A stretch of DNA of 64,000 bases from a bacterium (lineage in GTDB: Bacteria > Joyebacterota > Joyebacteria > Joyebacterales > Joyebacteraceae), in contig JALGZD010000046.1 of NCBI GenBank assembly GCA_025782395.1, positions 1-64,000 on the forward strand, written 5' to 3'. A program made the position numbers and the translations under genes. The stretch's first letter is position 1; each line of letters opens with the position of its first letter. Positions 1 to 64,000 of the stretch are shown one piece after another. Below the pieces are notes generated by a model. It did no database searches. It was given only the letters and a program-made list of their open reading frames with translations, and was not told the origin of the DNA.

Positions 1-239
1 GGCTTCCTCGCCGGCACGAATCCGGCGTTCAACTGGTAGGCCACGCCTCCTCCGAAGATGAACCCCCGTGCCTCGATGCCGACAACGATGTCGATTTCGG
101 CGTTCTCGTACTGCTTCACGATCTGATCGATTGATTCGCGGAACCCTGCGGAGTCTTTGGTCAAGGTCGTTATGTCTTTGAAGATGATTCCCTTTTTCGG
201 GAAGTCAGGCACGTCGCGAATCAGATTCCTGAGGTTCAT
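1..239 (-). CDS. apt: Adenine phosphoribosyltransferase, 3' part missing
   Basis: Purine salvage enzyme of the cytoplasm that converts adenine and PRPP to AMP and pyrophosphate. The first 79 or so residues are visible: they open with MNLRNLIRDVPDFPKKGIIF, followed by KDITTL and VVGIEARGFIFG, all typical of bacterial Apt. The C-terminal half, with the PRPP-binding loop, lies beyond the window edge. The ATG at 239 has a GGGAG element a few bases upstream. It is probably the last visible member of the minus-strand run starting at the tRNA-Pro near 1.9 kb. The call rests on the N-terminal motif, which is strong for this family. Confidence 0.93.
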   Translation of the reverse strand, partial: MNLRNLIRDVPDFPKKGIIFKDITTLTKDSAGFRESIDQIVKQYENAEIDIVVGIEARGFIFGGGVAYQLNAGFVPARK

Positions 240-293
240 TCGGTACTCCCTCGCACGAAAGCCTCGGCCGCCCGGCGGGCGAACCGATATCTC

Positions 294-1055
294 TTATGGC
301 AGGTAGCCAAGCGGGTCTACAGCTCGTCCCCTGTGACGCACCTCGAAATGCAGGTGGGAGCCGGTGCTTGTTCCGCTGGTACCCACATAGCCGATTATCT
401 GTCCGGTCGTAACCAGGTTTTCGAGCTTCACAGTCGTTCTGCTGAGATGCGCGTAGACTGTGATCAACCGGTTGCCGTGGTCGATCATGACCACTGTGCC
501 GTAGCCGGTCATCTTTCCAGCGAAGACGATCTCGCCCGCCGCCGCCGCGAGAACGCGTTCCTCACGAGCGCCGTCGATGTCGATCCCCTTGTGGAAATCC
601 TCCGTTTTGCGGATCGGGTGCGTTCTGGGGCCGAAGCCGCTCGTTACCGATCCCCGCCCTCGGCCCGCGAGTGGCCAAGCCAGATCCGCGTCCGGAGCGC
701 TGCCGCCGGTCTCGGTCTGTGTCTCCGGGACTTCCCGGCGCTCAGAAGCACCCGGGATCAGTAGCTTCTGCCCCGGCTGGATTATGTAGCTCTCAAGGTC
801 GTTGGCCTCTACCAGTTCGGCAACCGACACGCCGTACGTCTTCGAAATCCTCCACAGCGTTTCACCGGCACGAACTGTGTGGTGCACGCCGTTCCCGGAA
901 ACGAGTGAGGGAGACGACGTGACCTCACGTCCGTGACTGGGAGTGAGAGGCGTACACCCGGCGGGACCCAGGAGCGCGACAAACGCATACAGCACCGCGA
1001 CCGCCGCGATCATGCGAGCTTGTGGACAAATGATCCGCATGGTTGGTCCCAGCAC
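294..1055 (-). CDS. LysM and M23 murein endopeptidase (NlpD/EnvC-like)
   Basis: Exported cell-wall protein. Residues about 58-101 are a LysM peptidoglycan-binding domain (HTVRAGETLWRISKTYGV ... IIQPGQKLLIP) and about 142-253 an M23 domain. The zinc-ligand motifs HKGIDID and HLHFEV are intact, so it could be an active endopeptidase and not only an amidase activator. The N-terminus has a hydrophobic signal ending in LLGPAGC, so Cys34 may be lipidated, although proline at -3 is unusual for a lipobox. The start is GTG at 1055, right after the acylphosphatase stop and with a GAGGTG element about 10 bases upstream; an ATG at 1040 is an alternative. Likely role: daughter-cell wall splitting or wall remodelling, by family. 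Confidence 0.9.
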   Translation of the reverse strand: MLGPTMRIICPQARMIAAVAVLYAFVALLGPAGCTPLTPSHGREVTSSPSLVSGNGVHHTVRAGETLWRISKTYGVSVAELVEANDLESYIIQPGQKLLIPGASERREVPETQTETGGSAPDADLAWPLAGRGRGSVTSGFGPRTHPIRKTEDFHKGIDIDGAREERVLAAAAGEIVFAGKMTGYGTVVMIDHGNRLITVYAHLSRTTVKLENLVTTGQIIGYVGTSGTSTGSHLHFEVRHRGRAVDPLGYLP

Positions 1056-1334
1056 TCAGAACTTCACCTCGAATGCCTCGAACTCGCCCGTTGCGTCCTG
1101 GCGGACGGTGTGGCAGCCGCGAACTGCGCTCGAAGCCGGCCCGGTCTGGAGCTTGACCTCGAGCCGATCGAGTGCAACGGGAGTTCCTTCGGCGACGACC
1201 TCCACGCTTCCGTCAGTCCTGTTGGCTACCCAGCCGGTGATGCCAAGCGCCCGGGCTTCCGTGAGCACGAAATAGCGGAATCCCACGCCGTGAACGTGGC
1301 CCACCACCCATGCGCACATTCTCTCCGTGTTCAC
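1056..1334 (-). CDS. acyP: Acylphosphatase
   Basis: Small cytoplasmic enzyme that hydrolyses acyl phosphates such as carbamoyl phosphate. The signature GHVHGVGFRYFV carries the catalytic arginine and GWVANRTDGSVEVVAEG carries the catalytic asparagine; the usual glutamine of the GxVQGVGFR loop is histidine here. At about 92 residues it has full family length. The GTG at 1334 overlaps the stop of the upstream SLOG gene as GTGA, suggesting coupling; an ATG at 1319 behind GGAGAG is equally possible. The M23 gene follows directly. Confidence 0.9.
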   Translation of the reverse strand: MNTERMCAWVVGHVHGVGFRYFVLTEARALGITGWVANRTDGSVEVVAEGTPVALDRLEVKLQTGPASSAVRGCHTVRQDATGEFEAFEVKF

Positions 1335-1804
1335 TTCGCCGACTCCCGCGCACGTTCAAATGCCAGCCGGACGGCCTCCTCAGGCGTCGTCGCAGGTATC
1401 ACCCCCGCCACGTCGCTCCAGGCTCCAAGCGCCACGGTCGGGATGCCGCTCTTGAGAGCAGTGGCTATTTCGGAGAGGGTTCCTTCCATGCCCGGAAGCG
1501 CTATGACGGCGTTTCCGGACAGCACATTGATCACGTTTCTGGCCTGCCCCATGTCGGTCACGATCGGTATCTTGACGAACTCGTTTGCGTCATCCGCGTG
1601 CGGACCCGGCAGAATGCCGACGGTCACGCCGCCGGCCAGGCGGGCGCCACGCGAAGCAGCCTCCATGACTCCTCCGAGGCCCCCGGAAATCAGAATACCG
1701 CCCCCGCGAGCAATCTCCTGTCCCACTCGCTCGGCCAAGGAGGCGGTTTCGGCGTCACAGCGGCTTCCGCCGACCACTGTGATTCTGACAGGGCGAGATG
1801 TCAA
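1331..1804 (-). CDS. TIGR00725-family SLOG (LOG-like) protein
   Basis: Rossmann-fold protein of the SLOG superfamily, which holds nucleotide-derived-ligand sensors and LOG-type hydrolases often misnamed lysine decarboxylases. Visible motifs are VVGGSRCD at the N-terminus, ILISGGLGGVMEAASRGA and ALPGMEGTLSEI, the last a variant of the PGGxGTxxE motif. The 157-residue length matches TIGR00725. The start is TTG at 1804 with a strong GGGAGG six bases upstream. Its start is only 20 bases from the encoded CCA end of the tRNA-Pro gene, so the two are probably cotranscribed. The true substrate is unknown. Confidence 0.82.
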   Translation of the reverse strand: MTSRPVRITVVGGSRCDAETASLAERVGQEIARGGGILISGGLGGVMEAASRGARLAGGVTVGILPGPHADDANEFVKIPIVTDMGQARNVINVLSGNAVIALPGMEGTLSEIATALKSGIPTVALGAWSDVAGVIPATTPEEAVRLAFERARESAK

Positions 1805-1824
1805 TCTCGTCCTCCCTTATAGGA

Positions 1825-1902
<78 letters not shown>

Positions 1903-1933
1903 ACAAGACCATCCGTGTCATTCAAGATCAGCA

Positions 1934-1962
1934 ATATTACACTAGGATCCGAACAGATGCAA
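1934..1962 (-). promoter_or_regulatory. Putative sigma-70 promoter for tRNA-Pro(CGG)
   Basis: Minus-strand TTGCAT, a 17-base spacer and TAATAT. The -35 box lies inside the 3' end of the COG2426 gene, and the predicted start falls about 25 bases before the tRNA. It probably drives the tRNA and the SLOG, acylphosphatase and M23 genes after it. Confidence 0.55.
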
Positions 1963-2430
1963 GAACCCCTGTGCGGCCCCGCTCACTATCAGGCCTGCGA
2001 GCATGATCCCCAGCAGTATCGCCGGGATTGCGTATCTGCGCCGGATGCCGAAGAGAAACGCGGCCACGGCACCCGTCCACCCACCCGTCACAGGGAGAGG
2101 AATCGCCACAAAGAAAACAAGTCCGAGCGCCTCAAAGCGCTCGATCAGTTGTCCCCGTTTTCTGGTCCGAGTGAAAAGCCAGTCGAAGAAGCGGTCAAAC
2201 AATCTGAAGCGCCTCAGATAGGTCGCGACAGGGTCAAGGAGAAAGAGAATCGGGATGATCGGCACGAAGTTGCCGGCGACGCATATGAGATAGGCCTCGC
2301 GCCACGGTATGCCCAAGGAGAGCGCCAGTGGCAGCCCTCCCCTGAGCTCTGCTATCGGCAGCATCGAAACCAGAAAGGCCAGTGTCTCCTTCGGAAGGCC
2401 TCCCCACATTTCTACCAAGCGTTCCAGCAC
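1942..2430 (-). CDS. COG2426 / small multidrug export family membrane protein
   Basis: Integral inner-membrane protein of 162 residues with about four hydrophobic segments. The diagnostic motif PIAELRGGLPLALSLGIP near the N-terminus and the later IPLPVTGGWTGAVAAFLFGI are typical of Pfam Sm_multidrug_ex (PF06695). The family name comes from distant export relatives; transport activity is not established. The GTG at 2430 is preceded by AAGGAG seven bases upstream. An 18-base tandem duplication sits just upstream of that ribosome-binding site. Confidence 0.82.
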   Translation of the reverse strand: MLERLVEMWGGLPKETLAFLVSMLPIAELRGGLPLALSLGIPWREAYLICVAGNFVPIIPILFLLDPVATYLRRFRLFDRFFDWLFTRTRKRGQLIERFEALGLVFFVAIPLPVTGGWTGAVAAFLFGIRRRYAIPAILLGIMLAGLIVSGAAQGFLHLFGS

Positions 2431-2442
2431 TCATGTGCTCCT

Positions 2443-2478
2443 TGCCATTGTCTGCATGGCTGCCATTGTCTGCATGGC
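2443..2478. repeat. Perfect 18-bp tandem duplication
   Basis: Two back-to-back copies of tgccattgtctgcatggc fill most of the gap between the pcm stop and the COG2426 ribosome-binding site. Each copy contains ccattgtctgcatgg, so on the minus strand ATGG/CCAT pairs could form small stems. Probably a slippage duplication. Confidence 0.9.
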
Positions 2479-2526
2479 GGATCGGCGGCAGTCCGGTGAA
2501 TCGCAGTGCCGTCTCAGTTGCCGGCC

Positions 2527-3180
2527 TCAGCCGGTGGGGAGTTCCCAACCGTCCTTGCCGACGAGCGGGACGAACGCGCACCCTCCTTCGTCGTGCTCTT
2601 CGATGACCCCATCTCGTTTCTCGACGATCCTGAGCTGCTGCATCGTCCGGGGTCCGACCGGGATGACGAGGATTCCCGGATCGGCAAGCTGTTCGAGGAG
2701 GCTGGTTGGCACAGCCGGTGAGCCGGCCGTCACGAGTATCCTGTCGTAGGGCGCGAACTCTTTCCAGCCTATCGTTCCATCTCCGACGAGTATCGATATG
2801 TTCGTCAGGCCGAGGGTGTCAAGCGTTTCGCGGGCGCGCGTCGCGAGCGTCTCGATTCTCTCGACGCTGAAGACCCGGTCGGCCAGCCTCGAGAGAAGGG
2901 CCGTCTGATAACCCGAGCCCGTACCTATCTCCAGGATCTTCTCCTCTCCGGTGAGCCGGAGCGCCACCGTCATGATGGCCACCATGTATGGTTGAGAAAT
3001 GGTCTGCTCCTCGCCGATCGGGAGCGCGTGATCCCCGTATGCGGACGCTTCCATCCCGCGTCCGACGAACAGGTGTCTTGGCACCTCGCGCATCGTGTCC
3101 AGCACCCGTGTGTCATTCACGCCGCGAGCCGCAATCTGAAGGTCCACCATGTTCTTGCGGAGAGCTTTCCAGTCGGTCAC
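2527..3180 (-). CDS. pcm: Protein-L-isoaspartate O-methyltransferase
   Basis: Cytoplasmic repair enzyme that uses S-adenosylmethionine to methylate L-isoaspartyl residues in aged proteins. Characteristic segments are REVPRHLFV, the family-specific GEEQTISQPYMVA, the SAM-binding loop ILEIGTGSGYQTALL and ILVGDGTIGW. At 217 residues it is full length. Its start overlaps the surE stop by four bases (ATGA), reproducing the widespread surE-pcm pair linked to stationary-phase survival. Confidence 0.96.
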   Translation of the reverse strand: MTDWKALRKNMVDLQIAARGVNDTRVLDTMREVPRHLFVGRGMEASAYGDHALPIGEEQTISQPYMVAIMTVALRLTGEEKILEIGTGSGYQTALLSRLADRVFSVERIETLATRARETLDTLGLTNISILVGDGTIGWKEFAPYDRILVTAGSPAVPTSLLEQLADPGILVIPVGPRTMQQLRIVEKRDGVIEEHDEGGCAFVPLVGKDGWELPTG

Positions 3181-3992
3181 GCGTTCTCCCCTTGCCTCTC
3201 GGTCCTGCCGCGCGCTGCCTCAGCGATGCTGTCGAGCTCCCACCCTTCGAGGATCGCGAACGTCCGGTAGTCGGTGAGATCGAGATGGATAGGCGTGATC
3301 GACACGAAGCCGTCTGCTACCGCGGTGTAGTCTGTATTCGGCTCTATCGACCAGGTCTCCTGTTGTCCACCAATCCAGTAGTACGGTTTTCCCCTGGGAT
3401 CGGTCTGCTCGATGATCAGATCTTCGTACACCTGCTTGCCGAGTCTCGTGATCTTGACTCCCCGGATTGCCTCGGACGGCAGGCTCGGAACGTTGACGTT
3501 GAGAAGGATGCCGTCCGGGAGGCCCCTCTTGAGCACTGCAAGCGACACCTCTCTGGCAATCCTCGCCGCCGCAGTGTAGTCGTAGTCGTTGTTGTCACCC
3601 CGATCCAGCGAGATCGCGATCGCCGGTGTGCCGAGGAGGGTGGCCTCCATGGCCGCCGCAACCGTCCCGGAGTAGGTGATGTCATCTCCCATGTTGGCGC
3701 CCCGGTTGATGCCCGAAACGACGAGATCGGGCTTCACCTCCAGCAGATTCTTGATTGCGAGCATGATGCAGTCGGTCGGCGTTCCATCGACGCTGATGAT
3801 GTTCTCGCTCAGTCGATATGCCCGAATGGGAACCTGAAGCGTCAGCGAGTGGCTGGCCGCGCTTCGCTCACGATCCGGAGCCACCACCTTTATGTTGCCG
3901 ATGCTCGCGAGCTCGCGTTGCAGTGCCTTGATTCCTGCAGCGTCGACGCCGTCGTCGTTGCTGACAAGTATGCATGGGCGTTCAGATCGCAT
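3177..3992 (-). CDS. surE: 5'/3'-nucleotidase SurE
   Basis: Metal-dependent nucleotidase that removes phosphate from nucleoside monophosphates. The N-terminal metal site ILVSNDDGVDA and the later VVSGINRGANMGDDITYSGT are hallmark SurE motifs, with SAASHSLT between them. The length of 271 residues is normal. It is translationally coupled to pcm (four-base overlap) and follows the glycosyltransferase gene with a gap of only four bases, so it probably shares the transcript that begins at the tRNA-Pro(GGG). Confidence 0.96.
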   Translation of the reverse strand: MRSERPCILVSNDDGVDAAGIKALQRELASIGNIKVVAPDRERSAASHSLTLQVPIRAYRLSENIISVDGTPTDCIMLAIKNLLEVKPDLVVSGINRGANMGDDITYSGTVAAAMEATLLGTPAIAISLDRGDNNDYDYTAAARIAREVSLAVLKRGLPDGILLNVNVPSLPSEAIRGVKITRLGKQVYEDLIIEQTDPRGKPYYWIGGQQETWSIEPNTDYTAVADGFVSITPIHLDLTDYRTFAILEGWELDSIAEAARGRTERQGENA

Positions 3993-3996
3993 GCCT

Positions 3997-4668
3997 TTAT
4001 CTCCAGAACAGGCTCCGCCAGATGAGCCTCAGGAATCTCAGAGTGTCGATGACGGGATTGATATGGCTGATTCCATCTGTGTAGATCGATTCGATCGGAA
4101 TGCTCCCGATGCGGAATCCACGTCGGCCCGCCCTGATGAGGATCTCGGACTCCGTGTCGTAGCACCTGGTGACGAGTTCCATGCCCTCGAGCACCGTTGT
4201 ACGTATGATACGATAGCCGCTCTGGCTGTCCGGGATGTCCTGTCGTGCCAGTCGTGAAATGACGCGCGATGTCGTCTGGTTAGTCCAGATGCGAATGCCG
4301 GGCATGTCCCTGACTTCGCCCATCCGGGATCCGACCACGATATCCCATTCCCCCGATTCAAGCGCCTTGATGAAGCTTGGGATGGTCGCAGCATCATGTT
4401 GCTCATCGCCGTCCATTGCTATGATGGCCTCGTAGCCGTGCTCGAGAGCGTAGTCGAAGCCCGTCTTCAGCGCGGCACCCTTTCCCATATTTCGGGAGTG
4501 CTCGACTACTTCCGCCCCGGCCGCGCGTGCCGCTTGTGTCGTTCCATCCGTAGAACCGTCATTCACGACGAGGACATCGAGTCCGAGACCGAGAACACCG
4601 ACGGCGCGGACAACGTTGCCCACGTGATTCTCCAGGTTCTTGCAAGGTATTATGACCAGGGTCTTGAT
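3997..4668 (-). CDS. GT2 family glycosyltransferase, apparent ATC start
   Basis: GT-A glycosyltransferase related to dolichyl/polyprenyl-phosphate sugar synthases. Motifs are LVIIPCKN (first strand), VNDGSTDGTTQAA, the metal motif AMDGDEQHD and DSQSGYRI; there is no clear C-terminal membrane span, though the last 20 residues are hydrophobic and basic. The only usual start (GTG at 4623) would delete the first Rossmann strand. The frame continues upstream through KTLVIIPCKNLENH to ATC at 4666-4668, which has GGGGAGG five bases ahead, with no ATG, GTG or TTG between. I therefore place the start at ATC, overlapping the acyltransferase 3' end by 19 bases. Its neighbour suggests envelope glycolipid work. 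Function is firm at family level; the acceptor is unknown. Confidence 0.85.
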   Translation of the reverse strand: MKTLVIIPCKNLENHVGNVVRAVGVLGLGLDVLVVNDGSTDGTTQAARAAGAEVVEHSRNMGKGAALKTGFDYALEHGYEAIIAMDGDEQHDAATIPSFIKALESGEWDIVVGSRMGEVRDMPGIRIWTNQTTSRVISRLARQDIPDSQSGYRIIRTTVLEGMELVTRCYDTESEILIRAGRRGFRIGSIPIESIYTDGISHINPVIDTLRFLRLIWRSLFWR

Positions 4669-5636
4669 GGTCGCCTCCCCGCACGCCCGGCACCGTGCTT
4701 CGATACCGTCCTGGCCCGCAACTGTAGCGCCCTCATCCTTCTGGCAAGGTGTCTATCGGCCGTTGGCCGGCTGGCGCTCTTCCAGACCGGCCTGAAGACG
4801 TACCACTGCTCCGGATAGCGACGCACGTAGTCTTCCACAATGCCCATCATCCGGATAACGCAGTTCCTGATGTCGGCTTCCTTGTCGTCCGTAGCCGGGG
4901 GGGCAAGCGGGGCTTCTATTCTCAGGTCGTAGAGCCCGTCCGACTGTCTGATGCAGAACGTCGGCACGATCACAGCACCGAAGCGTCTGGCCAGGGCCGC
5001 GTAGCCGTCGGGCGCGAGATAATCCCGCCCGAAGTACTGTACTCTGATCCCCTGTCCCGTAACCGCCCTGTCACCAGCTATCGCAACCAGATGGTGTCTC
5101 TTGAGTTCGCGGAAGAGCCGGCGGAAGGCGGTGACCGGAACGACCGTGCTCCCTGTCCCTTCGCGGATCGAGTTGAAGAAGCCCGTGATTCTGTCGTCCG
5201 GATGCTCGTCCGCGAGTACGGCTACCGGGTGTCCGGTCAGAGCGACCAATGCTCCTCCGAGTTCCCAGTGTCCGAGGTGACCCGTCACCGAAATGGTCGG
5301 TTTCTCGCTCGCCATCTTCGCAAGCGAACGGGCAACATCAAAACTGCCGGCCGTGAATACCTTGTGCGCGTTCTCCATCGTCAAGTAGGGAAGCTTCATG
5401 AAATCGTAGACGAAATGGGAGAAGTTGCTGTAGATCTTCGAGCGGAGCGTTCGGAGTTCGCCGGCCGGCAGGCCGTCGCCGATCGCGGTTCTCAGATTAT
5501 CGTACAGAAAACGCCTGTTGCGGCGTTGGAGGACGGATAGCATTCCGCCCACTGCAGCGGTCGTTCTCCGTGCGGCGGGCAGAGACAGCCTCTTGGTCAA
5601 GAACGCCGCAAACTGATATACGCAGTATGGTATCAT
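4650..5636 (-). CDS. LpxL/HtrB-type lysophospholipid/lipid A acyltransferase
   Basis: Inner-membrane acyltransferase of the LPLAT superfamily that adds secondary acyl chains to lipid A or related lipids. The catalytic motif appears as TGHLGHWELGG (H-x4-E), followed by HPDDRIT, IAGDRAVTGQG and QWYVFRPVW near the C-terminus, as in LpxL. The N-terminal 30 residues form a membrane anchor. At 328 residues it is slightly long because of a basic C-terminal tail. It lies 43 bases downstream of tRNA-Pro(GGG) and its 3' end overlaps the GT2 gene. Together with LapA/LapB it points to an LPS-like outer leaflet. The exact lipid acceptor cannot be read from sequence. Confidence 0.88.
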   Translation of the reverse strand: MIPYCVYQFAAFLTKRLSLPAARRTTAAVGGMLSVLQRRNRRFLYDNLRTAIGDGLPAGELRTLRSKIYSNFSHFVYDFMKLPYLTMENAHKVFTAGSFDVARSLAKMASEKPTISVTGHLGHWELGGALVALTGHPVAVLADEHPDDRITGFFNSIREGTGSTVVPVTAFRRLFRELKRHHLVAIAGDRAVTGQGIRVQYFGRDYLAPDGYAALARRFGAVIVPTFCIRQSDGLYDLRIEAPLAPPATDDKEADIRNCVIRMMGIVEDYVRRYPEQWYVFRPVWKSASRPTADRHLARRMRALQLRARTVSKHGAGRAGRRPSRPWS

Positions 5637-5679
5637 CAGCTACGTACCGTTTCTGGCCGAGCGGCTGTGCAGTTCTGTG

Positions 5680-5757
5680 TGGTCGGGGCGACTGGATTCG
5701 AACCAGCGACCCCTAGCCCCCCATGCTAGTGCGCTAACCGGGCTGCGCTACGCCCCG
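5680..5757 (-). tRNA. tRNA-Pro (anticodon GGG)
   Basis: Minus-strand cloverleaf with acceptor CGGGGCG/CGCCCCG, discriminator A and an encoded CCA. The anticodon stem CTAGC/GCTAG encloses ATGGGGG, giving anticodon GGG, and the T loop is TTCGAAT. The first 26 bases equal those of the tRNA-Pro(CGG) at 1825, suggesting an old duplication with anticodon-arm divergence. Confidence 0.97.
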
Positions 5758-5766
5758 ACGAGCTAC

Positions 5767-5795
5767 AATCTAGCACAGAGACTCGGCGCGTTCAA
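5767..5795 (-). promoter_or_regulatory. Putative sigma-70 promoter for tRNA-Pro(GGG)
   Basis: Minus-strand TTGAAC, a 17-base spacer and TAGATT, ten bases before the tRNA 5' end, in the gap after gpsA. It probably also feeds the acyltransferase, GT2, surE and pcm genes that follow. Confidence 0.6.
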
Positions 5796-5804
5796 GTGCA
5801 ATGT

Positions 5805-6818
5805 CTAATGCCTTGCGGCTGTTTCCCGCTTCGGCTCACGCATCATCAGATCTCGGATCGCTTCATCCGGATGTTTGTTTTCGAAGAGCACGAGGTTCAT
5901 CTGCTCCGAGATCGGCAACTCGACGCCATACTTGAGCGACAGTTCGTGCGCGCTCCGTGTCGTGCGCACGCCCTCGGCCACCATGACCATCGAACCGAGC
6001 ACCTCGTCGAGCGATTTCCCTGCCGCGATCTCTTCTCCAACGTGCCTGTTGCGGCTGTGAGTCGAGATGCACGTTGTGATGAGATCGCCCATTCCAGACA
6101 GCCCGGCGAACGTCTCCGGCTTTCCGCCCATGACCACGCCCAATCGGGTTATCTCAGCCAGTCCTCTCGTGAGGAGCGCGCCCTTCGTGTTGTCACCGTA
6201 TCCGAGCCCATCGCAGATGCCGGCCGCGATCGCGATAACATTCTTGAGGGAACCACCCAGCTCGACGCCGGTCGGGTCGTTGTTCGTATAGACGCGCAGG
6301 TAATCCGTCATGAAGAGCTCCCGCGCCTCGACTGCGTCTGCCTCGACCAGCGCCGCTGAAACGACGGTCGTCGGAAGCCGCCGGCTTACCTCTTCGGCAT
6401 GACTTGGTCCCACGAGCGACACTATGCGTTGACCGTCACGGCGCTGGAGGCTCTCTGAAAGGACCTGCGACATACGCATCAGAGTGCCGTTCTCAATTCC
6501 CTTGGCGGCGTTCACTACCAGTAGCTCCGGTGGGATGATCTCTCTCGCCGAAGTGGAGGTCTCGCGCACGACGTGCGATGGCACGGCAATGATGACGGTC
6601 TGAGCGCCCGCGAGTGCATCGCCGATGGCATTCGTGAAAGCGATACTGCTGGGAATGGACACTCCCGGGAGAAACTTCCTGTTCTCGTGGTCGCGCAGCA
6701 CCGCACGAACCTGTTCGGGGTCGAACTCCCACATCGTCACGGCGTGGCCGTTGTCATGGAGCACTAACCCGAGTGTCGTCCCCCAGCTACCGGCTCCGAG
6801 CACCGTGACTCTGGCCAT
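5805..6818 (-). CDS. gpsA: Glycerol-3-phosphate dehydrogenase [NAD(P)+]
   Basis: Cytoplasmic enzyme reducing dihydroxyacetone phosphate to sn-glycerol 3-phosphate, the backbone for phospholipids. The N-terminal dinucleotide fold starts VTVLGAGSWGTTLGLVLHDNGH; NAAKGIENGT and the catalytic-lysine segment GGSLKNVIAIAAGICDGLGYG follow, then LSGMGDLITTC. Full length at 337 residues. It lies two bases downstream of plsY, the next enzyme in the pathway, in a DUF512-der-plsY-gpsA run. Confidence 0.97.
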   Translation of the reverse strand: MARVTVLGAGSWGTTLGLVLHDNGHAVTMWEFDPEQVRAVLRDHENRKFLPGVSIPSSIAFTNAIGDALAGAQTVIIAVPSHVVRETSTSAREIIPPELLVVNAAKGIENGTLMRMSQVLSESLQRRDGQRIVSLVGPSHAEEVSRRLPTTVVSAALVEADAVEARELFMTDYLRVYTNNDPTGVELGGSLKNVIAIAAGICDGLGYGDNTKGALLTRGLAEITRLGVVMGGKPETFAGLSGMGDLITTCISTHSRNRHVGEEIAAGKSLDEVLGSMVMVAEGVRTTRSAHELSLKYGVELPISEQMNLVLFENKHPDEAIRDLMMREPKRETAARH

Positions 6819-6820
6819 TG

Positions 6821-7459
6821 CTATCTCTCCCGCTTCGAACGTCTATGGAACCTGCTCTCACTCCCGTTCATGAGTCGCGCGATGTTCGATCTGTGCATGA
6901 CAAGAACGAAGAGGCTGATGACTACGGCAACAACTACGAGTGCGAGCGATTGCGGCAGACCTCTGGCCCCGGCCTCGACCGCTACAGCGAACGGCAGGAC
7001 GATTGCCGCGGACATCGAGCCGATGGATACGTAGCGTGTGCTCAGGAAGACAGCGAGCCACACGATCAGGCCTGCAAGTGTCGCAAACGGCGAGAGCGCC
7101 AGGAAGACCCCGGCTGCGGTTGCGACCCCTTTGCCTCCTTTGAAGCCGGTGAAACACGACCAGACGTGCCCGATGATGGCAGCGAGTCCGGCGAGCAGCC
7201 GGACTCCAGTCGGGCCGAGCGGCGACGCGACACTCAGCAGAGGGGCTATGGCAAGCACTACGGTGGCGCCCTTCGCCACGTCTATCAGGAGTACCGGTAC
7301 ACCGTACTTCGGCCCGAGGACACGGAATACGTTTGTCGAACCAAGGTTGCCGCTTCCCTGATGCCGAAGGTCCGTTCCCGCGATGCGCCCCGCGACTGCG
7401 CTCGTTGGGATCGCCCCCAGCAGGTATGAGAGAACCACTGTAAGAAGCGTGCCGGCCAA
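6821..7459 (-). CDS. plsY: Glycerol-3-phosphate acyltransferase PlsY
   Basis: Polytopic inner-membrane enzyme transferring acyl groups from acyl-phosphate to glycerol 3-phosphate, the first step of phosphatidic acid synthesis. It shows the PlsY motifs YLLGAIPTSAVAGR, DLRHQGSGNLGSTNVFRVLG and FTGFKGGKGVATAAGV in several membrane spans. The start is TTG at 7459 with CGGAGG six bases upstream, just after the der stop. It pairs functionally with gpsA immediately downstream and with plsC near 27 kb. Confidence 0.96.
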   Translation of the reverse strand: MAGTLLTVVLSYLLGAIPTSAVAGRIAGTDLRHQGSGNLGSTNVFRVLGPKYGVPVLLIDVAKGATVVLAIAPLLSVASPLGPTGVRLLAGLAAIIGHVWSCFTGFKGGKGVATAAGVFLALSPFATLAGLIVWLAVFLSTRYVSIGSMSAAIVLPFAVAVEAGARGLPQSLALVVVAVVISLFVLVMHRSNIARLMNGSESRFHRRSKRER

Positions 7460-7462
7460 CCG

Positions 7463-8785
7463 CTACCTCCGCTTTCTTACTAGGATGCGGATAGGAGTAC
7501 CTATAAAACCATACTCCCTCCTTAGCTGATTTACAAGATAGCGACGGTAGGTGTTGTCTATCGCGCGCGGGTCGCTGACGAAGATGACAAATGTCGGGGG
7601 GCGCACGCCGATCTGAGTGGCATAGAGGATATTGCCGCGCCTGCCTGCCTTCGGCGGGCGCCGGTCGGCGGCGTCATGGATCAGCCGGTTCACGCGGGAG
7701 GTCTGAAGCCGGCTGGAGGCCTGAGCGTAGATCTCACCGGCCAGGGTCAGTATGCGCCCGGCTCGCTGCCCCGTGAGCGCAGATGTCTGCAGAACCGGGG
7801 CGTAGCGCGCAAACGGGAGATCCTCTTCGGCTTGCCTGACGTACTCGCCGGCTGTGCTGTTGTCCTTGTTGATGAGGTCCCACTTGTTGTAGACGACAAT
7901 CAGCCCCCTGCCTGCGTCGTCAGCGAAGCCGGCAATGCGGGCGTCCTGGGCGACGATGCCGAGTGTCGAGTCGACTACCAGCACGACAACGTCAGCACGC
8001 TCGATGCTTTTCAAGGCACGCATTGCACTGTAGTACTCGACGCCCCTCGAGATCTTCGATTTCCTTCTCAGACCTGCCGTGTCTATCAGGATGAACGTCT
8101 GTTCGTCGTGCATCACGACCGTGTCGATGGCGTCCCGCGTCGTTCCCGGGGTTGCATCGACGATTGTGACATCGCGTCCCGCGATCCTGTTGGTCAGCGA
8201 CGATTTACCCACGTTCGGACGACCCACGAGGGCTACACGTATGCCCTCCATGCCGCCGCTTCCGCCGGTCTCCGGGATCAGCTCGACTATCCGGTCCATC
8301 AGATCGCCGGTTCCCCTGCCGTGGAGTGCTGAGACCGGAAGTGGTTCGCCGAGTCCCAGTCTGTGGAAGTCGTGTATGTCGACCTCACCCGCCTGGTCGT
8401 CGACCTTGTTCACCGCGAGAATCAAGGGGGTCGCTGATGTTCTCAGGAGAGACGCGATCTCCGTGTCGATCGATGTTGCTCCCGTCCTCCGATCGACGAC
8501 GAATACGATCACGTCCGCCTCGTCCATCGCGACGCTCGCCTGGATCCGGATGAGCCCGGTCATCCCTTCGTCCACGGCCGGCACCAAGCCGCCCGTGTCA
8601 ACGATGACGAACGCTCGTTTCTCCCAGTCCGTCTCGCGGTAGTGCCGGTCCCTCGTTACACCGGGCTCGTCATCAACGACGGCCGCCCTCGTTCGCGTAA
8701 GCCGGTTGAACAGCATCGACTTGCCGACATTCGGCCGTCCGACTATGGCTACAATCGGCAGTCGATCTCGCCCGGTCTCTGTCAT
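7463..8785 (-). CDS. der: Ribosome-assembly GTPase Der (EngA)
   Basis: Essential GTPase with two tandem G domains needed for 50S subunit maturation. Each G domain has its P-loop GRPNVGKS, with NKVD and NKWD specificity motifs and DTAG/DTGG switch motifs, followed by the C-terminal KH-like domain ending FVSDPRAIDNTYRRYL. I place the start at the ATG at 8785, which overlaps the DUF512 stop as ATGA and is preceded by GAGGGAAG; an upstream in-frame extension to 8818 has no support. About 440 residues, normal for Der. Confidence 0.97.
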   Translation of the reverse strand: MTETGRDRLPIVAIVGRPNVGKSMLFNRLTRTRAAVVDDEPGVTRDRHYRETDWEKRAFVIVDTGGLVPAVDEGMTGLIRIQASVAMDEADVIVFVVDRRTGATSIDTEIASLLRTSATPLILAVNKVDDQAGEVDIHDFHRLGLGEPLPVSALHGRGTGDLMDRIVELIPETGGSGGMEGIRVALVGRPNVGKSSLTNRIAGRDVTIVDATPGTTRDAIDTVVMHDEQTFILIDTAGLRRKSKISRGVEYYSAMRALKSIERADVVVLVVDSTLGIVAQDARIAGFADDAGRGLIVVYNKWDLINKDNSTAGEYVRQAEEDLPFARYAPVLQTSALTGQRAGRILTLAGEIYAQASSRLQTSRVNRLIHDAADRRPPKAGRRGNILYATQIGVRPPTFVIFVSDPRAIDNTYRRYLVNQLRREYGFIGTPIRILVRKRR

Positions 8786-10101
8786 ATGTTCGCTTCCCTC
8801 TGAGAGCTCTGCACGCAATCCGCGATCGCGTCCACGATATCATGCGCTCGAACGAGTTGATTGAGCCCGGTGGCCGCCGCTATCTCTCGAAGTGTCATCC
8901 CATCTATCGTCAGACCGTCTGCGTTGAATGCCTCCCCCGGCAAGAGCGTGAGTCCCTCCGGGCGTTCCTTGCGGAGTGCCCTGGTCATGTCCTCTCCTGA
9001 CAGGAGTCCGGCGACAGTCACGCTTCGTCCAAGAAAGCGGTTCTCCACGGCGATCACCCGCGTCTCAATCGGGGCCACGGACGCAAGCGCCCGACCGATC
9101 ACTTCCTGAAGAAACGGGGCTGCGAGCTCTGCCGTGACGATTGTGAGAGCCATCGGCTCGGAGACGATGCGCTCGAGCTCCACGATTCGATGCGAGAGCG
9201 TGCGCTCGAAGAACCTCAGAAGCCCGACTCCGTTTTCAAGCTGTGGAAACTCGCCGTAGTGTTCGTAGGGCGGGAGCTCAATACCTGCGAGCAGGTATAG
9301 CTCATCGGCCGCATAGACTCTCGGACTCCCGGTTGCATCCTGAAAATCCTTCTGGCGGCTCCGGATGATCGCCACAAGCTCGCGGGCAGTCCCCTGGGTC
9401 ACCGGCTCTAGGTGAGGCAATCCCTGCCTGTGCCGGGTGAGTCCGACGGGGACGACTGCGATGGACTCCATGCGCGCTCCGAGCGAGAGGAGATCATCGA
9501 GTGTCCGCTCGAACGCAGATCCGTCGTTGATGCCCGGACAAATCACAATCTGAGCGTTGAGCGATATGCCGCCCTCGATGAGCCGGGCAAGTTCCTCCAT
9601 GATCGGTGCAGCATCGGGGTTTCCCAGCAAACGCCGTCTCACGCGATCATCCGTCGCGTGCACCGAGACGTACAGAGGCGACAGCTTCTGCTCCACGATC
9701 CGGTCGTGATCTCCTGCGGGCAGGTTCGCCAGGGTCACATAGCTGCCGTCCGTAAACGAAAGCCTGTAATCCTCGTCTTTGATGTAAAGAGACGGCCTGA
9801 GGCCCGCTGGCAGCTGGTCGACGAAACAGAAAATGCAGCGATTCGAGCAGGTCCGGACTCTGTCGGGGGCCAACTCGATACCGCTATCCGCAGGATGCAG
9901 AGCGGGAAGCGAGACGGCCATGCGGTCTCCGTCCCGCACGAACACGAACAGAAGCTCGTCCTTATCCGCTTCCCAGCCGGTAACGTAGGCAACGTCAATG
10001 GCGTCACGGATCGGTCGTCCGGCTATCTCGACAAGGTCGTCGCCGGACAGTATTCCCGCTAGCTCCCCGGCTGAGCCGGCCTCGATGGACAGCACCTTCA
10101 T
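8782..10101 (-). CDS. PDZ, radical SAM and DUF512 domain protein
   Basis: Three-part protein of uncharacterised function. Residues about 1-75 resemble a PDZ domain (VLSIEAGSAGELAGILSGDDL), then comes a radical SAM core with the cluster motif CSNRCIFCFVDQLP, and the rest is DUF512. Such proteins occur widely in anaerobes and cyanobacteria. The ATG at 10101 starts MKVLSIEAG behind GGAGAG; the open frame reaches 10179 but that part overlaps tRNA-Gly and is excluded. It overlaps der by four bases, an association seen in several phyla that hints at a translation- or ribosome-linked role (inference). Confidence 0.88.
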   Translation of the reverse strand: MKVLSIEAGSAGELAGILSGDDLVEIAGRPIRDAIDVAYVTGWEADKDELLFVFVRDGDRMAVSLPALHPADSGIELAPDRVRTCSNRCIFCFVDQLPAGLRPSLYIKDEDYRLSFTDGSYVTLANLPAGDHDRIVEQKLSPLYVSVHATDDRVRRRLLGNPDAAPIMEELARLIEGGISLNAQIVICPGINDGSAFERTLDDLLSLGARMESIAVVPVGLTRHRQGLPHLEPVTQGTARELVAIIRSRQKDFQDATGSPRVYAADELYLLAGIELPPYEHYGEFPQLENGVGLLRFFERTLSHRIVELERIVSEPMALTIVTAELAAPFLQEVIGRALASVAPIETRVIAVENRFLGRSVTVAGLLSGEDMTRALRKERPEGLTLLPGEAFNADGLTIDGMTLREIAAATGLNQLVRAHDIVDAIADCVQSSQREANI

Positions 10102-10167
10102 GCAGTCTGCTCTCCGGTTGCTTCGTGCCCACGCAGCGGCGCCGGGCACCGCTGCCGAACATAAATA

Positions 10168-10243
10168 TGGAGCGGGCAACGGGATTCGAACCCGCGACTC
10201 TCAGCTTGGGAAGCTGATACTCTACCAACTGAGTTATGCCCGC
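10168..10243 (-). tRNA. tRNA-Gly (anticodon CCC)
   Basis: Minus-strand cloverleaf: acceptor GCGGGCA/TGCCCGC with discriminator T and encoded CCA, anticodon stem TCAGC/GCTGA closing TTCCCAA, so anticodon CCC. The T loop reads TTCGAAT. It lies 25 bases downstream of a near-consensus promoter and 66 bases before the DUF512 gene. Confidence 0.97.
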
Positions 10244-10267
10244 TCAGAGCGCTTGCCTGTGCAAATC

Positions 10268-10296
10268 AGCATATGCTCCACTGAGGGCGGTGTCAA
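10268..10296 (-). promoter_or_regulatory. Strong putative promoter for tRNA-Gly
   Basis: Minus-strand consensus TTGACA, a 17-base spacer and TATGCT. It drives tRNA-Gly and plausibly the DUF512-der-plsY-gpsA operon. It lies back-to-back with the plus-strand promoter at 10326. Confidence 0.72.
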
Positions 10297-10325
10297 GGCG
10301 CATCCCCCACCCTTGAGGATTGGGG

Positions 10326-10354
10326 TTGCGCACGCACCGATGCTGCCATAGAAT
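10326..10354 (+). promoter_or_regulatory. Putative promoter for the sulfatase-like gene
   Basis: Plus-strand TTGCGC, a 17-base spacer and TAGAAT, with the expected transcript start about 60 bases before the ATG at 10422. The same -35 box, TTGCGC, is seen at the cmk promoter. Confidence 0.6.
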
Positions 10355-10421
10355 ATAGTGGCATCGTAAACAAGCTTGTTCACCACACCGCTGGCTCACA
10401 ATAAGGATCAGGATCGTAAGC

Positions 10422-12407
10422 ATGCTGGCGGACCCGATATCCGGCTCCACTCTGGAGATGAGACCGGCCGCCGCCGTCGGAGCAGCCGCAAGGGACGGTG
10501 CCTTCCTGTTCGCGGCGCTCGGTCTTCTCGAGTGGGTAGTGCTTGAACTCAAGGCTCCCGTGCACTCGGGCTGGTTGCTGATACGTGACCTCGGGTGGAA
10601 CGTGTTCGTCTACTCAGCAGTCGGAGCTCTGCTGGGTGTCGTTGTCGGCACGATCCTGGTTGCCTTTTCGCATCTCTCCAGTCGCCGCGCCTCTGGAGCC
10701 GGCGTCCCCGGACTCCACAGACACCACGTTTGCTGGTCGGCCCTTTTGGCCTGCACTCTTGGGTTCTATTGGGTTTTCGCCGCCAATCGCCTATGTCCGC
10801 GGGACTTCCGGGATCCTGTTGCACTTGCTCTGAGTGGTGTGGCTCTCCTCTTGGCCGTCATGATGTTCTTTGTTCTCCTCAAGATCGGGCGAGGCGGTGT
10901 TGGCCACCTCCGACGCGTCAGGCTGACAGTATCTCTTCTACTCATCTTGTGGCTTCCTTTCTACATCGTGTCCGCCGAGCCTGCAGTTGGGCGGACTCGC
11001 GGCACCCGGATTCCGGAAGAGAATGCCGAGGTCATGGATGCCGGTGGATGTCCCAATATCATCCTGATCATGACGGACACGACGAGGTCCGACTGCCTCG
11101 GTTGCTACGGTTCGGAGGAGTGTCCCACGCCGAACTTCGACCGTCTCGCTCGGGAGGGTGTTCTCTTCGAGCAGTGCATCTCGGTGGAGCCGCTGACGCG
11201 CCCGATGACGTGCACGCTCTTTACGGGTCTCTATCCCAGAACACACGGGGTCGACACACACACGAAGTCACTGGACGACGACTTCCTGACGTTAGCTGAG
11301 GTCCTTCGGAGTCGAGGATACGAGACTGCGGCGTTCACCGCGGCTTCGGTTCTTAGCGGCTTTTTCGGAACCGATCAGGGTTTCGACCTCTACATGGAAC
11401 CGACGGAACCGTGGTGGTACTTGAGATCGGATTTCGCGGTCCGGCGCCTCTACATCTTGCTCACTTCGTGGGGGAACTGGGAGATGGAGATACGCGCCGA
11501 CGAGACAACGCGCCGTGCAACTCGCTGGATCGGCAAGGAGCGAGAACGGCCGTTCTTCGCGTTCGTCCACTACTTCGATCCACACGCGCCGTACGACCCA
11601 CCGCGCCGCCACGATCTGGCCGCGTCGGATGGACTCGAGGATCTGCCGGTACCGTACGAGTATGAAGCGCAACGTTTCGAAGATGGCTTCGACATGCCCG
11701 ACGACTACCTGTTACTGCAGTGGAGGCGCTACCATAGCGAGATCGCGTTCGTTGATGAGGAGGTCGGGAAACTAATGGCGTTTCTCGATGAGGAGAGGCT
11801 GGCTGAGGAAACCGTGGTTCTCCTCGTTGGCGACCACGGTGAGGGGTTCGAGCACGGCTTCTACTTCGCTCACGCGTACAGGCTCTACGATGCGCTCGTG
11901 CACGTACCTTTCATCATACGCTATCCCGGTGGGGTCGCCGGACAGCGTGTTGCCGCGCAGGTCCGCCTTATCGACATCTTCCCTACGCTCCTGTCGCTGG
12001 CAGGAGTCGAGCCGGGACCAGAGATCCAGGGCGAGGGTCTCCTGTCGCTAATGGAGCCGGCCACCGAGAGTGCGACCGGATTGGGCGCAGGTTCTCGCGA
12101 TCGACCGGCCTACTGCCAGACCGATTGCGGGGACTCCAGACCGTTCTACGCAGGGATGTCATTCGGCGTCAGGATGCCGCCGTGGAAGTACATCGAATCA
12201 CCTGAGATCGGTCTCATCGAATTGTACAACCTGGACGCGGATCCCCTTGAGACTGAGAATCTGGCAGAGAGACGGCAGGACCTGGTGGTTGGATTCGCAG
12301 CGGACCTTCAGACATGGATGGAGGAGACGGAATACCGTGAGGTTGAGCCCGAGGCGCTCAGCCCGGAGTTCCTCGAGGCACTGAGAGCACTTGGATATCT
12401 GCAGTGA
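10422..12407 (+). CDS. Membrane-anchored alkaline-phosphatase-superfamily hydrolase (sulfatase-like)
   Basis: The N-terminal 190 residues hold about four membrane spans; the remainder is a periplasmic or extracytoplasmic sulfatase fold. Metal-site motifs are present: IILIMTDTTRSDCLGCYG at the start and LLVGDHGEGF later, with HYFDPHAPYDPP between. At the nucleophile position (normally Cys or Ser in CxPSR) the sequence reads LTRPMTCTLFTGLYP, so the nucleophile would be threonine, which cannot be matured to formylglycine. It may thus be a phosphatase or phospho-group transferase and not a sulfatase. It is one of only two plus-strand genes in the first 56 kb, has its own promoter, and converges on miaA. 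Substrate unknown. Confidence 0.85.
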   Translation: MLADPISGSTLEMRPAAAVGAAARDGAFLFAALGLLEWVVLELKAPVHSGWLLIRDLGWNVFVYSAVGALLGVVVGTILVAFSHLSSRRASGAGVPGLHRHHVCWSALLACTLGFYWVFAANRLCPRDFRDPVALALSGVALLLAVMMFFVLLKIGRGGVGHLRRVRLTVSLLLILWLPFYIVSAEPAVGRTRGTRIPEENAEVMDAGGCPNIILIMTDTTRSDCLGCYGSEECPTPNFDRLAREGVLFEQCISVEPLTRPMTCTLFTGLYPRTHGVDTHTKSLDDDFLTLAEVLRSRGYETAAFTAASVLSGFFGTDQGFDLYMEPTEPWWYLRSDFAVRRLYILLTSWGNWEMEIRADETTRRATRWIGKERERPFFAFVHYFDPHAPYDPPRRHDLAASDGLEDLPVPYEYEAQRFEDGFDMPDDYLLLQWRRYHSEIAFVDEEVGKLMAFLDEERLAEETVVLLVGDHGEGFEHGFYFAHAYRLYDALVHVPFIIRYPGGVAGQRVAAQVRLIDIFPTLLSLAGVEPGPEIQGEGLLSLMEPATESATGLGAGSRDRPAYCQTDCGDSRPFYAGMSFGVRMPPWKYIESPEIGLIELYNLDADPLETENLAERRQDLVVGFAADLQTWMEETEYREVEPEALSPEFLEALRALGYLQ

Positions 12408-12419
12408 TCTTCGGGAGAT

Positions 12420-13409
12420 CTAGTTCGCACCGGTTCGATATTCTCTCCATCGCGTCACAATCAGTCGGGCGGCTTCTTCCTCCCCTATTTCCCCCATATC
12501 CAGCCAGTCCACACCCTCGATAGAAGAGAACCACGTCATCTGACGTTTCGAGTAGCGTCTCGTGTTCCGCTTGATCAGCTCGACGGCCTCCGTGAAGTCG
12601 GCACCGCCGACCGCAAGGACATCGAGGATCTCACGATACCCGACTGCATCCGCCGCTGGAAGTCCCGGCAGAAGGACCGCCGAGTCGAAGAGGCGTCGCA
12701 CCTCGTCGATCAGTCCGGCGGCGACCATCGTGTCAACTCGACAGTCTATCCGCGCGTACAGACGCTCGCGATCCATGGTCAGTCCGAAGTAGACAGGAGC
12801 ATAGATCGGCTTGCGTCCCCTCCTTGACTGCCAGCTTGTGAGCGTGGAGCCGGTCAAGATGTAGACCTCGAGGGCTCTCACGATACGGAGAGCGTCGTTC
12901 GGGTGGATTCGTGATGCCGAATCGGGGTCGACGGCCTTGAGCTCCTCATGAAGGATTCCGGAACCATTCTCGCGGGCTCGCTGTTCGAGCTTCTCCCGGA
13001 CGCGTTCATCGCGACCCGGCCCTTGGAAGAGCCCCTCGAAGAGCGACCGCACGTAGAAACCGGTGCCTCCGACGAGGATCGGCTCCGCCCCGGCGGAGAT
13101 GATGGATGCAACCGCGCGCTCGGCGTCGATCGCGAACCGTGCAGCGTCGTACGCTTCGCTCGGTTCCATGATGCTGATCAGATGATGTCGGGCGAGCCGG
13201 GACTCATCGGGCGTCGGTTTCGCCGTGCCGATGTCGAGCTGTCGGTAGATCTGACGCGAGTCGGCGGAGACGATTTCTCCGCCGAGTTCCTGAGCCACAC
13301 GGACTGCGACACTCGTTTTTCCAGAGGCTGTGGGACCGACTATGGCAAGTACGCTGCGCAAGAGCTTGCCTTTCCGACTAGGTGCGCCCGAATCTCTTGT
13401 GAAGCTCAT
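12420..13409 (-). CDS. miaA: tRNA dimethylallyltransferase
   Basis: Adds dimethylallyl to N6 of A37 in tRNAs that read UNN codons. The P-loop AIVGPTASGKTS, the SADSRQIYRQLDIGTAKP segment, ILVGGTGFYVRSL and the C-terminal RRYSKRQMTWF are all present. The start is uncertain: the ATG at 13409 overlaps mutL by 32 bases, whereas a TTG at 13361 after GGAAAGG gives the usual short N-terminus. It is last in the mutS-mutL-miaA run. Its product is the substrate of MiaB, encoded near 21 kb. Confidence 0.96.
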   Translation of the reverse strand: MSFTRDSGAPSRKGKLLRSVLAIVGPTASGKTSVAVRVAQELGGEIVSADSRQIYRQLDIGTAKPTPDESRLARHHLISIMEPSEAYDAARFAIDAERAVASIISAGAEPILVGGTGFYVRSLFEGLFQGPGRDERVREKLEQRARENGSGILHEELKAVDPDSASRIHPNDALRIVRALEVYILTGSTLTSWQSRRGRKPIYAPVYFGLTMDRERLYARIDCRVDTMVAAGLIDEVRRLFDSAVLLPGLPAADAVGYREILDVLAVGGADFTEAVELIKRNTRRYSKRQMTWFSSIEGVDWLDMGEIGEEEAARLIVTRWREYRTGAN

Positions 13410-15210
13410 CGAGGGTCATGCGCATGAAGGTCGGACGACCGTGCGGGCACGAGTATGGCAGTTCGGTGGCGAACAGCTGATCCAGGAGCGCACGCATCTC
13501 TTCCTGCGCCAGCGCGTCGCCGGCCTTGATGGCCGTCTTGCATGCCATCGTGGTTGCGATGCTCTCAATGATGTCCCTGTCAGCCCGCTTGCCGGAAGGC
13601 ATCTCGGCCAGCAGATCGTGAAGGATCCGGTCGTGAGCCAGTTTTGGGAAAGCTCCGGGGACCGCTTCCATGAGCACGGTCCTTCCGCTCATCGGCCTGA
13701 CCGAGAACCCGAGGCGTGTCAGGAGCGAGTCCACGCTCTTGAAGGAGTCCGATTCGGCGGGAGACAATTCAACAGCGATCGGAAAGAGAAGCTGCTGACT
13801 CGGCCCGGCCTCGACAGCGCCGGACAGGCGTCTCCTCACCTGCTCATAGATGACGCGTTCGTGCGCGGCATGCTGGTCTACGATCAGCACCCCTTCCCGG
13901 GTCTGCACGAAGATGTAGGTGCGGTGCAGCTGCCAGAACTTGACCTGTTCGCCCGTTTCCAGCGACGTGATGTGCCCGGCCTCGCCGGTTCGCTGACGGA
14001 TGTCGTAGCCTTCCTTGAGCGTTCGAGCGGGTTCTCGTACAGCAGAAGGGAAACTGAGTTCCCCCGTCCGAAATGGAAGACGTGTCGCCGGGATCTCACC
14101 ATTTCTTCTTCCAGACTCATACGAGCCCACACCGGTTGCCGCACGACTCATTCCGCTTGTCCGACTTCCGCTTTCAGGAGGCGTATCGCCTACGCCAACC
14201 GTAAGAGTGGGAGCGATATCGTGTTCCATGAGCGTATTGCGCACCGCGTTCTCTGCCAGTGCAAAGACACGCCTCTCTTCACTGAAGCGCACCTCTCTTT
14301 TCGTTGGGTGCACGTTCGCATCTACGAATCGGCTGTCCACATTGATCACGAGCGCAAAGATCGGGTGCCGATTACGCGGAAGGAGCTCCCCGTATCCGGC
14401 CCGCACCGCTGCAGAAAGGAGACGGCTCTTGACCGGGCGTCCGTTGACGGCGAGAAGCTGGAAGGCGCCCCGTGCACGCGCGATGGATGGCTTGCCGACC
14501 AGTCCGCCGACGGTGTACGGACCGTCGGTGTGAACGACGTGAAAGGCCTCTCCTGCGCGTGCGCTTCCAAGCACCTCCAGAGCCCGCTCGAGGATCCCCG
14601 GCGCGGGCAAGAGAGCGAGCACGGATCTGCCATCGACCGTGAGATCGAAGCGAATGTGCGGATAGAGGATGGCGTATTCGGTCACCGAGTCGAGTATCTT
14701 TCTCAATTCAACTCTGTTGCTCTTCAAAAACTTGCGTCTCGCCGGAGTGTTGAAGAACAGCGAGGAAATCTCCATCGTCGTGCCGTGTGACCGCCCGGCC
14801 GGCCGGACGTCCTTGACCGTTCCTCCGAGCAGGCTCACCTCGGTTCCCTCGGATGAACGCGGCTCGCACGTAACGAGCCGCACACGGGAGACTGAGGATA
14901 TGCTTGGGAGCGCTTCACCACGGAAGCCGAGGGTTTCGATGGTTTCGAGATCGTGCTCGCCCGAGATTTTGCTGGTCGCGAACCGGTCGAACGCGGCAAG
15001 CGCATCGTCGGAGTTCATTCCGACTCCATTGTCCGCTACGCGGATGAGATCGCTTCCGGCTCCCTTGATATCGATGGATATGGCGTCGGCCCCGGCGTCG
15101 ATCGAGTTCTCGACGAGTTCTTTCACCACCGAATGCGGCCCCTCTACAACCTCGCCCGCGGCGATTCTGTTGGCCAGAGCCTCGCTGAGTATCCGGATTC
15201 TACTCGGCAT
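13378..15210 (-). CDS. mutL: DNA mismatch repair protein MutL
   Basis: GHKL ATPase that links MutS mismatch recognition to strand excision. N-terminal motifs are ENSIDAGADAISI, DNGVGM and GFRGEALPSI. The C-terminal domain contains DQHAAHERVIYE (Asp445), ACKTAIKAGD and CPHGRP, the metal-binding endonuclease motifs, so this MutL should nick DNA itself as in bacteria lacking MutH. A proline/serine-rich linker of roughly 90 residues joins the halves. 610 residues. It overlaps mutS by 11 bases upstream and miaA downstream. Confidence 0.97.
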   Translation of the reverse strand: MPSRIRILSEALANRIAAGEVVEGPHSVVKELVENSIDAGADAISIDIKGAGSDLIRVADNGVGMNSDDALAAFDRFATSKISGEHDLETIETLGFRGEALPSISSVSRVRLVTCEPRSSEGTEVSLLGGTVKDVRPAGRSHGTTMEISSLFFNTPARRKFLKSNRVELRKILDSVTEYAILYPHIRFDLTVDGRSVLALLPAPGILERALEVLGSARAGEAFHVVHTDGPYTVGGLVGKPSIARARGAFQLLAVNGRPVKSRLLSAAVRAGYGELLPRNRHPIFALVINVDSRFVDANVHPTKREVRFSEERRVFALAENAVRNTLMEHDIAPTLTVGVGDTPPESGSRTSGMSRAATGVGSYESGRRNGEIPATRLPFRTGELSFPSAVREPARTLKEGYDIRQRTGEAGHITSLETGEQVKFWQLHRTYIFVQTREGVLIVDQHAAHERVIYEQVRRRLSGAVEAGPSQQLLFPIAVELSPAESDSFKSVDSLLTRLGFSVRPMSGRTVLMEAVPGAFPKLAHDRILHDLLAEMPSGKRADRDIIESIATTMACKTAIKAGDALAQEEMRALLDQLFATELPYSCPHGRPTFMRMTLDELHKRFGRT

Positions 15211-17821
15211 CTTCCACTTCCTTCTGCAGCTCGGCGAGCTTCGTCAGCGCTTTGAGCGGCGTCATGTCGGCGAGGTCCATCTCTCGGATCTCCCGCTCTA
15301 CCCGGGATTCCACGCGACCGAACAGCGGCAGTTGGGTGCTCGATTCGGCCAGGGGACCATATTCCCCTGCTGCGAGGCGCGGCATGGCGTCGGGCGTGTA
15401 TTGTGTTGCCTCGAGGTTCCTGAGCACCTCCCGCGCTCTCACAATGACGTCGTTCGGCATGCCGGCCAGTGTGGCAACCTCTATGCCGTAGCTCTGATCG
15501 GCGCAGCCGGGTGTTACCTTTCTCAGAAAGACTATTGAATCGGACGTTTCCTTGGCGAGGACATGTACGTTCTTCAGACGTGCGAGGATATCCTCGAGCT
15601 CGGTCAGTTCATGATAGTGCGTTGCGAACATCGTCTTAGGATGGGCATGAGCCGAGTCGTGGAGGTACTCCATCACTGCCCAGGCTATCGACAGCCCGTC
15701 GAAAGTGCTCGTTCCCCGTCCTATCTCATCGAGCAGCACCAAGCTCCGCGATGTGGCGCTGTTGAGGATGTTGGCCGTCTCGCTCATTTCCACCAGGAAC
15801 GTGCTCCTGCCCCGCGCCAGCGCGTCCGCAGCACCGATCCTTGTGAATATTCTGTCGATGAGGCCGATCGACGCGCTCTCTGCCGGAACGAACGAGCCCA
15901 TCTGGGCCATGATGACAATCAGGGCGACCTGACGAAGGTAGGTGGACTTGCCGGCCATGTTCGGTCCGGTTATCAGCAGTATCTGCTGACGTTCTGAATC
16001 GAGATGCACATCGTTCGGCACGAAGGTCCCGCCGTCAAGGAGGACCTCGACGACTGGGTGGCGTCCCCCCATGATTGTCACACCGTCCTCGTTCGCCAGG
16101 GTAGGCCGTACGTAGCCGTTTTCCACCGCCGCATCGGCCAGCGAGTTCAGAACATCGATCTCGGCGAGCACTGCCGCAGCGTCCTGTACCCTCGCAGTAT
16201 GCTCTGCGATCCACTCCCGGAGTGCCTCGAAGATGTCGCGTTCCAGCTTCACCATGTCTTCCTCGGCGGTGAGGACGCGACTCTCGTACTCCTTGAGGTC
16301 GGGCGTTACGTAGCGCTCCGCATTGACGAGCGTCTGCTTGCGGATGTAGTCGTCCGGGACCAGGTGCGCATGGGTCTTCGTCACCTCTATGTAGTAGCCG
16401 AAGACCTTGTTGTAGCCGATCTTGAGCGATGCGATACCCGTTCTGCTGCGCTCGGAGATCTGGAGTTTTCCTATCCAGTCCTTGCCCTCCCTGGTGATCG
16501 ATCTCAGAGCGTCGAGCTCCTGACTGTGACCGTCCCGGATGACGCCTCCGTCTTTGAGGGTGGCCGGGGGATTTTCCACGAGCGTTTCGGCGATACGATC
16601 CGTGACATCCGTCAGATCCGGGAATCGCGCAACAAGGATACGCAGGGACTCGGTCTCGAGTGTGGTCGCGAGCGCGGTGATGCCGGGCGCCATTTCGAGC
16701 GACTGCTTGAGAGAAGCAAGATCACGTGGTCCCGTGTGTCCCGAGGCGACTCTTGACATCACTCGCGGGAGATCGCACAGGGACTTGAGCGTTCCTCTGA
16801 TGGCCTCTGCGGTCTCGCGGTTCCCGAACAGAGCCTCGACTCCGTCCAGGCGCGAGCTCGACAGGTCCGCATCGAAAGGCGGGTAGAGGATCCACTGTCT
16901 GAGAAGCCTTGCCCCCATCGCAGTAGCGGTACGGTCCAGCACCGCCAGGAGCGTCGCGTGCTTGAGACCCCGCTCCAACGGTTCGACCAGCTCGAGATTC
17001 CGCTGGGAGGTCTCGTCGAGCACGAGGTGGTTGGATGTCTCAAGGTGGCGTATGGTCGTAATCTGCTTGAGGTCGCGCTTCTTCAGATCCTTGAGGTAGC
17101 TGATGGCGGCGCCGGCGGCACGTATCCCCTCGCTCAGACCGGTCAGGCCGAAGCCGTCCAGGTTCGCGACGCCGAAGTGCGAGGTGAGTGCCTGGTGTGC
17201 GGCATTGAATCCGAACTCCCAATCCGCCACTGTGGTAACCGGAATCTCCGTGAGATCCCGGAGGAGCGTGGACAGGGAATCCTGCTGGACGAGTCCCTCC
17301 GGGACTATTATCTCAGCAGCCTCTGCTCGCAAGACCTCTCGCCTCAACTCAACGAGAGCGAGTTCCGAGACCACGAATTCCCCGGTCGAGAGATCTACAC
17401 GCGCGAGTCCTGCCTGTGTATCGCCCGGCATCACTGAGAGAAGGTAGTTCGAGCGCCGTTCGTCCAGCATGGATGATGAGAGGAGTGTTCCCGGCGTGAT
17501 GACCTCAGTGATCGCGCGCTTGACCAGCCCCTTCGCCTTCCTGGGATCCTCGACCTGGTCGCAGATTGCCACTTTGTAGCCGGCCTCGACCAGCCTGGCA
17601 AGATACGACTCCACGGCATGATGAGGCACACCGGCGAGCGGAACCGGGTTCTTGCCGCCTTTGTCTCTCGTCGTCAGGGCCAGGCCAAGGACGCGGGAAG
17701 CGATCTTCGCATCGTCGAAGAACATCTCGTAGAAATCGCCCATGCGGAAGAGCAGTATCGCATCACGCTGCTCCGCCTTGATGGACGTGTACTGTTTCAT
17801 CATGGGAGTCAGGTCGCTCAT
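15200..17821 (-). CDS. mutS: DNA mismatch repair protein MutS
   Basis: Mismatch-recognition ATPase. The N-terminus DLTPMMKQYTSIKAEQRD is followed by the mismatch-contacting GDFYEMFFDDA (the Phe-x-Glu motif appears as FYEMF). The ATPase core has the Walker A GPNMAGKSTYLRQ, DEIGRGTSTFDGLSIAWA and ATHYHELTEL. At 873 residues it is a full MutS1. It overlaps the start of mutL, and a 49-base gap separates it from the upstream TPR gene. Confidence 0.98.
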   Translation of the reverse strand: MSDLTPMMKQYTSIKAEQRDAILLFRMGDFYEMFFDDAKIASRVLGLALTTRDKGGKNPVPLAGVPHHAVESYLARLVEAGYKVAICDQVEDPRKAKGLVKRAITEVITPGTLLSSSMLDERRSNYLLSVMPGDTQAGLARVDLSTGEFVVSELALVELRREVLRAEAAEIIVPEGLVQQDSLSTLLRDLTEIPVTTVADWEFGFNAAHQALTSHFGVANLDGFGLTGLSEGIRAAGAAISYLKDLKKRDLKQITTIRHLETSNHLVLDETSQRNLELVEPLERGLKHATLLAVLDRTATAMGARLLRQWILYPPFDADLSSSRLDGVEALFGNRETAEAIRGTLKSLCDLPRVMSRVASGHTGPRDLASLKQSLEMAPGITALATTLETESLRILVARFPDLTDVTDRIAETLVENPPATLKDGGVIRDGHSQELDALRSITREGKDWIGKLQISERSRTGIASLKIGYNKVFGYYIEVTKTHAHLVPDDYIRKQTLVNAERYVTPDLKEYESRVLTAEEDMVKLERDIFEALREWIAEHTARVQDAAAVLAEIDVLNSLADAAVENGYVRPTLANEDGVTIMGGRHPVVEVLLDGGTFVPNDVHLDSERQQILLITGPNMAGKSTYLRQVALIVIMAQMGSFVPAESASIGLIDRIFTRIGAADALARGRSTFLVEMSETANILNSATSRSLVLLDEIGRGTSTFDGLSIAWAVMEYLHDSAHAHPKTMFATHYHELTELEDILARLKNVHVLAKETSDSIVFLRKVTPGCADQSYGIEVATLAGMPNDVIVRAREVLRNLEATQYTPDAMPRLAAGEYGPLAESSTQLPLFGRVESRVEREIREMDLADMTPLKALTKLAELQKEVEDAE

Positions 17822-17870
17822 CGATACCCTCTGTGCGCGGGAACCGACCTTCCGTCCGGGCGCGTAGAAG

Positions 17871-18758
17871 CTAAGGGGTGATATCAGTCGCGGGCTCTGC
17901 TTCCGGAACAGCTTCGTCTGCGCCGGTCGAACCGGTCTCTCTGTGGTGCGTGGTCTTTTCCAGGACCGAGTCCGGAGTGTGAAGCGCTGCGACTCGTAGT
18001 CTGTCCGCCGCGATCACCGCCTCAAAGCTGCCGGGGAATTCTCCTATCACGGTTCGCAATATCTCCGAAGTGCGGGACAACTCACCGAGGGCTTCGGCAC
18101 AGGTTGCGGCGCCCATGAGCGCCGGCGCGCGAATGCCACTCCCGGCGTGTTCGGCAGCAGCTGTTTCGAAATGCGTGCAGGCTTCCGAGGAGTTCCCCGC
18201 GGCCAGGATCGCCCAACCCAGACCGATTGAAGCCCAGGCAGCCACATCTTCGTCCGCGCTGGTCAAGGCCTCTTTGTAGAGTGCCGTGGCGGCGGTTACA
18301 TCGCCGGATGCCAGAAGGCCGGCCGCCTGTTTCAGAATCGTTCGACAGGAGCCTTCTCGCCGGACTGCTGCCGCGGCGTACTCGATCGCCGCTGTTCCGT
18401 AATGACCCGACGCGTACAGGAAATCGCCGCGCAGGGTGTAGGCAGCTGACCTGAGTGCCTGATCGCGGCTGCGAACCAGAACGAGGTCGGCCAGATCGAG
18501 TGCTTCAGCGGCATCGTCCGTCAGGCGGGCCAGTTCGAGTGCAAGCAGTGAGCTACCCGCGAGGTCTGAGTCTTCCCCCATCAGACCCCTGATGTAGCTC
18601 GCGGCATCCTCGGTGAATCCGGTCTGCTCCAGGGAACGGGCTCGTGCTATCGCCTCGGAGGCGTCGATATCCTGAGCCACGAGTTCGGTCGGGCTCCACG
18701 AGACGACCGCCACAGCGATAAGCGCCGCGACGGTCTGTGTGCTGCGTCTGCGGTTCAT
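17871..18758 (-). CDS. Exported TPR-like protein of unknown function
   Basis: No specific family recognised. From the ATG at 18758 (MNRRRSTQ) there is a signal peptide, with probable cleavage after ELVAQ, then about 220 residues of alanine-rich helical repeats of TPR type, such as ALDLADLVLVRSRDQALRSA and DEDVAAWASIGLGWAILAAG. The acidic tail holds no motif. It lies four bases downstream of the lapB stop, so it is probably cotranscribed with lapA-lapB and may act in the periplasm near the same envelope process. The frame extends to 18884 but that part only shadows lapB. Confidence 0.75.
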   Translation of the reverse strand: MNRRRSTQTVAALIAVAVVSWSPTELVAQDIDASEAIARARSLEQTGFTEDAASYIRGLMGEDSDLAGSSLLALELARLTDDAAEALDLADLVLVRSRDQALRSAAYTLRGDFLYASGHYGTAAIEYAAAAVRREGSCRTILKQAAGLLASGDVTAATALYKEALTSADEDVAAWASIGLGWAILAAGNSSEACTHFETAAAEHAGSGIRAPALMGAATCAEALGELSRTSEILRTVIGEFPGSFEAVIAADRLRVAALHTPDSVLEKTTHHRETGSTGADEAVPEAEPATDITP

Positions 18759-18762
18759 TCTC

Positions 18763-19899
18763 TCAGTCCACATCGATCCACTTGTGGCACGACGGGCAGC
18801 GCCAGCCGGTCGGTCCGAGGGCGTCTCCACAGTGGGGACACTTGTCGAAGGCGGCCTCATCGGTTGTCCTGGCGAGAAATCCATCGGCTATGCGAGCCGC
18901 TTCGTCGAGCCTGCCTGCGGCCACAAGCGTCTGGATCAGACGCCTGTGTCCGAGTGCGGTGTCGCCCTCGTGCTTGATGGCTTCGCGCGCCACCCTGACG
19001 GCCTCTTCCACATCTCCCTTGCGTTCGTGCATTCGCGAAAGACCGCAGAGCGCGGGGACATTGGATGGCGTTTTCAAGAGCACGTCCTCATACACCCTCA
19101 TCATTCTGCCGTAATCACCTATCTCGAAGTATGCCTTCTCGAGGCGTTCGAATGCCAGGTGCCCTTTGCCGGGCGCATCGGCGAGCAGCTTCGTCCAGTA
19201 TGCGATTGCCCTCTCGGTGTCCTCCTCAGAGGCAGCCATGTCACCAAGATACAGATTGGCCAAGGCTGCCCGTACGGAATCCTCCTTCAGGGCTCCGAGA
19301 AACCCCGTCTTCGCCTTGGCGCGGTCTCCGGCTGCCAGCGCTCTCGTTGCCACGTGTGCTCGGTAGACGGCCAACGATGGCTGTCCGTCTGCTCCGGCGC
19401 TCTTGAGGACATCCTTGTGTGTCTGGACTGCCCGGTCCATCTGGCCTGTTTCCTCGCATGCGTCACGCAGAAGTGCGGTCATCCGGGGATCGACACGCTC
19501 ACCCCGGGGCAGCGAGCCTATGCTCTCGATCACTTCGGCCCATCGTTCAGCCTCTGCCAAATCAAGCGCCAGGCATTTGATGATCGAGCTTCTCACGGTT
19601 CTTGGAAGGCGCCGCTTGACCAGGAGTTCCCTGTGGACCTGGATTGCCTGCTTGGTCCGACCACGTTCCCTGAGCAGATTGCCGAGCTTGATGTAGGCGT
19701 CGAGATTGCGTGGATCTTGCCGCACGGCCGTCTTCAGATGCAGAACTGCCGCATCGCGGTCGCCTGAGATCATGGCGTTCAGGCCAAGGTTGTAAGCGCT
19801 TTCTTCATCAGTACGGCGTCGGGATTTGCGGCGGGCGACCGCAGTCGCGCCGAACGCAACCAACGCGACGCAGACAACGATGATGATCGCGAGGTTCAT
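18763..19899 (-). CDS. lapB: LapB (YciM)-like TPR protein with C-terminal rubredoxin-type zinc ribbon
   Basis: Single N-terminal membrane span (NLAIIIVVCVALVAFGATAV), a cytosolic array of about eight TPR motifs and a C-terminal CPHCGDALGPTGWRCPSCHKW zinc ribbon. This is the exact architecture of LapB, which in Enterobacteria recruits LpxC to FtsH and so balances lipid A against phospholipid. The ATG at 19899 follows GGGAGTAGGTG. The lapA gene lies immediately upstream, as in Proteobacteria, and an LpxL-like gene occurs near 5 kb. The regulatory role is inferred from architecture and gene pairing. Confidence 0.86.
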   Translation of the reverse strand: MNLAIIIVVCVALVAFGATAVARRKSRRRTDEESAYNLGLNAMISGDRDAAVLHLKTAVRQDPRNLDAYIKLGNLLRERGRTKQAIQVHRELLVKRRLPRTVRSSIIKCLALDLAEAERWAEVIESIGSLPRGERVDPRMTALLRDACEETGQMDRAVQTHKDVLKSAGADGQPSLAVYRAHVATRALAAGDRAKAKTGFLGALKEDSVRAALANLYLGDMAASEEDTERAIAYWTKLLADAPGKGHLAFERLEKAYFEIGDYGRMMRVYEDVLLKTPSNVPALCGLSRMHERKGDVEEAVRVAREAIKHEGDTALGHRRLIQTLVAAGRLDEAARIADGFLARTTDEAAFDKCPHCGDALGPTGWRCPSCHKWIDVD

Positions 19900-19936
19900 G
19901 TCACCTACTCCCCGTCGGAATGACCCCGGGAGGGGC

Positions 19937-20257
19937 CTAGTCAACCGACTCCTCTTCGTCGATTTCATCCAGCGAGATATGTCTGAGTCCGGCTGTCTCT
20001 TGGTTCAGATCTGCAATCTCGCGCTTCTGTCGGCGGATGATTCTTCTGAGGCTGATCTCGTGACCAATGGACACGAAGAACCAGACAATCGCACCAAGTA
20101 CGAACGCTTCAAAGAGAAGAAGCACGAGAGGCACATTGCTGAACGTCAAAGCGGCGGTTCCCAGTGTAATTGTCGCTCGCTCTCCGCTGTTGACCATGGC
20201 GAAGCCGGTCAGGACAACAACCACTATGAGAAGCAGCAGCATTCGGAGGACCCACAC
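19937..20257 (-). CDS. lapA: LapA-domain (DUF1049) membrane protein
   Basis: Small protein with two membrane spans (LLLLIVVVVLTGFAMVN and VPLVLLLFEAFVLGAIVWFF), a hairpin between them carrying the DUF1049 signature, and a cytosolic charged coiled coil RRIIRRQKREIADLNQE. The start is GTG at 20257, placed by GGAGG nine bases upstream; the frame open to 20311 has no better site. The acidic end DEIDEEESVD is notable. It precedes lapB by 37 bases and likely acts with it in LPS assembly control. Confidence 0.82.
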   Translation of the reverse strand: MWVLRMLLLLIVVVVLTGFAMVNSGERATITLGTAALTFSNVPLVLLLFEAFVLGAIVWFFVSIGHEISLRRIIRRQKREIADLNQETAGLRHISLDEIDEEESVD

Positions 20258-20356
20258 AGCGTTCACCTCCAGGTAGGGATCACTGATGAGGAACGGACGC
20301 GCCTTCGGCACACAACATCACGTTACCGAGACCTCCCGACCCTCGGCAGCATGAGT

Positions 20357-21685
20357 CTAGCAACCGTCAAAAGGCCTAGCAAGGTCTTTCTGCCGGGCCT
20401 CTGCTTCCCCGTGGAGTGTCCAGGCACTGCAGCCTGTCACTCTCACGTGGATGAGTTCTCCGGCACACTCATCCGGGCACTCAAAGACAACGGCCTTGCC
20501 GGAGCGTGACCTGCCGAACATGCGTGAGGCATCTCGCTTGCTGGGGCCATCCGCAAGCACTTCCAGCAGTGTTCCAATCAGACCTTGGTTGATGGCAGTC
20601 GTGATTCCCTTCTGGAGCTCGATAGTCGTCTTGAGGCGCTCGATCTTCGTCGCTTCGGGGACATCGTCGTTGAGCGCTCCGGCACTCGTGCCTTCTCTGA
20701 CGGAGTAGCGGAACATGAAAGCCGAGTCGAAGCGGATCTCCTCCATGAGAGAGAGCGTAGCGCGGAAGTCCTCACTGGTTTCGCCCGGGAACCCCGTGAT
20801 CACGTCGGTTGTGACGGCGACTCCCGGGATCTTCTTGCGGATGTTCCCGATCAGCGCGACGTAGTCCTCGCGGGTGTAGGAACGGTTCATTCGACGGAGG
20901 ATGGCGTTCGATCCCGACTGAACCGGCAGATGTATGTGCTCACAGACCTTGTCCAGGCCTGCGATTGCATCTATCAGTTCCTCCGAGAGGTCCTTGGGGT
21001 GCGATGTTGCGAACCTGATTCGCGCGAGGCCGGAGATATCATTGATGATGCCGAGGAGCCGCGCGAATGTGACGGAACCGTCGCGATAGGAATTGACATT
21101 CTGTCCCAAGAGCGTGACGTCCCGCATCCCGAGTCGCACCAGTGCTTTCACCTCGGTGAGCACGGTCTCATGCGGGACGCTGCGCTCTCTGCCCCGCACG
21201 TAGGGCACGATGCAGTAGCTGCAGTAGTTGTTGCAGCCACGCATTACGCTGACGAAATCAGAGAGTGAAGCGGTGATCGGACCGGGGCAATCCCCATAGT
21301 CCTCACTATCATCTTGATCCGTTTCGACGCGTTTCAGGCCGTGGCCGGCTTTCTCAACGACGTCGGGAATGAGCGCATAGCGATCCGTGCCCACGACGAA
21401 GTCGAGACCGCGCACTTCGCTCAGAAGCCTCTTACCCATACGCTGGGCCACGCAACCTATGACGCCGAGGGCCGCATCCTTGGCAATGAGGCCGCGGAGG
21501 TGCCGGAGACGCCCGAGAACCCGCTGCTCCGCCCGTTCACGGACGGTGCAGCTGTTCACCATGACCACGTCCGCTTCGGCGAGATCGGAAGTGAGCGAGT
21601 GCCCTGCCGACACCAGCATCGACCGTATCATCGCCGAGTCGCATTCGTTCATCTGGCAGCCGTATGTCTCAATGTAGATTTTCAT
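20357..21685 (-). CDS. miaB: tRNA-2-methylthio-N6-dimethylallyladenosine synthase
   Basis: Radical SAM methylthiotransferase that converts i6A37 to ms2i6A37. The UPF0004 cysteines are in YIETYGCQMNECDS, MVNSCTVRERA and VIGCVAQRMG; the radical SAM cluster motif is MRGCNNYCSYCIVPYVRGRE, and a C-terminal TRAM domain follows. 442 residues. It overlaps the closely related mtaB by four bases, so both tRNA methylthiotransferases are translated from one mRNA. MiaA, which makes its substrate, is encoded 7 kb away. Confidence 0.97.
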   Translation of the reverse strand: MKIYIETYGCQMNECDSAMIRSMLVSAGHSLTSDLAEADVVMVNSCTVRERAEQRVLGRLRHLRGLIAKDAALGVIGCVAQRMGKRLLSEVRGLDFVVGTDRYALIPDVVEKAGHGLKRVETDQDDSEDYGDCPGPITASLSDFVSVMRGCNNYCSYCIVPYVRGRERSVPHETVLTEVKALVRLGMRDVTLLGQNVNSYRDGSVTFARLLGIINDISGLARIRFATSHPKDLSEELIDAIAGLDKVCEHIHLPVQSGSNAILRRMNRSYTREDYVALIGNIRKKIPGVAVTTDVITGFPGETSEDFRATLSLMEEIRFDSAFMFRYSVREGTSAGALNDDVPEATKIERLKTTIELQKGITTAINQGLIGTLLEVLADGPSKRDASRMFGRSRSGKAVVFECPDECAGELIHVRVTGCSAWTLHGEAEARQKDLARPFDGC

Positions 21686-23070
21686 CCGGCACTGACTCGG
21701 ACCATCGTCCCTCGTGTCCGTTCCCCGTCAACGCTCTCCACGAGTACACGAACGAAGTGGTTCTTGAGCGATTCCGGCCCCTCGATCTCAACTCTCACGT
21801 AACTGTCTGAGAGTCCGGAAAGCAGAGTCCCTTCACTGTGATCCCTCTTCTCCACGAGGATTTTCAGCTCGCTTCCGATAAGCGCCGTCCGGAAATCGAG
21901 CGACCTGCGCGTGGAGAGTTCCTTGATCGTTCGACTTCTCTCCTTCTTTCTGAGTCCCGATAGGGTCTCGGTGAGCTCCGCAGCCGGCGTCCCACTTCTC
22001 GGCGAGTAGGCAAACACGTGAAGGTAGGTGAAGGGTAACCGCTCTATCAGATCGATGGTAGCGGCGAAATCGTCCTCGGTCTCTCCAGGAAACCCCACCA
22101 TCACATCCGCCCCCAGACCGAGGTGCGGAAGACGGTCGGTAACACGGCGTACGTTGTTTTCATACTCGGCTGCGCTGTGGCCGCGACGCATCGCCGACAG
22201 TATGCGGTCGGATCCGCTCTGGAGCGGTATGTGCAGGTGATTGCAGACCTTGTCGAGTTCTACGATCGTATCCGCCAGTTCCTGAGTAAGCTGCAGGGGC
22301 TCGACGGATCCTAGCCGTACCCGATCGAGTTGGTCGATGGCCACGAGTTCCCGCAGAAGATCCGGGAGACGCCTTCCATTTGAGTCGTACGCGCCTATGT
22401 GAACGCCGGTGAGAACAAGTTCCCTGTAGCCGTTCTCGGCAAGCGTTGTAGCCTGCCGAAGCACGCCCGCAAGCGGCCGGCTCCGCGAGGGTCCGCGGGC
22501 GGCCGGAACTGCACAGTAGGAGCACCGTCTGTCACAGCCATCCTGGATCTTGAGAAACGCTCGCGTGTAGCCGCGAAACCGGACGATGTCGAATGGCTCA
22601 AAACTGTCTGCCGTAAGTGGTCGGACCAGTGTGTGACTTCGCGGCGCCTGTGCCGTCATTGAGTCCGGGCAATCGATGAACTCCTGTCTTCGTCGCGGCG
22701 TCTTCAGATCGAGGTGCTTGGAGGCGAGCTCTGGTATGGCTGCCTTGTCGCTGTTGCCCACGACTATGTCGACCTCGGGCATTCCTGCGAGACGCTCCGG
22801 TTCGCGCTGAGCATAGCAGCCTGTCGCGATGAGCACAGCCGAGGGGTTTGTCCGGGATGCCCGCCGGAGCATCTGTCGTGATCTGTAGTCACTGCGCATC
22901 GTTACTGTGCACGTATTCACTATGTATACGTCGGCTGTCTCCGTAAAGGGGACGATACCGAACCCGCTCTTCTCCAGAAGTTCGGCGATTCCCTCGCTCT
23001 CATACTGGTTGAGCTTGCATCCCACCGTTGCTATTGCGGCGGTCCGATGCTTGTCGCCGTGTGCGCGCAT
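21682..23070 (-). CDS. mtaB: tRNA t6A37 methylthiotransferase MtaB
   Basis: Adds methylthio to t6A37 of ANN-decoding tRNAs. Family features: ATVGCKLNQYESEG, VNTCTVT and IATGCYAQREPE cysteines, radical SAM motif QDGCDRRCSYCAVPAARGPS, and the shorter MtaB-type spacing, which separate it from MiaB. The start is the ATG at 23070 (MRAHGDKHRTAA). The frame runs on to 23154, but a hairpin terminator for rpsA lies in that stretch, so the longer form is unlikely. Confidence 0.95.
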   Translation of the reverse strand: MRAHGDKHRTAAIATVGCKLNQYESEGIAELLEKSGFGIVPFTETADVYIVNTCTVTMRSDYRSRQMLRRASRTNPSAVLIATGCYAQREPERLAGMPEVDIVVGNSDKAAIPELASKHLDLKTPRRRQEFIDCPDSMTAQAPRSHTLVRPLTADSFEPFDIVRFRGYTRAFLKIQDGCDRRCSYCAVPAARGPSRSRPLAGVLRQATTLAENGYRELVLTGVHIGAYDSNGRRLPDLLRELVAIDQLDRVRLGSVEPLQLTQELADTIVELDKVCNHLHIPLQSGSDRILSAMRRGHSAAEYENNVRRVTDRLPHLGLGADVMVGFPGETEDDFAATIDLIERLPFTYLHVFAYSPRSGTPAAELTETLSGLRKKERSRTIKELSTRRSLDFRTALIGSELKILVEKRDHSEGTLLSGLSDSYVRVEIEGPESLKNHFVRVLVESVDGERTRGTMVRVSAG

Positions 23071-23106
23071 CTGATCTGCAATCCCATCTCTCAATGCGAA
23101 CAGGAA

Positions 23107-23136
23107 ACGGGGAGACTCCAGACAGAGTCCCCCCGT
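23107..23136 (-). terminator. Probable intrinsic terminator after rpsA
   Basis: Arms acggggagact and agtccccccgt pair in ten of eleven positions around an eight-base loop. On the minus strand the hairpin is followed by TTTCCTGTT, a weak U-rich run. It sits 57 bases past the rpsA stop and before the mtaB ATG. Confidence 0.6.
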
Positions 23137-23192
23137 GTGAGAGAAGAAAGGCATCCCGCTGCTTGGGCAGGCGTGCCCCGGGGGTCCCGTGT

Positions 23193-25547
23193 CTACGCGG
23201 GCTTCTCCTCCCCGGAATCCTCATCGGCCTCGACCGGTTCTTCGATAACCGTGGTCTCAGTGGACGCATCATCAGAAGGCACGGCTTCCGTCTCCGTCTC
23301 GGCTTGCGTCTCGGGTGCGGCCTCATCGGTCTCGACGGACGTGTCGCCAGAAGCTTCGTCGCAAGGCACGGCGTCGGTCTCCGGCTCGGCCTCATCGGCT
23401 TCGACCGGTTCTTCGATAACCGTGGTCTCAGTGGACGCGTCATCAGAAGGCACGGCTTCCGTCTCGGGCGTGGTCTCATCGGCCTCGCCACCAGCGGCGC
23501 CGCTTTCCTCCTCCGGTTCCTCAATCACTTCAGGCTCGAGCAGCTCCGGGCGGACGTTGTGAGATTCCACGTAGTCCTGGAGAACCTCCTGAGGCTGCTT
23601 CTCCATATACGTCCGGACGGAGAGCACAATCCTCCTGTTTTCCGGAGACACCTCGATAACTTCGAGTGGAAGAACATCGCCCGGCGCGAAACGAGCCTCG
23701 ATCTGGCTGATCTCGGTGAGCGCCAGGTGCGACATCGGGACGAATCCCTCGACATCCTCCGGCAGGTCTACGACTATCCCCGACTTGTGGATTCTGCTCA
23801 CACTTCCTGCCGTCTGGGTGCTGACTGCATAAGTCACAGCGAGCTCGGCCCAAGGGTTCTCCTGACACTGCTTGATCCCGAGTGAGATCCTGTGCCGGTC
23901 CTTGTCGATTCCGAGCACCATGATCTCGACTTTCTGGCCTCTGTGCAGCACCTCGCTCGGATGCTTGATCCGCTTCGTCCACGACATGTCAGAAATGTGG
24001 ACGAGGCCGTCCATTCCCTCTTCCAGCTGAACGAACGCACCGAAGTCGGTCAGATTTCGAACCCTGCCCTCGATTCTAGTGCCGATCGGGTACTTGGCGT
24101 CGAGATCCTGCCAGGGGTCGTTCTCCGTCCGCTTGAGCGAGAGGGAGACCTTCTCGTCGGGCTTGTTCACGTTGAGGATCTTGACTTCAACAATGTCGCC
24201 GATCCCGAGGATCTTCGAAGGGTGGCGAATATGCTGGGTCCACGACATCTCCGAGATGTGGATGAGGCCTTCCACGCCTTCCTTGAGCTCGATGAATGCG
24301 CCGTAGTCGGTGATCGAGACCACCTTGCCGCGCACGCGCGAGCCAACCGGGAACTCCTTCTCGACGTTCTCCCATGGATACTCGGCCAGCTGCTTGAGAC
24401 CCAGTGAGATTCGCTCACGCTCAGGATCGTAGTTGAGGATCTTGATGGTGAGCTCGTCGCCGATCGCGACCAGTTCTGAGGGATGACGAATCCTGCCCCA
24501 ACTCATGTCGGTGATGTGCAGCAGTCCGTCGATTCCTCCGAGGTCGACAAAGGCGCCGAAGTCAGTGATGTTCTTGACGATGCCCTGGCGTATCTGACCG
24601 ACTTCGAGCTCCGCAAGGAGCTTGGTCTTCTTCTCCAGGCGCTCCTCCTCAAGGACCACGCGTCGCGAGATGACGATGTTGCGTCGGCGCTTGTTCACCT
24701 TAAGAATGCGGAAACTGAGTGTCTGCCCAAGGAGTTCCTCCAGATTGGGAATGCGCCTTAGAGCAACCTGGGAGCCTGGAAGGAACGCCTCGACGCCGAA
24801 CAGGTCGACCTTGAGACCACCCTTGATTCTGCGCTTCGGTATGCCCTCGACGATCGTCTGCTCATCGTGGGCTTCCTTGATCTTGTCCCAGACCTCCAGG
24901 AAGTCAGCCTTGCGCTTGCTGACCTTGACCTCTCCGTCTCTGTCCTCGGTTGCTTCGAGCAGGACGCTTATCTCGTCGCCGACGGAAATCGACGATGGAT
25001 CCCGAAACTCCTCTATCGGTATCCGTCCCTCCGATTTGAAACCGATATCGACCATGATCTCGGAACTGGTGATCGAGAGAACCGTGCCCTTTACGAGTTC
25101 ACCCTCATCGATCGATCTCAAGGTCGAGTCGTACATCTCGAACATCTGAATGTACTCGTCCCTTGTGTAGCCGAGTTCCTCCAGATCCTCTTCGGTTGGG
25201 ACGGGGAGTATCTGTTCCTTGACTTCCTCGGGCTCAGCGTCCGGGTCCTGGTCTGTCCCGGGCTCCGTGCCCTCCGTCTCGGTTTGATCCGCATCGTCTC
25301 CCGGGTGATCCGTGTCCGCGACGGGTGCAGACTCATCAGGGGAATCAGCAACGGTATCCGGGCTGTCATCGGATAGCTCAGCATCCGTGGCCACACCAGT
25401 GAGTTCCGACTCTTCTTCGGTCGTCTCAGTCGGGCAATCAGTCACGGCTTCCGGCTCCGCATCTACGATTGTCTCGATCGTCTCTTCGTTCGTGTCCTTC
25501 TCAATGGAAGGCTCAGTGTTGAGTTCCCTATCCGTGTCTTCGAACAT
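23193..25547 (-). CDS. rpsA: 30S ribosomal protein S1 with long acidic extensions
   Basis: RNA-binding protein that brings mRNA to the 30S subunit. Six S1 domains run from about residue 155 to 680; the last four carry the classic signatures such as VKNITDFGAFVDLGGIDGLLHI and ISEMSW. Unlike the usual 400-560 residue S1, this one has an acidic low-complexity N-terminus of about 130 residues and an acidic C-terminus of about 90 residues. The C-terminal tail contains a near-perfect duplication of ETEAVPSDDASTETTVIEE. Gene order cmk-plsC-ispH-rpsA resembles that of many Firmicutes and other phyla. Confidence 0.96.
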   Translation of the reverse strand: MFEDTDRELNTEPSIEKDTNEETIETIVDAEPEAVTDCPTETTEEESELTGVATDAELSDDSPDTVADSPDESAPVADTDHPGDDADQTETEGTEPGTDQDPDAEPEEVKEQILPVPTEEDLEELGYTRDEYIQMFEMYDSTLRSIDEGELVKGTVLSITSSEIMVDIGFKSEGRIPIEEFRDPSSISVGDEISVLLEATEDRDGEVKVSKRKADFLEVWDKIKEAHDEQTIVEGIPKRRIKGGLKVDLFGVEAFLPGSQVALRRIPNLEELLGQTLSFRILKVNKRRRNIVISRRVVLEEERLEKKTKLLAELEVGQIRQGIVKNITDFGAFVDLGGIDGLLHITDMSWGRIRHPSELVAIGDELTIKILNYDPERERISLGLKQLAEYPWENVEKEFPVGSRVRGKVVSITDYGAFIELKEGVEGLIHISEMSWTQHIRHPSKILGIGDIVEVKILNVNKPDEKVSLSLKRTENDPWQDLDAKYPIGTRIEGRVRNLTDFGAFVQLEEGMDGLVHISDMSWTKRIKHPSEVLHRGQKVEIMVLGIDKDRHRISLGIKQCQENPWAELAVTYAVSTQTAGSVSRIHKSGIVVDLPEDVEGFVPMSHLALTEISQIEARFAPGDVLPLEVIEVSPENRRIVLSVRTYMEKQPQEVLQDYVESHNVRPELLEPEVIEEPEEESGAAGGEADETTPETEAVPSDDASTETTVIEEPVEADEAEPETDAVPCDEASGDTSVETDEAAPETQAETETEAVPSDDASTETTVIEEPVEADEDSGEEKPA
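23221..23465. repeat. Two 74-bp direct repeats in the rpsA tail
   Basis: Copies at 23221-23294 and 23392-23465 differ at two positions only. They are 171 bases apart start to start, a multiple of three, so the reading frame is kept and the protein gains a second acidic block. This indicates a recent in-frame duplication or a gene-conversion event in the tail. Confidence 0.92.
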
Positions 25548-25589
25548 CCTGTGAACTGTCTCCTCTCTCGAACACCAGTACTCTGCCGG

Positions 25590-26465
25590 CTAAGGGCGGC
25601 TTTCCTCCCCGGTGTCTCCTGGGGCCTGAATTCCTTCGACCGCACTGACCACATCATCCACGATCCACTGCGGGGTCGAAGCGCCTCCTGTGATTCCCAC
25701 TTCCTCTTTGCCCTCAAACCACTCGGGCTTGAGCTCTTCAGCTGTTTCTATGTGGTAGGCGTCGCAACCTGCCTCACGACAGAGTTTCCAGAGACGCCTG
25801 GTGTTTGCGCTGTTCTTCCCCCCCACGACCAGCATGACATCCACACGCCGAGCAAGTCCCAGCGCATTGACCTGGCGCTCGAATGTCGCCCGGCAGATCG
25901 TGTTGAAGACCTTTATCTCCTTGGATCTCTCAAGGAGGCGTCCCACCACCGCCGTCAGATGGCCGAGTGGCTGCGTGGTCTGGCAGACGACGCCCACCTT
26001 TGTCTCCTTTGGAAGCCCGTCCAGTTCCTCCGGGCCGGCTATGACCGTCGCCGGGAAAGACAGACCTCCCGCAATCGAGAGAACCTCCGGATGATCCTCC
26101 TCTCCCACGATGACTACCGCGTAGCCCTCGTCCGCGAGCTGCTCAGCCCGCTCCTGCGCCTCCTTCACGAAGGGGCAGGTGGCGTCCACCAGGTCGATGC
26201 CTCGTCGTCTTGCGTCCTCCAGCACCTTGCGCGGGAGACCGTGGGAACGGACTATCATTGTTCCCCCAGTCAGATCCCCGAGATCATCGACGACTCTGAG
26301 GCCCTCCTGCTCCAGTTTCGCGACGACCTGGGGATTGTGTATGATCGGCCCCAGAGTGAAGATGGGCGCGTTCCGCACGTGCTTGTGAGCGGCGTCGAAT
26401 GCTATCTTGAGTGCCCGCTTTACTCCGAAACAGAAACCGGCGCATGGGGCGACAGATACTCTCAA
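25590..26465 (-). CDS. ispH: 4-hydroxy-3-methylbut-2-enyl diphosphate reductase
   Basis: Iron-sulfur enzyme of the non-mevalonate pathway that yields IPP and DMAPP from HMBPP. The three cluster cysteines are in APCAGFCFGVKRA, DATCPFVKEA and FNTICRATFERQ; FTLGPIIHNPQVV and RSHGLP are also family motifs. The start is TTG at 26465, overlapping the plsC stop as TTGA with GGGAGA adjacent; the frame open to 26615 only shadows plsC. About 291 residues. DMAPP from this pathway also feeds MiaA. Confidence 0.95.
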   Translation of the reverse strand: MRVSVAPCAGFCFGVKRALKIAFDAAHKHVRNAPIFTLGPIIHNPQVVAKLEQEGLRVVDDLGDLTGGTMIVRSHGLPRKVLEDARRRGIDLVDATCPFVKEAQERAEQLADEGYAVVIVGEEDHPEVLSIAGGLSFPATVIAGPEELDGLPKETKVGVVCQTTQPLGHLTAVVGRLLERSKEIKVFNTICRATFERQVNALGLARRVDVMLVVGGKNSANTRRLWKLCREAGCDAYHIETAEELKPEWFEGKEEVGITGGASTPQWIVDDVVSAVEGIQAPGDTGEESRP

Positions 26466-27067
26466 TCTCCCGTCCTCTCCTTCGCGAGTGCGGCTATGGC
26501 ATCCATCACACGCTGGGTGAGACTGCGATAGGCCTCTTTCGTCGCCGGTCCCTCGACGGGCACGGGCTTGCCGAATGTCAGTCTCAGCTCCGCTCGGTTC
26601 ACTAAACACTGCCACATCCTGTCGGATCCCGTGATATGCGCAGGGATCACGGTCGCGCCGCCGGCGTGAGCCACGTATCCCACCCCGGCCTTGGCCCTTC
26701 CCAGCCGACCTGTCTTGCTCCTTGTGCCTTCAGGGAACACGACAAGCACCCCACCCCGCTTGAGGACCTCGATCGCACGCCTCAGCCCGCGGGCGTCGGT
26801 GCCGCAACGACTGAGCGGGATGGCGTTGAGGTTGCTGATGAGATTGCCAAAGAGCCTGTTTCGAAAGAGCTCCTGCTTCGCCAGAAAGTGTACGCGCCGC
26901 CGGCACGCCAGCCCCACAAGAACCGCGTCCCAGTTGGAGATATGGTTGCTCGCAAGGACGACCGGACCCGTACCTGGAATAACCTCGCACCCCGATTCCC
27001 AGCGTCCCCAGAGCAGTCTCATCGTTGTTCTCAAGACGGAGCACAGAATTTGGTACGGAAGCTTCAC
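26462..27067 (-). CDS. plsC: 1-acyl-sn-glycerol-3-phosphate acyltransferase
   Basis: Membrane-bound enzyme making phosphatidic acid from lysophosphatidic acid. The HxxxxD motif is ASNHISNWDAVLV, and the substrate motif VVFPEGTRSKTGRLG and IPAHITGS follow. An N-terminal hydrophobic stretch anchors it. The GTG at 27067 overlaps the cmk stop as GTGA. Works after PlsY in the same pathway. Confidence 0.95.
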   Translation of the reverse strand: MKLPYQILCSVLRTTMRLLWGRWESGCEVIPGTGPVVLASNHISNWDAVLVGLACRRRVHFLAKQELFRNRLFGNLISNLNAIPLSRCGTDARGLRRAIEVLKRGGVLVVFPEGTRSKTGRLGRAKAGVGYVAHAGGATVIPAHITGSDRMWQCLVNRAELRLTFGKPVPVEGPATKEAYRSLTQRVMDAIAALAKERTGD

Positions 27068-27783
27068 TCGCTCTCCTCCGTATGCTCGGTACCACCGCCT
27101 GCCTCATTTCCTGCCGGGTCGTGCGTAGCACCTCGTTCGCGGGTCAGCCTTATGACCGCGTCCACCTGTTCTTCTATGGTAAGACCCGTGGTATCAAGTT
27201 CGACGGCGTCCTCCGCTTTCACGAGCGGACTATCCTGCCGTGTCGAATCCCGTCTGTCCCGCTCCCCGATCTCCTCAAGCACATCCGCCAGACTGGTCGG
27301 CTCGCCACGCTTCTCCAGATCTCGCAGGCGTCTACGGGCTCTCTCTTCGATCGAGGCGACGAGAAACACCTTGAGATCGGCATCCGGGAAGACGACCGTG
27401 CCGATGTCGCGGCCCTCCATGACGCTGTCGATGCTGTGGCCGAGCCTGCGCTGCTGCTCGACCATCGCGCGTCTGACGCGCGGGACTGTGGACATCACCG
27501 AAGCGGCGTCGCTGACTTTCCGGGCACGAATGGCCTCGCTCACATCCTTGCCGTCGAGATAAACCGGTCCCCTCCCCCGTTCCGAGAGGACGATGTCAGC
27601 TTCCTCGGCGATGCGGGCCAGCGACGCGCGGTCATGCATAGCAACTCCAGCTCTGAGAGCACGGAGCGCCACCGCGCGATACATCGCGCCGCTGTCGATA
27701 TAGGCAAAGCCCAATCGACCGGCGACCAGTCTGGCGGTCGTACTCTTGCCCGATGCTGCCGGGCCATCGATTGCGATGATCAG
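27064..27783 (-). CDS. cmk: Cytidylate kinase with non-canonical start (CTG or ATC)
   Basis: Phosphorylates CMP and dCMP. The P-loop IIAIDGPAASGKSTTARLVA, YIDSGAMYRAVAL, GRDIGTVVFPDA and the C-terminal RDxxDSTR-type segment (ERDRRDSTRQDSPLV) show a complete enzyme. The first TTG (27714) lies after the P-loop and would destroy activity. Upstream, the frame passes through the P-loop to CTG at 27781-27783, then GGT GCA CAC preceded by an in-frame TAG, with no ATG, GTG or TTG. AGGGTG lies five bases before the CTG. ATC at 27778-27780 is the alternative. A strong promoter lies about 80 bases upstream. The function is certain; the initiation codon is the odd point. Confidence 0.92.
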   Translation of the reverse strand: MIIAIDGPAASGKSTTARLVAGRLGFAYIDSGAMYRAVALRALRAGVAMHDRASLARIAEEADIVLSERGRGPVYLDGKDVSEAIRARKVSDAASVMSTVPRVRRAMVEQQRRLGHSIDSVMEGRDIGTVVFPDADLKVFLVASIEERARRRLRDLEKRGEPTSLADVLEEIGERDRRDSTRQDSPLVKAEDAVELDTTGLTIEEQVDAVIRLTRERGATHDPAGNEAGGGTEHTEESE

Positions 27784-27863
27784 GTGTGCACCCTATTCGA
27801 GAGAGGTTGGAAGTTAGAGGCCTAGCCTATGGGGTATCCCCTGTCTATCGCACTTTGAACCAT

Positions 27864-27892
27864 ATGATAGACCAATGCATGGCAGCGCGCAA
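27864..27892 (-). promoter_or_regulatory. Putative promoter for cmk-plsC-ispH-rpsA
   Basis: Minus-strand TTGCGC, a 17-base spacer and TATCAT (five of six in the -10 box). The expected start near 27857 leaves a leader of about 75 bases before cmk. The palindrome ggggtatcccc lies in that leader. This is the main gap (27784-27914) between the rluB and cmk groups; I see no gene in it. Confidence 0.65.
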
Positions 27893-27914
27893 GGCCTTTC
27901 CTGTGTTCGTTCTT

Positions 27915-28640
27915 CTACTCAGTATCGAGCTCCACAGCTTCCCTGAGAACTTGCAACTCACGTTCTGTCAGGCTTCTTGAGTGGCCGGGCTTGAGGTCTC
28001 CGAGTTCGATCGGACCAATCCTCACGCGCCTGAGGCTTCGCACAGAGTGCCCCGCCGCCTCAAACATGCGTCTGATCTGCCGTTTGCGTCCCTCGTGGAT
28101 CGTGATTCTGCAGGTGGATCGGTTGTGTGAAGTCGACACCGAGTCGATCGTGGCCGGTGCTGTGACCGTGCCGTCAAGCGAGATACCACGCTCCAGCCGG
28201 CGGACGCTCTTCTCCGACAGGACCCCTCCCACCAGAACCTCGTAGACCTTGTCCAGTTCGAAAGACGGATGTGACACGCGATGCGCCAGCTCTCCGTCGT
28301 TCGTCATGATCAAAAGTCCATCGGTATCCACGTCCAGTCGGCCGACCGGTATCACACCTGCAAGGCTGCGCGGCACGAACTCAGCCACGGTCTTGCGACC
28401 CTGCGGATCGTTCATCGTCACGACGTAGCCGATCGGCTTGTTCACAATGATGTAGGTAGCTTGCTCCGGAAGGCGAACGCGATGCCCATCTACCTCGACG
28501 CAATCCGAGTCGGGATCTACAGTCACGCCGTGCTCCCTGACGGTGCGACCGTTGATCCGGACCCTTCCGGACACCACTATCCTGTCGGCGCCCCTTCGGG
28601 ACGCCACTCCGGCTCGCGCCAGGAAACGGTTAAGCCTCAT
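27915..28640 (-). CDS. rluB: rRNA large-subunit pseudouridine synthase, RluB/RsuA family
   Basis: N-terminal S4 RNA-binding domain (MRLNRFLARAGVASRRGAD) followed by a RsuA-type pseudouridine synthase domain with the catalytic motif VGRLDVDTDGLLIMTNDG, and ITIHEGRKRQIRRMF near the end. The linkage to scpA-scpB matches that of rluB in many bacteria, where it modifies 23S rRNA. I use the ATG at 28640, which overlaps scpB by 11 bases; a TTG at 28652 is possible and neither has a clear ribosome-binding site, so translation is probably coupled. Confidence 0.92.
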   Translation of the reverse strand: MRLNRFLARAGVASRRGADRIVVSGRVRINGRTVREHGVTVDPDSDCVEVDGHRVRLPEQATYIIVNKPIGYVVTMNDPQGRKTVAEFVPRSLAGVIPVGRLDVDTDGLLIMTNDGELAHRVSHPSFELDKVYEVLVGGVLSEKSVRRLERGISLDGTVTAPATIDSVSTSHNRSTCRITIHEGRKRQIRRMFEAAGHSVRSLRRVRIGPIELGDLKPGHSRSLTERELQVLREAVELDTE

Positions 28641-29514
28641 CGAGGGGGTCAATGAGCTTGCGGTCCTCTATTGCGTGCATCGAGTCGTCGCAGCACGGCG
28701 GCCCGGCCTCCGCAGGATCCGTCTCTGCAGCGTCCAGAGCCGTATCGGGCAGGTGAGGCTTCCCGGCAGAGTGACTGTGTTCCGCCGAGGAAGGCGCAGG
28801 CGCTTGTTCCTGGATCGCCTCTGCACCGTCGCCGAACTCCGATTCCGCCGGTGACGTGATTCCGGCCGCATGCGCTTCGTCCCCAGCCGCGTTCTCGGCT
28901 TCGCTCGCGACGGCGGCCACACCTGCGAGGTGTTCGGCTCCGTTGATAGTCATTGCCAGCTCTCCGGGAGGGAGCCCAAGGACCTCGGAGAACTCCTCGA
29001 GACGAGGTAGATCGGTGATTGTGCTAAGGCCGAAATACCTCAGGAACTCCTTGGTCGTTCTGTACATGAGTGCGCGGCCCATGCCCGGAGCACGCCCGGC
29101 GATCGCGACCACGTTGCGCTTGAGGAGTGTAGAGAGAACGCCACTCGAATCCACTCCTCTGACAGCCTCGATCTCGGCCCGCACGATCGGCTGCTTGTAC
29201 GCGATGATGGCCAGGGTTTCAAGGGCCGCCTGACTGAGTTTCGAAGGCACTCGGCCCTTGTGGAGTTCCCGTATCCACTTGGAGAACTCGGGCTTGCAGT
29301 AGAGCTGCCATCCACCCGCGACCTCCGTGATCGCGAAAGCGGACCCCACCTCTGAGTACTGCCTGCTGAGATCCTTGATCGTCTCTCTGATCTCCGCACG
29401 GCCTGCTCGAAGTCGGCTGTCAGGACCTCCGCAGATCTCGACGATCTTGTCGAGCCGGATGGGGATGTCCGCCGCGAACAGGAGCGCCTCAACAACGCGT
29501 CTGAGATCGGTCAC
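28630..29514 (-). CDS. scpB: Segregation and condensation protein B
   Basis: Winged-helix partner of ScpA and SMC in the bacterial condensin. Residues about 1-185 match ScpB, with SQAALETLAIIAYKQPIVRAEIE, GVDSSGVLSTLLKRN and YRTTKEFLRYFGL. A variable, alanine/glutamate-rich tail of about 100 residues follows and has no recognised domain. It overlaps scpA by four bases. Confidence 0.95.
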   Translation of the reverse strand: MTDLRRVVEALLFAADIPIRLDKIVEICGGPDSRLRAGRAEIRETIKDLSRQYSEVGSAFAITEVAGGWQLYCKPEFSKWIRELHKGRVPSKLSQAALETLAIIAYKQPIVRAEIEAVRGVDSSGVLSTLLKRNVVAIAGRAPGMGRALMYRTTKEFLRYFGLSTITDLPRLEEFSEVLGLPPGELAMTINGAEHLAGVAAVASEAENAAGDEAHAAGITSPAESEFGDGAEAIQEQAPAPSSAEHSHSAGKPHLPDTALDAAETDPAEAGPPCCDDSMHAIEDRKLIDPLDEA

Positions 29515-30326
29515 TGCTGTCCCTCCGTCCTGGTCTTGATCTCGATCTCGCCGAACAGTAAACTCTGTGCTGCGATGATCTCTCCGAGGCGGATGAGCTC
29601 AAGAAGGGCGATGAATGTCGTAACAATCTCCGCTCTCCCGGAGGCGGAGCTGAACAGGTCGCGGAAGCAGATCATGTCTGAGTTGCGGATCCTCTCCCGT
29701 ATGAACTCGAGCTGATCCTCGACGGAGATCTGGTCGAGATTGACTTCGTGGACATCGATCCGCTCAGGGATCCTCGCCAGCACTTCACGCAGGCAATCGA
29801 CAAGATCGAAGAGCGTGACGTCTCTCAGGAAGTCGCCTGTTTCGATCTCGTCCTCATCCATGGTGTGATAGGCACTGGTGTCCACGCCATGCTGGAAGTG
29901 GTCGCGCCGTTGGAGTTCGTGGCTGGAGAGAGTCTGAGCGGCTTCCTTAAACCTCTTGTACTCGACGAGCTGGCGGACGAGCTGCTCTCTTGGGTCTTCC
30001 TCTTCCGCATTCTCATCGATCGGCCGAGGCAGCAACATGCGGACCTTGATACGAATGAGCGTGGCCGCCATCTCGAGGAACTCGCCGGCAAGCGCCAGGT
30101 CGAGCGTTTCCATCAGCCTGATGTATTCGAGATACTGACCTGTGACGGCAGCTATGGGAATGTCATAGATGTCTATCTCGTGCTCACGGATCAAGTGGAG
30201 CAAGAGATCGAGAGGGCCTTCGAATGCCTCAAGCCGGACCTCGTAGACGGGCCTCTTCACGATCGGAATCACAGGATCCGCGAGTGTCGACGCCTGCTGC
30301 GCAGGCCCGAGCGTGCCGTCAGTCAC
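29511..30326 (-). CDS. scpA: Segregation and condensation protein A
   Basis: Kleisin subunit of SMC-ScpAB. The N-terminal motif FEGPLDLLLHLIREHEIDIYDI is diagnostic, the acidic MLLPRPIDENAEEEDPR linker follows, and the C-terminal winged helix ends FIALLELIRLGEI. 271 residues. GTG start with AGAGAGAACCAG before it. Heads the scpA-scpB-rluB run. Confidence 0.95.
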   Translation of the reverse strand: MTDGTLGPAQQASTLADPVIPIVKRPVYEVRLEAFEGPLDLLLHLIREHEIDIYDIPIAAVTGQYLEYIRLMETLDLALAGEFLEMAATLIRIKVRMLLPRPIDENAEEEDPREQLVRQLVEYKRFKEAAQTLSSHELQRRDHFQHGVDTSAYHTMDEDEIETGDFLRDVTLFDLVDCLREVLARIPERIDVHEVNLDQISVEDQLEFIRERIRNSDMICFRDLFSSASGRAEIVTTFIALLELIRLGEIIAAQSLLFGEIEIKTRTEGQQ

Positions 30327-30419
30327 CTGGTTCTCTCTCCCTTTTCGCCCGCATCTGCTGTCCGCTTCTATTGCCCGCCTCCATTGCCGACATCTTCCAC
30401 CGTCTTCTGCGAGACGCTA

Positions 30420-31769
30420 TCACCTCTTATTCTCCACGTCAAGGTCTCGGATTGCCCTCCGGACAAACTCAAGTTCCTCTGTCTTCGAAGTCACAAACCC
30501 GTCCAGACACGCTCGTCTCAGGTCAGCGAGGACTTCTCCCAGATGCGTTCCCTCCTCAAGCCCGAGGCGGATCAGGTCCGAGCCACCCAGGATAGGCCTG
30601 ACGCTTTCGAGCTCGGACAGATAAAGCGTGACGCGTCCCGACGCGATCGATCCGGCCGAGGCAAGAACGACAGCCAGTGTCTCAGGGCTGAGGGGGGCAA
30701 GCGCGTCGTAGAGATCGCTCCTGCTGAGTTCGTTCTCCGATTCCAGACGCCCCCGCGCTGTCACCTCGAAGCGTGCGAGCTCGTCAATGAGGTTTCTCAG
30801 GGTTGCTCCTGAGCGGAGGCGGTTGAGGAGCGCTCCAGCGTCGGAGATGCTGAGTGCGCTCACCGCTGCGAGGAAACGGGTGTGCCACAGTGTTGCGGAT
30901 CTGATTGAGCCGATCGGGCTTTTCATGATCGCCGGGAGCTTGCTGAAAAGGCTGGGCGCGTTCTCCGGCAGGTGCCAGTTCGGGTGTATGCTTGGGAGCA
31001 CTCCCAGTGAATCAAGTTGCTTCAGTGGCAACCAGATCTCATCCTCGCTCAGGATCAGGCGGATCTCGTTCATGATGCGTTCTCCGCTGACCGTGCTTAT
31101 CAGATCATGCTCAACAGCGTCCTGCAACAGCTTTTCGGTCAGTGGGTCCAGTTTGAACGAGAACCGGGCGGAGAACCTGACACATCTCAGAACACGTGTC
31201 GGGTCGTCCTCGAAACTGTGCTTGTGGAGGACACGCAACACCCCTGTCTTCAGATCTGCCCGGCCACCGACCGGGTCGAGCAATTCGCCGAATCGATCTG
31301 CGTTGATACGCACGGCCATCGCATTCAGCGTGAAGTCGCGCCGCTTGAGATCCAGCTCGATGGGATCCGGGGCCACATCGGGCAGCGCGCCGGGTCGGGC
31401 ATACGATTCTGATCTTGACGTGGCGATGTCCACTTTCACAGCGCGTCCCAGCACCAGGATGGCAGTCCCGAATCGACGGTGCTTCTTGACGTGTCCCTCG
31501 AGTTCGCGGGCGGCTGCCTCGGCGAAATCAATTGCGTCGTCCTCCACAACAATGTCGAGATCTTCGCAGGGGCGTTTCATCAGGGCGTCGCGAACGACAC
31601 CGCCAACAACAAACGCGCCCACTCCGCGACCGTCGGCGATCTTTCCCAGATCGTGGAGCGCTTCCATTGCCTCGGGGGCGAGTGTGCTCGTGAGCGTCTT
31701 TGTCACGTCCTGGTTCCGCACGTGATGCTCCCGCTGTCTGTCCGGATGGCTGCCCAGCGGTGACCGCAC
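30420..31769 (-). CDS. cca: CCA tRNA nucleotidyltransferase / poly(A) polymerase family
   Basis: Class II nucleotidyltransferase that builds or repairs the 3' CCA of tRNA. Visible motifs: AFVVGGVVRDALMK, CEDLDIVV, the RRDFTLNAMAV motif and EDDPTRVLRCVRFSARF. No HD phosphohydrolase domain. The three tRNA genes in this window already encode CCA, so a repair role is likely. The GTG at 31769 has AGGGGA seven bases upstream and lies four bases past the xerD stop. Confidence 0.88.
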   Translation of the reverse strand: MRSPLGSHPDRQREHHVRNQDVTKTLTSTLAPEAMEALHDLGKIADGRGVGAFVVGGVVRDALMKRPCEDLDIVVEDDAIDFAEAAARELEGHVKKHRRFGTAILVLGRAVKVDIATSRSESYARPGALPDVAPDPIELDLKRRDFTLNAMAVRINADRFGELLDPVGGRADLKTGVLRVLHKHSFEDDPTRVLRCVRFSARFSFKLDPLTEKLLQDAVEHDLISTVSGERIMNEIRLILSEDEIWLPLKQLDSLGVLPSIHPNWHLPENAPSLFSKLPAIMKSPIGSIRSATLWHTRFLAAVSALSISDAGALLNRLRSGATLRNLIDELARFEVTARGRLESENELSRSDLYDALAPLSPETLAVVLASAGSIASGRVTLYLSELESVRPILGGSDLIRLGLEEGTHLGEVLADLRRACLDGFVTSKTEELEFVRRAIRDLDVENKR

Positions 31770-31773
31770 CGGA

Positions 31774-32721
31774 TCATCCCCTGGGGTGGAACGTTCTGTG
31801 GATCGCCTTGAGATACTCGCGGTCTACGCTGGTGTATATCTGCGTCGTCGAGATGTCGGCGTGTCCCAGCATCTCCTGCACTGCTCTCAGATCTGCGCCC
31901 CCCTTAAGCAGGTGGGTCGCAAACGAGTGGCGCAGCGTGTGAGGCTTGACGCGTTCCCGCACTCCCGATCCGGCCACCTGCTTCTGCAGTATCTTCCAGA
32001 ACCCCATGCGTGTAAGAGGGTATCCCCTGGCATTGAGGAACAGGACATCTGTGGGGGTGCCCTTGGCGATGAGGTCGGGACGCACGTCTCGTCTGTATCG
32101 CTCCGTCCAGTCTATGGCGGGGTTTCCTACAGGGATGACGCGTTCTTTCGAGCCCTTGCCGAGCACGCGTATGTAGGAGTCCTCTAGGAACAGGTTTGAC
32201 AGCTCGAGACTGATGAGTTCGCTCACCCTGAGCCCTGCTCCGTAGCCCATCTCCAGCATGGCGCGGTCTCTCGTACCGAGAGGAGTCGCCGTATCAGGTG
32301 CGTTCAGAAGACTCTCTATCTCGTGCACGCCAAGCACATCAGGCAGCTTGCGTGACATCCTGGGAGCTTCCATGTGCAGCGTCGGGTCGGTGTAGCTTCT
32401 GCTACCAGCTCTGTCCGTCAGAGCCTTGGGGAGGAACGCGTGGTAGCCGCGCAGACAGGATAGGCGCCGGGCTGCGCTCCGCGGCGAAAGCCCTGAGATT
32501 ATCCCTCCCCCGATATAGTCTCTGACATTACGCTCGGTTATTCTGGATGGGTCCGTGACGCCGTTCTTTGCCAGGTGGGCGGCATACTGAGCCAGGTCGC
32601 CCCGGTACGAGGCGACAGTATTCTCAGAAAGGCCACGTTCCGAGGTGAGGTGGTCAAGGTACTCCTCGATCGAGTCCGTGACCAGTGAGGGTGTGCTAGG
32701 CTGTCGCGTCACCTTCCCCAC
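31774..32721 (-). CDS. xerD: Site-specific tyrosine recombinase XerD-like
   Basis: Resolves chromosome dimers at dif with a XerC partner (the other copy is at 48072). Catalytic set: Arg in GAGLRVSELIS, Lys in GKGSKERVIP, HTLRHSFATHLL, His in MLGHADIST and Tyr in TQIYTSV. The N-terminal SAM-like domain begins EEYLDHLTSERGLSENTVASY. GTG start overlapping ogt by 26 bases; a second GTG at 32712 is possible. Assignment as D and not C rests on similarity style and the presence of a second copy beside topA. Confidence 0.9.
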   Translation of the reverse strand: MGKVTRQPSTPSLVTDSIEEYLDHLTSERGLSENTVASYRGDLAQYAAHLAKNGVTDPSRITERNVRDYIGGGIISGLSPRSAARRLSCLRGYHAFLPKALTDRAGSRSYTDPTLHMEAPRMSRKLPDVLGVHEIESLLNAPDTATPLGTRDRAMLEMGYGAGLRVSELISLELSNLFLEDSYIRVLGKGSKERVIPVGNPAIDWTERYRRDVRPDLIAKGTPTDVLFLNARGYPLTRMGFWKILQKQVAGSGVRERVKPHTLRHSFATHLLKGGADLRAVQEMLGHADISTTQIYTSVDREYLKAIHRTFHPRG

Positions 32722-33328
32722 CTTCTGATTCCAGAAGGAAGCGGATGCGCCGACGTCCCTCCTCCGCGCTGTGCTGGAACGCCAGGCCGGTCTGGCCGTT
32801 CTCGATCTCTATCAGGCGCCGCTTCATGTCTGTACCGCCGCTGGAGTAGCCGCCGAGCGAACCGTCGCTGTTGACGACCCTGTGACAGGGGATAACTATG
32901 GGAAGCGGATTCCGGGCCAGTGTCTGCCCGACAGGTCGCGTTGCGCGTGGAGATCCGATCTCTTCCGCCACCCATTTGTAGGAGCGAAGCGTGCCGAAGG
33001 GGATGCCTCTGACAGTCTCGAGAACTGTACGGGAGAATTCCGTCTGCGTGGACAGATCCAGCTCATAGTCGAAGTCGACAGAAACCCCGGCCAGGTAGCT
33101 GCGGATATCGTCCACGACTCGGCGGAGATGCAGCCTGTCCTCGACGGCCAGGATACGTGTTGCTCCCCGGATCCTCGAGAGCTCTCGGTCGATGTCGAGT
33201 TCCTTGCTGAACATCACCGATGAGAGCCCCTGTTCGCTCCGGACAAGCAGAAAACACCCCAGTTCCGAATCGAAACTGACATAGCGGAGCATCTCCAACC
33301 GGGAGTCAGTCTGATCGTTGCCGTGCAT
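32696..33328 (-). CDS. ogt: Methylated-DNA-[protein]-cysteine S-methyltransferase
   Basis: Suicide repair protein removing alkyl groups from O6-methylguanine. The active-site motif is LPIVIPCHRVVNSDGSLGGY, with the recognition helix region GIPFGTLRSYKWVAEEIGSPRA and the asparagine hinge LARNPLP. I take the ATG at 33328 (MHGNDQTDSR), overlapping the uvrC stop by 23 bases; the frame open to 33661 shadows uvrC. About 210 residues with a charged C-terminal tail. Confidence 0.94.
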   Translation of the reverse strand: MHGNDQTDSRLEMLRYVSFDSELGCFLLVRSEQGLSSVMFSKELDIDRELSRIRGATRILAVEDRLHLRRVVDDIRSYLAGVSVDFDYELDLSTQTEFSRTVLETVRGIPFGTLRSYKWVAEEIGSPRATRPVGQTLARNPLPIVIPCHRVVNSDGSLGGYSSGGTDMKRRLIEIENGQTGLAFQHSAEEGRRRIRFLLESEGGEGDATA

Positions 33329-35156
33329 CACTACCACGCGTTTCTTGTTCGAGCGCCTGTTTGATCCTGCGTGCCGTTCGGATACCAATGCCTGGTACCT
33401 CCGCGATCTCTTCCTCACGGCGCTCAAGGATTGCCGCCGCGGATCCGAAGCGTTCAAGGAGCGCGGCCTTTCGCGACTCCCCCACTCCGGCGATACCGTC
33501 CAGGGTGGATCTCCTTGCCGCCTTCTTCCTGAGAGATCTGTGATACGTAATGCTGAAGCGGTGAACCTCGTTCCTGATTCTCCGCAGGAGCCTCTTTGCG
33601 GCCGACTCATCCGGAACTGGAAGTGCACCGGCGCGCCCGGGCACGAAGAGCTCTTCCTCACGCTTCGCCAGAGCCACGACAGTTACTCCTCTGGCGCCAG
33701 CCTCTCGAACTGCCTCAACCGCCTTCCTGAGCTGTCCCTTTCCACCATCGACAAGAAGCAGATCGGGCAGATCCTGTCTCTCCCGAATCGTAGCACTGAA
33801 GTGACGGTGCACTACCTCGTAAATCATAGCACAGTCGTCACTGCCTTTCACCGTCCGGATACGGTACTTGCGATAGAGCGCCTTGTCCGGCTTCGCGTCG
33901 CGGAAGGAGATCACTGTGCCGACAGCGTGGGCCCCCTGGATGTTCGAGATATCCACGGCCGAGATGAGCCTGGGAGGGCGCTTCATGCCGAGAAACAGAC
34001 CGAGATCTTCTATGACCTTCGGTACCTTTCGGTCATCGAAGGCCCTCCTTAGAGCTGTCTTAGCGTTCTCGCGGGCGAAGGCAATGAGCTGGAGTTTCTC
34101 ACCCCTCTTCGGGAAGTGGATGGAGACCGCCCGCCCTGCCCGCTCCCTCAGCCAGATCCCGATCGCCTCGGTTTCGCGCATCTCGTCGTCGACGAGGATC
34201 TCGGGGGGAAGCTCGGTCGCAACCGAGTAGAACTGCTTCAAAAAGCCCGCGAGGAGCTCCTCGCGGTTCGTTTCCGCCGCGAATTCCAGGGGGACGTTTT
34301 CACACCCGATCATCTTGCCTCGACGAATCCGCACCACCGACGCGACTCCGTACTGTTCGTGGTGGTCGATGGCTACGACGTCCCGGTCGACACGCGTAAC
34401 GGTCAGCACCCTCTGTCGCTCCACGACTCTGTCGATGTCCGCGATCCTGTCTCTTAGAGTTGCGGCCTCCTCAAATCTGAGGGATGAGACCGCCCGTTGC
34501 ATACGGTCTTCGAGGCGGCTGACGACCTCATCGGCGCGGCCGCTGAGGAATAGACACAGCTCCTCGATTCCCCGTCCGTACTGTTCCTCTGTGACCTTGC
34601 CCGAGCACGGGGCCGGGCAGCGTCCGATCTGATGATTGAGGCATGGTCTCAGCCTGAGCTTGAACGTTTTGCAGGTCCTGGAGGGAAAGATCTGGCGCAC
34701 GAGGCGCAAGGTACGCCTCATCGCTCTGGCATCGGTGTACGGACCAAAGTACCTGGCCCCGTCTTCCCTGACTACTCTGGTCACATAGGCTTTGGGAAAC
34801 CTCTCAGCAAGAGTGACCTTGATGAACGGGTAGCGCTTGTCGTCTTTCAACTTGACGTTGTATCGGGGACGGTGCTCCTTGATCAGATTGGATTCGAGTA
34901 CGAGGGCTTCCGTTTCGGACTCGGTCACGATGTAGTCGAAGGTCGAGAGATGCGATCGCAGGATCTGCGTCTTCCGATCCGGGGTTTCTCGCTTCCCGGT
35001 GTATGCTCTCAGGCGGCTGCGCAGATTCCGCGCCTTCCCAACGTAGATGATCCGTCCGTTGGCGTCTTTCAGAAGATAGACGCCCGGGCCGGTGGGGACT
35101 CGCCGAGGTGTGATTCCCGCCGCGTTCTCGACCGTTTCTTTTCGGGAAGCTCCCAT
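33306..35156 (-). CDS. uvrC: Excinuclease ABC subunit C
   Basis: Nuclease subunit making both incisions in nucleotide excision repair. Domains in order: GIY-YIG (GPGVYLLKDANGRIIYVGKA), a UVR motif (AVSSLRFEEAATLRDRIADI), an RNase H-like nuclease domain (AVDISNIQGAHAVGTVISF) and tandem helix-hairpin-helix motifs (GIAGVGESRKAALLERFGSA, VPGIGIRTARRIKQAL). The ATG at 35156 is preferred; a TTG at 35192 lacks a ribosome-binding site. First gene of the uvrC-ogt-xerD-cca set, two DNA repair genes with a recombinase. Confidence 0.97.
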   Translation of the reverse strand: MGASRKETVENAAGITPRRVPTGPGVYLLKDANGRIIYVGKARNLRSRLRAYTGKRETPDRKTQILRSHLSTFDYIVTESETEALVLESNLIKEHRPRYNVKLKDDKRYPFIKVTLAERFPKAYVTRVVREDGARYFGPYTDARAMRRTLRLVRQIFPSRTCKTFKLRLRPCLNHQIGRCPAPCSGKVTEEQYGRGIEELCLFLSGRADEVVSRLEDRMQRAVSSLRFEEAATLRDRIADIDRVVERQRVLTVTRVDRDVVAIDHHEQYGVASVVRIRRGKMIGCENVPLEFAAETNREELLAGFLKQFYSVATELPPEILVDDEMRETEAIGIWLRERAGRAVSIHFPKRGEKLQLIAFARENAKTALRRAFDDRKVPKVIEDLGLFLGMKRPPRLISAVDISNIQGAHAVGTVISFRDAKPDKALYRKYRIRTVKGSDDCAMIYEVVHRHFSATIRERQDLPDLLLVDGGKGQLRKAVEAVREAGARGVTVVALAKREEELFVPGRAGALPVPDESAAKRLLRRIRNEVHRFSITYHRSLRKKAARRSTLDGIAGVGESRKAALLERFGSAAAILERREEEIAEVPGIGIRTARRIKQALEQETRGSDARQRSD

Positions 35157-35219
35157 GTCCCGTAGCCTAGCCTGCCTCAGGCGTCGAGTCAACGCGTCTC
35201 ACGAAGTCGCAAGAGAGCC

Positions 35220-35248
35220 TTGACTTGGGCGTCCCGTACTGATATGTT
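35220..35248 (+). promoter_or_regulatory. Putative rpsT promoter
   Basis: Plus-strand TTGACT, a 17-base spacer and TATGTT. The predicted start near 35255 gives a leader of about 67 bases with GGGAGG before the TTG start of rpsT. Confidence 0.65.
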
Positions 35249-35321
35249 TGATTAATTGTGATGAGAGATCCAGGGTGCGAGCGTATGCGCCCCGGCAGGA
35301 GATGTACAGGGAGGTATCGAG

Positions 35322-35567
35322 TTGCCCCAGAAAAAGTCGGCCATCAAGAGACTCAGGCAGTCCAAGAAGCTGAACGAAAAGAACAGGGCCATCAAGTCGC
35401 GCGCGTCCACGGCCATCAAGAAGGTTGCCGGCGCCTCTTCTGAGGAGAGGAACGCGAGGGTGCGTGAGGCTGTTTCAGCAATCGACCGCGCTGCCAAGCA
35501 CGGCGTCCTCAGCGCACACGCTGCGGACAGAAAGAAGTCCGGTCTGATGAAAAAGAGCGACGCCTAA
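35322..35567 (+). CDS. rpsT: 30S ribosomal protein S20
   Basis: Primary-binding small-subunit protein. The 81-residue basic sequence starts PQKKSAIKRLRQSKKLNEKN and is rich in Lys, Arg and Ala, as expected. It starts with TTG behind GGGAGG at seven bases. A UUG start is also known for E. coli rpsT, where it takes part in autogenous control. One of only two plus-strand genes before 56.8 kb, monocistronic, and followed by a strong hairpin. Confidence 0.96.
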   Translation: MPQKKSAIKRLRQSKKLNEKNRAIKSRASTAIKKVAGASSEERNARVREAVSAIDRAAKHGVLSAHAADRKKSGLMKKSDA

Positions 35568-35596
35568 CTGTTCTACGTCTCTTCTGCCGCATTCAA

Positions 35597-35623
35597 AGCC
35601 CCCCTCCAGGCTGGAGGGGGGCT
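35597..35623. terminator. Bidirectional hairpin between rpsT and proS
   Basis: Arms agcccccctcc and ggaggggggct pair perfectly over 11 bases with loop aggct. gcttt follows on the plus strand and ctttgaat on the minus strand. Position between convergent genes fits a shared terminator. Confidence 0.8.
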
Positions 35624-35707
35624 GCTTTGCATTCTCATTGAGCGCATTGCCGAAGACGGGGGCGTCTGATCGCAGGTGGGACCTCCTGTCGAAGGCCGGG
35701 GTGCGAG

Positions 35708-37417
35708 CTACGCTTTCGCTTCCTCCACGATCTTCGTGATCTCTGCGACCGCTCCATCGATCGGCAGATCACGTTGTTCGCCCGTTTCTCTCATCCTGAT
35801 CTCGAGAGCACCGCTCTTGAGCCCGCGCTCGCCGACCGTCACGCGGATCGGGATGCCGATCAGATCGGCGTCCTTGAACTTGACGCCGGGGGAATCGTGG
35901 CGATCATCGAGCAGGACGTCTATGCCGGCCGCCTTCAGGTCGCTGTAGAGGCGTTCAGAAATCTCACGCACTTCCTCGTTCCTGAACTTCACGGCGAGGA
36001 TCTCTACATCGAAAGGCGCGACGCTCATCGGCCAAGTGATGCCGTATTCGTCGCTGTGCTGCTCGATGATGGCGGCCATCGTCCGGGAAATGCCGAGACC
36101 ATAACAGCCCATCACGAACGGCATGGCTTTGCCGTTTTCGTTGAGGAATGTGGCCTTCATGCTGTCCGAGTACTTCGTGCCCAGCTTGAAGACCTGGCTG
36201 ACCTCGATGCCCCGGAAGGAGTCCATGGTCTTCCCGCACTTGCGGCAGAGGTCGCCCTTCCCGATCCTGGCGATGTCGCAGTAGCCGTCGACGCTGAAAT
36301 CCCGTCCGGCATTGACGTTCCGGATGTGGACGTCCACTGCGTTCCCTCCCACGACCACGTTTCTGAGTGGCTCGACCGAACGGTCGACCATCAGCCGAAC
36401 CCCGGACAGCCCGACGGGGCCGGCAAACCCGACCGGCGCCCCGGTCACCTTCTCGACAACGGCCGGCGGCGCGGCTTCGATCATACTTGCGCCGAGGAGC
36501 CCGGCCAGCTTCTCCTCGTTGATGTCGCGGTCGCCGCGGATGAGGGCAACTACGGGCTCGCCGTCGGCGACGTAGACGATCGTCTTGATGAGTCGCCACG
36601 GTTCGACACCGAGGAACTCAGAGACGTCCTCGATCGTTTTCATCCCGGGGGTGTCGACGGGCTCAATCGGAAGGGGATCCTCCACCGGCATGATGTCTGC
36701 AATGAGTCCCTCTGCCCGCTCGTCGGTGGCGGCGTAGCCGCACTCACACACGATGACCTCGGACTCACCCGTGTCGCAAAGGACCATGAACTCGTGCGAT
36801 GCGCTGCCGCCGATGGCGCCCGTGGCGGCTTCAACAGGTCGGTAGCTGAGATCGCAGCGGTCGAAGATGCGGCAGTAGGCATCGTACATGGCCTTGTAGG
36901 TCTCATTGAGAGAGTCCTCGTCCCGATGGAAGCTGTACGCATCCTTCATGATGAACTCTCGAGCGCGAACGACTCCAAAGCGAGGTCTGATCTCGTCACG
37001 GAATTTCGTCTGGATCTGATAGAGGGTGAACGGAAGCTGGCGATACGATCGCACCTCGTTGCGGACAATGTCGGTGACTACCTCTTCATGAGTAGGTCCC
37101 AAGGCGAACTGGCGGCCGTTTCTGTCGTGGACCCGCCACAGCTCCTTGCCGTAGACGTCCCAGCGTCCAGTCTCCTGCCAGAGCTCGGCAGGACTGACGA
37201 CGGGCATGAGGAGTTCCTGGCATCCGATCCGGTCCATCTCCTCCCTCACGATCGCTTCGACCTTCCTGATAACACGCCAACCCAGCGGCAGGTAGTTGTA
37301 CACGCCGGACGTGAGCCTTCTGATGAGACCTGCCCGCAGCATGAGCTTGTGGCTCGTCGTCTCTGCGTGGGATGGATCTTCCTTGTGCGTCGGGATCAGT
37401 GTCTTACTCCAGCGCAT
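35708..37417 (-). CDS. proS: Prolyl-tRNA synthetase (bacterial type with editing insert)
   Basis: Class II synthetase. Motif 1 and 2 regions are visible (GVYNYLPLGWRVIRKVEAIV, FRDEIRPRFGVVRAREFIMKD), then a YbaK-like INS editing domain of about 170 residues, motif 3 (MGCYGLGISRTMAAIIEQ) and the anticodon-binding domain (VLLDDRHDSPGVKFKDADLIG). The ATG at 37417 starts MRWSKTLIPTHKEDP behind GAGGGAAG and overlaps the HD gene by 14 bases. Two tRNA-Pro genes lie near 1.8 and 5.7 kb. No T-box or other leader is seen. Confidence 0.96.
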   Translation of the reverse strand: MRWSKTLIPTHKEDPSHAETTSHKLMLRAGLIRRLTSGVYNYLPLGWRVIRKVEAIVREEMDRIGCQELLMPVVSPAELWQETGRWDVYGKELWRVHDRNGRQFALGPTHEEVVTDIVRNEVRSYRQLPFTLYQIQTKFRDEIRPRFGVVRAREFIMKDAYSFHRDEDSLNETYKAMYDAYCRIFDRCDLSYRPVEAATGAIGGSASHEFMVLCDTGESEVIVCECGYAATDERAEGLIADIMPVEDPLPIEPVDTPGMKTIEDVSEFLGVEPWRLIKTIVYVADGEPVVALIRGDRDINEEKLAGLLGASMIEAAPPAVVEKVTGAPVGFAGPVGLSGVRLMVDRSVEPLRNVVVGGNAVDVHIRNVNAGRDFSVDGYCDIARIGKGDLCRKCGKTMDSFRGIEVSQVFKLGTKYSDSMKATFLNENGKAMPFVMGCYGLGISRTMAAIIEQHSDEYGITWPMSVAPFDVEILAVKFRNEEVREISERLYSDLKAAGIDVLLDDRHDSPGVKFKDADLIGIPIRVTVGERGLKSGALEIRMRETGEQRDLPIDGAVAEITKIVEEAKA

Positions 37418-38054
37418 CGCTTCCCTCGTTCCTGTCCCGCTGAACCGTCTTTCTTCCGGCCCAGCCGCGCTCATCGCGCGTCCTCATATCAATGAGTTCT
37501 TCATACAGCCCACGGATCTCCTCGAACTCGAAATCGCGGACGTTATCCTCGTAACTCCAGAAATCGTCGAGCATGCGGTTGCCCTCACGCTCGTAGAGAT
37601 ATGCTTGGGTGAACATCTCCAGCTTGTCGACGGCCCGGACGATGCGGCCCTCGACTGAAGAGCGTTCCGCAAACTCCTTCCAGAGGCCGATGTACTCGTA
37701 TGCGTCGTCCAGAGATCCGAAGAGCTTCTCCAGAATCCGCAACTCGGCTGCTTCCTTGACGTGCTCGCCCAGGAGTTCGGTTGCCGGAGCGTGTATGTCG
37801 CCCAGCATGTGCTCGGGAAGATCGTGAAGAAGCGCGATCTTAAGGAGCTTCTCCACATCGACATCGATTCCCATCCTCGAGGCAAGCAGCATGGATATGA
37901 CCGCCACCGCGAACGAATGCTCAGCCACGCTCTCGCCGTCGCGCACGCCCCTCACGCGCCAGCCCATTCTCGGGATCGTTTTCAGTTCGTTGCACTTCAG
38001 TATTACGTTGATGAGATCGCGGTACTGAGACACGGTTCCCTCCGCTGCCGGCAC
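37404..38054 (-). CDS. HD-domain phosphohydrolase, YfbR/HDDC2-like
   Basis: Metal-dependent phosphohydrolase, probably a 5'-deoxynucleotidase. The HD signature is complete: ESVAEHSFAVAVISML, IALLHDLPEHMLGDIHAP and a distal Asp in VRAVDKLEMFTQAYL. 216 residues. The GTG start overlaps the dapB TAG stop by one base (TAGTG), and the 3' end runs into proS. Substrate is inferred from the family. Confidence 0.82.
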   Translation of the reverse strand: MPAAEGTVSQYRDLINVILKCNELKTIPRMGWRVRGVRDGESVAEHSFAVAVISMLLASRMGIDVDVEKLLKIALLHDLPEHMLGDIHAPATELLGEHVKEAAELRILEKLFGSLDDAYEYIGLWKEFAERSSVEGRIVRAVDKLEMFTQAYLYEREGNRMLDDFWSYEDNVRDFEFEEIRGLYEELIDMRTRDERGWAGRKTVQRDRNEGSDALE

Positions 38055-38857
38055 TAGAGATCGAGTACGTCCATCATGTCATAGAGTCCAGGCGGTTTTC
38101 CGTGAACGAAGCGCACCGCGTGCACCGCACCTCGGGCGTACGCCTCTCTGGAAAAGGCCGTGTGTGAGAGCGCTATCTCCTCCACTTCAGACACCAGATG
38201 TACCGTATGTCTGCCGGTGATGCCACCCGCCCGCACGGCATGCACACCTATCTCTCCGGGACGTCTCGTCGCCTCCAGCCCTGAGCGTCCAACACGGATC
38301 ATCTCCGGACCCACGCCGCGTGCATCCGCGACGATCCCGGCCAGCTTCGCGGCCGTTCCGCTTGGAGCGTCCCTCTTCGCGCTGTGGTGCGCCTCGACTA
38401 TCTCAACGTCGAACGACTCGCCCAGTCGCTCAGCCGCCGACTGAACCAGACCAAAGAGCATGTTGATTCCGAGGCTCGTGTTCGGCGCAACGACAATGGG
38501 CGTGTTCTTCGACGCGGCCTGTATGGCGGCCATCTCGTACTCGGTGAGTCCAGTCGTTCCCACGATGAGTCCCAGACGCTCTGCGTTCGCGCGTTCCGCA
38601 CAGGCTACGGCCTGGGCGGCGACGGAGAAATCCACCAGCACGTCGTAGCTTCCGCGCTCGAATTCGTCGAGTCCGGAGCTCACGATAATGCCGGAGTCCG
38701 CACCGGTCCAGAGTTCACAGAGCTGTCTTCCCACATTCTCGTGTGTCGGCAGCTCCAGCCCGCCCACGAGTTTGACATCCCCGGAAGCCGCGATCTGCTG
38801 CGCGACCATGCCACCCATGCGGCCGCATATGCCACTGACCACTACTCGGATCACCAT
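38054..38857 (-). CDS. dapB: 4-hydroxy-tetrahydrodipicolinate reductase
   Basis: NAD(P)H-dependent second step of DAP/lysine synthesis after DapA. The nucleotide fold starts VIRVVVSGICGRMGGMVAQQ; the catalytic segment is IVEAHHSAKRDAPSGTAAKL, and VVAPNTSLGINMLF precedes it. The ATG at 38857 has an excellent GAGGAGG; upstream residues in the open frame are not used. The gene sits 6-7 kb from dapA and dapF in its own transcript. Confidence 0.97.
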   Translation of the reverse strand: MVIRVVVSGICGRMGGMVAQQIAASGDVKLVGGLELPTHENVGRQLCELWTGADSGIIVSSGLDEFERGSYDVLVDFSVAAQAVACAERANAERLGLIVGTTGLTEYEMAAIQAASKNTPIVVAPNTSLGINMLFGLVQSAAERLGESFDVEIVEAHHSAKRDAPSGTAAKLAGIVADARGVGPEMIRVGRSGLEATRRPGEIGVHAVRAGGITGRHTVHLVSEVEEIALSHTAFSREAYARGAVHAVRFVHGKPPGLYDMMDVLDL

Positions 38858-38884
38858 TGCCTCCTCTGAGCGAATCGAACACCC

Positions 38885-38913
38885 AAGATAGCACGACACG
38901 GGCGCGTTGGCAA
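38885..38913 (-). promoter_or_regulatory. Putative dapB promoter
   Basis: Minus-strand TTGCCA, a 17-base spacer and TATCTT, about 28 bases before the dapB ATG. It should transcribe dapB, the HD gene and proS. Confidence 0.65.
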
Positions 38914-39004
38914 CGCCATGGCTGTGCGGGTCTGTGTGACATATGGGCGTCGGCAGGGTATTCGGGCTGCCGCACAGCTGAGTGGACCCGAAGTGTTCTG
39001 GTTG

Positions 39005-39026
39005 GGAGTATCAGTGGAGTATCAGT
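39005..39026. repeat. 11-bp tandem duplication at the kinase stop codon
   Basis: Two adjacent copies of ggagtatcagt; the second contains the TGA stop (39022-39024) of the hybrid kinase. Likely a slippage event with no coding effect. Confidence 0.85.
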
Positions 39027-41376
39027 GTAGAGGGCTCTGCCGGCTCTCGCCGTGCACTGTGCCGGCAGTGCTGTCGAGGGCACGTCTGACGGCCTCGGTG
39101 ACTTCCCTGGGACCGAATGGCTTCTGGAGATAGCCGGCGGCCTCATCAAGGAAGCCCCCGTTCTCCTCACCCTTTGGGTATCCGCTCATCACGACTACCG
39201 GAAGGTTGTAGCCCGCGTTCGCGAAGGCGTCCCAGAGTTCGCGGCCGTTCATCTCAGGCATCACTACGTCGGTCATGACCAGCGAGATATCATTGCCGGA
39301 CTGTTTCATCTCCTCCAGCGCCTCGCGCCCGTTTGTGGCGGACAATACGTCGTAGCCGCTTGTCTTGAGGACATCGATGATGAGCGAGCGAATGCTCTCG
39401 TCGTCCTCGACGACGAGGACCGTCTCGTTTCCTCGCGCCATCTCCAGCCCGGTCTCCTTCGCACTCTCCTGCTGTTCGGGCTCCTTGACCGGCAGGAATA
39501 CGCGGAAGGTCGTGCCCTTGCCCAGCTTGCTCTCGAGTTCCACGAAGCCGCCGTGGCGTCGCACAACGCTGAAGACTATCGAGAGACCCAGACCGGTTCC
39601 CTTGCCTGCCTCCTTGGTTGTGAAGAACGGTTCGAAGATCCTCTCCTTGATCTCGTCGCTCATTCCTGTTCCGGTATCTGTTACCTCAATGAGGTGGCAC
39701 CTCTCGACCCCGGGAACCGTGAAGCGCTGTGCCAGTGGACCTATGTCTGTGAACTCGCGTGTTGTGATATGGATCTCTCCGCCCTCGGGCATGGCATCCT
39801 TCGCATTGACGGCAAGATTCATCACCATCTGAGAGATCTGGTGCTTGTCACCGACCGTCAATCCCATTTCGCCATCGAGGTCGAGCCTAATCTTGATAAC
39901 GTCGCCGAGCATGCGTTTGAGGAGCTCCATCATTTCCTCAATGGTCTCGTTGATGTCAAGAGCGCTTGTCTCTGCCTTGTCCTTGCGGCTGAAAGTCAGG
40001 AGCTGGCGTGTTAGGCCGGCGGCCCGCTCGCTGGCCATGATGATTTCCTTGAGGCCTCCCTGCTCCCTGTACTCTTCCGGCAGACGGATCGTCAGGAGCT
40101 GCGCATAGCCCTGGATCGTCGTCAGGAGGTTGTTGAAGTCGTGCGCGACTCCACCGGCGAGCTGACCGACCGCTTCCATTTTCTTGGAGTGGTAGTACTC
40201 GGCCTCGAGATGTGCTCTTTCCTCGAGCTCGGTCTCGCGAGCCATCGCTCTGGCCATGAGTCCAGCGATGACATCCAGAATACGTGTTTCCTCGTCCGTC
40301 CAGATGCGCACGCGGGAGCACTGCTCGAAGCTCATCCACCCGACCACATTCTTATGCACAGTGATGGGCAGAACAAGAAGAGACCTCACACCCTGCTCGC
40401 TGAGTCCGGAGACACGGTTCTTCGGGAAGAGATTGATATCGTCCACCCGTATCTGCTCGCCGAGCGCGAGACAGTCCCGCCACTCCGGAACCCCTTCGAC
40501 GGGATGTGAGCAATCGACTCCCGCCGATTCAGTCCCGCCGGTGGTCCACTCGTGCGTCACGTTCGTCATGCGCTCGCTCGACAGCCTCTCGACGATGCGA
40601 ACACGATCGAGCGACCACGCCCTTCCGACACGCGTTATGACGCTGTCAAAATGGCTCCTCGGGGAATCGTAGTCCTTGAGAAGGACCTCGGAGATGCGAT
40701 GTAGCAGCGATTCGTAGCGGACCTGGAGCTTCAGACTCTGGCGGGCGACGAGGTTCATCCGTCCCACCCAGAGAATGGCTCCGACTGATGTCAGGAGCGC
40801 CAGATCGTGATCGGTCAGCCGGGGTTCCTGAGCACTGTCTTCCGCAAGCGAGCCGGCCACGAGTACTGTCTCGACACCGTTGTCTGTGATGTTCGGAATC
40901 CAGGTGAAGAAGGGAAGTGACAGATTCGTGCGGACGTTCTCGATCCACTCGCTGGGGTCGGTCTCGCCGTTCACAAGCGCCGGCTCCGACCAGATGGCTG
41001 ACGTTTCCTCGGGAAGCGAGAGCTCGACCGGCCTCTCCTCCCCGTGATAACCCAGGGCTGCTACCGGGCGGTACGTTCCCTCCAAGCCGTTTCGTTCCAG
41101 CACGATGGCGCGCTTCATCCACAGCTCTGCCACTATCGATTTGAGCGCTATGTCATAGAGCGAACCGATAGATCCGGCCATGCCGATATCGTTCTGGAAG
41201 CCTGCGAGAAAGCCGAATGCCTCGCGGGAACGGCGGACCTCCTGAGTCAGGTGGAGTATCTTGTACTCGGAGCGTACGGATTCACCACCGAGCTTCTCCA
41301 CCCGTTTCCGGAGGCCCGCCACACGGCGTTCCAGTTCGACTACGCGGTCTTCTTTCTTGTGTTCGAGATCGGCCAC
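39022..41376 (-). CDS. Cytosolic hybrid histidine kinase (two GAF-like domains, kinase, receiver)
   Basis: An N-terminal coiled coil (residues about 10-45) leads to two GAF-like sensor regions (about 50-210 and 225-390; the second ends VLPITVHKNVVGWMSF). The HisKA site is LAGGVAHDFNNLLTTIQGYA, the ATPase has NLAVNAKDAMPEGG, DTGTGMSDEIKERIFEPFF and GKGTGLGLSIV, and a receiver domain has VVEDDESIRS, the phospho-acceptor VMTDVVMPEMNG and LQKPFGP. There is no membrane span. It lies 26 bases after the FIST gene, so the FIST protein is its likely signal partner. No output DNA-binding domain is encoded here, so phosphotransfer to another protein is expected. Confidence 0.92.
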   Translation of the reverse strand: MADLEHKKEDRVVELERRVAGLRKRVEKLGGESVRSEYKILHLTQEVRRSREAFGFLAGFQNDIGMAGSIGSLYDIALKSIVAELWMKRAIVLERNGLEGTYRPVAALGYHGEERPVELSLPEETSAIWSEPALVNGETDPSEWIENVRTNLSLPFFTWIPNITDNGVETVLVAGSLAEDSAQEPRLTDHDLALLTSVGAILWVGRMNLVARQSLKLQVRYESLLHRISEVLLKDYDSPRSHFDSVITRVGRAWSLDRVRIVERLSSERMTNVTHEWTTGGTESAGVDCSHPVEGVPEWRDCLALGEQIRVDDINLFPKNRVSGLSEQGVRSLLVLPITVHKNVVGWMSFEQCSRVRIWTDEETRILDVIAGLMARAMARETELEERAHLEAEYYHSKKMEAVGQLAGGVAHDFNNLLTTIQGYAQLLTIRLPEEYREQGGLKEIIMASERAAGLTRQLLTFSRKDKAETSALDINETIEEMMELLKRMLGDVIKIRLDLDGEMGLTVGDKHQISQMVMNLAVNAKDAMPEGGEIHITTREFTDIGPLAQRFTVPGVERCHLIEVTDTGTGMSDEIKERIFEPFFTTKEAGKGTGLGLSIVFSVVRRHGGFVELESKLGKGTTFRVFLPVKEPEQQESAKETGLEMARGNETVLVVEDDESIRSLIIDVLKTSGYDVLSATNGREALEEMKQSGNDISLVMTDVVMPEMNGRELWDAFANAGYNLPVVVMSGYPKGEENGGFLDEAAGYLQKPFGPREVTEAVRRALDSTAGTVHGESRQSPLH

Positions 41377-41402
41377 GCTGCCTACTTCCCCACAGGTCTG
41401 TG

Positions 41403-42626
41403 CTAGCGGTCCTCAGAAAGGACGATCAGGACGCCCGTCCAGTCCAGAGCGCGCGAGCCGCCCATGAACGGAGCTACTTCCACGCCCGAGTAGAAACCGA
41501 GCAGCGGCATCTTGGCGCCGATCGTCTTCTGGACGAAGGCCCCTTCCTCTGCGCCCGCGCCACAAAAACCGCTCGTGCGGCCTGCGCAGTCGATGTAGAT
41601 ACCGAGGAACGGGTCGGAATGCTCGACCTCATCAAGAAGCCTCTCGGAGATCCCTCGCGCCGATTCGAGCATCTTCTCATTGCTGCGGCGCATGATCTGG
41701 ACCTTTTCACCCGGCCCGAAGTCCGATTCGAAAAGTATCAGCGAACCGTCCTCGGGATTGACCCCGGCGATGAGGCGGTTGACGTACTCGTCCTCCTTGA
41801 AATCACCGTACGGGTCGTTGCTGTAGTTTGCCCCGAGAGTCACCAGAAGCGAATACTGCTGCCAGTCGTTGCCCGCTCCGGCTCCGATGATATCCTCGAT
41901 GACGTTGAGGGCGGGTCTACCATCCAGTTCGCGGACGACAGGACCCTCGATGCTTGTGATGGTGTGGTAGTCGCTCGCCGGCTCGCACCCGTGGCTGATG
42001 GCGTGGTGGACGGAGCAGTTCCCTGAGATGACGACTCCTGCCGCGTGCTGCGTGAGGGCCTGGTCACCGGCGAAGACCGGCGCCTCGTGCCACTGATAGT
42101 CCTTCATGACTCCCCCGCCCAGAAGCGGTATGTGCGGGACGGGAAGCGACTTCTCCACTCCCTTGACCAGCTGACTGGCGAGGTTGACGGCGAATGGGTC
42201 TGACTGCTTGATGGAATCGTAGAAGAAGAGCGCGCCCCTGGAGTCGGGCGTCGACTGCTCGGAGAGGAGTCGACCGAATTCGACGCCGGCGGCCTCCTCA
42301 TCGTCGCTCAGATTGCCGACCGTTACGGCATTGAAGCGGATGTTGTCGGCCGAGACGACGGCAACGCCTGTCTCGTAACCTCCGTAGCCGATCTTCTCGT
42401 TCGTGATTACGCCGACGGTCATTCCGCCGATGAGCGTGGTCTCACCAACGACCTCTCGAATGCCCCTGAGAAAGGTGAACGGATCGTGGTTGCCGCCACA
42501 GAACGCCATTGTGAAATCGCTCTTGTCTGTTGACGCGTACATCATTGCCTTCTCAGCTGCGTGACGCCCGGCAGCTGCTGAATCCGTCTTGTCGGAATAA
42601 CCGACTCCGGATCGCACTGACTTCAT
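41403..42626 (-). CDS. FIST-domain sensory protein
   Basis: Two-part protein with FIST_N (about residues 25-220; MAFCGGNHDPFTFLRGI, IGGMTVGVITNEKIGYGG) and FIST_C (about 230-395; FLGIYIDCAGRTSGFCGAGA, LGFYSGVEVAPFMG). FIST proteins are predicted small-ligand sensors, possibly for amino acids, and usually work with signal-transduction proteins. The ATG at 42626 has GAGGAGG upstream. Its gene directly precedes the hybrid kinase and follows a candidate sigma-54 promoter. The ligand is unknown. Confidence 0.9.
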   Translation of the reverse strand: MKSVRSGVGYSDKTDSAAAGRHAAEKAMMYASTDKSDFTMAFCGGNHDPFTFLRGIREVVGETTLIGGMTVGVITNEKIGYGGYETGVAVVSADNIRFNAVTVGNLSDDEEAAGVEFGRLLSEQSTPDSRGALFFYDSIKQSDPFAVNLASQLVKGVEKSLPVPHIPLLGGGVMKDYQWHEAPVFAGDQALTQHAAGVVISGNCSVHHAISHGCEPASDYHTITSIEGPVVRELDGRPALNVIEDIIGAGAGNDWQQYSLLVTLGANYSNDPYGDFKEDEYVNRLIAGVNPEDGSLILFESDFGPGEKVQIMRRSNEKMLESARGISERLLDEVEHSDPFLGIYIDCAGRTSGFCGAGAEEGAFVQKTIGAKMPLLGFYSGVEVAPFMGGSRALDWTGVLIVLSEDR

Positions 42627-42721
42627 GGTTTCCTCCTCACGCGGGTTGGTTCCCTGCTTGGACGGACTGTCCAGCGAGCAGCCCTTTCCTGGCTGAAGAC
42701 GTATGAAGCTGCCCCATGTAC

Positions 42722-42737
42722 AGCAAGAGGTGTACCA
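42722..42737 (-). promoter_or_regulatory. Candidate sigma-54 (-24/-12) promoter for the FIST/kinase pair
   Basis: The minus strand reads TGGTACACCTCTTGCT, with GG and GC ten bases apart as required for RpoN. The match to TGGYRYR-N4-TTGCW is complete. The predicted start lies about 85 bases before the FIST ATG. This is a sequence match only, with no known rpoN or activator gene in the window. Confidence 0.5.
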
Positions 42738-42980
42738 GCAAAGGGGTCAGAAGAAGTCTCAAGACGGGTCGGATTGTGCCTAAACTGTGCTTTCATTGAA
42801 CAGACGGGCCTCACGTTGACAAAACGTGCGGCTCGTGTGGCAGTATGCAACCTGGGGTGGGGATCAGCGCAGAATGGTGGTCACGGAGTGAACAGTGCGG
42901 CGTGCGCAGCGGGATGAAGGGATGAGCCGGAGAGATGGGCGCAGAACAAGCGCCGTTCGCGCATCCCCATACCAGAATAC

Positions 42981-43046
42981 GAGACGGCGGCCCGGAGGCC
43001 GCCGTCTCACAGTAGTGGGTCTTCAGCCGAAGGTGGACCCACTACT
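42981..43046 (-). terminator. Tandem hairpins downstream of the KamA-like gene
   Basis: Two stable inverted repeats lie side by side. At 42981-43008, gagacggcggcc pairs with ggccgccgtctc over 12 bases with a four-base loop. At 43011-43046, agtagtgggtc pairs with gacccactact and overlaps the KamA-like stop codon. Neither is followed by a clear U tract. In the rest of the gap 42627-42980 I see the sigma-54 match and no gene. Confidence 0.6.
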
Positions 43047-44121
43047 TATGTGGAGCAGCGTTCATGATGGTCGTGTTTGTCGGCGTGCCTGCGCCTGCGC
43101 TTTGGCGGTTCCCGAGGTGAGCGGCCGCCTTCTCCGGAGACCAGCCCATCATGCGGACCTTGTCGCCGCGGGCGATGGTTATGAGATGGGGCACGCAGAA
43201 ACCGGATGTCTTGTTCTCGAGAGCGGCCACGAGATTGCTGGCGCGTTCTCCATCGACCATGAAATGCTCGGTCCCGGGAGCGGAGATACCCCAGATCGTG
43301 TAGTACGGTAGCACCTGAAGCGCAGCCAGACGTTCGTTGAGCTCCTTCAGGATGTCCGGGTCGTCGTTTATCCCTCTCAGGAGCGGGCCCTGCTGGAGCA
43401 TGACGATACCGGCATCCGCCATCATCCTGATTCCCTTTTCGAGCTCAGGTGTGAGCTCGCGCGCGTGGAGGAACGAGAAGATCACGTAGATGGGTCTGTG
43501 CTCAGCCAGCATGTCCACGAGGGACTGAGTAATCCTGGACGGGACATAAATGGGCGCCCGTGATGTAATCCGGATGATCTGGACGTGTTCTATCGCACGC
43601 ACCGAGGAGACCCAGAAGTGGAGTTCCTCGTCGCTCAGAAAGAGCGGCTCCCCACCGGTAATGATCACGTCGCGTATGGAGTCGTTGCTCCTGATGTAGT
43701 CGAGTGCCACATGAGCGTCGTTCTGGCTCAGGTGCTGGACCTTGTGTCCTTTTCTGAAGCAGAAGCGACAATGCGAAGGGCAGCCGAGGGTTGGCATGAG
43801 CAAGAGCTTACCGGGATACCTGTGGACGATCCCGGGGCAGGGCTGAAATGCTGCTTCGTCGGCATGGACATCATCGCTGTGTTCGCCGGGCCGATGGACC
43901 AGTTCGTCCATTGTAGGAATCACGACCCTGCGGAGTGGATCATTCAGGTCATTCGGGTCCAGGAGATCCAGGTAATGTCTCGATATCTTGATCGGGTATA
44001 TAGTCTTGAGACTCTCGATCGCCTGCTTCTCGCCGTCGGAGAGCTTGATGATCCGCTCGAGCTCAGACTGGGTGGTCACGACCCTCTCGTACTCTCTCTG
44101 CCATTGATCCCTGTGCTTCAT
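43042..44121 (-). CDS. Divergent KamA-family (lysine 2,3-aminomutase-like) radical SAM protein
   Basis: PLP/radical SAM aminomutase-like protein of 359 residues. The cluster motif CPSHCRFCF (Cys114, 118, 121), ITGGEPLFLSDEEL, LLRGINDD and TSGFCVPHL place it in the KamA family. The aspartate of LLRGIND (Asp293 in clostridial KamA) is kept. The second lysine-binding aspartate (Asp330, in YIYQCDLSLG) is replaced: the region reads YTIWGISAPGTEHF. The PLP-lysine loop GGGGKTP is also absent; ARGDKVRMMG is the nearest lysine. Lysine specificity is therefore doubtful. The ATG at 44121 follows GGAGG; the frame open to 44241 is unsupported. It follows the dapF-dapA-tautomerase run after a gap of 197 bases. 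Confidence 0.85.
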   Translation of the reverse strand: MKHRDQWQREYERVVTTQSELERIIKLSDGEKQAIESLKTIYPIKISRHYLDLLDPNDLNDPLRRVVIPTMDELVHRPGEHSDDVHADEAAFQPCPGIVHRYPGKLLLMPTLGCPSHCRFCFRKGHKVQHLSQNDAHVALDYIRSNDSIRDVIITGGEPLFLSDEELHFWVSSVRAIEHVQIIRITSRAPIYVPSRITQSLVDMLAEHRPIYVIFSFLHARELTPELEKGIRMMADAGIVMLQQGPLLRGINDDPDILKELNERLAALQVLPYYTIWGISAPGTEHFMVDGERASNLVAALENKTSGFCVPHLITIARGDKVRMMGWSPEKAAAHLGNRQSAGAGTPTNTTIMNAAPHK

Positions 44122-44272
44122 ACGTCCTCCCTCGAAGTAGGTGAAGCCGGAGGATGTCCCCAACTCCCCAAAAACAACATACCGCGACGCTCGCCCGGTT
44201 GTTTCCCGAACGTGCACCGCGGTAGCCGACCGCATAGTCATCCAACGACAGACTACGTGCGGAGACTCTGCC

Positions 44273-44302
44273 TGTCTAGTCCTAACTTAGGGGTATTGGC
44301 AA
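44273..44302 (-). promoter_or_regulatory. Weak putative promoter for the KamA-like gene
   Basis: Minus-strand TTGCCA, an 18-base spacer and TAGACA in the 197-base gap between the tautomerase and KamA-like genes. Only the -35 box is good. Confidence 0.3.
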
Positions 44303-44318
44303 GATGCCTAAGGGCTGG

Positions 44319-44507
44319 CTACTTCTTTGGGGAATATGGCACGCCCCCACTTCCCCAAGCGTCTTTCGGTACATCACGGATTATGACCGTAACGACCTCA
44401 GCAGGAGCGCCGGACGTACGCACGATCGCCTCGGTTACCTCAGCTATCATGCGCTTCTTTGTTTCGGCGTTGCGCCCTTCGATCAACGAGATCTCGACCA
44501 GCGGCAT
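44319..44507 (-). CDS. 4-oxalocrotonate tautomerase family protein
   Basis: 62-residue keto-enol tautomerase-type protein. Pro after the initiator Met (MPLVEISLIEGRNAETKKRM) would be the catalytic base, and TVIIRDVPKDAWGSGG supplies the conserved arginine/tryptophan region. It lies 12 bases downstream of dapA, so is probably cotranscribed with dapF-dapA. Substrate unknown; such small paralogues are often promiscuous. Confidence 0.9.
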   Translation of the reverse strand: MPLVEISLIEGRNAETKKRMIAEVTEAIVRTSGAPAEVVTVIIRDVPKDAWGSGGVPYSPKK

Positions 44508-44519
44508 TCCCGCCTCTTC

Positions 44520-45395
44520 TCACGTCTGGATGGCTTGTCTCATGAGCTCAAGTCCGCGCTGCATCCTCGCTGCTCCTTCTGAGCTCAGCACAACAAGCGG
44601 GGACCTCAGCTCAGGACTGTCGATGAGGCCGAGCTTGTGCATGGCGTACTTCACGGGTCCCGGATTAGATTCGACGAAGAGCGCCTTCGCAATCGGTCTC
44701 AGGCGGTGATGCAGCTCGGCGGCGCGTTCCGGACTCGCAGGCCATGCGTTCACCATCTGGAGCACCATGCGTGGGACGACATTCGCGGCAACCGATACGA
44801 CGCCGGTCGCTCCGACAGCCATCATGGGAAGTGTCTGAGGATCATCTCCGGACAGCACAGTGATGTCGCAGAGCTCCACGATCTCGCTCACCTGATCCAC
44901 CGATCCGGCGGCTTCCTTTATCGCGACGATGTTGCTTACCTCGAAGAGCCTTGCGACTGTCTCCGGCAGCATGTTCGTTCCGGTTCGTCCGGGTACATTG
45001 TAGAGCACAATCGGGATGTCGACCGATTCTGCGACGGTGCTGTAGTGCCGGTACTGTCCCTCCGGAGTCGGCTTGTTATAGTAGGGTGTGATGATGAGAG
45101 CTCCGTGAGCCCCTGCCGTCTGCGCGGCTGCCGTGAGCCTGATGGTCTCGGTGGTCGAATTCGATCCGGTGCCCGGTATGACGTACATCGAATCACCGAC
45201 CTCATCGAGACAGATGTCTATGAGACGGAGACGTTCGTCATCGCTCAGCGTTGCGGCTTCCCCCGTGCATCCCGCGGGTACGATTCCGTTGGTGCCTGCG
45301 TCCTTGTGCAGACGCAGAATCCGCCTGAGCGACTGCTCATCAAGAGAACCGTCTTTCATGGGCGTGACAATGGCCACGAGCGATCCTGAGAACAT
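44520..45395 (-). CDS. dapA: 4-hydroxy-tetrahydrodipicolinate synthase
   Basis: Condenses pyruvate with aspartate semialdehyde, the committed step to DAP and lysine. Schiff-base lysine in IVAIKEAAGSVDQV, GTGSNSTTETI, ITPYYNKPTPEGQYRHY and the arginine in LYNVPGRTG are all present; TGEAATLSDDE is the N-terminal motif. 291 residues, full length. The start lies two bases after the dapF stop. Confidence 0.97.
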   Translation of the reverse strand: MFSGSLVAIVTPMKDGSLDEQSLRRILRLHKDAGTNGIVPAGCTGEAATLSDDERLRLIDICLDEVGDSMYVIPGTGSNSTTETIRLTAAAQTAGAHGALIITPYYNKPTPEGQYRHYSTVAESVDIPIVLYNVPGRTGTNMLPETVARLFEVSNIVAIKEAAGSVDQVSEIVELCDITVLSGDDPQTLPMMAVGATGVVSVAANVVPRMVLQMVNAWPASPERAAELHHRLRPIAKALFVESNPGPVKYAMHKLGLIDSPELRSPLVVLSSEGAARMQRGLELMRQAIQT

Positions 45396-45397
45396 GA

Positions 45398-46216
45398 CTA
45401 ATCCTCCGAAAGCTGGAGCTTGCCCCAGTAAATGATGCGCGCGTCGCCCGAGAGTGACACGTCGCAGAAACCGTGGTCGCTCATGTAGAAATCGATGATG
45501 AGAGGTTTCCCTCCCTGGGTCATAACAACCGCAGGCGACCCGGTCCTGTCGAGTGCCGCCATCATGAGCGCCGTGGCGACAGCTCCGGTCCCGCAGGCCA
45601 GCGTCTCATCCTCGACACCGCGCTCGTAGGTGCGCAGTCTCAGTGTGCCGTCAGGCTTCACCGTGACGAAATCCACATTTGTCCCTTCCGGGGCGAATCT
45701 CGAGTGGTACCTGATGAGGCGCCCCATTTCGACCACGGGATAGCTCTGCACATCCTCGACCTCGATCACGGTGTGCGGGACGCCCGTATTGACTCTGCAC
45801 AGCGCCAGTGTCTCGCCGTCTATTGTGAGCGTCGTGTTCATGATGATGGCGCGCGGGGCGGGCAGCATCAGTCTGACGCTGCCGTCCTCATGGACCGCGG
45901 CGCGATGAAGTCCTGCCCTGCTCTCAAACTCCATCTCTCGCCCGGTGATCCCAAGCTCGCTTGCGAATCGCGCGACGCAGCGGCCGCCGTTGCCGCACAT
46001 ATCTGCCTCGCTGCCGTCTGCATTGAAGTATCTCATTCTGAACCCGTGGTCCCGGCTTTCACCGACCAGGATCAGACCATCCGCTCCGATCGACATCCGC
46101 CGCCGGCAGAGCTGTTTCGTAAGCTCTCTGACGTCCCGGCCTATTGCCCCTCTCCGGTTGTCGATGACGATGAAGTCGTTGCCTGCCCCGCTCATCTTTG
46201 CGAACTCAAGCTCCAC
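45398..46216 (-). CDS. dapF: Diaminopimelate epimerase
   Basis: PLP-independent epimerase converting LL- to meso-DAP for murein and lysine. Both catalytic cysteines are seen, in DMCGNGGRCVARF and LACGTGAVATAL; MSGAGNDFIVIDNR begins the protein. GTG start at 46216 with a GGGGG stretch before it. Sits between the Ig-domain lipoprotein and dapA in the argF transcript. Confidence 0.97.
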   Translation of the reverse strand: MELEFAKMSGAGNDFIVIDNRRGAIGRDVRELTKQLCRRRMSIGADGLILVGESRDHGFRMRYFNADGSEADMCGNGGRCVARFASELGITGREMEFESRAGLHRAAVHEDGSVRLMLPAPRAIIMNTTLTIDGETLALCRVNTGVPHTVIEVEDVQSYPVVEMGRLIRYHSRFAPEGTNVDFVTVKPDGTLRLRTYERGVEDETLACGTGAVATALMMAALDRTGSPAVVMTQGGKPLIIDFYMSDHGFCDVSLSGDARIIYWGKLQLSED

Positions 46217-46230
46217 GTGTTCCCCCTGCC

Positions 46231-47019
46231 TTATTCCCCAGTTGCATCGTGAGAATGCTCTTCATCTGTGAGAGGAAGCTCCAGCGGGAGGTCCAGGTCT
46301 CCAATGCTGTCGCCGGAGGCGCTGACGAGCGCTCCTGACTCGAAGATGCCACCGGTCTCTTCGCCCGGCCGGTAGAGTCCATCAAGATCCGCGTCGATGA
46401 AGGCGAGCATCGAATACGGCTCGTTGCGAGGCCTGACGTGGGCAACAAGAAACGCGCCGTCGTCGTTCGTGAGAGCCTCGTATCCGCAACGCGAGTAGGC
46501 TCCGGATGAATCGGGTTGTGGGACGTGCCGGCAGGCCCACACGGTGGCGCCGGAAACTCCCTCTCCCGTCAGAACCACATGTCCTCCTATCCAGGCATCA
46601 TCGATGACTTCGCCTGTGGAGAAAGCGAACTCGAACGGTATACCCATGGCCACGTTGTGGAAGTCGGCAGCGCTCTCAGTGACGCGCACAATGTAAGTAG
46701 TGGAGTCAGAGAAGCCGACGGCCGGACGCGCCTCGAGCGCGGTCGCATGCCAGCGGAGATTCCTGAACTCGACGTTGGGCGTTACGGAGAAAGCCCTCTC
46801 GGCAGAGCGCCGGTCCATCTCCTCGCTGAAGCGTATCTCAATTGCTGCCAATGGTTCTACCATGAGCGCACCCGCCAAGGGTCGCGTAGAGATGACCTCC
46901 GGTGGCGTCGCGTCAGGGGGTCCACCCGGCGGAAGACCGGGTCGCGCGCATCCCCAGAGCACGGTGCCGGCAATGATAGCGACAGTCACTCGCACGAATC
47001 GATCGCACCGCACTCTCAT
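46231..47019 (-). CDS. Lipoprotein with SbsA-type Ig-like domain
   Basis: Signal peptide with lipobox VLWGC (Cys24), followed by a PGLPPGGPPDATPPEV linker and an SbsA/Big_5-like Ig domain (IEIRFSEEMDRRSAERAFSV). The remaining residues look like a second beta domain (GGHVVLTGEGVSGATVWACR ... AFIDADLDGLYRPGEE). This type is common in the FCB superphylum, usually outer-membrane bound with no known function. The ATG at 47019 is four bases past the argF stop. Probably cotranscribed with argF and dapF although not obviously related in function. Confidence 0.82.
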   Translation of the reverse strand: MRVRCDRFVRVTVAIIAGTVLWGCARPGLPPGGPPDATPPEVISTRPLAGALMVEPLAAIEIRFSEEMDRRSAERAFSVTPNVEFRNLRWHATALEARPAVGFSDSTTYIVRVTESAADFHNVAMGIPFEFAFSTGEVIDDAWIGGHVVLTGEGVSGATVWACRHVPQPDSSGAYSRCGYEALTNDDGAFLVAHVRPRNEPYSMLAFIDADLDGLYRPGEETGGIFESGALVSASGDSIGDLDLPLELPLTDEEHSHDATGE

Positions 47020-47023
47020 CCGG

Positions 47024-47923
47024 CTACTCTCCCATGAGGTCAACCATGATCGCCTTCTGTGCGTGGAGTCTGTTCTCGGCCTGGTCGAACACAACCGAGT
47101 GGCGTCCGTCCATCACCTCGTCGGTGATCTCGTCACCCCTGTGGGCCGGCAGACAATGAAGCACTATGACGTCGTCTTTCGCGTGCTCTACCAACTCGGC
47201 GTTCACCTGATACGGCTGGAACCGGCGTCTCCGCTCAGCCGCCTCATCTTCCTGTCCCATGCTTGCCCAGACATCAGTGTAGATGACGTCGGCTCCGGTG
47301 ACGGCCTCGACCGGATCGTTGATGAGTCTGATGTTGGCGCCTTTGGCGCGGGCGGCCTCAAGCAGTGTCTCGTTTGGTGCGTATCCGGAGGGTCCGCCGA
47401 TCCTGAGTTCGAAAGGCATGTTGCCGGCTGCATTCACCCAGGAGTTGGCGACGTTGTTGCCGTCTCCAATGAAGGCTATCACGCTGTTGCTCATGTTCTT
47501 GCCATGCTCGATGCACGTCAGTATATCGCCCATGATCTGACAGGGGTGATTCAGATCGGTGAGACCGTTGATCACCGGAATGTCGGCGGCCGCCGCCAGT
47601 TCGGTGCAATTAGAGTGCGCAAAGGTTCGGATCATGATGCCGTGCACATACCGTGTGAGGACCTTTCCGATGTCAGAGATGGATTCTCTCTGTCCCATCT
47701 TGACCTCTGCATCCGTGACGTACATCGGGTGCGCTCCCAACTCCACCACTCCCACTTCGAAGCTTACCCTCGTTCTGAGAGATGGCTTGTGGAATATGAG
47801 AGCGACCGTCTTCCCCGAAAGGTCATTTCTCCGACCGCGCGTGCGCTTGAGTTCCGCCGCGAGGTTCAAGAGCTCGTCCATCTTGCCGCGATCGACATCC
47901 GCTATCGAAATAAAATCCTGCAT
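47024..47923 (-). CDS. argF: Ornithine carbamoyltransferase
   Basis: Makes citrulline from ornithine and carbamoyl phosphate in arginine synthesis. KPSLRTRVSFEVG binds carbamoyl phosphate, LTDLNHPCQIMGD follows, and VLHCLPAHRGDEIT is the ornithine-binding motif, which excludes aspartate carbamoyltransferase. The ATG at 47923 (MQDFISIAD) has GGAGGATGG before it; a longer frame to 48037 overlaps the promoter and is not used. 299 residues. Confidence 0.96.
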   Translation of the reverse strand: MQDFISIADVDRGKMDELLNLAAELKRTRGRRNDLSGKTVALIFHKPSLRTRVSFEVGVVELGAHPMYVTDAEVKMGQRESISDIGKVLTRYVHGIMIRTFAHSNCTELAAAADIPVINGLTDLNHPCQIMGDILTCIEHGKNMSNSVIAFIGDGNNVANSWVNAAGNMPFELRIGGPSGYAPNETLLEAARAKGANIRLINDPVEAVTGADVIYTDVWASMGQEDEAAERRRRFQPYQVNAELVEHAKDDVIVLHCLPAHRGDEITDEVMDGRHSVVFDQAENRLHAQKAIMVDLMGE

Positions 47924-48037
47924 TCCATCCTCCGTCTGAGTCTGCGTGCCGTACGTTTCCGTTCGACCGCCGAGTCCCTGGGGGAGCATGCAGGCCGTCC
48001 GGAACGGGTCACTTCTGTCTTCCGTTTGGTCCTGCAA

Positions 48038-48066
48038 ATTATACTCGGTGCCGGTGACAAGGTCAC
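48038..48066 (-). promoter_or_regulatory. Putative argF promoter
   Basis: Minus-strand GTGACC, a 17-base spacer and a perfect TATAAT. The leader to the argF ATG would be about 107 bases. Confidence 0.65.
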
Positions 48067-48071
48067 GAACA

Positions 48072-49019
48072 TCAAGCTCTCGGATGCGCCTTGCGGTAGA
48101 CCTCTTTCAGCCGCTCCGTCGTCACGTGAGTGTATATCTGGGTACTGGAGAGACTTGCGTGTCCAAGGAGTTCTTGGACCGCTCGGAGGTCCGCACCGGC
48201 ATTCAACATGTGCGTCGCGAACGTATGACGGAGCACGTGAGGACTCAAACTACGTATTTGCGATACCTCTGCCAGCCTTCTTTTCACCAGCCGCTGCACC
48301 GTCCGCACGCTGACAGCCTTGCCTTCTCTTCCTTCAAACAGGGGATCCCGAAGAGTCCGGGCTTTCCGTTTCTTCGACGCGACGTACTCCCGGATGGCGT
48401 CGCCGGCGGCCCGTCCGAGCGGGACGATACGCTCCTTCCGTCCCTTCCCCATTACCCGCACCGTCGCGCCGCGATAGTCAATGTCACCCGTCCTCAACGA
48501 GACCAGTTCGGAGAGGCGTATGCCGGTTCCGTAGAGCGTCTCGATGACCGCCCTGTCTCTCAGCTCAGTAATGCTGGGTCCGGGGGGGACGATGAAGAGG
48601 AGACGCATCTCGCGCTCGCTCAGGAACGTCGGGAGTCTCTTCATGACCCTGGGAGCGGAGATACCGGCAGTCGGGTCGGTCGACAGATATCTCCTTGAGG
48701 TCAGAAACCGTGTGAACGCCCGGACGGACGCCAGCTTGCGGCGAATGGAGCGTCTGGCGAATCGGGAAGCCGTCATGAACGACACGAACCGTCTCACCAG
48801 GCGGGGTTTCAGATCTTCCGTGGTCGGTTCGTCATTATGGGTTATCTCCGCGAGGAACTCCAGAAACTGGACGACGTCGCGATGGTACGCGGCGATCGTA
48901 TGCTTGGAAAGATTGCGCTGTTCAAGTGATATCAGGAAATCAGCCAGAAGCGGCTCAAGACGTCCGGCCTTCCGGCGGCGTTTCCTTCCTGTGGTGGTGG
49001 CCGTCTCAGCTCGGTTCAT
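48072..49019 (-). CDS. xerC: Site-specific tyrosine recombinase XerC-like
   Basis: Partner of XerD in dimer resolution. Catalytic residues: Arg in GTGIRLSELVSL, Lys in GKGRKERIVP, HVLRHTFATHML, His in LLGHASLSS, Tyr in TQIYTHV. The N-terminal core-binding domain starts LLADFLISLEQRNLSKHTIAAY. The ATG at 49019 overlaps the topA stop by 14 bases. The topA-xerC neighbour order is widespread, although the usual trmFO between them is absent. Confidence 0.93.
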   Translation of the reverse strand: MNRAETATTTGRKRRRKAGRLEPLLADFLISLEQRNLSKHTIAAYHRDVVQFLEFLAEITHNDEPTTEDLKPRLVRRFVSFMTASRFARRSIRRKLASVRAFTRFLTSRRYLSTDPTAGISAPRVMKRLPTFLSEREMRLLFIVPPGPSITELRDRAVIETLYGTGIRLSELVSLRTGDIDYRGATVRVMGKGRKERIVPLGRAAGDAIREYVASKKRKARTLRDPLFEGREGKAVSVRTVQRLVKRRLAEVSQIRSLSPHVLRHTFATHMLNAGADLRAVQELLGHASLSSTQIYTHVTTERLKEVYRKAHPRA

Positions 49020-51234
49020 CCCCGACTCCCTCGGAGCCGGGCAGCATGCGCTCCCCGCACTCCAGACAGAGGAGTTCCTTGTCGCCGCCCTTCGGCTTCT
49101 TCTCAACCATAAAGCCGGCTTGGCAGGACGGGCAGGTCACTGGTACAGGCTTGTCCCATATGGCGTACGAGCACTGGGGGTACATGCTGCACCCGTAGAA
49201 TACGCGTCCCTTCTTCGTGCGCCGCTGCACCAGGAGACCAGGGCAGTCATCCTCGGGACAGGAAACGCCCGTCGGAAGAGGCATCGTGTTCTTGCACTCA
49301 GGGTATTTCGAGCACCCAAGGAACTCACCGAAGCGCCCGTGCTTCACGATCATCGGTGCTCCACACTGGTCGCACTTGATGTCGAACTCGGGAGGTTCAT
49401 CCCCTTTCAGCGGTGAGGTGAACTTGCACTTCGGGTAGGCGGAACAAGCCAGAAAACGGCCGTTGCGACCCCATTTCTCCACCATGACAGAGCCACACTT
49501 CTCGCAGTGCCGGTCCGTTTCCTTGATGAGCGATTGTTTGAGATCGGCTGTCTGTCCCTCTACCTCATCGAGTTGGGAGCGGAAAGGGCGGTAGAAATCG
49601 CTTACGACCTGGACCCAGTTGTCTTCGCCCGTTTCAATCCGATCCAGCTCATCCTCCATCCCGGCCGTGAACTCGACGTTGAAGATATTCGGAAAGGCTT
49701 TCCCAAGAAGATTCCACACAGTTCGTCCAAGCTCGGTGGGCCTGAACTGACGTTTCTCGACCGCGACGTACTTGCGCCGCTTCAGAGTATCGATGATCGC
49801 CGCGTACGTGCTCGGTCTGCCTATACCGTTGGATTCGAGTTCCTTAATCAGTGAAGATTCCGAGTAGCGCGCCGGGGGCTTCGTGAAACGCTGATTCGGC
49901 GTCATAGCCACAAGCGACAACTCTTCTCCCTCCTCGAGCTGCGGGAGTTCCCTGATGTCCTTGCGGATCAAGGGGTAGGCTGCCGTCCAGCCCGCGAAGC
50001 GCACGACCGATCCAGTGGCGCGGAACATGTGTCCCTTCGACTCGATGTCGACGGTCGTGTTCTCGTAGATCGCCTCCGCCATCTGCGTGGCCACGAACCG
50101 CTGCCAGATCAACTTGTACAGACGGAGCTGATCCACGGAGAGATGCGCGTGGAGCGAGTCGGGGGTGAGTTCTACCGAAGTCGGCCGTATGGCCTCGTGC
50201 GCATCCTGCGCCTTCTTGGCTGCCTTGAAGCGTCGCTCCCTGTCCGAGAGATAGTCCTTCCCGAACGATGCCGAGATATGGTCGCGGGCCTCGGATATCG
50301 CCTGATCCGCCATCCTGGTCGAATCGGTTCGCATGTAGGTGATGAGCCCGATGTTCTCGTCCTTGTCTGAGATGGGCAGACCCTCATAGAGCTGCTGCGC
50401 CAGCATCATCGTCTTCTTCGATGAGAACCTGAGCCTGCTCGCTGCCTCACGCTGGAGAGTGCTCGTGATGAAAGGCGGAAGCGGTTTGACCTTGCGCACG
50501 CGCTTCTTGAGGGATGAGACTGCGAAGTTGCTTCCCTCGAGTGTCGCGACTATGGCGCCCGCCCGGTCACCGTCATTGATATCTATCTTCTTGCCGTCGA
50601 TACGTTCGAGCCGAGCCTCTATCTCAGCGCCTGCCGCGTTTGCGAAGACTGCATCGATCGTCCAGAACTCGACCGGATCAAAGGCCTCTATCTCCGCTTC
50701 GCGCTCACATATCAGTCTCAGGGCAACCGACTGAACGCGTCCGGCGGAGAGCCCGTAGTAGATGGTTTTCCATAGAACCGGACTCACTTCGTATCCCACC
50801 AAGCGGTCCATGACGCGGCGCGCCTGCTGTGCGCCCACCTTGTTCATGTCGATGACACCGGGTTGCTTGATCGCGGTCAGGATCGCGGATTTGGTTATCT
50901 CGTTGAAGACAACGCGCCTTGTCTTCTCCTCCGGGAGTTTCAGGTACTGGGCGATATGCCAGGCGATCGCCTCTCCCTCCCGGTCGAAATCGGACGCCAG
51001 GTAGACCATGTTCGCGTTCTTGGCCGCGTCTTTCAGTTCCTTTAGCACCTTCGCCTTGCCGCGAATCGTGACGTAGGTCGGCGCAAACCCGTTCTCAACA
51101 TCGATGCCGATCTTCTTCTTCGGCAGGTCACGAACATGTCCTATCGACGCCTTGACGGAGTAGCCCTTGCCGAGGAATTTGCCTATCGTCTTGGCCTTGG
51201 CCTTCGACTCGACTATGACCAGAGACTTACCCAT
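49006..51234 (-). CDS. topA: DNA topoisomerase I
   Basis: Type IA topoisomerase relaxing negative supercoils. The Toprim domain starts KSLVIVESKAKAKTIGKFLG, with the acidic FDREGEAIAWH motif, and the catalytic tyrosine is in GLITYMRTDSTR. Four C-terminal zinc ribbons follow (CEKCGSVMV, CDQCGAPMIV, CPEDDCPGLLV, CPSCQAGFMV). ATG at 51234 behind AGGAGA; 742 residues, within the usual range. Confidence 0.97.
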   Translation of the reverse strand: MGKSLVIVESKAKAKTIGKFLGKGYSVKASIGHVRDLPKKKIGIDVENGFAPTYVTIRGKAKVLKELKDAAKNANMVYLASDFDREGEAIAWHIAQYLKLPEEKTRRVVFNEITKSAILTAIKQPGVIDMNKVGAQQARRVMDRLVGYEVSPVLWKTIYYGLSAGRVQSVALRLICEREAEIEAFDPVEFWTIDAVFANAAGAEIEARLERIDGKKIDINDGDRAGAIVATLEGSNFAVSSLKKRVRKVKPLPPFITSTLQREAASRLRFSSKKTMMLAQQLYEGLPISDKDENIGLITYMRTDSTRMADQAISEARDHISASFGKDYLSDRERRFKAAKKAQDAHEAIRPTSVELTPDSLHAHLSVDQLRLYKLIWQRFVATQMAEAIYENTTVDIESKGHMFRATGSVVRFAGWTAAYPLIRKDIRELPQLEEGEELSLVAMTPNQRFTKPPARYSESSLIKELESNGIGRPSTYAAIIDTLKRRKYVAVEKRQFRPTELGRTVWNLLGKAFPNIFNVEFTAGMEDELDRIETGEDNWVQVVSDFYRPFRSQLDEVEGQTADLKQSLIKETDRHCEKCGSVMVEKWGRNGRFLACSAYPKCKFTSPLKGDEPPEFDIKCDQCGAPMIVKHGRFGEFLGCSKYPECKNTMPLPTGVSCPEDDCPGLLVQRRTKKGRVFYGCSMYPQCSYAIWDKPVPVTCPSCQAGFMVEKKPKGGDKELLCLECGERMLPGSEGVGDEPS

Positions 51235-51303
51235 CTTCTCTCCTGCCTGCAATCCGTGTGGCCTGCATCCTGATCTGGTTGTCCCACCTGAACGGCATTG
51301 AAT

Positions 51304-54300
51304 CTAGTCGTTACGCCCGCAGCACTTCTTGTACTTCTTCCCGCTCCCACAAGGGCATGGGGCGTTGCGCCCGACCTTCTTTTCCACATGCACCGGCAGC
51401 TTCCGCGGGGCCTCACTGCCGTCAGCCGCCGTCTTCCTTCCGCTCACAGCCGGCGTGAGACCCGAACCTGCCGGCGGAGCAGCGGGCGCTCCGAATTCCG
51501 GAAGCGGTGTCGCGGACGTGGACGTACGAGCGGCGCTCTGCGATGCACTCGGTGCGTCGGCGTGGCTTGCCTTCTCGACCCGGACTCGCTCAACAGGCTC
51601 AGGCGGCCGCTGGATCTGCGCGCGGAACAAGAGCTGAACCGATTCCTCTTGGATGGTTTCCACCATGCTCATGAACAGATCAAACGCTTCTCGCTTGTAC
51701 TCCACGAGAGGTTCTCTCTGGCCGTAGGCACGAAGGCCTATGCCTTCCCTGAGGCGATCAAGCTCGTACAGATGGTCGCGCCACCCACGGTCCAGAACTT
51801 GCAGAAAGACCAATCCCTCGAGGCGTCGCATGACATCCGAACCCAGCTGTTCCTCGCGCTTCTCGTAAGCCATGCGCGTTGCGCGATTGAGGTTTTCCGT
51901 GAGCCCGTCGCGCGTCAGACTGGTCACGTCAACACTGGAAAAATCCACGGCGACCATGAATACGCGGAGCAGGTCGTCGCGGAGTCCCGGGAGATCCCAC
52001 TTTTCCTGGATGTCGCCGGTGTCGATGCGTGCGTCCAGCATCCGACCGACAATGTCTTCGAATACCTCCGCGATCTCATCTCTGAGGTCCCCGCCCTCGA
52101 GGATGTTGAGGCGCTGCGCGTAGATGACCTCGCGCTGCTGGTTCATTACGTCATCGTATTCGAGGAGGTGCTTTCTGATGTCGAAGTTGTGCCCCTCGAC
52201 CCGCACCTGCGCGCGCTCGATGGCTCGCGTCACCATGGGGTGCTGGATGACTTCGCCTTCGGGGACTCCGAGTGTAGTCATCACCTTGGAGATACGCTCG
52301 GGCGCGAAGAGCCTCATCAGGTCGTCCTCAAGCGAGATAAAGAACTCGGACGCACCGGGGTCTCCCTGACGGCCGCTCCGCCCTCTGAGCTGGCGGTCGA
52401 TGCGCCTGGACTCGTGGCGCTCGGTGCCCACGATCCGGAGACCGCAAGGCATATCGGCCAGGCATTCAGCGGTCAAGTCGTGGTCCTTCTCACAGGCTGC
52501 GCAGTTCTTGTCGATACACTTGAGACAACAACGGTCGCACTTCAGCACTCCCGGCCCCAGCTTGATGTCGGTACCGCGGCCCGCCATGTTCGTCGCTATC
52601 GTGACCGCGCCGAGCGTGCCTGCCTGGCGCACGATCTCAGCCTCTCTCTGGTGGTGCTTCGCGTTGAGAACATTGTGTGGGATCTTTCTCGATTTCAGAA
52701 GGCGAGAAATTATCTCAGAGACCTCGACCGAGACAGTGCCAACGAGAAGCGGCTGCTTCCGCTCATGTAGCCTGGCGATCTCCTCGATCACGGCGGCGAA
52801 CTTCTCCCGTCTCGTCTTGTAGATGCGATCGTCGTAGTCGGGGCGCCTGACAGGCTCGTTCGTGGGGATGACATGAACGCTGAGATCGTAGATCTGCCCG
52901 AACTCACCCTCCTCGGTCTCGGCCGTTCCTGTCATCCCTGAGAGCTTTCCATACATGCGGAAGTAGTTCTGAAGCGTGATGGTAGCGAGGGTCTGAGTCT
53001 CTCGCTCGATCGTGACACCCTCCTTGGCCTCCACCGCCTGGTGGATTCCATCGGACCAGCGGCGTCCGGGCATCAGGCGTCCTGTGAACCCGTCCACGAT
53101 CATGACTTTGCCGTCCTGGACGACATAGTCAACGTTCTTCTCGAAAAGCGCGTATGCTTTGAGAAGCGCGTGGATGTTATGGATTCGCTCGCTGGTCTTG
53201 GCGTAGTCGATGTGAAGCTTGTTCTTCCGTTCTGTCTTGTCGGTGTCGTTCAGCGTCTCGTCCGCATCGACCGCTGCTATCTGCTCAGAGAGGTCCGGCA
53301 GGATAAGGAGGCTGCGTTCCTCGGGTGACAACGCATCACGCCCCTTTTCCATGAGCGACACGCTGTGCCCTCGTTCGTCCATGGCGTAGAGCATTTCCTC
53401 GTCGAGTGTGGGGAGCATCTTGTCACGCGACAGCTCGCCCTCAACGCGCTGGACCTCGGTCTTAAGCGACGGATCTTCGAACAATCGCATGAGCCGACGG
53501 TGCTTCGGAGCTCCGCGGGAGATCTGGACAAGCTTGACGATACCCTCGTAGCGCGTATCGGGATCGGTGAGAACCCCCTCCGCCTCATCCAGAAGCCCGC
53601 TTATGAGCTTGGCCTGCTTCCGGACCAGGTGTTGAACCGGGGATTTGAGCTTGTCGAACATGTGTGTCGAGTGCTCGACCGTGCCCGATATGATGAGGGG
53701 TGTTCGGGCCTCGTCTATCAGAACGCTGTCGACCTCATCCACTATGGCGTAGTGGTGTTTCCTCTGGACCCTGTCTTCGAGGCGGACCGCCATGTTGTCT
53801 CTCAAGTAGTCGAAACCGAACTCATTGTTCGTGCCGTAGGTTATGTCGGCCGCATACTGCTCCCGACGCTCCTGTGGCGTCATGCCGGTCTGGATGCATC
53901 CTACCGAAAGTCCCAGCGTTTCGTAGAGCTTTCCCATCCACTGGGCGTCGCGGAGTGCAAGGTAGTCGTTTACGGTAACAAGGTGCGCGCCCTTTCCTTC
54001 AAGCGCGTTCAGGTAGAGCGGAAGCGTGGCTGCCAGCGTCTTGCCCTCGCCGGTGGCCATCTCCGCGATGTCGCCGCGGTGGAGAACGATGGCGCCTATC
54101 AGCTGGACATCGAAGGGGACCATCTCCCATGTGGTTTCGTGACCGACAACTTCCCAGCTGGTGCCGACCATGCGACGACAGGTTTCCTTGACAACCGCAA
54201 AGGCCTCATGCATGAGGTCATCGACGGTCTCGCCGCTCTTGAGGCGAGATCTGAACTCGTCCGTCCTGGCCTTGAGTTCGTCATCGCTCAGACCGCCGAG

Positions 54301-54402
54301 CGTTCCCTGAATCTCGTTGATCCGGGCAACGTCAGGGAGAAGTTTCTTGACCCCGCGTTCTGCTTTTGTGCCGAAGAATCTCGTCATAAGCTTCTGAAAC
54401 AC
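51304..54402 (-). CDS. secA: Preprotein translocase ATPase SecA with Cys-rich insertion
   Basis: Motor driving protein export through SecYEG. Walker A EMATGEGKTLAATLPLYLNA, VDEVDSVLIDEARTPLI and GTERHESRRIDRQLRGRSGRQG are standard, and the C-terminal zinc motif PCPCGSGKKYKKCCG is complete. Between KLGPGVL and GLRIVGTERHE, residues about 624-655 form an inserted segment with eight cysteines (CDRCCLKC, then CAAC, C, C). The start is set at GTG 54402 because GGGGG lies seven bases upstream and gives MFQKLMTRFFGTK; the ATG at 54408 is two codons earlier but too close to the ribosome-binding site. Confidence 0.96.
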   Translation of the reverse strand: MFQKLMTRFFGTKAERGVKKLLPDVARINEIQGTLGGLSDDELKARTDEFRSRLKSGETVDDLMHEAFAVVKETCRRMVGTSWEVVGHETTWEMVPFDVQLIGAIVLHRGDIAEMATGEGKTLAATLPLYLNALEGKGAHLVTVNDYLALRDAQWMGKLYETLGLSVGCIQTGMTPQERREQYAADITYGTNNEFGFDYLRDNMAVRLEDRVQRKHHYAIVDEVDSVLIDEARTPLIISGTVEHSTHMFDKLKSPVQHLVRKQAKLISGLLDEAEGVLTDPDTRYEGIVKLVQISRGAPKHRRLMRLFEDPSLKTEVQRVEGELSRDKMLPTLDEEMLYAMDERGHSVSLMEKGRDALSPEERSLLILPDLSEQIAAVDADETLNDTDKTERKNKLHIDYAKTSERIHNIHALLKAYALFEKNVDYVVQDGKVMIVDGFTGRLMPGRRWSDGIHQAVEAKEGVTIERETQTLATITLQNYFRMYGKLSGMTGTAETEEGEFGQIYDLSVHVIPTNEPVRRPDYDDRIYKTRREKFAAVIEEIARLHERKQPLLVGTVSVEVSEIISRLLKSRKIPHNVLNAKHHQREAEIVRQAGTLGAVTIATNMAGRGTDIKLGPGVLKCDRCCLKCIDKNCAACEKDHDLTAECLADMPCGLRIVGTERHESRRIDRQLRGRSGRQGDPGASEFFISLEDDLMRLFAPERISKVMTTLGVPEGEVIQHPMVTRAIERAQVRVEGHNFDIRKHLLEYDDVMNQQREVIYAQRLNILEGGDLRDEIAEVFEDIVGRMLDARIDTGDIQEKWDLPGLRDDLLRVFMVAVDFSSVDVTSLTRDGLTENLNRATRMAYEKREEQLGSDVMRRLEGLVFLQVLDRGWRDHLYELDRLREGIGLRAYGQREPLVEYKREAFDLFMSMVETIQEESVQLLFRAQIQRPPEPVERVRVEKASHADAPSASQSAARTSTSATPLPEFGAPAAPPAGSGLTPAVSGRKTAADGSEAPRKLPVHVEKKVGRNAPCPCGSGKKYKKCCGRND

Positions 54403-54509
54403 GCACATACCCCCTCGCGCCGTGACTCCTTCACACCCATGGAGAGCTAATCGGAGAAACTAACAGACTCGACCGAGGCACGCAAGCCCCTTGGAAACGG
54501 TCAGGCTGT

Positions 54510-56021
54510 CTACCGAGTCACTTTTAGGTGAGATTCGGCGGTATCGCTGAAGTAGTCACCAGAGGAATACGTCGGTGTAGCAGTCAGCCGGACCGTGTAG
54601 CGCCCTGGCTGAAGCGGTTCCGGATCCTGTGGGACCGGCTTTCTCTGCGGGCTCTTCCGGTCCAGGCGAGTGGCATCCCAGTGTTCCACGTTCTCTCCCA
54701 TTGCGCGGCGGCGATTGCTGACGATGGTTCGGACTACCTTGTTGTCCTGGTCCAGCACCTCCAGAGTCACGCGCGCGACCTCCGTCAGGAAATATGACAC
54801 GCGGAGTTTGCCCTCACCCTCGACGAGCGAAGCAGGTTCAACGGAGAAACGCTGGATGTCGGTTCCTATCCAGAAGTACTGCGCGCCCTCCGTCTCAGCC
54901 ACGAAGATCTGCCCGAAGCGTCGCCAGAGCGTGATCCCCCGGGGCTCGTCCAGCTCCATGTCGCCCTTTCCGGACTGTCCGAACGACGTGACGTGATTCA
55001 GGAAGCGGTCGAACTTGTGTATGCGACAACCGGCGCGGTCGGTGGCGTACACGTTGCCATAGTAGTCTATTGCCAGGTAATCGAACGATGCGGTTCCCGG
55101 CAGCTGTCGCGTATCGGCACGCGCGAGGAGCTTTCCATTGCGGTCGAAGCGGAGCAGACGTGTGCCGCTTCGGTCGGCAACCACGATGGAATCCTCGGTT
55201 CTGCTGGTCCAATCGGCTCGTCGTTCAACCACGGCAAGTCCTACGGGGCGGTCGAGCGAGGCATCCGGCTGTGGGCTTTCGTCGAGTGACGCGTCCGGCG
55301 ATGGGACTTGGCGGATCTCCCCAAGGTACTCGCCGACGGAAGACATGAGCACGATCCTGTCGTTGCCCGTATCTGCTATGTAGAGAGTTCCAGACGCGCC
55401 CAGCGCGATCTGCGAGGGCACCGAGAATGCCCCGCCGTCATCCCCGGCGAATCCGAACGACTTGATGAAGAGCAGCCTGTCGTTCCGGTAGAGAAGGCGG
55501 ACCACGCGGTTGTTTCCGGTGTCTGCGACGAAGACATTTCCATCTTCGTCGGCCGTGATCCCGAGTGGGTTCCGAAACTCCCCGTCGCCGTCTCCGCACG
55601 TGCCGAACACCTCTATGTTGTAGAGGGAAGTGTTGTATATGATCTCACATCGTCCCGAGTTCAATCCGAAGACCGTCAGCTCATCATCATCCCGCTCGGT
55701 GGACGGGTCGTTCTCAGAGCGCAGTTTCACGGCCACAATGCCGGTAGGATTGTCAAACCGAGTCTGGCTACCGAGATAGACGAAGAGATGAAAGGGGCCT
55801 ACCCTGTGCATCCCCAAGCAGTGACCGAACGGAGGGTAGACGAGCGTTGTGGGGTTTTCCGCGGGGGAAGCGTTCGCACTGTCGGTCGACGGCGATACCG
55901 CGCACCCGGTCGGACCGTGCAGGCAGATCACGAACAGCGTCGCGCAGAGCGTCTGAACCACGAGCGGCCGGCATGTCTTTTTCGTCCTGGGGGGGCGAGT
56001 CCCTGGAATCCTGGTTCTCAC
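54510..56021 (-). CDS. NHL-repeat beta-propeller lipoprotein with FlgD-like C-terminus
   Basis: Signal peptide ending LHGPTGC (Cys40 possible lipid site, proline at -3), then NHL repeats of about six blades, for example FRNPLGITADEDGNVFVAD and SQIALGASGTLYIADTGNDR. The last 120 residues resemble a FlgD-like Ig module (VARVTLEVLDQDNKVVRTI), a domain frequent at the ends of secreted proteins in FCB-side lineages. GTG start overlapping the purN stop as GTGA. Function unknown; extracytoplasmic binding is likely. Confidence 0.82.
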   Translation of the reverse strand: MRTRIPGTRPPRTKKTCRPLVVQTLCATLFVICLHGPTGCAVSPSTDSANASPAENPTTLVYPPFGHCLGMHRVGPFHLFVYLGSQTRFDNPTGIVAVKLRSENDPSTERDDDELTVFGLNSGRCEIIYNTSLYNIEVFGTCGDGDGEFRNPLGITADEDGNVFVADTGNNRVVRLLYRNDRLLFIKSFGFAGDDGGAFSVPSQIALGASGTLYIADTGNDRIVLMSSVGEYLGEIRQVPSPDASLDESPQPDASLDRPVGLAVVERRADWTSRTEDSIVVADRSGTRLLRFDRNGKLLARADTRQLPGTASFDYLAIDYYGNVYATDRAGCRIHKFDRFLNHVTSFGQSGKGDMELDEPRGITLWRRFGQIFVAETEGAQYFWIGTDIQRFSVEPASLVEGEGKLRVSYFLTEVARVTLEVLDQDNKVVRTIVSNRRRAMGENVEHWDATRLDRKSPQRKPVPQDPEPLQPGRYTVRLTATPTYSSGDYFSDTAESHLKVTR

Positions 56022-56659
56022 CGTGACTCCCCCGTAGTTGGCGGGGGTTCTCCTATCACACGACGGCCATCGATCCGGATGCGCTTTTCGGCGATGAGCT
56101 GAAGGGCCTCAGGATATATCCTGTGCTCCTCCACGAGAATGCGGGCTGCAAGCGTCTCGGGCGTGTCGTCGTCGAGAACGGGAACCACCGCCTGGAGGAT
56201 TATCGGTCCGGCATCGACACCGGCATTTACGAAATGCACCGTTGCTCCCGACCACTTGACGCCGCAATCGATCGCCTTCTTCTGCACGTTGAGACCGGGA
56301 AACGCCGGAAGGAGCGAGGGATGTATGTTCACGACCTTGTCCGGGAATGCGTTCAGGAAGTCGTCGTGGAGGATTCTCATGAAGCCGGCCAGGACTACAA
56401 CCTCTACACCATGCGTGAGCAGAGTTTCTACGTACTCCTTTTCGCTCTCGGGTTCGAGCTTCGTTCGGAACTTGCCCGGAGGCACATACACTGCAGGGAC
56501 TCCTGCAGCTCTGGCACGGCTGAGCGCGAGCGCGTCTTCCACATCGCTGATGACGACGGCGACCTCAACGTCTATCTTCCCTGCGAGCGATTGGTGGAGG
56601 AGAGCCTGGAGGTTTGAGCCTCTGCCCGACGCAAGCACCCCTACTCTGAGTTTCTTCAA
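56018..56659 (-). CDS. purN: Phosphoribosylglycinamide formyltransferase
   Basis: Formylates GAR in purine synthesis. The fold starts KKLRVGVLASGRGSNLQALL; catalytic elements are VLAGFMRIL, NIHPSLLPAFPG with its His, and the H...D pair in GATVHFVNAGVDAGPIILQ. I place the start at TTG 56659 because GGAGG sits eight bases before it and the product begins MKKLRVGVL; an ATG at 56692 and the open frame to 56818 lie before or beyond the predicted transcript leader and are less likely. 213 residues. Confidence 0.95.
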   Translation of the reverse strand: MKKLRVGVLASGRGSNLQALLHQSLAGKIDVEVAVVISDVEDALALSRARAAGVPAVYVPPGKFRTKLEPESEKEYVETLLTHGVEVVVLAGFMRILHDDFLNAFPDKVVNIHPSLLPAFPGLNVQKKAIDCGVKWSGATVHFVNAGVDAGPIILQAVVPVLDDDTPETLAARILVEEHRIYPEALQLIAEKRIRIDGRRVIGEPPPTTGESR

Positions 56660-56743
56660 TCCGTTTTCCTCCGTCTCAGAAGACTCGAGCATCCCGCCGG
56701 CAGCGACTTCGGGCGACTCACGGCTTGACGCGCCGCTCTTGGG

Positions 56744-56773
56744 AGAATAGGTTTGTTTGGGTTGCGAAGTCAA
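56744..56773 (-). promoter_or_regulatory. Putative purN promoter
   Basis: Minus-strand TTGACT, an 18-base spacer and TATTCT (five of six matches in each box). The leader before the TTG start is about 78 bases. The remaining gap to 56860, toward the divergent M16 gene, shows no clear plus-strand promoter. Confidence 0.68.
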
Positions 56774-56860
56774 GGATGGGACATCGGGTAGGCTGTTGGG
56801 GCCGGCCCAACGGGTCACAGGGACGGCTACGGCACAGCGCGGGAACAGATCGGAGCCCCC

Positions 56861-58105
56861 ATGGACAGCCTGAAGCCATCACGGACCGTTCTTCCGAACG
56901 GTCTTTCCATCATCACCACGACGAGGGTCCATTCACAACTTGCCGCATGCACGCTCTTCTACCGTGCCGGATCGCTGCACGAGCCGGAGGGAAAGACAGG
57001 ACTGGCACACCTCATGGAGCACATGATGTTCCGCGGAACACCGCGTTTCCCACATGGGGCGATAGATGAGGTGACGGGGCGATTCGGAGGATGGAACAAC
57101 GCAGTTACCACGGCAGACTATGCTGCCTACTATTTCGTTGTTCCGGAGTCTGCCTGGCGGACTCCGCTGGAGATGGAGGCGGATCGGATGGCCAACTGTC
57201 TCCTTGGCAGTGAATCGTTTGAGACGGAGCGCCGGGTGGCTCTCGAAGAGCACAGGATGGCGTCCGACGATCCCGAATGCGCTCTGGATGAAGCCGTAGA
57301 CAATCTGGCGTACACCGTTCACCCGTATCGAAACCCGGTGATCGGAAGGCGCGGGAGTATCGAAGCTCTCGCAGTGGATGATCTGAGAGCATTCCACGAT
57401 GAGTTCTACGTTCCGTCTAATGCGGCTCTCGTAGTTGCGGGGCCACGGACGCACCATGAAGTCGTTGAGGTAGTGGAGGAGTTCTTCGGCGAGATCCCCG
57501 CACGGGAAGTGAGAATGCCCGTGCCGCGGGTGGAACCCGAGCAGCTCAAGGAGCGTCGCGCACGAGTCAGGAGCGACCACTCGACGCCTCGTCTTACTTT
57601 GGCATACCACGTTCCTGCAGCCGTGCATGCGGACAGTGCCGCACTCGAACTTCTTGTGACGGTGCTCGCGGCGGGGCGCAGTTCGGTCCTCTATCAGCGG
57701 CTCGTGCGAGATCTCAAAGTAGCTACTGAGGTCTCCGCCACGCGATTGCTGCAGAAAGACCCCGGGCTTTTCTGGATAGCCGCCTCGCTTCACCCGGGCG
57801 CCGATCTCGAAGAGGCAGAGAGCGCTCTTCTGGATCTGCTGCGTGAACTTGCCGAGACGGGCATCTCGGAGCGGCAGATGGAGACGGCGAAGAGGCTGAT
57901 TGCCGCCGACACGATGCTGGCCCGGGAAACTGTGCTTGGAGCGACCTCGACTCTTGGTCTTTGGGAAAGCGTGGCTTCCCTGACGCACGGCGAGGAGTTC
58001 GAGAAATCGCTGTTCGAGAGGGACGGCGATGCGCTGACCGAAGTGCTGATTCGCTATCTACGTCCGGAGAGGAGAACGAGCGGATGGCTCGTGACCCCGG
58101 AATAG
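56861..58105 (+). CDS. M16 family zinc metallopeptidase (catalytic subunit)
   Basis: Pitrilysin/MPP-like peptidase. The inverted zinc motif HLMEHMMFRG (HxxEH) is intact and a distal glutamate lies in RRVALEEHRM about 70 residues later. PSNAALVVAGPR marks the end of the first M16 half. No signal peptide. GGAG lies before the ATG. It overlaps the second M16 gene by 22 bases, so the pair is probably translated together as a two-subunit enzyme. Substrate unknown. Confidence 0.93.
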   Translation: MDSLKPSRTVLPNGLSIITTTRVHSQLAACTLFYRAGSLHEPEGKTGLAHLMEHMMFRGTPRFPHGAIDEVTGRFGGWNNAVTTADYAAYYFVVPESAWRTPLEMEADRMANCLLGSESFETERRVALEEHRMASDDPECALDEAVDNLAYTVHPYRNPVIGRRGSIEALAVDDLRAFHDEFYVPSNAALVVAGPRTHHEVVEVVEEFFGEIPAREVRMPVPRVEPEQLKERRARVRSDHSTPRLTLAYHVPAAVHADSAALELLVTVLAAGRSSVLYQRLVRDLKVATEVSATRLLQKDPGLFWIAASLHPGADLEEAESALLDLLRELAETGISERQMETAKRLIAADTMLARETVLGATSTLGLWESVASLTHGEEFEKSLFERDGDALTEVLIRYLRPERRTSGWLVTPE

Positions 58106-59352
58106 CCCGGAGGGTCCTTGGCAGCGGCCTGGTGCTTCTTGTGTCCGAACAGCGCAAGGAACCCCTGTTCACAGCGATGCTCTCCATCGAAGCCGGCTCT
58201 CGCTACGAACGCAAGGAGCTCGCCGGAGTCGCGGCGCTGACAGCAAGCGCGCTGGTCGAGGGTACAGCTGGCCGGAGCGCAGGTCAGATCGCGGAGGCAA
58301 TCGACGGCATCGGGGCTACTCTCGACGTGGTACCCAGCTACGAAACCGTGACTCTTTCTATTACCGGACTCTCCCGGTACATGGCCGATGCCCTCGAAAT
58401 TCTGCACGAGATCGTCTCCGAGCCGCTCTTCAACCCAGTGGATATCGAAGATTCACGCAGGGCACTTCTCTCAGAGATCGCGGAAGATGTCGATGATCCA
58501 TATCACGTTGCCCAGCGCGAGCTGTCTGCGAGGGTTTTCGCCGGGCATCCGCGGAGTCGCCCGACGAATGGAACCAGGGAGAGTGTCGCGCGGCTCAGTC
58601 GCGACGAGATGGCTGATCATTTCGCACGAAGATACACGCCCGGAAACTCAGTCCTGTCGATCGCCGGGCACGTTGATTCGGAAAGAGCACTGGCGTTGGC
58701 GGAACGCTGCTTCGAGCACTGGAAAGGCGACAAGTCTGAACAGACGGAGCCGGCGCCCCCGGATCTGTCAGCGGCGTCACGGAGCGACATCCGGATGCGA
58801 CGCGAGCAGGTGCACATAGTGCTCGGCCATCTGGGAGTAGCGCGGGCGGCCCCTGATTTCTATGCTCTGAGAGTCCTGGATGTGATCCTCGGCGATGGCG
58901 CCGGATTCACCTCGCGTCTTGCCATTCGCCTGAGAGAAAGCAAAGGGCTGTCGTACGTCATCGAGAGTGATATCACGGGGTCTGCGGGGCTCGATCCCGG
59001 TCTGTTCTGGGTGTACACGGCGACGTTGCCGTCGCAGGCCGAGCAGGCCATAGAGTGTATCCGGTCCGAGCTCGAGAGGGCACGGAGCGAGGAACCTACC
59101 GAGCAAGAGCAGCAGTCCTCCATCGCCTACCTTCTGGGACAGCGTCTCGCGGACCGTGAGACCACAGAGGGTATCTGTGCTCGGGCGATTTCCATCGAGC
59201 GATATTCTCTGGGCCTTGACTACGATGCAAGGTATCCCGACATCATCGGCTCCGTTACCTCGGAACAGGTGCTCAAGGCAGCACGGCGGGTTCTGCACCC
59301 TGACCTGCTCTCGGTAGTTCTCGTCGGCCCCCGGGCCGACTCCACGTCGTAG
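58084..59352 (+). CDS. M16 family peptidase-like protein lacking the zinc motif
   Basis: Second M16 protein, starting at the ATG at 58084 (MARDPGIARRVLGSG). Where a catalytic M16 has HxxEH, this has GVAALTASALVEG, so no zinc site; YTPGNSVLSIAGHVDSE and LRESKGLSYVIES are normal M16 features. It is presumably the non-catalytic partner of the preceding gene, as with alpha/beta mitochondrial processing peptidase. Its 3' 133 bases overlap the convergent comEC frame. Confidence 0.9.
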   Translation: MARDPGIARRVLGSGLVLLVSEQRKEPLFTAMLSIEAGSRYERKELAGVAALTASALVEGTAGRSAGQIAEAIDGIGATLDVVPSYETVTLSITGLSRYMADALEILHEIVSEPLFNPVDIEDSRRALLSEIAEDVDDPYHVAQRELSARVFAGHPRSRPTNGTRESVARLSRDEMADHFARRYTPGNSVLSIAGHVDSERALALAERCFEHWKGDKSEQTEPAPPDLSAASRSDIRMRREQVHIVLGHLGVARAAPDFYALRVLDVILGDGAGFTSRLAIRLRESKGLSYVIESDITGSAGLDPGLFWVYTATLPSQAEQAIECIRSELERARSEEPTEQEQQSSIAYLLGQRLADRETTEGICARAISIERYSLGLDYDARYPDIIGSVTSEQVLKAARRVLHPDLLSVVLVGPRADSTS

Positions 59353-61988
59353 CTGGTTCGATCCGGCTCTTCCATGTGGCCCCTTCGTTCAGCCTGCGGC
59401 TGCGGAGCAAAGAGACCGCTCAATCCGCGATCTGCCCGAGGCTTCCGAAAAGAACCGATGTATGCGCTGCGGCCGCTGCCTATGCACCTGACCAGCGTTC
59501 TCTTCCTCCCCACATCTACAACGATGGCTCCATCAAGGTCGGTTCGGAAGAGCTCTCGCACGGTGCCGCCGAGCCGAGCAACTGCGTGTGGGCATGGGTG
59601 CCCGTAGCGGTTCTTTCTGCCTACGGAGATGACAGCGATCTCCGCAAGAGAGGCCTGCAGGAAGTCACCAGTGCTGGATGTCGACGAGCCGTGGTGCGCC
59701 ACCTTCAGTATGTCTGTCTCGATCGGCGAACCGCTCGCACGAAGCATACGTTCTGTCGGCGCTTCGATGTCACCCGTCAGCAGCACACGAAGGCCGTCCA
59801 ATCGCGCTGAGAGCACAATCGAACGGTCGTTCTCCGTGGGGGCGCGCGATGCCCACAGTTCGGAGGGCGCGAGACAGACGAGCGCGCAGTCCGGACCAAG
59901 GCGCAGACTGTCGCCACGAGCGAGAGTGACAATGCGGGTTCCGGCGGCATCCGCCTGCTCAAGCAGTCTCGGAACACGTCCGGCTTCAATGAGGTCTGCC
60001 GTGACAACCAGCTTCTCTACTCTGATCGACGAAAAGACGGCGGCGGCCCCCCCGTAGTGGTCCGCGTGGCCATGGGTAACCACAAGCGCATCGAGCGAGC
60101 GGATCCCTCTGCTTTTCAGATAGGGCACTATGACATCGCGTCCTGAGTCGGGTCCATGCCAGCCAAGCGCTGCCGGACCCGCGTCGACCAGCACCCGGTG
60201 CCCGAACGGAACCTCGATGAGCGCGGAGTCCCCTTGTCCCACGTCGAAGAAGACCACGCGTGTGTGCGTGCGTCCGGGACCCGTGAACAGCGTGACCAAG
60301 CCACCGAGTGCCATTGCCACGGTGACCGTTCGCAGACAGACCACCGCCTTCCGCCGGCGGGTGCGCATGCTCATGGCTAAAGCGATCACTGTCAGCCCTA
60401 GTGGAATCGCCAGTGACGTGGGCAGCGTTACGGAAGCCGCCGGCAACTCGCGCGCCAGGCGGACCACAACGGTCAGGGCCTTGAGTGTGGCCCACGTCGC
60501 AGCGGCAAGAACGTGCGCGGCCTCAGGAGTCAGCGGGTCGAGAGCCAGCGTGGCGAGACCCGAGGCCACTGACGCTCCCGCCAGCGGCACGACAATGAGA
60601 TTGGCGAGCGGCGCCACCAATGACACGTCTCCACCGGAGCTGATGATGATTGGAGCAACGCCCATCTGCGCGGAGACGCTGAGAGCGAGAGCTCCCAGAA
60701 GAAACTCGCGAGCGCTCGATCCAAGACGTACATGCGATCCGTGCGTGTCGCACCCCAGGGTGCATTTCATGACCTTCAGAATCGGTTGTCGCAGGAAGAT
60801 GATTCCCAGCACGGCAGCGAACGAGAGTCTGAAGCCCATATCGAACGCAGCGCCGGGCCGGGCGAGAAGCAGTATGAGCGCCGCGAGCCCGACAGCGTTG
60901 AGCGGATTCGGTCGTCTCTGAAGTGACCAGGTTGTGACGAATACGGTTGCCATCAGTGCTGCGCGAACAACCGAGGGGCGAACGCCCACCGCCGTCACGA
61001 AGACAAACAGAAGTGGAATCGTCGCGAGGCGAGCAGCTCTCGGCGAAATCCGCAGTGTCCTCAGAAGCGCGAATGCGATGAGTAGAATGAACCCGGTGTG
61101 GAGCCCGGACACGGCCAGCACGTGCACTGTCCCGGATGCTCTGAAGGACTGTACGAGATCGTCGCCAAGGCGGTCGGTGCGCCCGAGCAGAAGCCCCCTC
61201 AGTAGAGCTGCCGATTCTCCGGACAGGTGCTTCTGAATTGTCCGTTCAATTGCAGACGAGAGGTTCTCAACTCCGGCAGACCGCGTGAGGAGTTCGACCG
61301 ATCGTGGCCGCATGACCCTGTTGATGCGTCTCTCCCGGAGGTACGAGGAAAAATCGAAGGCGCCCGGATTGCGCCTGCCTGCCGGGATATCGGTTGTCCC
61401 GTTCATCAGCGCCACATCGCCCCTTCTGAGAACGGGCGCGCCCTTGGGCAAACTGACCCAGATGAGGCCCGATGCGGGGTGCGACTCGGCGCCTCCGATT
61501 CGGAGGCGCCGCAAGGTGACCACCGCTCGTGGGCGACCGTGCTCCGGGTAGCGCACTTCGTGCACGAGAGCCTCGGCGCATATCTCCATCTGTGTGGGCA
61601 GAAGTGAGATGTCGTCCGGAGCGACCAGGAAGTGAGCAGAGGTGTGGAGGGCGGCGCCGGTCAGCGCGAAAGAGACAAGCAGCATGCAATCCACAGCAAG
61701 CACCGATCGCGAGCCGCCGCCTTTCCAGCGCCGCCGACCTGGATCGGGCTTGTCGCTGTTTCCAAACCGTCGGGAAGTGTCAACCGCGTTGACGTCGTCA
61801 CGTTTACGGAGGGATATGCCAACGCTTGTGCCTGCCGGTACTGCGAGAAGAACCGCCAGTGCCATCGTCGCAGGCAGATACTCCGGAGAGAGCGCGTGGC
61901 CGGCGGATATGCCCGCGAAGAGTGCACAAGCGATCACAAAGGCCGGCGCCCGACCGAGTCTGGTGTCAGAGATGCCCGGGTGCGTCAT
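59220..61988 (-). CDS. comEC: ComEC/Rec2 DNA-uptake channel protein
   Basis: Polytopic membrane protein for import of single-stranded DNA during transformation. It has an N-terminal region with membrane spans, an OB-like domain, the Competence domain (VHVLAVSGLHTGFILLIAF, GVRPSVVRAALMATVF) and a C-terminal metallo-beta-lactamase domain with VVTHGHADHYGG and KVAHHGSSTSST. About 90 residues after the normal end read antisense to the M16 gene and look like a run-on tail with no domain. ATG at 61988 without a strong ribosome-binding site. It implies natural competence if the remaining genes are present elsewhere. Confidence 0.93.
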   Translation of the reverse strand: MTHPGISDTRLGRAPAFVIACALFAGISAGHALSPEYLPATMALAVLLAVPAGTSVGISLRKRDDVNAVDTSRRFGNSDKPDPGRRRWKGGGSRSVLAVDCMLLVSFALTGAALHTSAHFLVAPDDISLLPTQMEICAEALVHEVRYPEHGRPRAVVTLRRLRIGGAESHPASGLIWVSLPKGAPVLRRGDVALMNGTTDIPAGRRNPGAFDFSSYLRERRINRVMRPRSVELLTRSAGVENLSSAIERTIQKHLSGESAALLRGLLLGRTDRLGDDLVQSFRASGTVHVLAVSGLHTGFILLIAFALLRTLRISPRAARLATIPLLFVFVTAVGVRPSVVRAALMATVFVTTWSLQRRPNPLNAVGLAALILLLARPGAAFDMGFRLSFAAVLGIIFLRQPILKVMKCTLGCDTHGSHVRLGSSAREFLLGALALSVSAQMGVAPIIISSGGDVSLVAPLANLIVVPLAGASVASGLATLALDPLTPEAAHVLAAATWATLKALTVVVRLARELPAASVTLPTSLAIPLGLTVIALAMSMRTRRRKAVVCLRTVTVAMALGGLVTLFTGPGRTHTRVVFFDVGQGDSALIEVPFGHRVLVDAGPAALGWHGPDSGRDVIVPYLKSRGIRSLDALVVTHGHADHYGGAAAVFSSIRVEKLVVTADLIEAGRVPRLLEQADAAGTRIVTLARGDSLRLGPDCALVCLAPSELWASRAPTENDRSIVLSARLDGLRVLLTGDIEAPTERMLRASGSPIETDILKVAHHGSSTSSTGDFLQASLAEIAVISVGRKNRYGHPCPHAVARLGGTVRELFRTDLDGAIVVDVGRKRTLVRCIGSGRSAYIGSFRKPRADRGLSGLFAPQPQAERRGHMEEPDRTSYDVESARGPTRTTESRSGCRTRRAALSTCSEVTEPMMSGYLAS

Positions 61989-62070
61989 TCGGCGTCAGGG
62001 GCGCGAGGGGTGGAAATGGCGTGGATCCTGGTGCGTACGGTAGGTGAGCAGCTTGCGTGCCTGAGTCCTG

Positions 62071-63366
62071 TTACCCGCCGAGCTTCCTGGCGATGACGAC
62101 GGTCATGTCATCTACCGGAGATCCGGGATCCGCAAAGGAGTCGGCCTGCGTGATGAGCATGGAGGCCAGCGCTCGGGCTGTGCTGTCCGTCGCACGTCGG
62201 GCGGTCTCCACTATCCGCTTCTCTCCGAACTCCTCGCCGCTGCCGCAGGCTTCGGAAAGTCCGTCGGAGTAGATGATGAGAGTATCCCCAGGGAGCATCC
62301 TGACTTGTCCCTGGTCGTAGGTGTGCCCCGGGAACATCCCGAGTACGGTACCTCCATCGGAGAGTCTCTCCAGGTTCCCATCACAGCGGACCAAGATAGG
62401 CGGATTGTGGCCTGCGTTCACATATGTGAGCGATCCGGCTGGATCGAAGACTCCATAGAAGAGCGTGGCGAAGTTCTCAGGGGCAGTGGTCCGGCAGAAC
62501 AGGTCGTTCGCCCGTTCCATTATCGTTGCTATCGAATAGAGGTTCTCGACATTCGATCTGAGAGTCGCCTGCAGGGACGCTGCGAGAAGTGCTGCGGGCA
62601 CCCCCTTGCCCGACACGTCCGCGACGGCCACGCCGAGGTGGTGGTGCGGGAGCTCAATGTAGTCGAAGTAGTCGCCGCTCAGGGTCGTGCCGGGAAGATT
62701 CATCCCTGCTATGTCGAACCCCGTGATCTTCGGATCGCTACCTGGGAGCAGGCGCTCCTGGAAAGTACGGGCGAGCGCTATCTCACGTTGGAGGGCTCTG
62801 CTACGGCTTTGCTCATCGCGAGCCTTCAACGCTTCCTGATGACTCCTGGCGTTGGTGATGCCGACACTTGCGATGTCGGCCAGCACACTCAGGAGTTCTC
62901 TGTCGCGCTCGTCAAAGGTGTCCAGCTTCGTGCTCTGAACATCGAAAACGCCGATGACGCGATCCTCGAATTTCATCGGAACGACGAGTTCGGAGCGGGC
63001 GCCCCGGATGCCCGCGAGGTAGCGCCTTTCCTTGCTCACGTCCGCCACAACGAGGGATTCGCCCGTTTCAGCAACTCGGCCGGTGAGCCCCTTGCCGACG
63101 GCGAGCTCTACCTCCTGGACTATGCTTTCCGGGTATCCGTAACGTGCCGCGATCTTGAGGCGCTTGCCCTTATCGTCGATCAGAAGAATCGTGCAGTACT
63201 GAAAGCCGAGCATCTGGTTCGTGAGATAGAGCAGGCGATCGAGAACCGAGTCCAGATCGAGCGTGGACGCGATTGCTTTCATGGCTTCGGCCAGAGCCGA
63301 AAGCTCAAGCCGGAGTTCTGAATCACCTTTGGGAACGGGCTTGAACAACAAAAGGTGGCCCTCCAT
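62071..63366 (-). CDS. GAF and SpoIIE (PP2C) serine phosphatase
   Basis: Regulatory phosphatase of RsbU type. A GAF domain (about residues 40-190; VGKGLTGRVAETGES, FEDRVIGVFDVQ) joins through a helix (RALQREIALARTFQERLLP) to a PP2C domain with metal sites in SGDYFDYIEL, AVADVSGKGVPAALLAA, YVNAGHNPP, YSDGLSEA and VDDMTVVIA. No membrane span. The ATG at 63366 is chosen; the frame to 63453 overlaps the divergent promoter. The anti-anti-sigma target is not in the window. Confidence 0.93.
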   Translation of the reverse strand: MEGHLLLFKPVPKGDSELRLELSALAEAMKAIASTLDLDSVLDRLLYLTNQMLGFQYCTILLIDDKGKRLKIAARYGYPESIVQEVELAVGKGLTGRVAETGESLVVADVSKERRYLAGIRGARSELVVPMKFEDRVIGVFDVQSTKLDTFDERDRELLSVLADIASVGITNARSHQEALKARDEQSRSRALQREIALARTFQERLLPGSDPKITGFDIAGMNLPGTTLSGDYFDYIELPHHHLGVAVADVSGKGVPAALLAASLQATLRSNVENLYSIATIMERANDLFCRTTAPENFATLFYGVFDPAGSLTYVNAGHNPPILVRCDGNLERLSDGGTVLGMFPGHTYDQGQVRMLPGDTLIIYSDGLSEACGSGEEFGEKRIVETARRATDSTARALASMLITQADSFADPGSPVDDMTVVIARKLGG

Positions 63367-63372
63367 TGCTTC

Positions 63373-63402
63373 TTGACACACATAGCACACCTGTGTTACG
63401 CT
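63373..63402 (+). promoter_or_regulatory. Putative promoter for the small membrane protein gene
   Basis: Plus-strand consensus TTGACA, an 18-base spacer and TACGCT. The spacer holds the dyad ACACCTGTGT, which could be an operator. The -35 box is seven bases from the divergent phosphatase ATG. Confidence 0.5.
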
Positions 63403-63494
63403 CGTAGGTGAGTCAGGAAGACACCAAGTGTCCGGAAATGGTGCGCTGCGCACCTCAAGGAGTGCCAGAAAAACGTACTGCTAAGGAGTTCAAC

Positions 63495-63704
63495 TTGAGT
63501 TCGACAGCGAAGCTACTGGGGATAGCCATCCCTGTGCTGATCTCCAGTACGTTCTGCCTTTCAGTTCCGTTCATCATTATCGTGGCTGATATTGCTCTCC
63601 TCACGGGTGCGATAGTCGCCTGGATGGCCAGCCGGTCTGTTGAACTCGCCGTCCCGGAGGAACTTTTCGGGGAGGTCGAGGATACCGACCCTGATCCAAT
63701 CTAG
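63495..63704 (+). CDS. Small two-span membrane protein of unknown function
   Basis: No family recognised. I place the start at TTG 63495, six bases after AAGGAG; an upstream in-frame GTG at 63408 has no ribosome-binding site. The 69-residue product has two hydrophobic stretches (LLGIAIPVLISSTFCLSV and FIIIVADIALLTGAIVAWMA) and an acidic tail ending EDTDPDPI. It has its own promoter and lies divergent from the SpoIIE-type phosphatase. Confidence 0.7.
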   Translation: MSSTAKLLGIAIPVLISSTFCLSVPFIIIVADIALLTGAIVAWMASRSVELAVPEELFGEVEDTDPDPI

Positions 63705-63763
63705 GAACGCCCCACTCGGACGATATCCGACAGGGACGCGTTTTCCATCCTCAGGATTTCCAT

Positions 63764-64000
63764 TTATCCAGATCGGTGCCGCTTCACAGCAGCGAGTTTT
63801 CCGTCGATGCTGACGCTCTTGTCGCGTCTGTCGTCGATGCTGATGCTCGTCAGAACGCGAACCACTTCTCCGCCGAAGGTCTCTTCATGCATACGGAGCA
63901 CCGCTTCCATCACGCGATCGAGGTCGCCCTCGATCACCGTGCCCATCGGCGTCAGCTGGTACTTGAGACCGCTCTCCTCAAGCACGTCGAGACAGTGGGC
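63764..64000 (-). CDS. MTH1187/YkoF-family thiamine-binding protein, 5' end missing
   Basis: C-terminal part of a COG0011 (DUF77) protein, a small ferredoxin-like fold that binds thiamine or related compounds. Visible segments are GLKYQLTPMGTVIEGDLDRV and MHEETFGGEVVRVLTSISID, followed by DRRDKSVSIDGKLAAVK. The frame stays open to the window edge, so the N-terminal strand is outside. Family call is good; ligand is inferred. Confidence 0.85.
   Translation of the reverse strand, partial: AHCLDVLEESGLKYQLTPMGTVIEGDLDRVMEAVLRMHEETFGGEVVRVLTSISIDDRRDKSVSIDGKLAAVKRHRSG

Follow-up and report, generated by a model that had tools for sequence, protein, structure and literature searches.

A glycosyltransferase gene without a usual start codon at a stop/start junction that is kept in two sister species, and its candidate ATC start

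The gene studied here lies in contig JALGZD010000046.1 (assembly GCA_025782395.1) of a member of the Joyebacteraceae, and we refer to the whole stretch of 64,000 nucleotides that was analysed as the window. It encodes a GT2 glycosyltransferase and is located between the genes for an LpxL/HtrB-type acyltransferase and SurE. The features of the locus are as follows.

4650..5636, minus strand: LpxL/HtrB-type acyltransferase, ending with TAA at 4652-4650 (PF03279, E 1.2e-33)
4674..4680, minus strand: GGGGAGG, Shine-Dalgarno-like, five bases before the ATC (-12.6 kcal/mol when paired with an assumed anti-Shine-Dalgarno)
4671..4674, minus strand: GCGA, where both sister species have GTGA; the differing base is 4673 (sister alignment)
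4666..4668, minus strand: ATC, proposed start of the glycosyltransferase (homologous to ATG or GTG in 14/14 family loci outside the genus, and to ATC or GTC in the sisters)
4621..4623, minus strand: GTG, the first usual in-frame start, inside the domain and not kept in the sisters (sequence, sister alignment)
3997..4668, minus strand: GT2 glycosyltransferase (PF00535; NF058614 below cut-off; 5mlz)
3177..3992, minus strand: SurE, the next gene downstream of the glycosyltransferase (PF01975, E 5.5e-64)

The glycosyltransferase frame (3997-4668) ends with a stop codon at 3999-3997 and is open back to a TAG at 4755-4753, as read from the sequence and its translation. When read from ATC 4668 the protein has 223 aa, and the Pfam domain Glycos_transf_2 covers residues 5-160 (E 6.6e-20) at 72.2 bits, against a Pfam cut-off of 23.3. 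The NCBIfam model for PpgS matched residues 4-198 (E 6.3e-32), and the best-scoring solved relative by sequence was the dolichol-phosphate mannose synthase 5mlz (E 3.7e-13, residues 2-222). The similarity to both extends over most of the protein, and polyprenyl-phosphate sugar synthases are among its best profile matches. However, the PpgS score of 110.8 bits is below the curated cut-off of 370, which places the protein outside this equivalog, and its 223 aa compare with 374 in the 5mlz chain. The gene is under purifying selection, with a dN/dS of 0.122 and 0.189 in comparison to the sister species G003 and G001, respectively. A decaying pseudogene is not supported, given these ratios (0.12-0.19) and the full-length frame.

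We read all codons of this frame between the TAG at 4755-4753 and the GTG at 4623-4621, and observed no ATG, GTG or TTG. The initial annotation had described GTG 4623 as the only usual start, with the first strand of the domain upstream of it and no usual start codon from there back to a GGGGAGG; this was borne out by our reading, and the absence extends beyond the GGGGAGG up to the TAG. Since the Glycos_transf_2 match covers residues 5-160 as counted from the ATC, the domain begins upstream of GTG 4623. The order on the minus strand is GGGGAGG (4680-4674), CGACC (4673-4669) and ATC (4668-4666), which confirms the spacing of five bases between the GGGGAGG and the ATC that had been noted earlier. 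The codons that follow (AAG ACC CTG GTC ATA ATA CCT TGC AAG AAC) encode K-T-L-V-I-I-P-C-K-N. In the sequence as given, ATC 4668-4666 is the best-placed codon for initiation: the domain has no canonical start upstream of it, and a Shine-Dalgarno sequence is spaced for the ATC.

We compared the junction with those of G003 and G001, in which the glycosyltransferase is 88% and 87% identical to that of the window. The genus comparison consisted of these two and the window; G002 (78% complete) and G004 (73%) contained no match, which is uninformative by itself. The junction codons are GAG GCG ACC ATC in the window, GAG GTG ACC ATC in G003 and GAG GTG ACC GTC in G001. Both sisters have a GTG two codons upstream of the ATC position (at the equivalents of 4674-4672), within a GTGA whose TGA (the position of 4673-4671) is the acyltransferase stop. 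This stop/start pair, a four-base overlap with a canonical glycosyltransferase start, is absent in the window, which reads GCGA. Here CGA takes the place of the acyltransferase stop codon, so that this frame continues for another seven codons up to the TAA at 4652-4650. Thus a single T-to-C difference on the coding strand, at 4673, leads both to the missing glycosyltransferase start and to the longer overlap with the acyltransferase.

The initial annotation had proposed either a true non-canonical start or a consensus error, the latter as an ATG misread at 4666. The two options were the right ones, but a misread ATG at 4666 is unsupported, as G003 reads ATC and G001 reads GTC at this position. 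Because the sisters have no ATG at 4666-4668 but do have GTG where the window has GCG, the suspect base is probably 4673 and not 4666. The suggested comparison with orthologues speaks only partly for the ATC: it is kept in one of the two sisters, weak evidence since both have the canonical GTG two codons upstream, and the other sister has GTC. Neither of the two congeners therefore combines the ATC with the lack of a nearby canonical start. On the basis of these alignments, the comparison suggests either a loss that is new in this lineage, with a weak start codon to make up for it, or an error in the sequence.

AUU starts, which are conserved and regulatory, are used by infC and pcnB of Escherichia coli. 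The proposed glycosyltransferase start is likewise an ATN codon other than ATG; however, it varies within the genus (ATC, ATC and GTC). Another comparable case is L12ae of Staphylothermus marinus, for which an excerpt of PMC2678158 proposes a non-canonical ATC start from an alignment of orthologues. There too a conserved gene lacks a valid start codon and the ATC was inferred by alignment, but it is an archaeal ribosomal gene, whereas the sisters of the glycosyltransferase have a nearby canonical GTG that the window lacks.

The glycosyltransferase may also be reached by other routes: ribosomes could shift by -1 out of the acyltransferase frame, start at CTG 4659, or make a shorter protein that begins at GTG 4623. 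The glycosyltransferase frame is indeed offset by -1 from that of the acyltransferase, with an overlap of about 100 bases, but we observed no XXXYYYZ heptamer in the acyltransferase phase within this overlap. All three genus members have CTG 4659, which pairs at -7.4, but this codon is 14 bases from the GGGGAGG. GTG 4623 has a TGGAGA five bases before it (-6.4); despite this it was rejected as the start of the glycosyltransferase, since the first strand would be dropped and the position reads GTA and ATA in the two sisters. Taken together, we consider these routes very improbable.

We also evaluated the wider family, where the gene was found at E 1e-60 or better in 16 of the 20 genomes searched, including the window's own. 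Outside the genus, the codon at the ATC position was ATG in 11 and GTG in three loci (14/14 loci from 13 genomes; G018 has two). The earlier alignment of the start at 4666-4668 is thus right for the family, and this uniformity makes the ATC position the probable site of the ancestral start, with the overlap of the sisters sitting two codons upstream of it. In three of the 14 loci (L015, L017 and L018) a further in-frame ATG occurs 3 to 7 codons upstream, and their true start may be earlier. A four-base overlap between the glycosyltransferase start and the acyltransferase TGA occurs in six of the 14. In a tree of SurE, the glycosyltransferase and the acyltransferase from nine genomes, the window grouped with G001, with G003 outside (support 89/89, where the tool takes 95 as firm). 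With this grouping and GTGA in both sisters, GTGA is ancestral by parsimony and GCGA is derived.

Two other observations were made in these genomes. The two loci of G018 (contamination 6), L020 on G018:C64 and L048 on G018:C10, are 63% and 62% identical to the window, and could reflect a mixed bin. At L021 (G005:C3) the open glycosyltransferase frame spans 554 codons, of which about 330 precede the glycosyltransferase start, on the acyltransferase strand but in another frame; this is perhaps a chance frame in G+C-rich DNA.

We further estimated the pairing of these sites with the anti-Shine-Dalgarno sequence. No match to the 16S rRNA model (RF00177) was obtained in four assemblies (G000, G001, G003 and G008); the usual tail was assumed. 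Each energy is that of the strongest duplex within the 18 upstream bases, whatever its spacing. The site before the ATC had -12.6 kcal/mol, in comparison to a median of -8.2 and a best value of -12.1 for 41 canonical starts of the window (the genes at 1040 and 23025, among the 43 others, were left out, and one gene was scored at 18884 instead of the fully shared 18860). The sites before the ATC and GTC codons of the sisters were stronger, at -16.0 kcal/mol in G003 and -15.2 kcal/mol in G001. The sister GTG codons had -6.2 (G003) and -6.0 kcal/mol (G001); a GGAG lies directly against the GTG, and no Shine-Dalgarno motif was found at normal spacing. As 13 of the 41 canonical starts are weaker than -6.0 kcal/mol, weak pairing alone does not exclude the sister GTG.

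These energies bear on a reading in which the ATC, ATC and GTC codons would be the true start throughout the genus, the canonical codon having been lost in the ancestor, with an extended Shine-Dalgarno to compensate for it (GGAGGTGA in the sisters). In that case GTGA would be only the acyltransferase stop and a part of the Shine-Dalgarno, the sister GTG would be a by-product, and the change in the window would be nearly neutral. Among the 17 loci the three strongest sites are those of the genus members (-16.0, -15.2 and -12.6), while the 14 others, all with ATG or GTG at this position, range from -2.2 to -12.4. Random sites are rarely as strong (among 15,985 18-mers sampled from the minus strand of the window, 55 reach -12.6, six reach -15.2 and none reaches -16.0), and the sister GTG is weakly paired. 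As judged from base pairing, this pattern suggests that it is the ATC/ATC/GTC codon to which ribosomes are directed in the genus. However, a TGA after GGAGG lengthens the pairing by itself, so that a part of it is automatic, and one genus counts as one event and not three, which makes the case weaker. The window value also hardly exceeds that of the next locus (L024, -12.4). Furthermore, GTC, a poor codon for the initiator tRNA, would have to work in G001, while a canonical in-frame GTG lies two codons upstream in both sisters.

Work on overlapping genes can be cited on both sides. Excerpts of PMC6728339 describe four-base overlaps with termination-reinitiation as widespread. Across five E. 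coli gene pairs the Shine-Dalgarno varied in importance, from strictly required to irrelevant; its removal cut reinitiation substantially in four of the five, which is in favour of the genus-wide start, but some pairs reinitiate without it, and the sister GTG would be no weaker than the 13 window starts mentioned above. The GTGA of the sisters and the four-base overlaps in the family resemble such ATGA-type pairs; unlike them, the window has no such junction, and in the genus members the spacing of the Shine-Dalgarno suits the codon that follows the junction. On balance, we regard a genus-wide non-canonical start as unlikely.

A second four-base overlap was seen nearby, between SurE and the next gene (2527-3180, presumably methyltransferase-like), at 3177-3180. 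Its GTG 3180 is kept in both sisters and, unlike the glycosyltransferase junction, has AAGGGGAGA four bases before it.

We also asked how unusual the missing start is within the window. Fifty frames were chosen, from which five were left out as short or antisense-looking (one of these, 35265-35567 on the plus strand, may be a real gene) and 59220-61994 was dropped, as no relative covered its N-terminus; this left 44 genes, one of them compared with G003 only. The shared canonical start was judged usable in 43 of the 44. The glycosyltransferase was the only one whose first sister-shared canonical start (GTG 4566) falls inside a conserved domain, by a reading done by eye in which the domain position was checked against the domain model for the glycosyltransferase and judged from the start table for the other 43. 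In five other genes a start codon was present in the relatives only, yet a shared canonical start occurred further on (again by eye).

This result fits an error in the consensus, or a minor allele, at 4673; the organism would then have GTGA, the glycosyltransferase would start at GTG, and nothing would be unusual. It is the cheapest account of a single base, as one transition removes two signals at a site kept in both sisters, and the source assembly is fragmented (231 contigs, contamination 3.59). On the other hand, each of the 44 genes has an unbroken match in at least one sister that covers at least 90% of its length (seven fall short against the other sister), so that no frame break points to poor assembly and the consensus looks good. 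We give this explanation a substantial chance, though one short of even.

Other features of the window were also recorded in this survey. The gene at 1331-1804 has a one-piece match of 99% to G003 and of only 21% to G001 (L047), which seems to be without about 250 bases here (window 1426-1674). Three tRNA genes were recorded, Pro cgg (1825-1902), Pro ggg (5680-5757) and Gly ccc (10168-10243), two of which fall on short stretches with matches in several contigs of relatives.

The strength of ATC as a start is described variously. A part of PMC6925171 lists its efficiency relative to ATG both at 19.0-43.9% and at 0.01-6.5%. As excerpted, PMC4965119 uses AUC as a knock-out of AUG and PMC10303841 reports a much lower expression for an AUC start mutant, while a passage of PMC10210955 describes a Neisseria gene with an ATG to ATC change that escaped automatic annotation. 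The passages of PMC11497404 do not mention AUC.

The explanation that we tentatively prefer, with a probability of about 0.4, is a real loss of the GTGA with fallback to the ATC start. In the genus ancestor, the glycosyltransferase would have been translated from the GTG of a GTGA junction common with the acyltransferase stop, and the old start site two codons downstream would have drifted to ATC. In the window lineage, the T-to-C difference observed at 4673, if real, would have changed GTGA to GCGA. The acyltransferase would then run seven codons further, and an intact glycosyltransferase would be made from ATC 4668-4666, positioned by the GGGGAGG, probably at reduced yield. This reading is supported by the tree, the intact and constrained gene, the strongest Shine-Dalgarno pairing among the window starts scored, and a single base that explains both changes. 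It is weakened by the selection expected against the loss of a start in a constrained gene. The ancestral GTG start is also less certain, since the sister GTG has its GGAG directly adjoining, no motif at normal spacing, and weak pairing.

If the base at 4673 is an error, it would be a reason to examine start anomalies in draft genomes at the adjoining stop/start overlap as well as at the codon that seems closest to ATG. If the genus-wide reading were true, the window, with an intact gene and no GTG, would be a natural experiment that reveals a non-canonical start with an unusually long Shine-Dalgarno. If the base is real, a single substitution has abolished both a start and a stop where two genes overlap, yet left the gene intact, and the locus would offer a clean natural test of the extent to which a strong Shine-Dalgarno can stand in for a canonical start codon.
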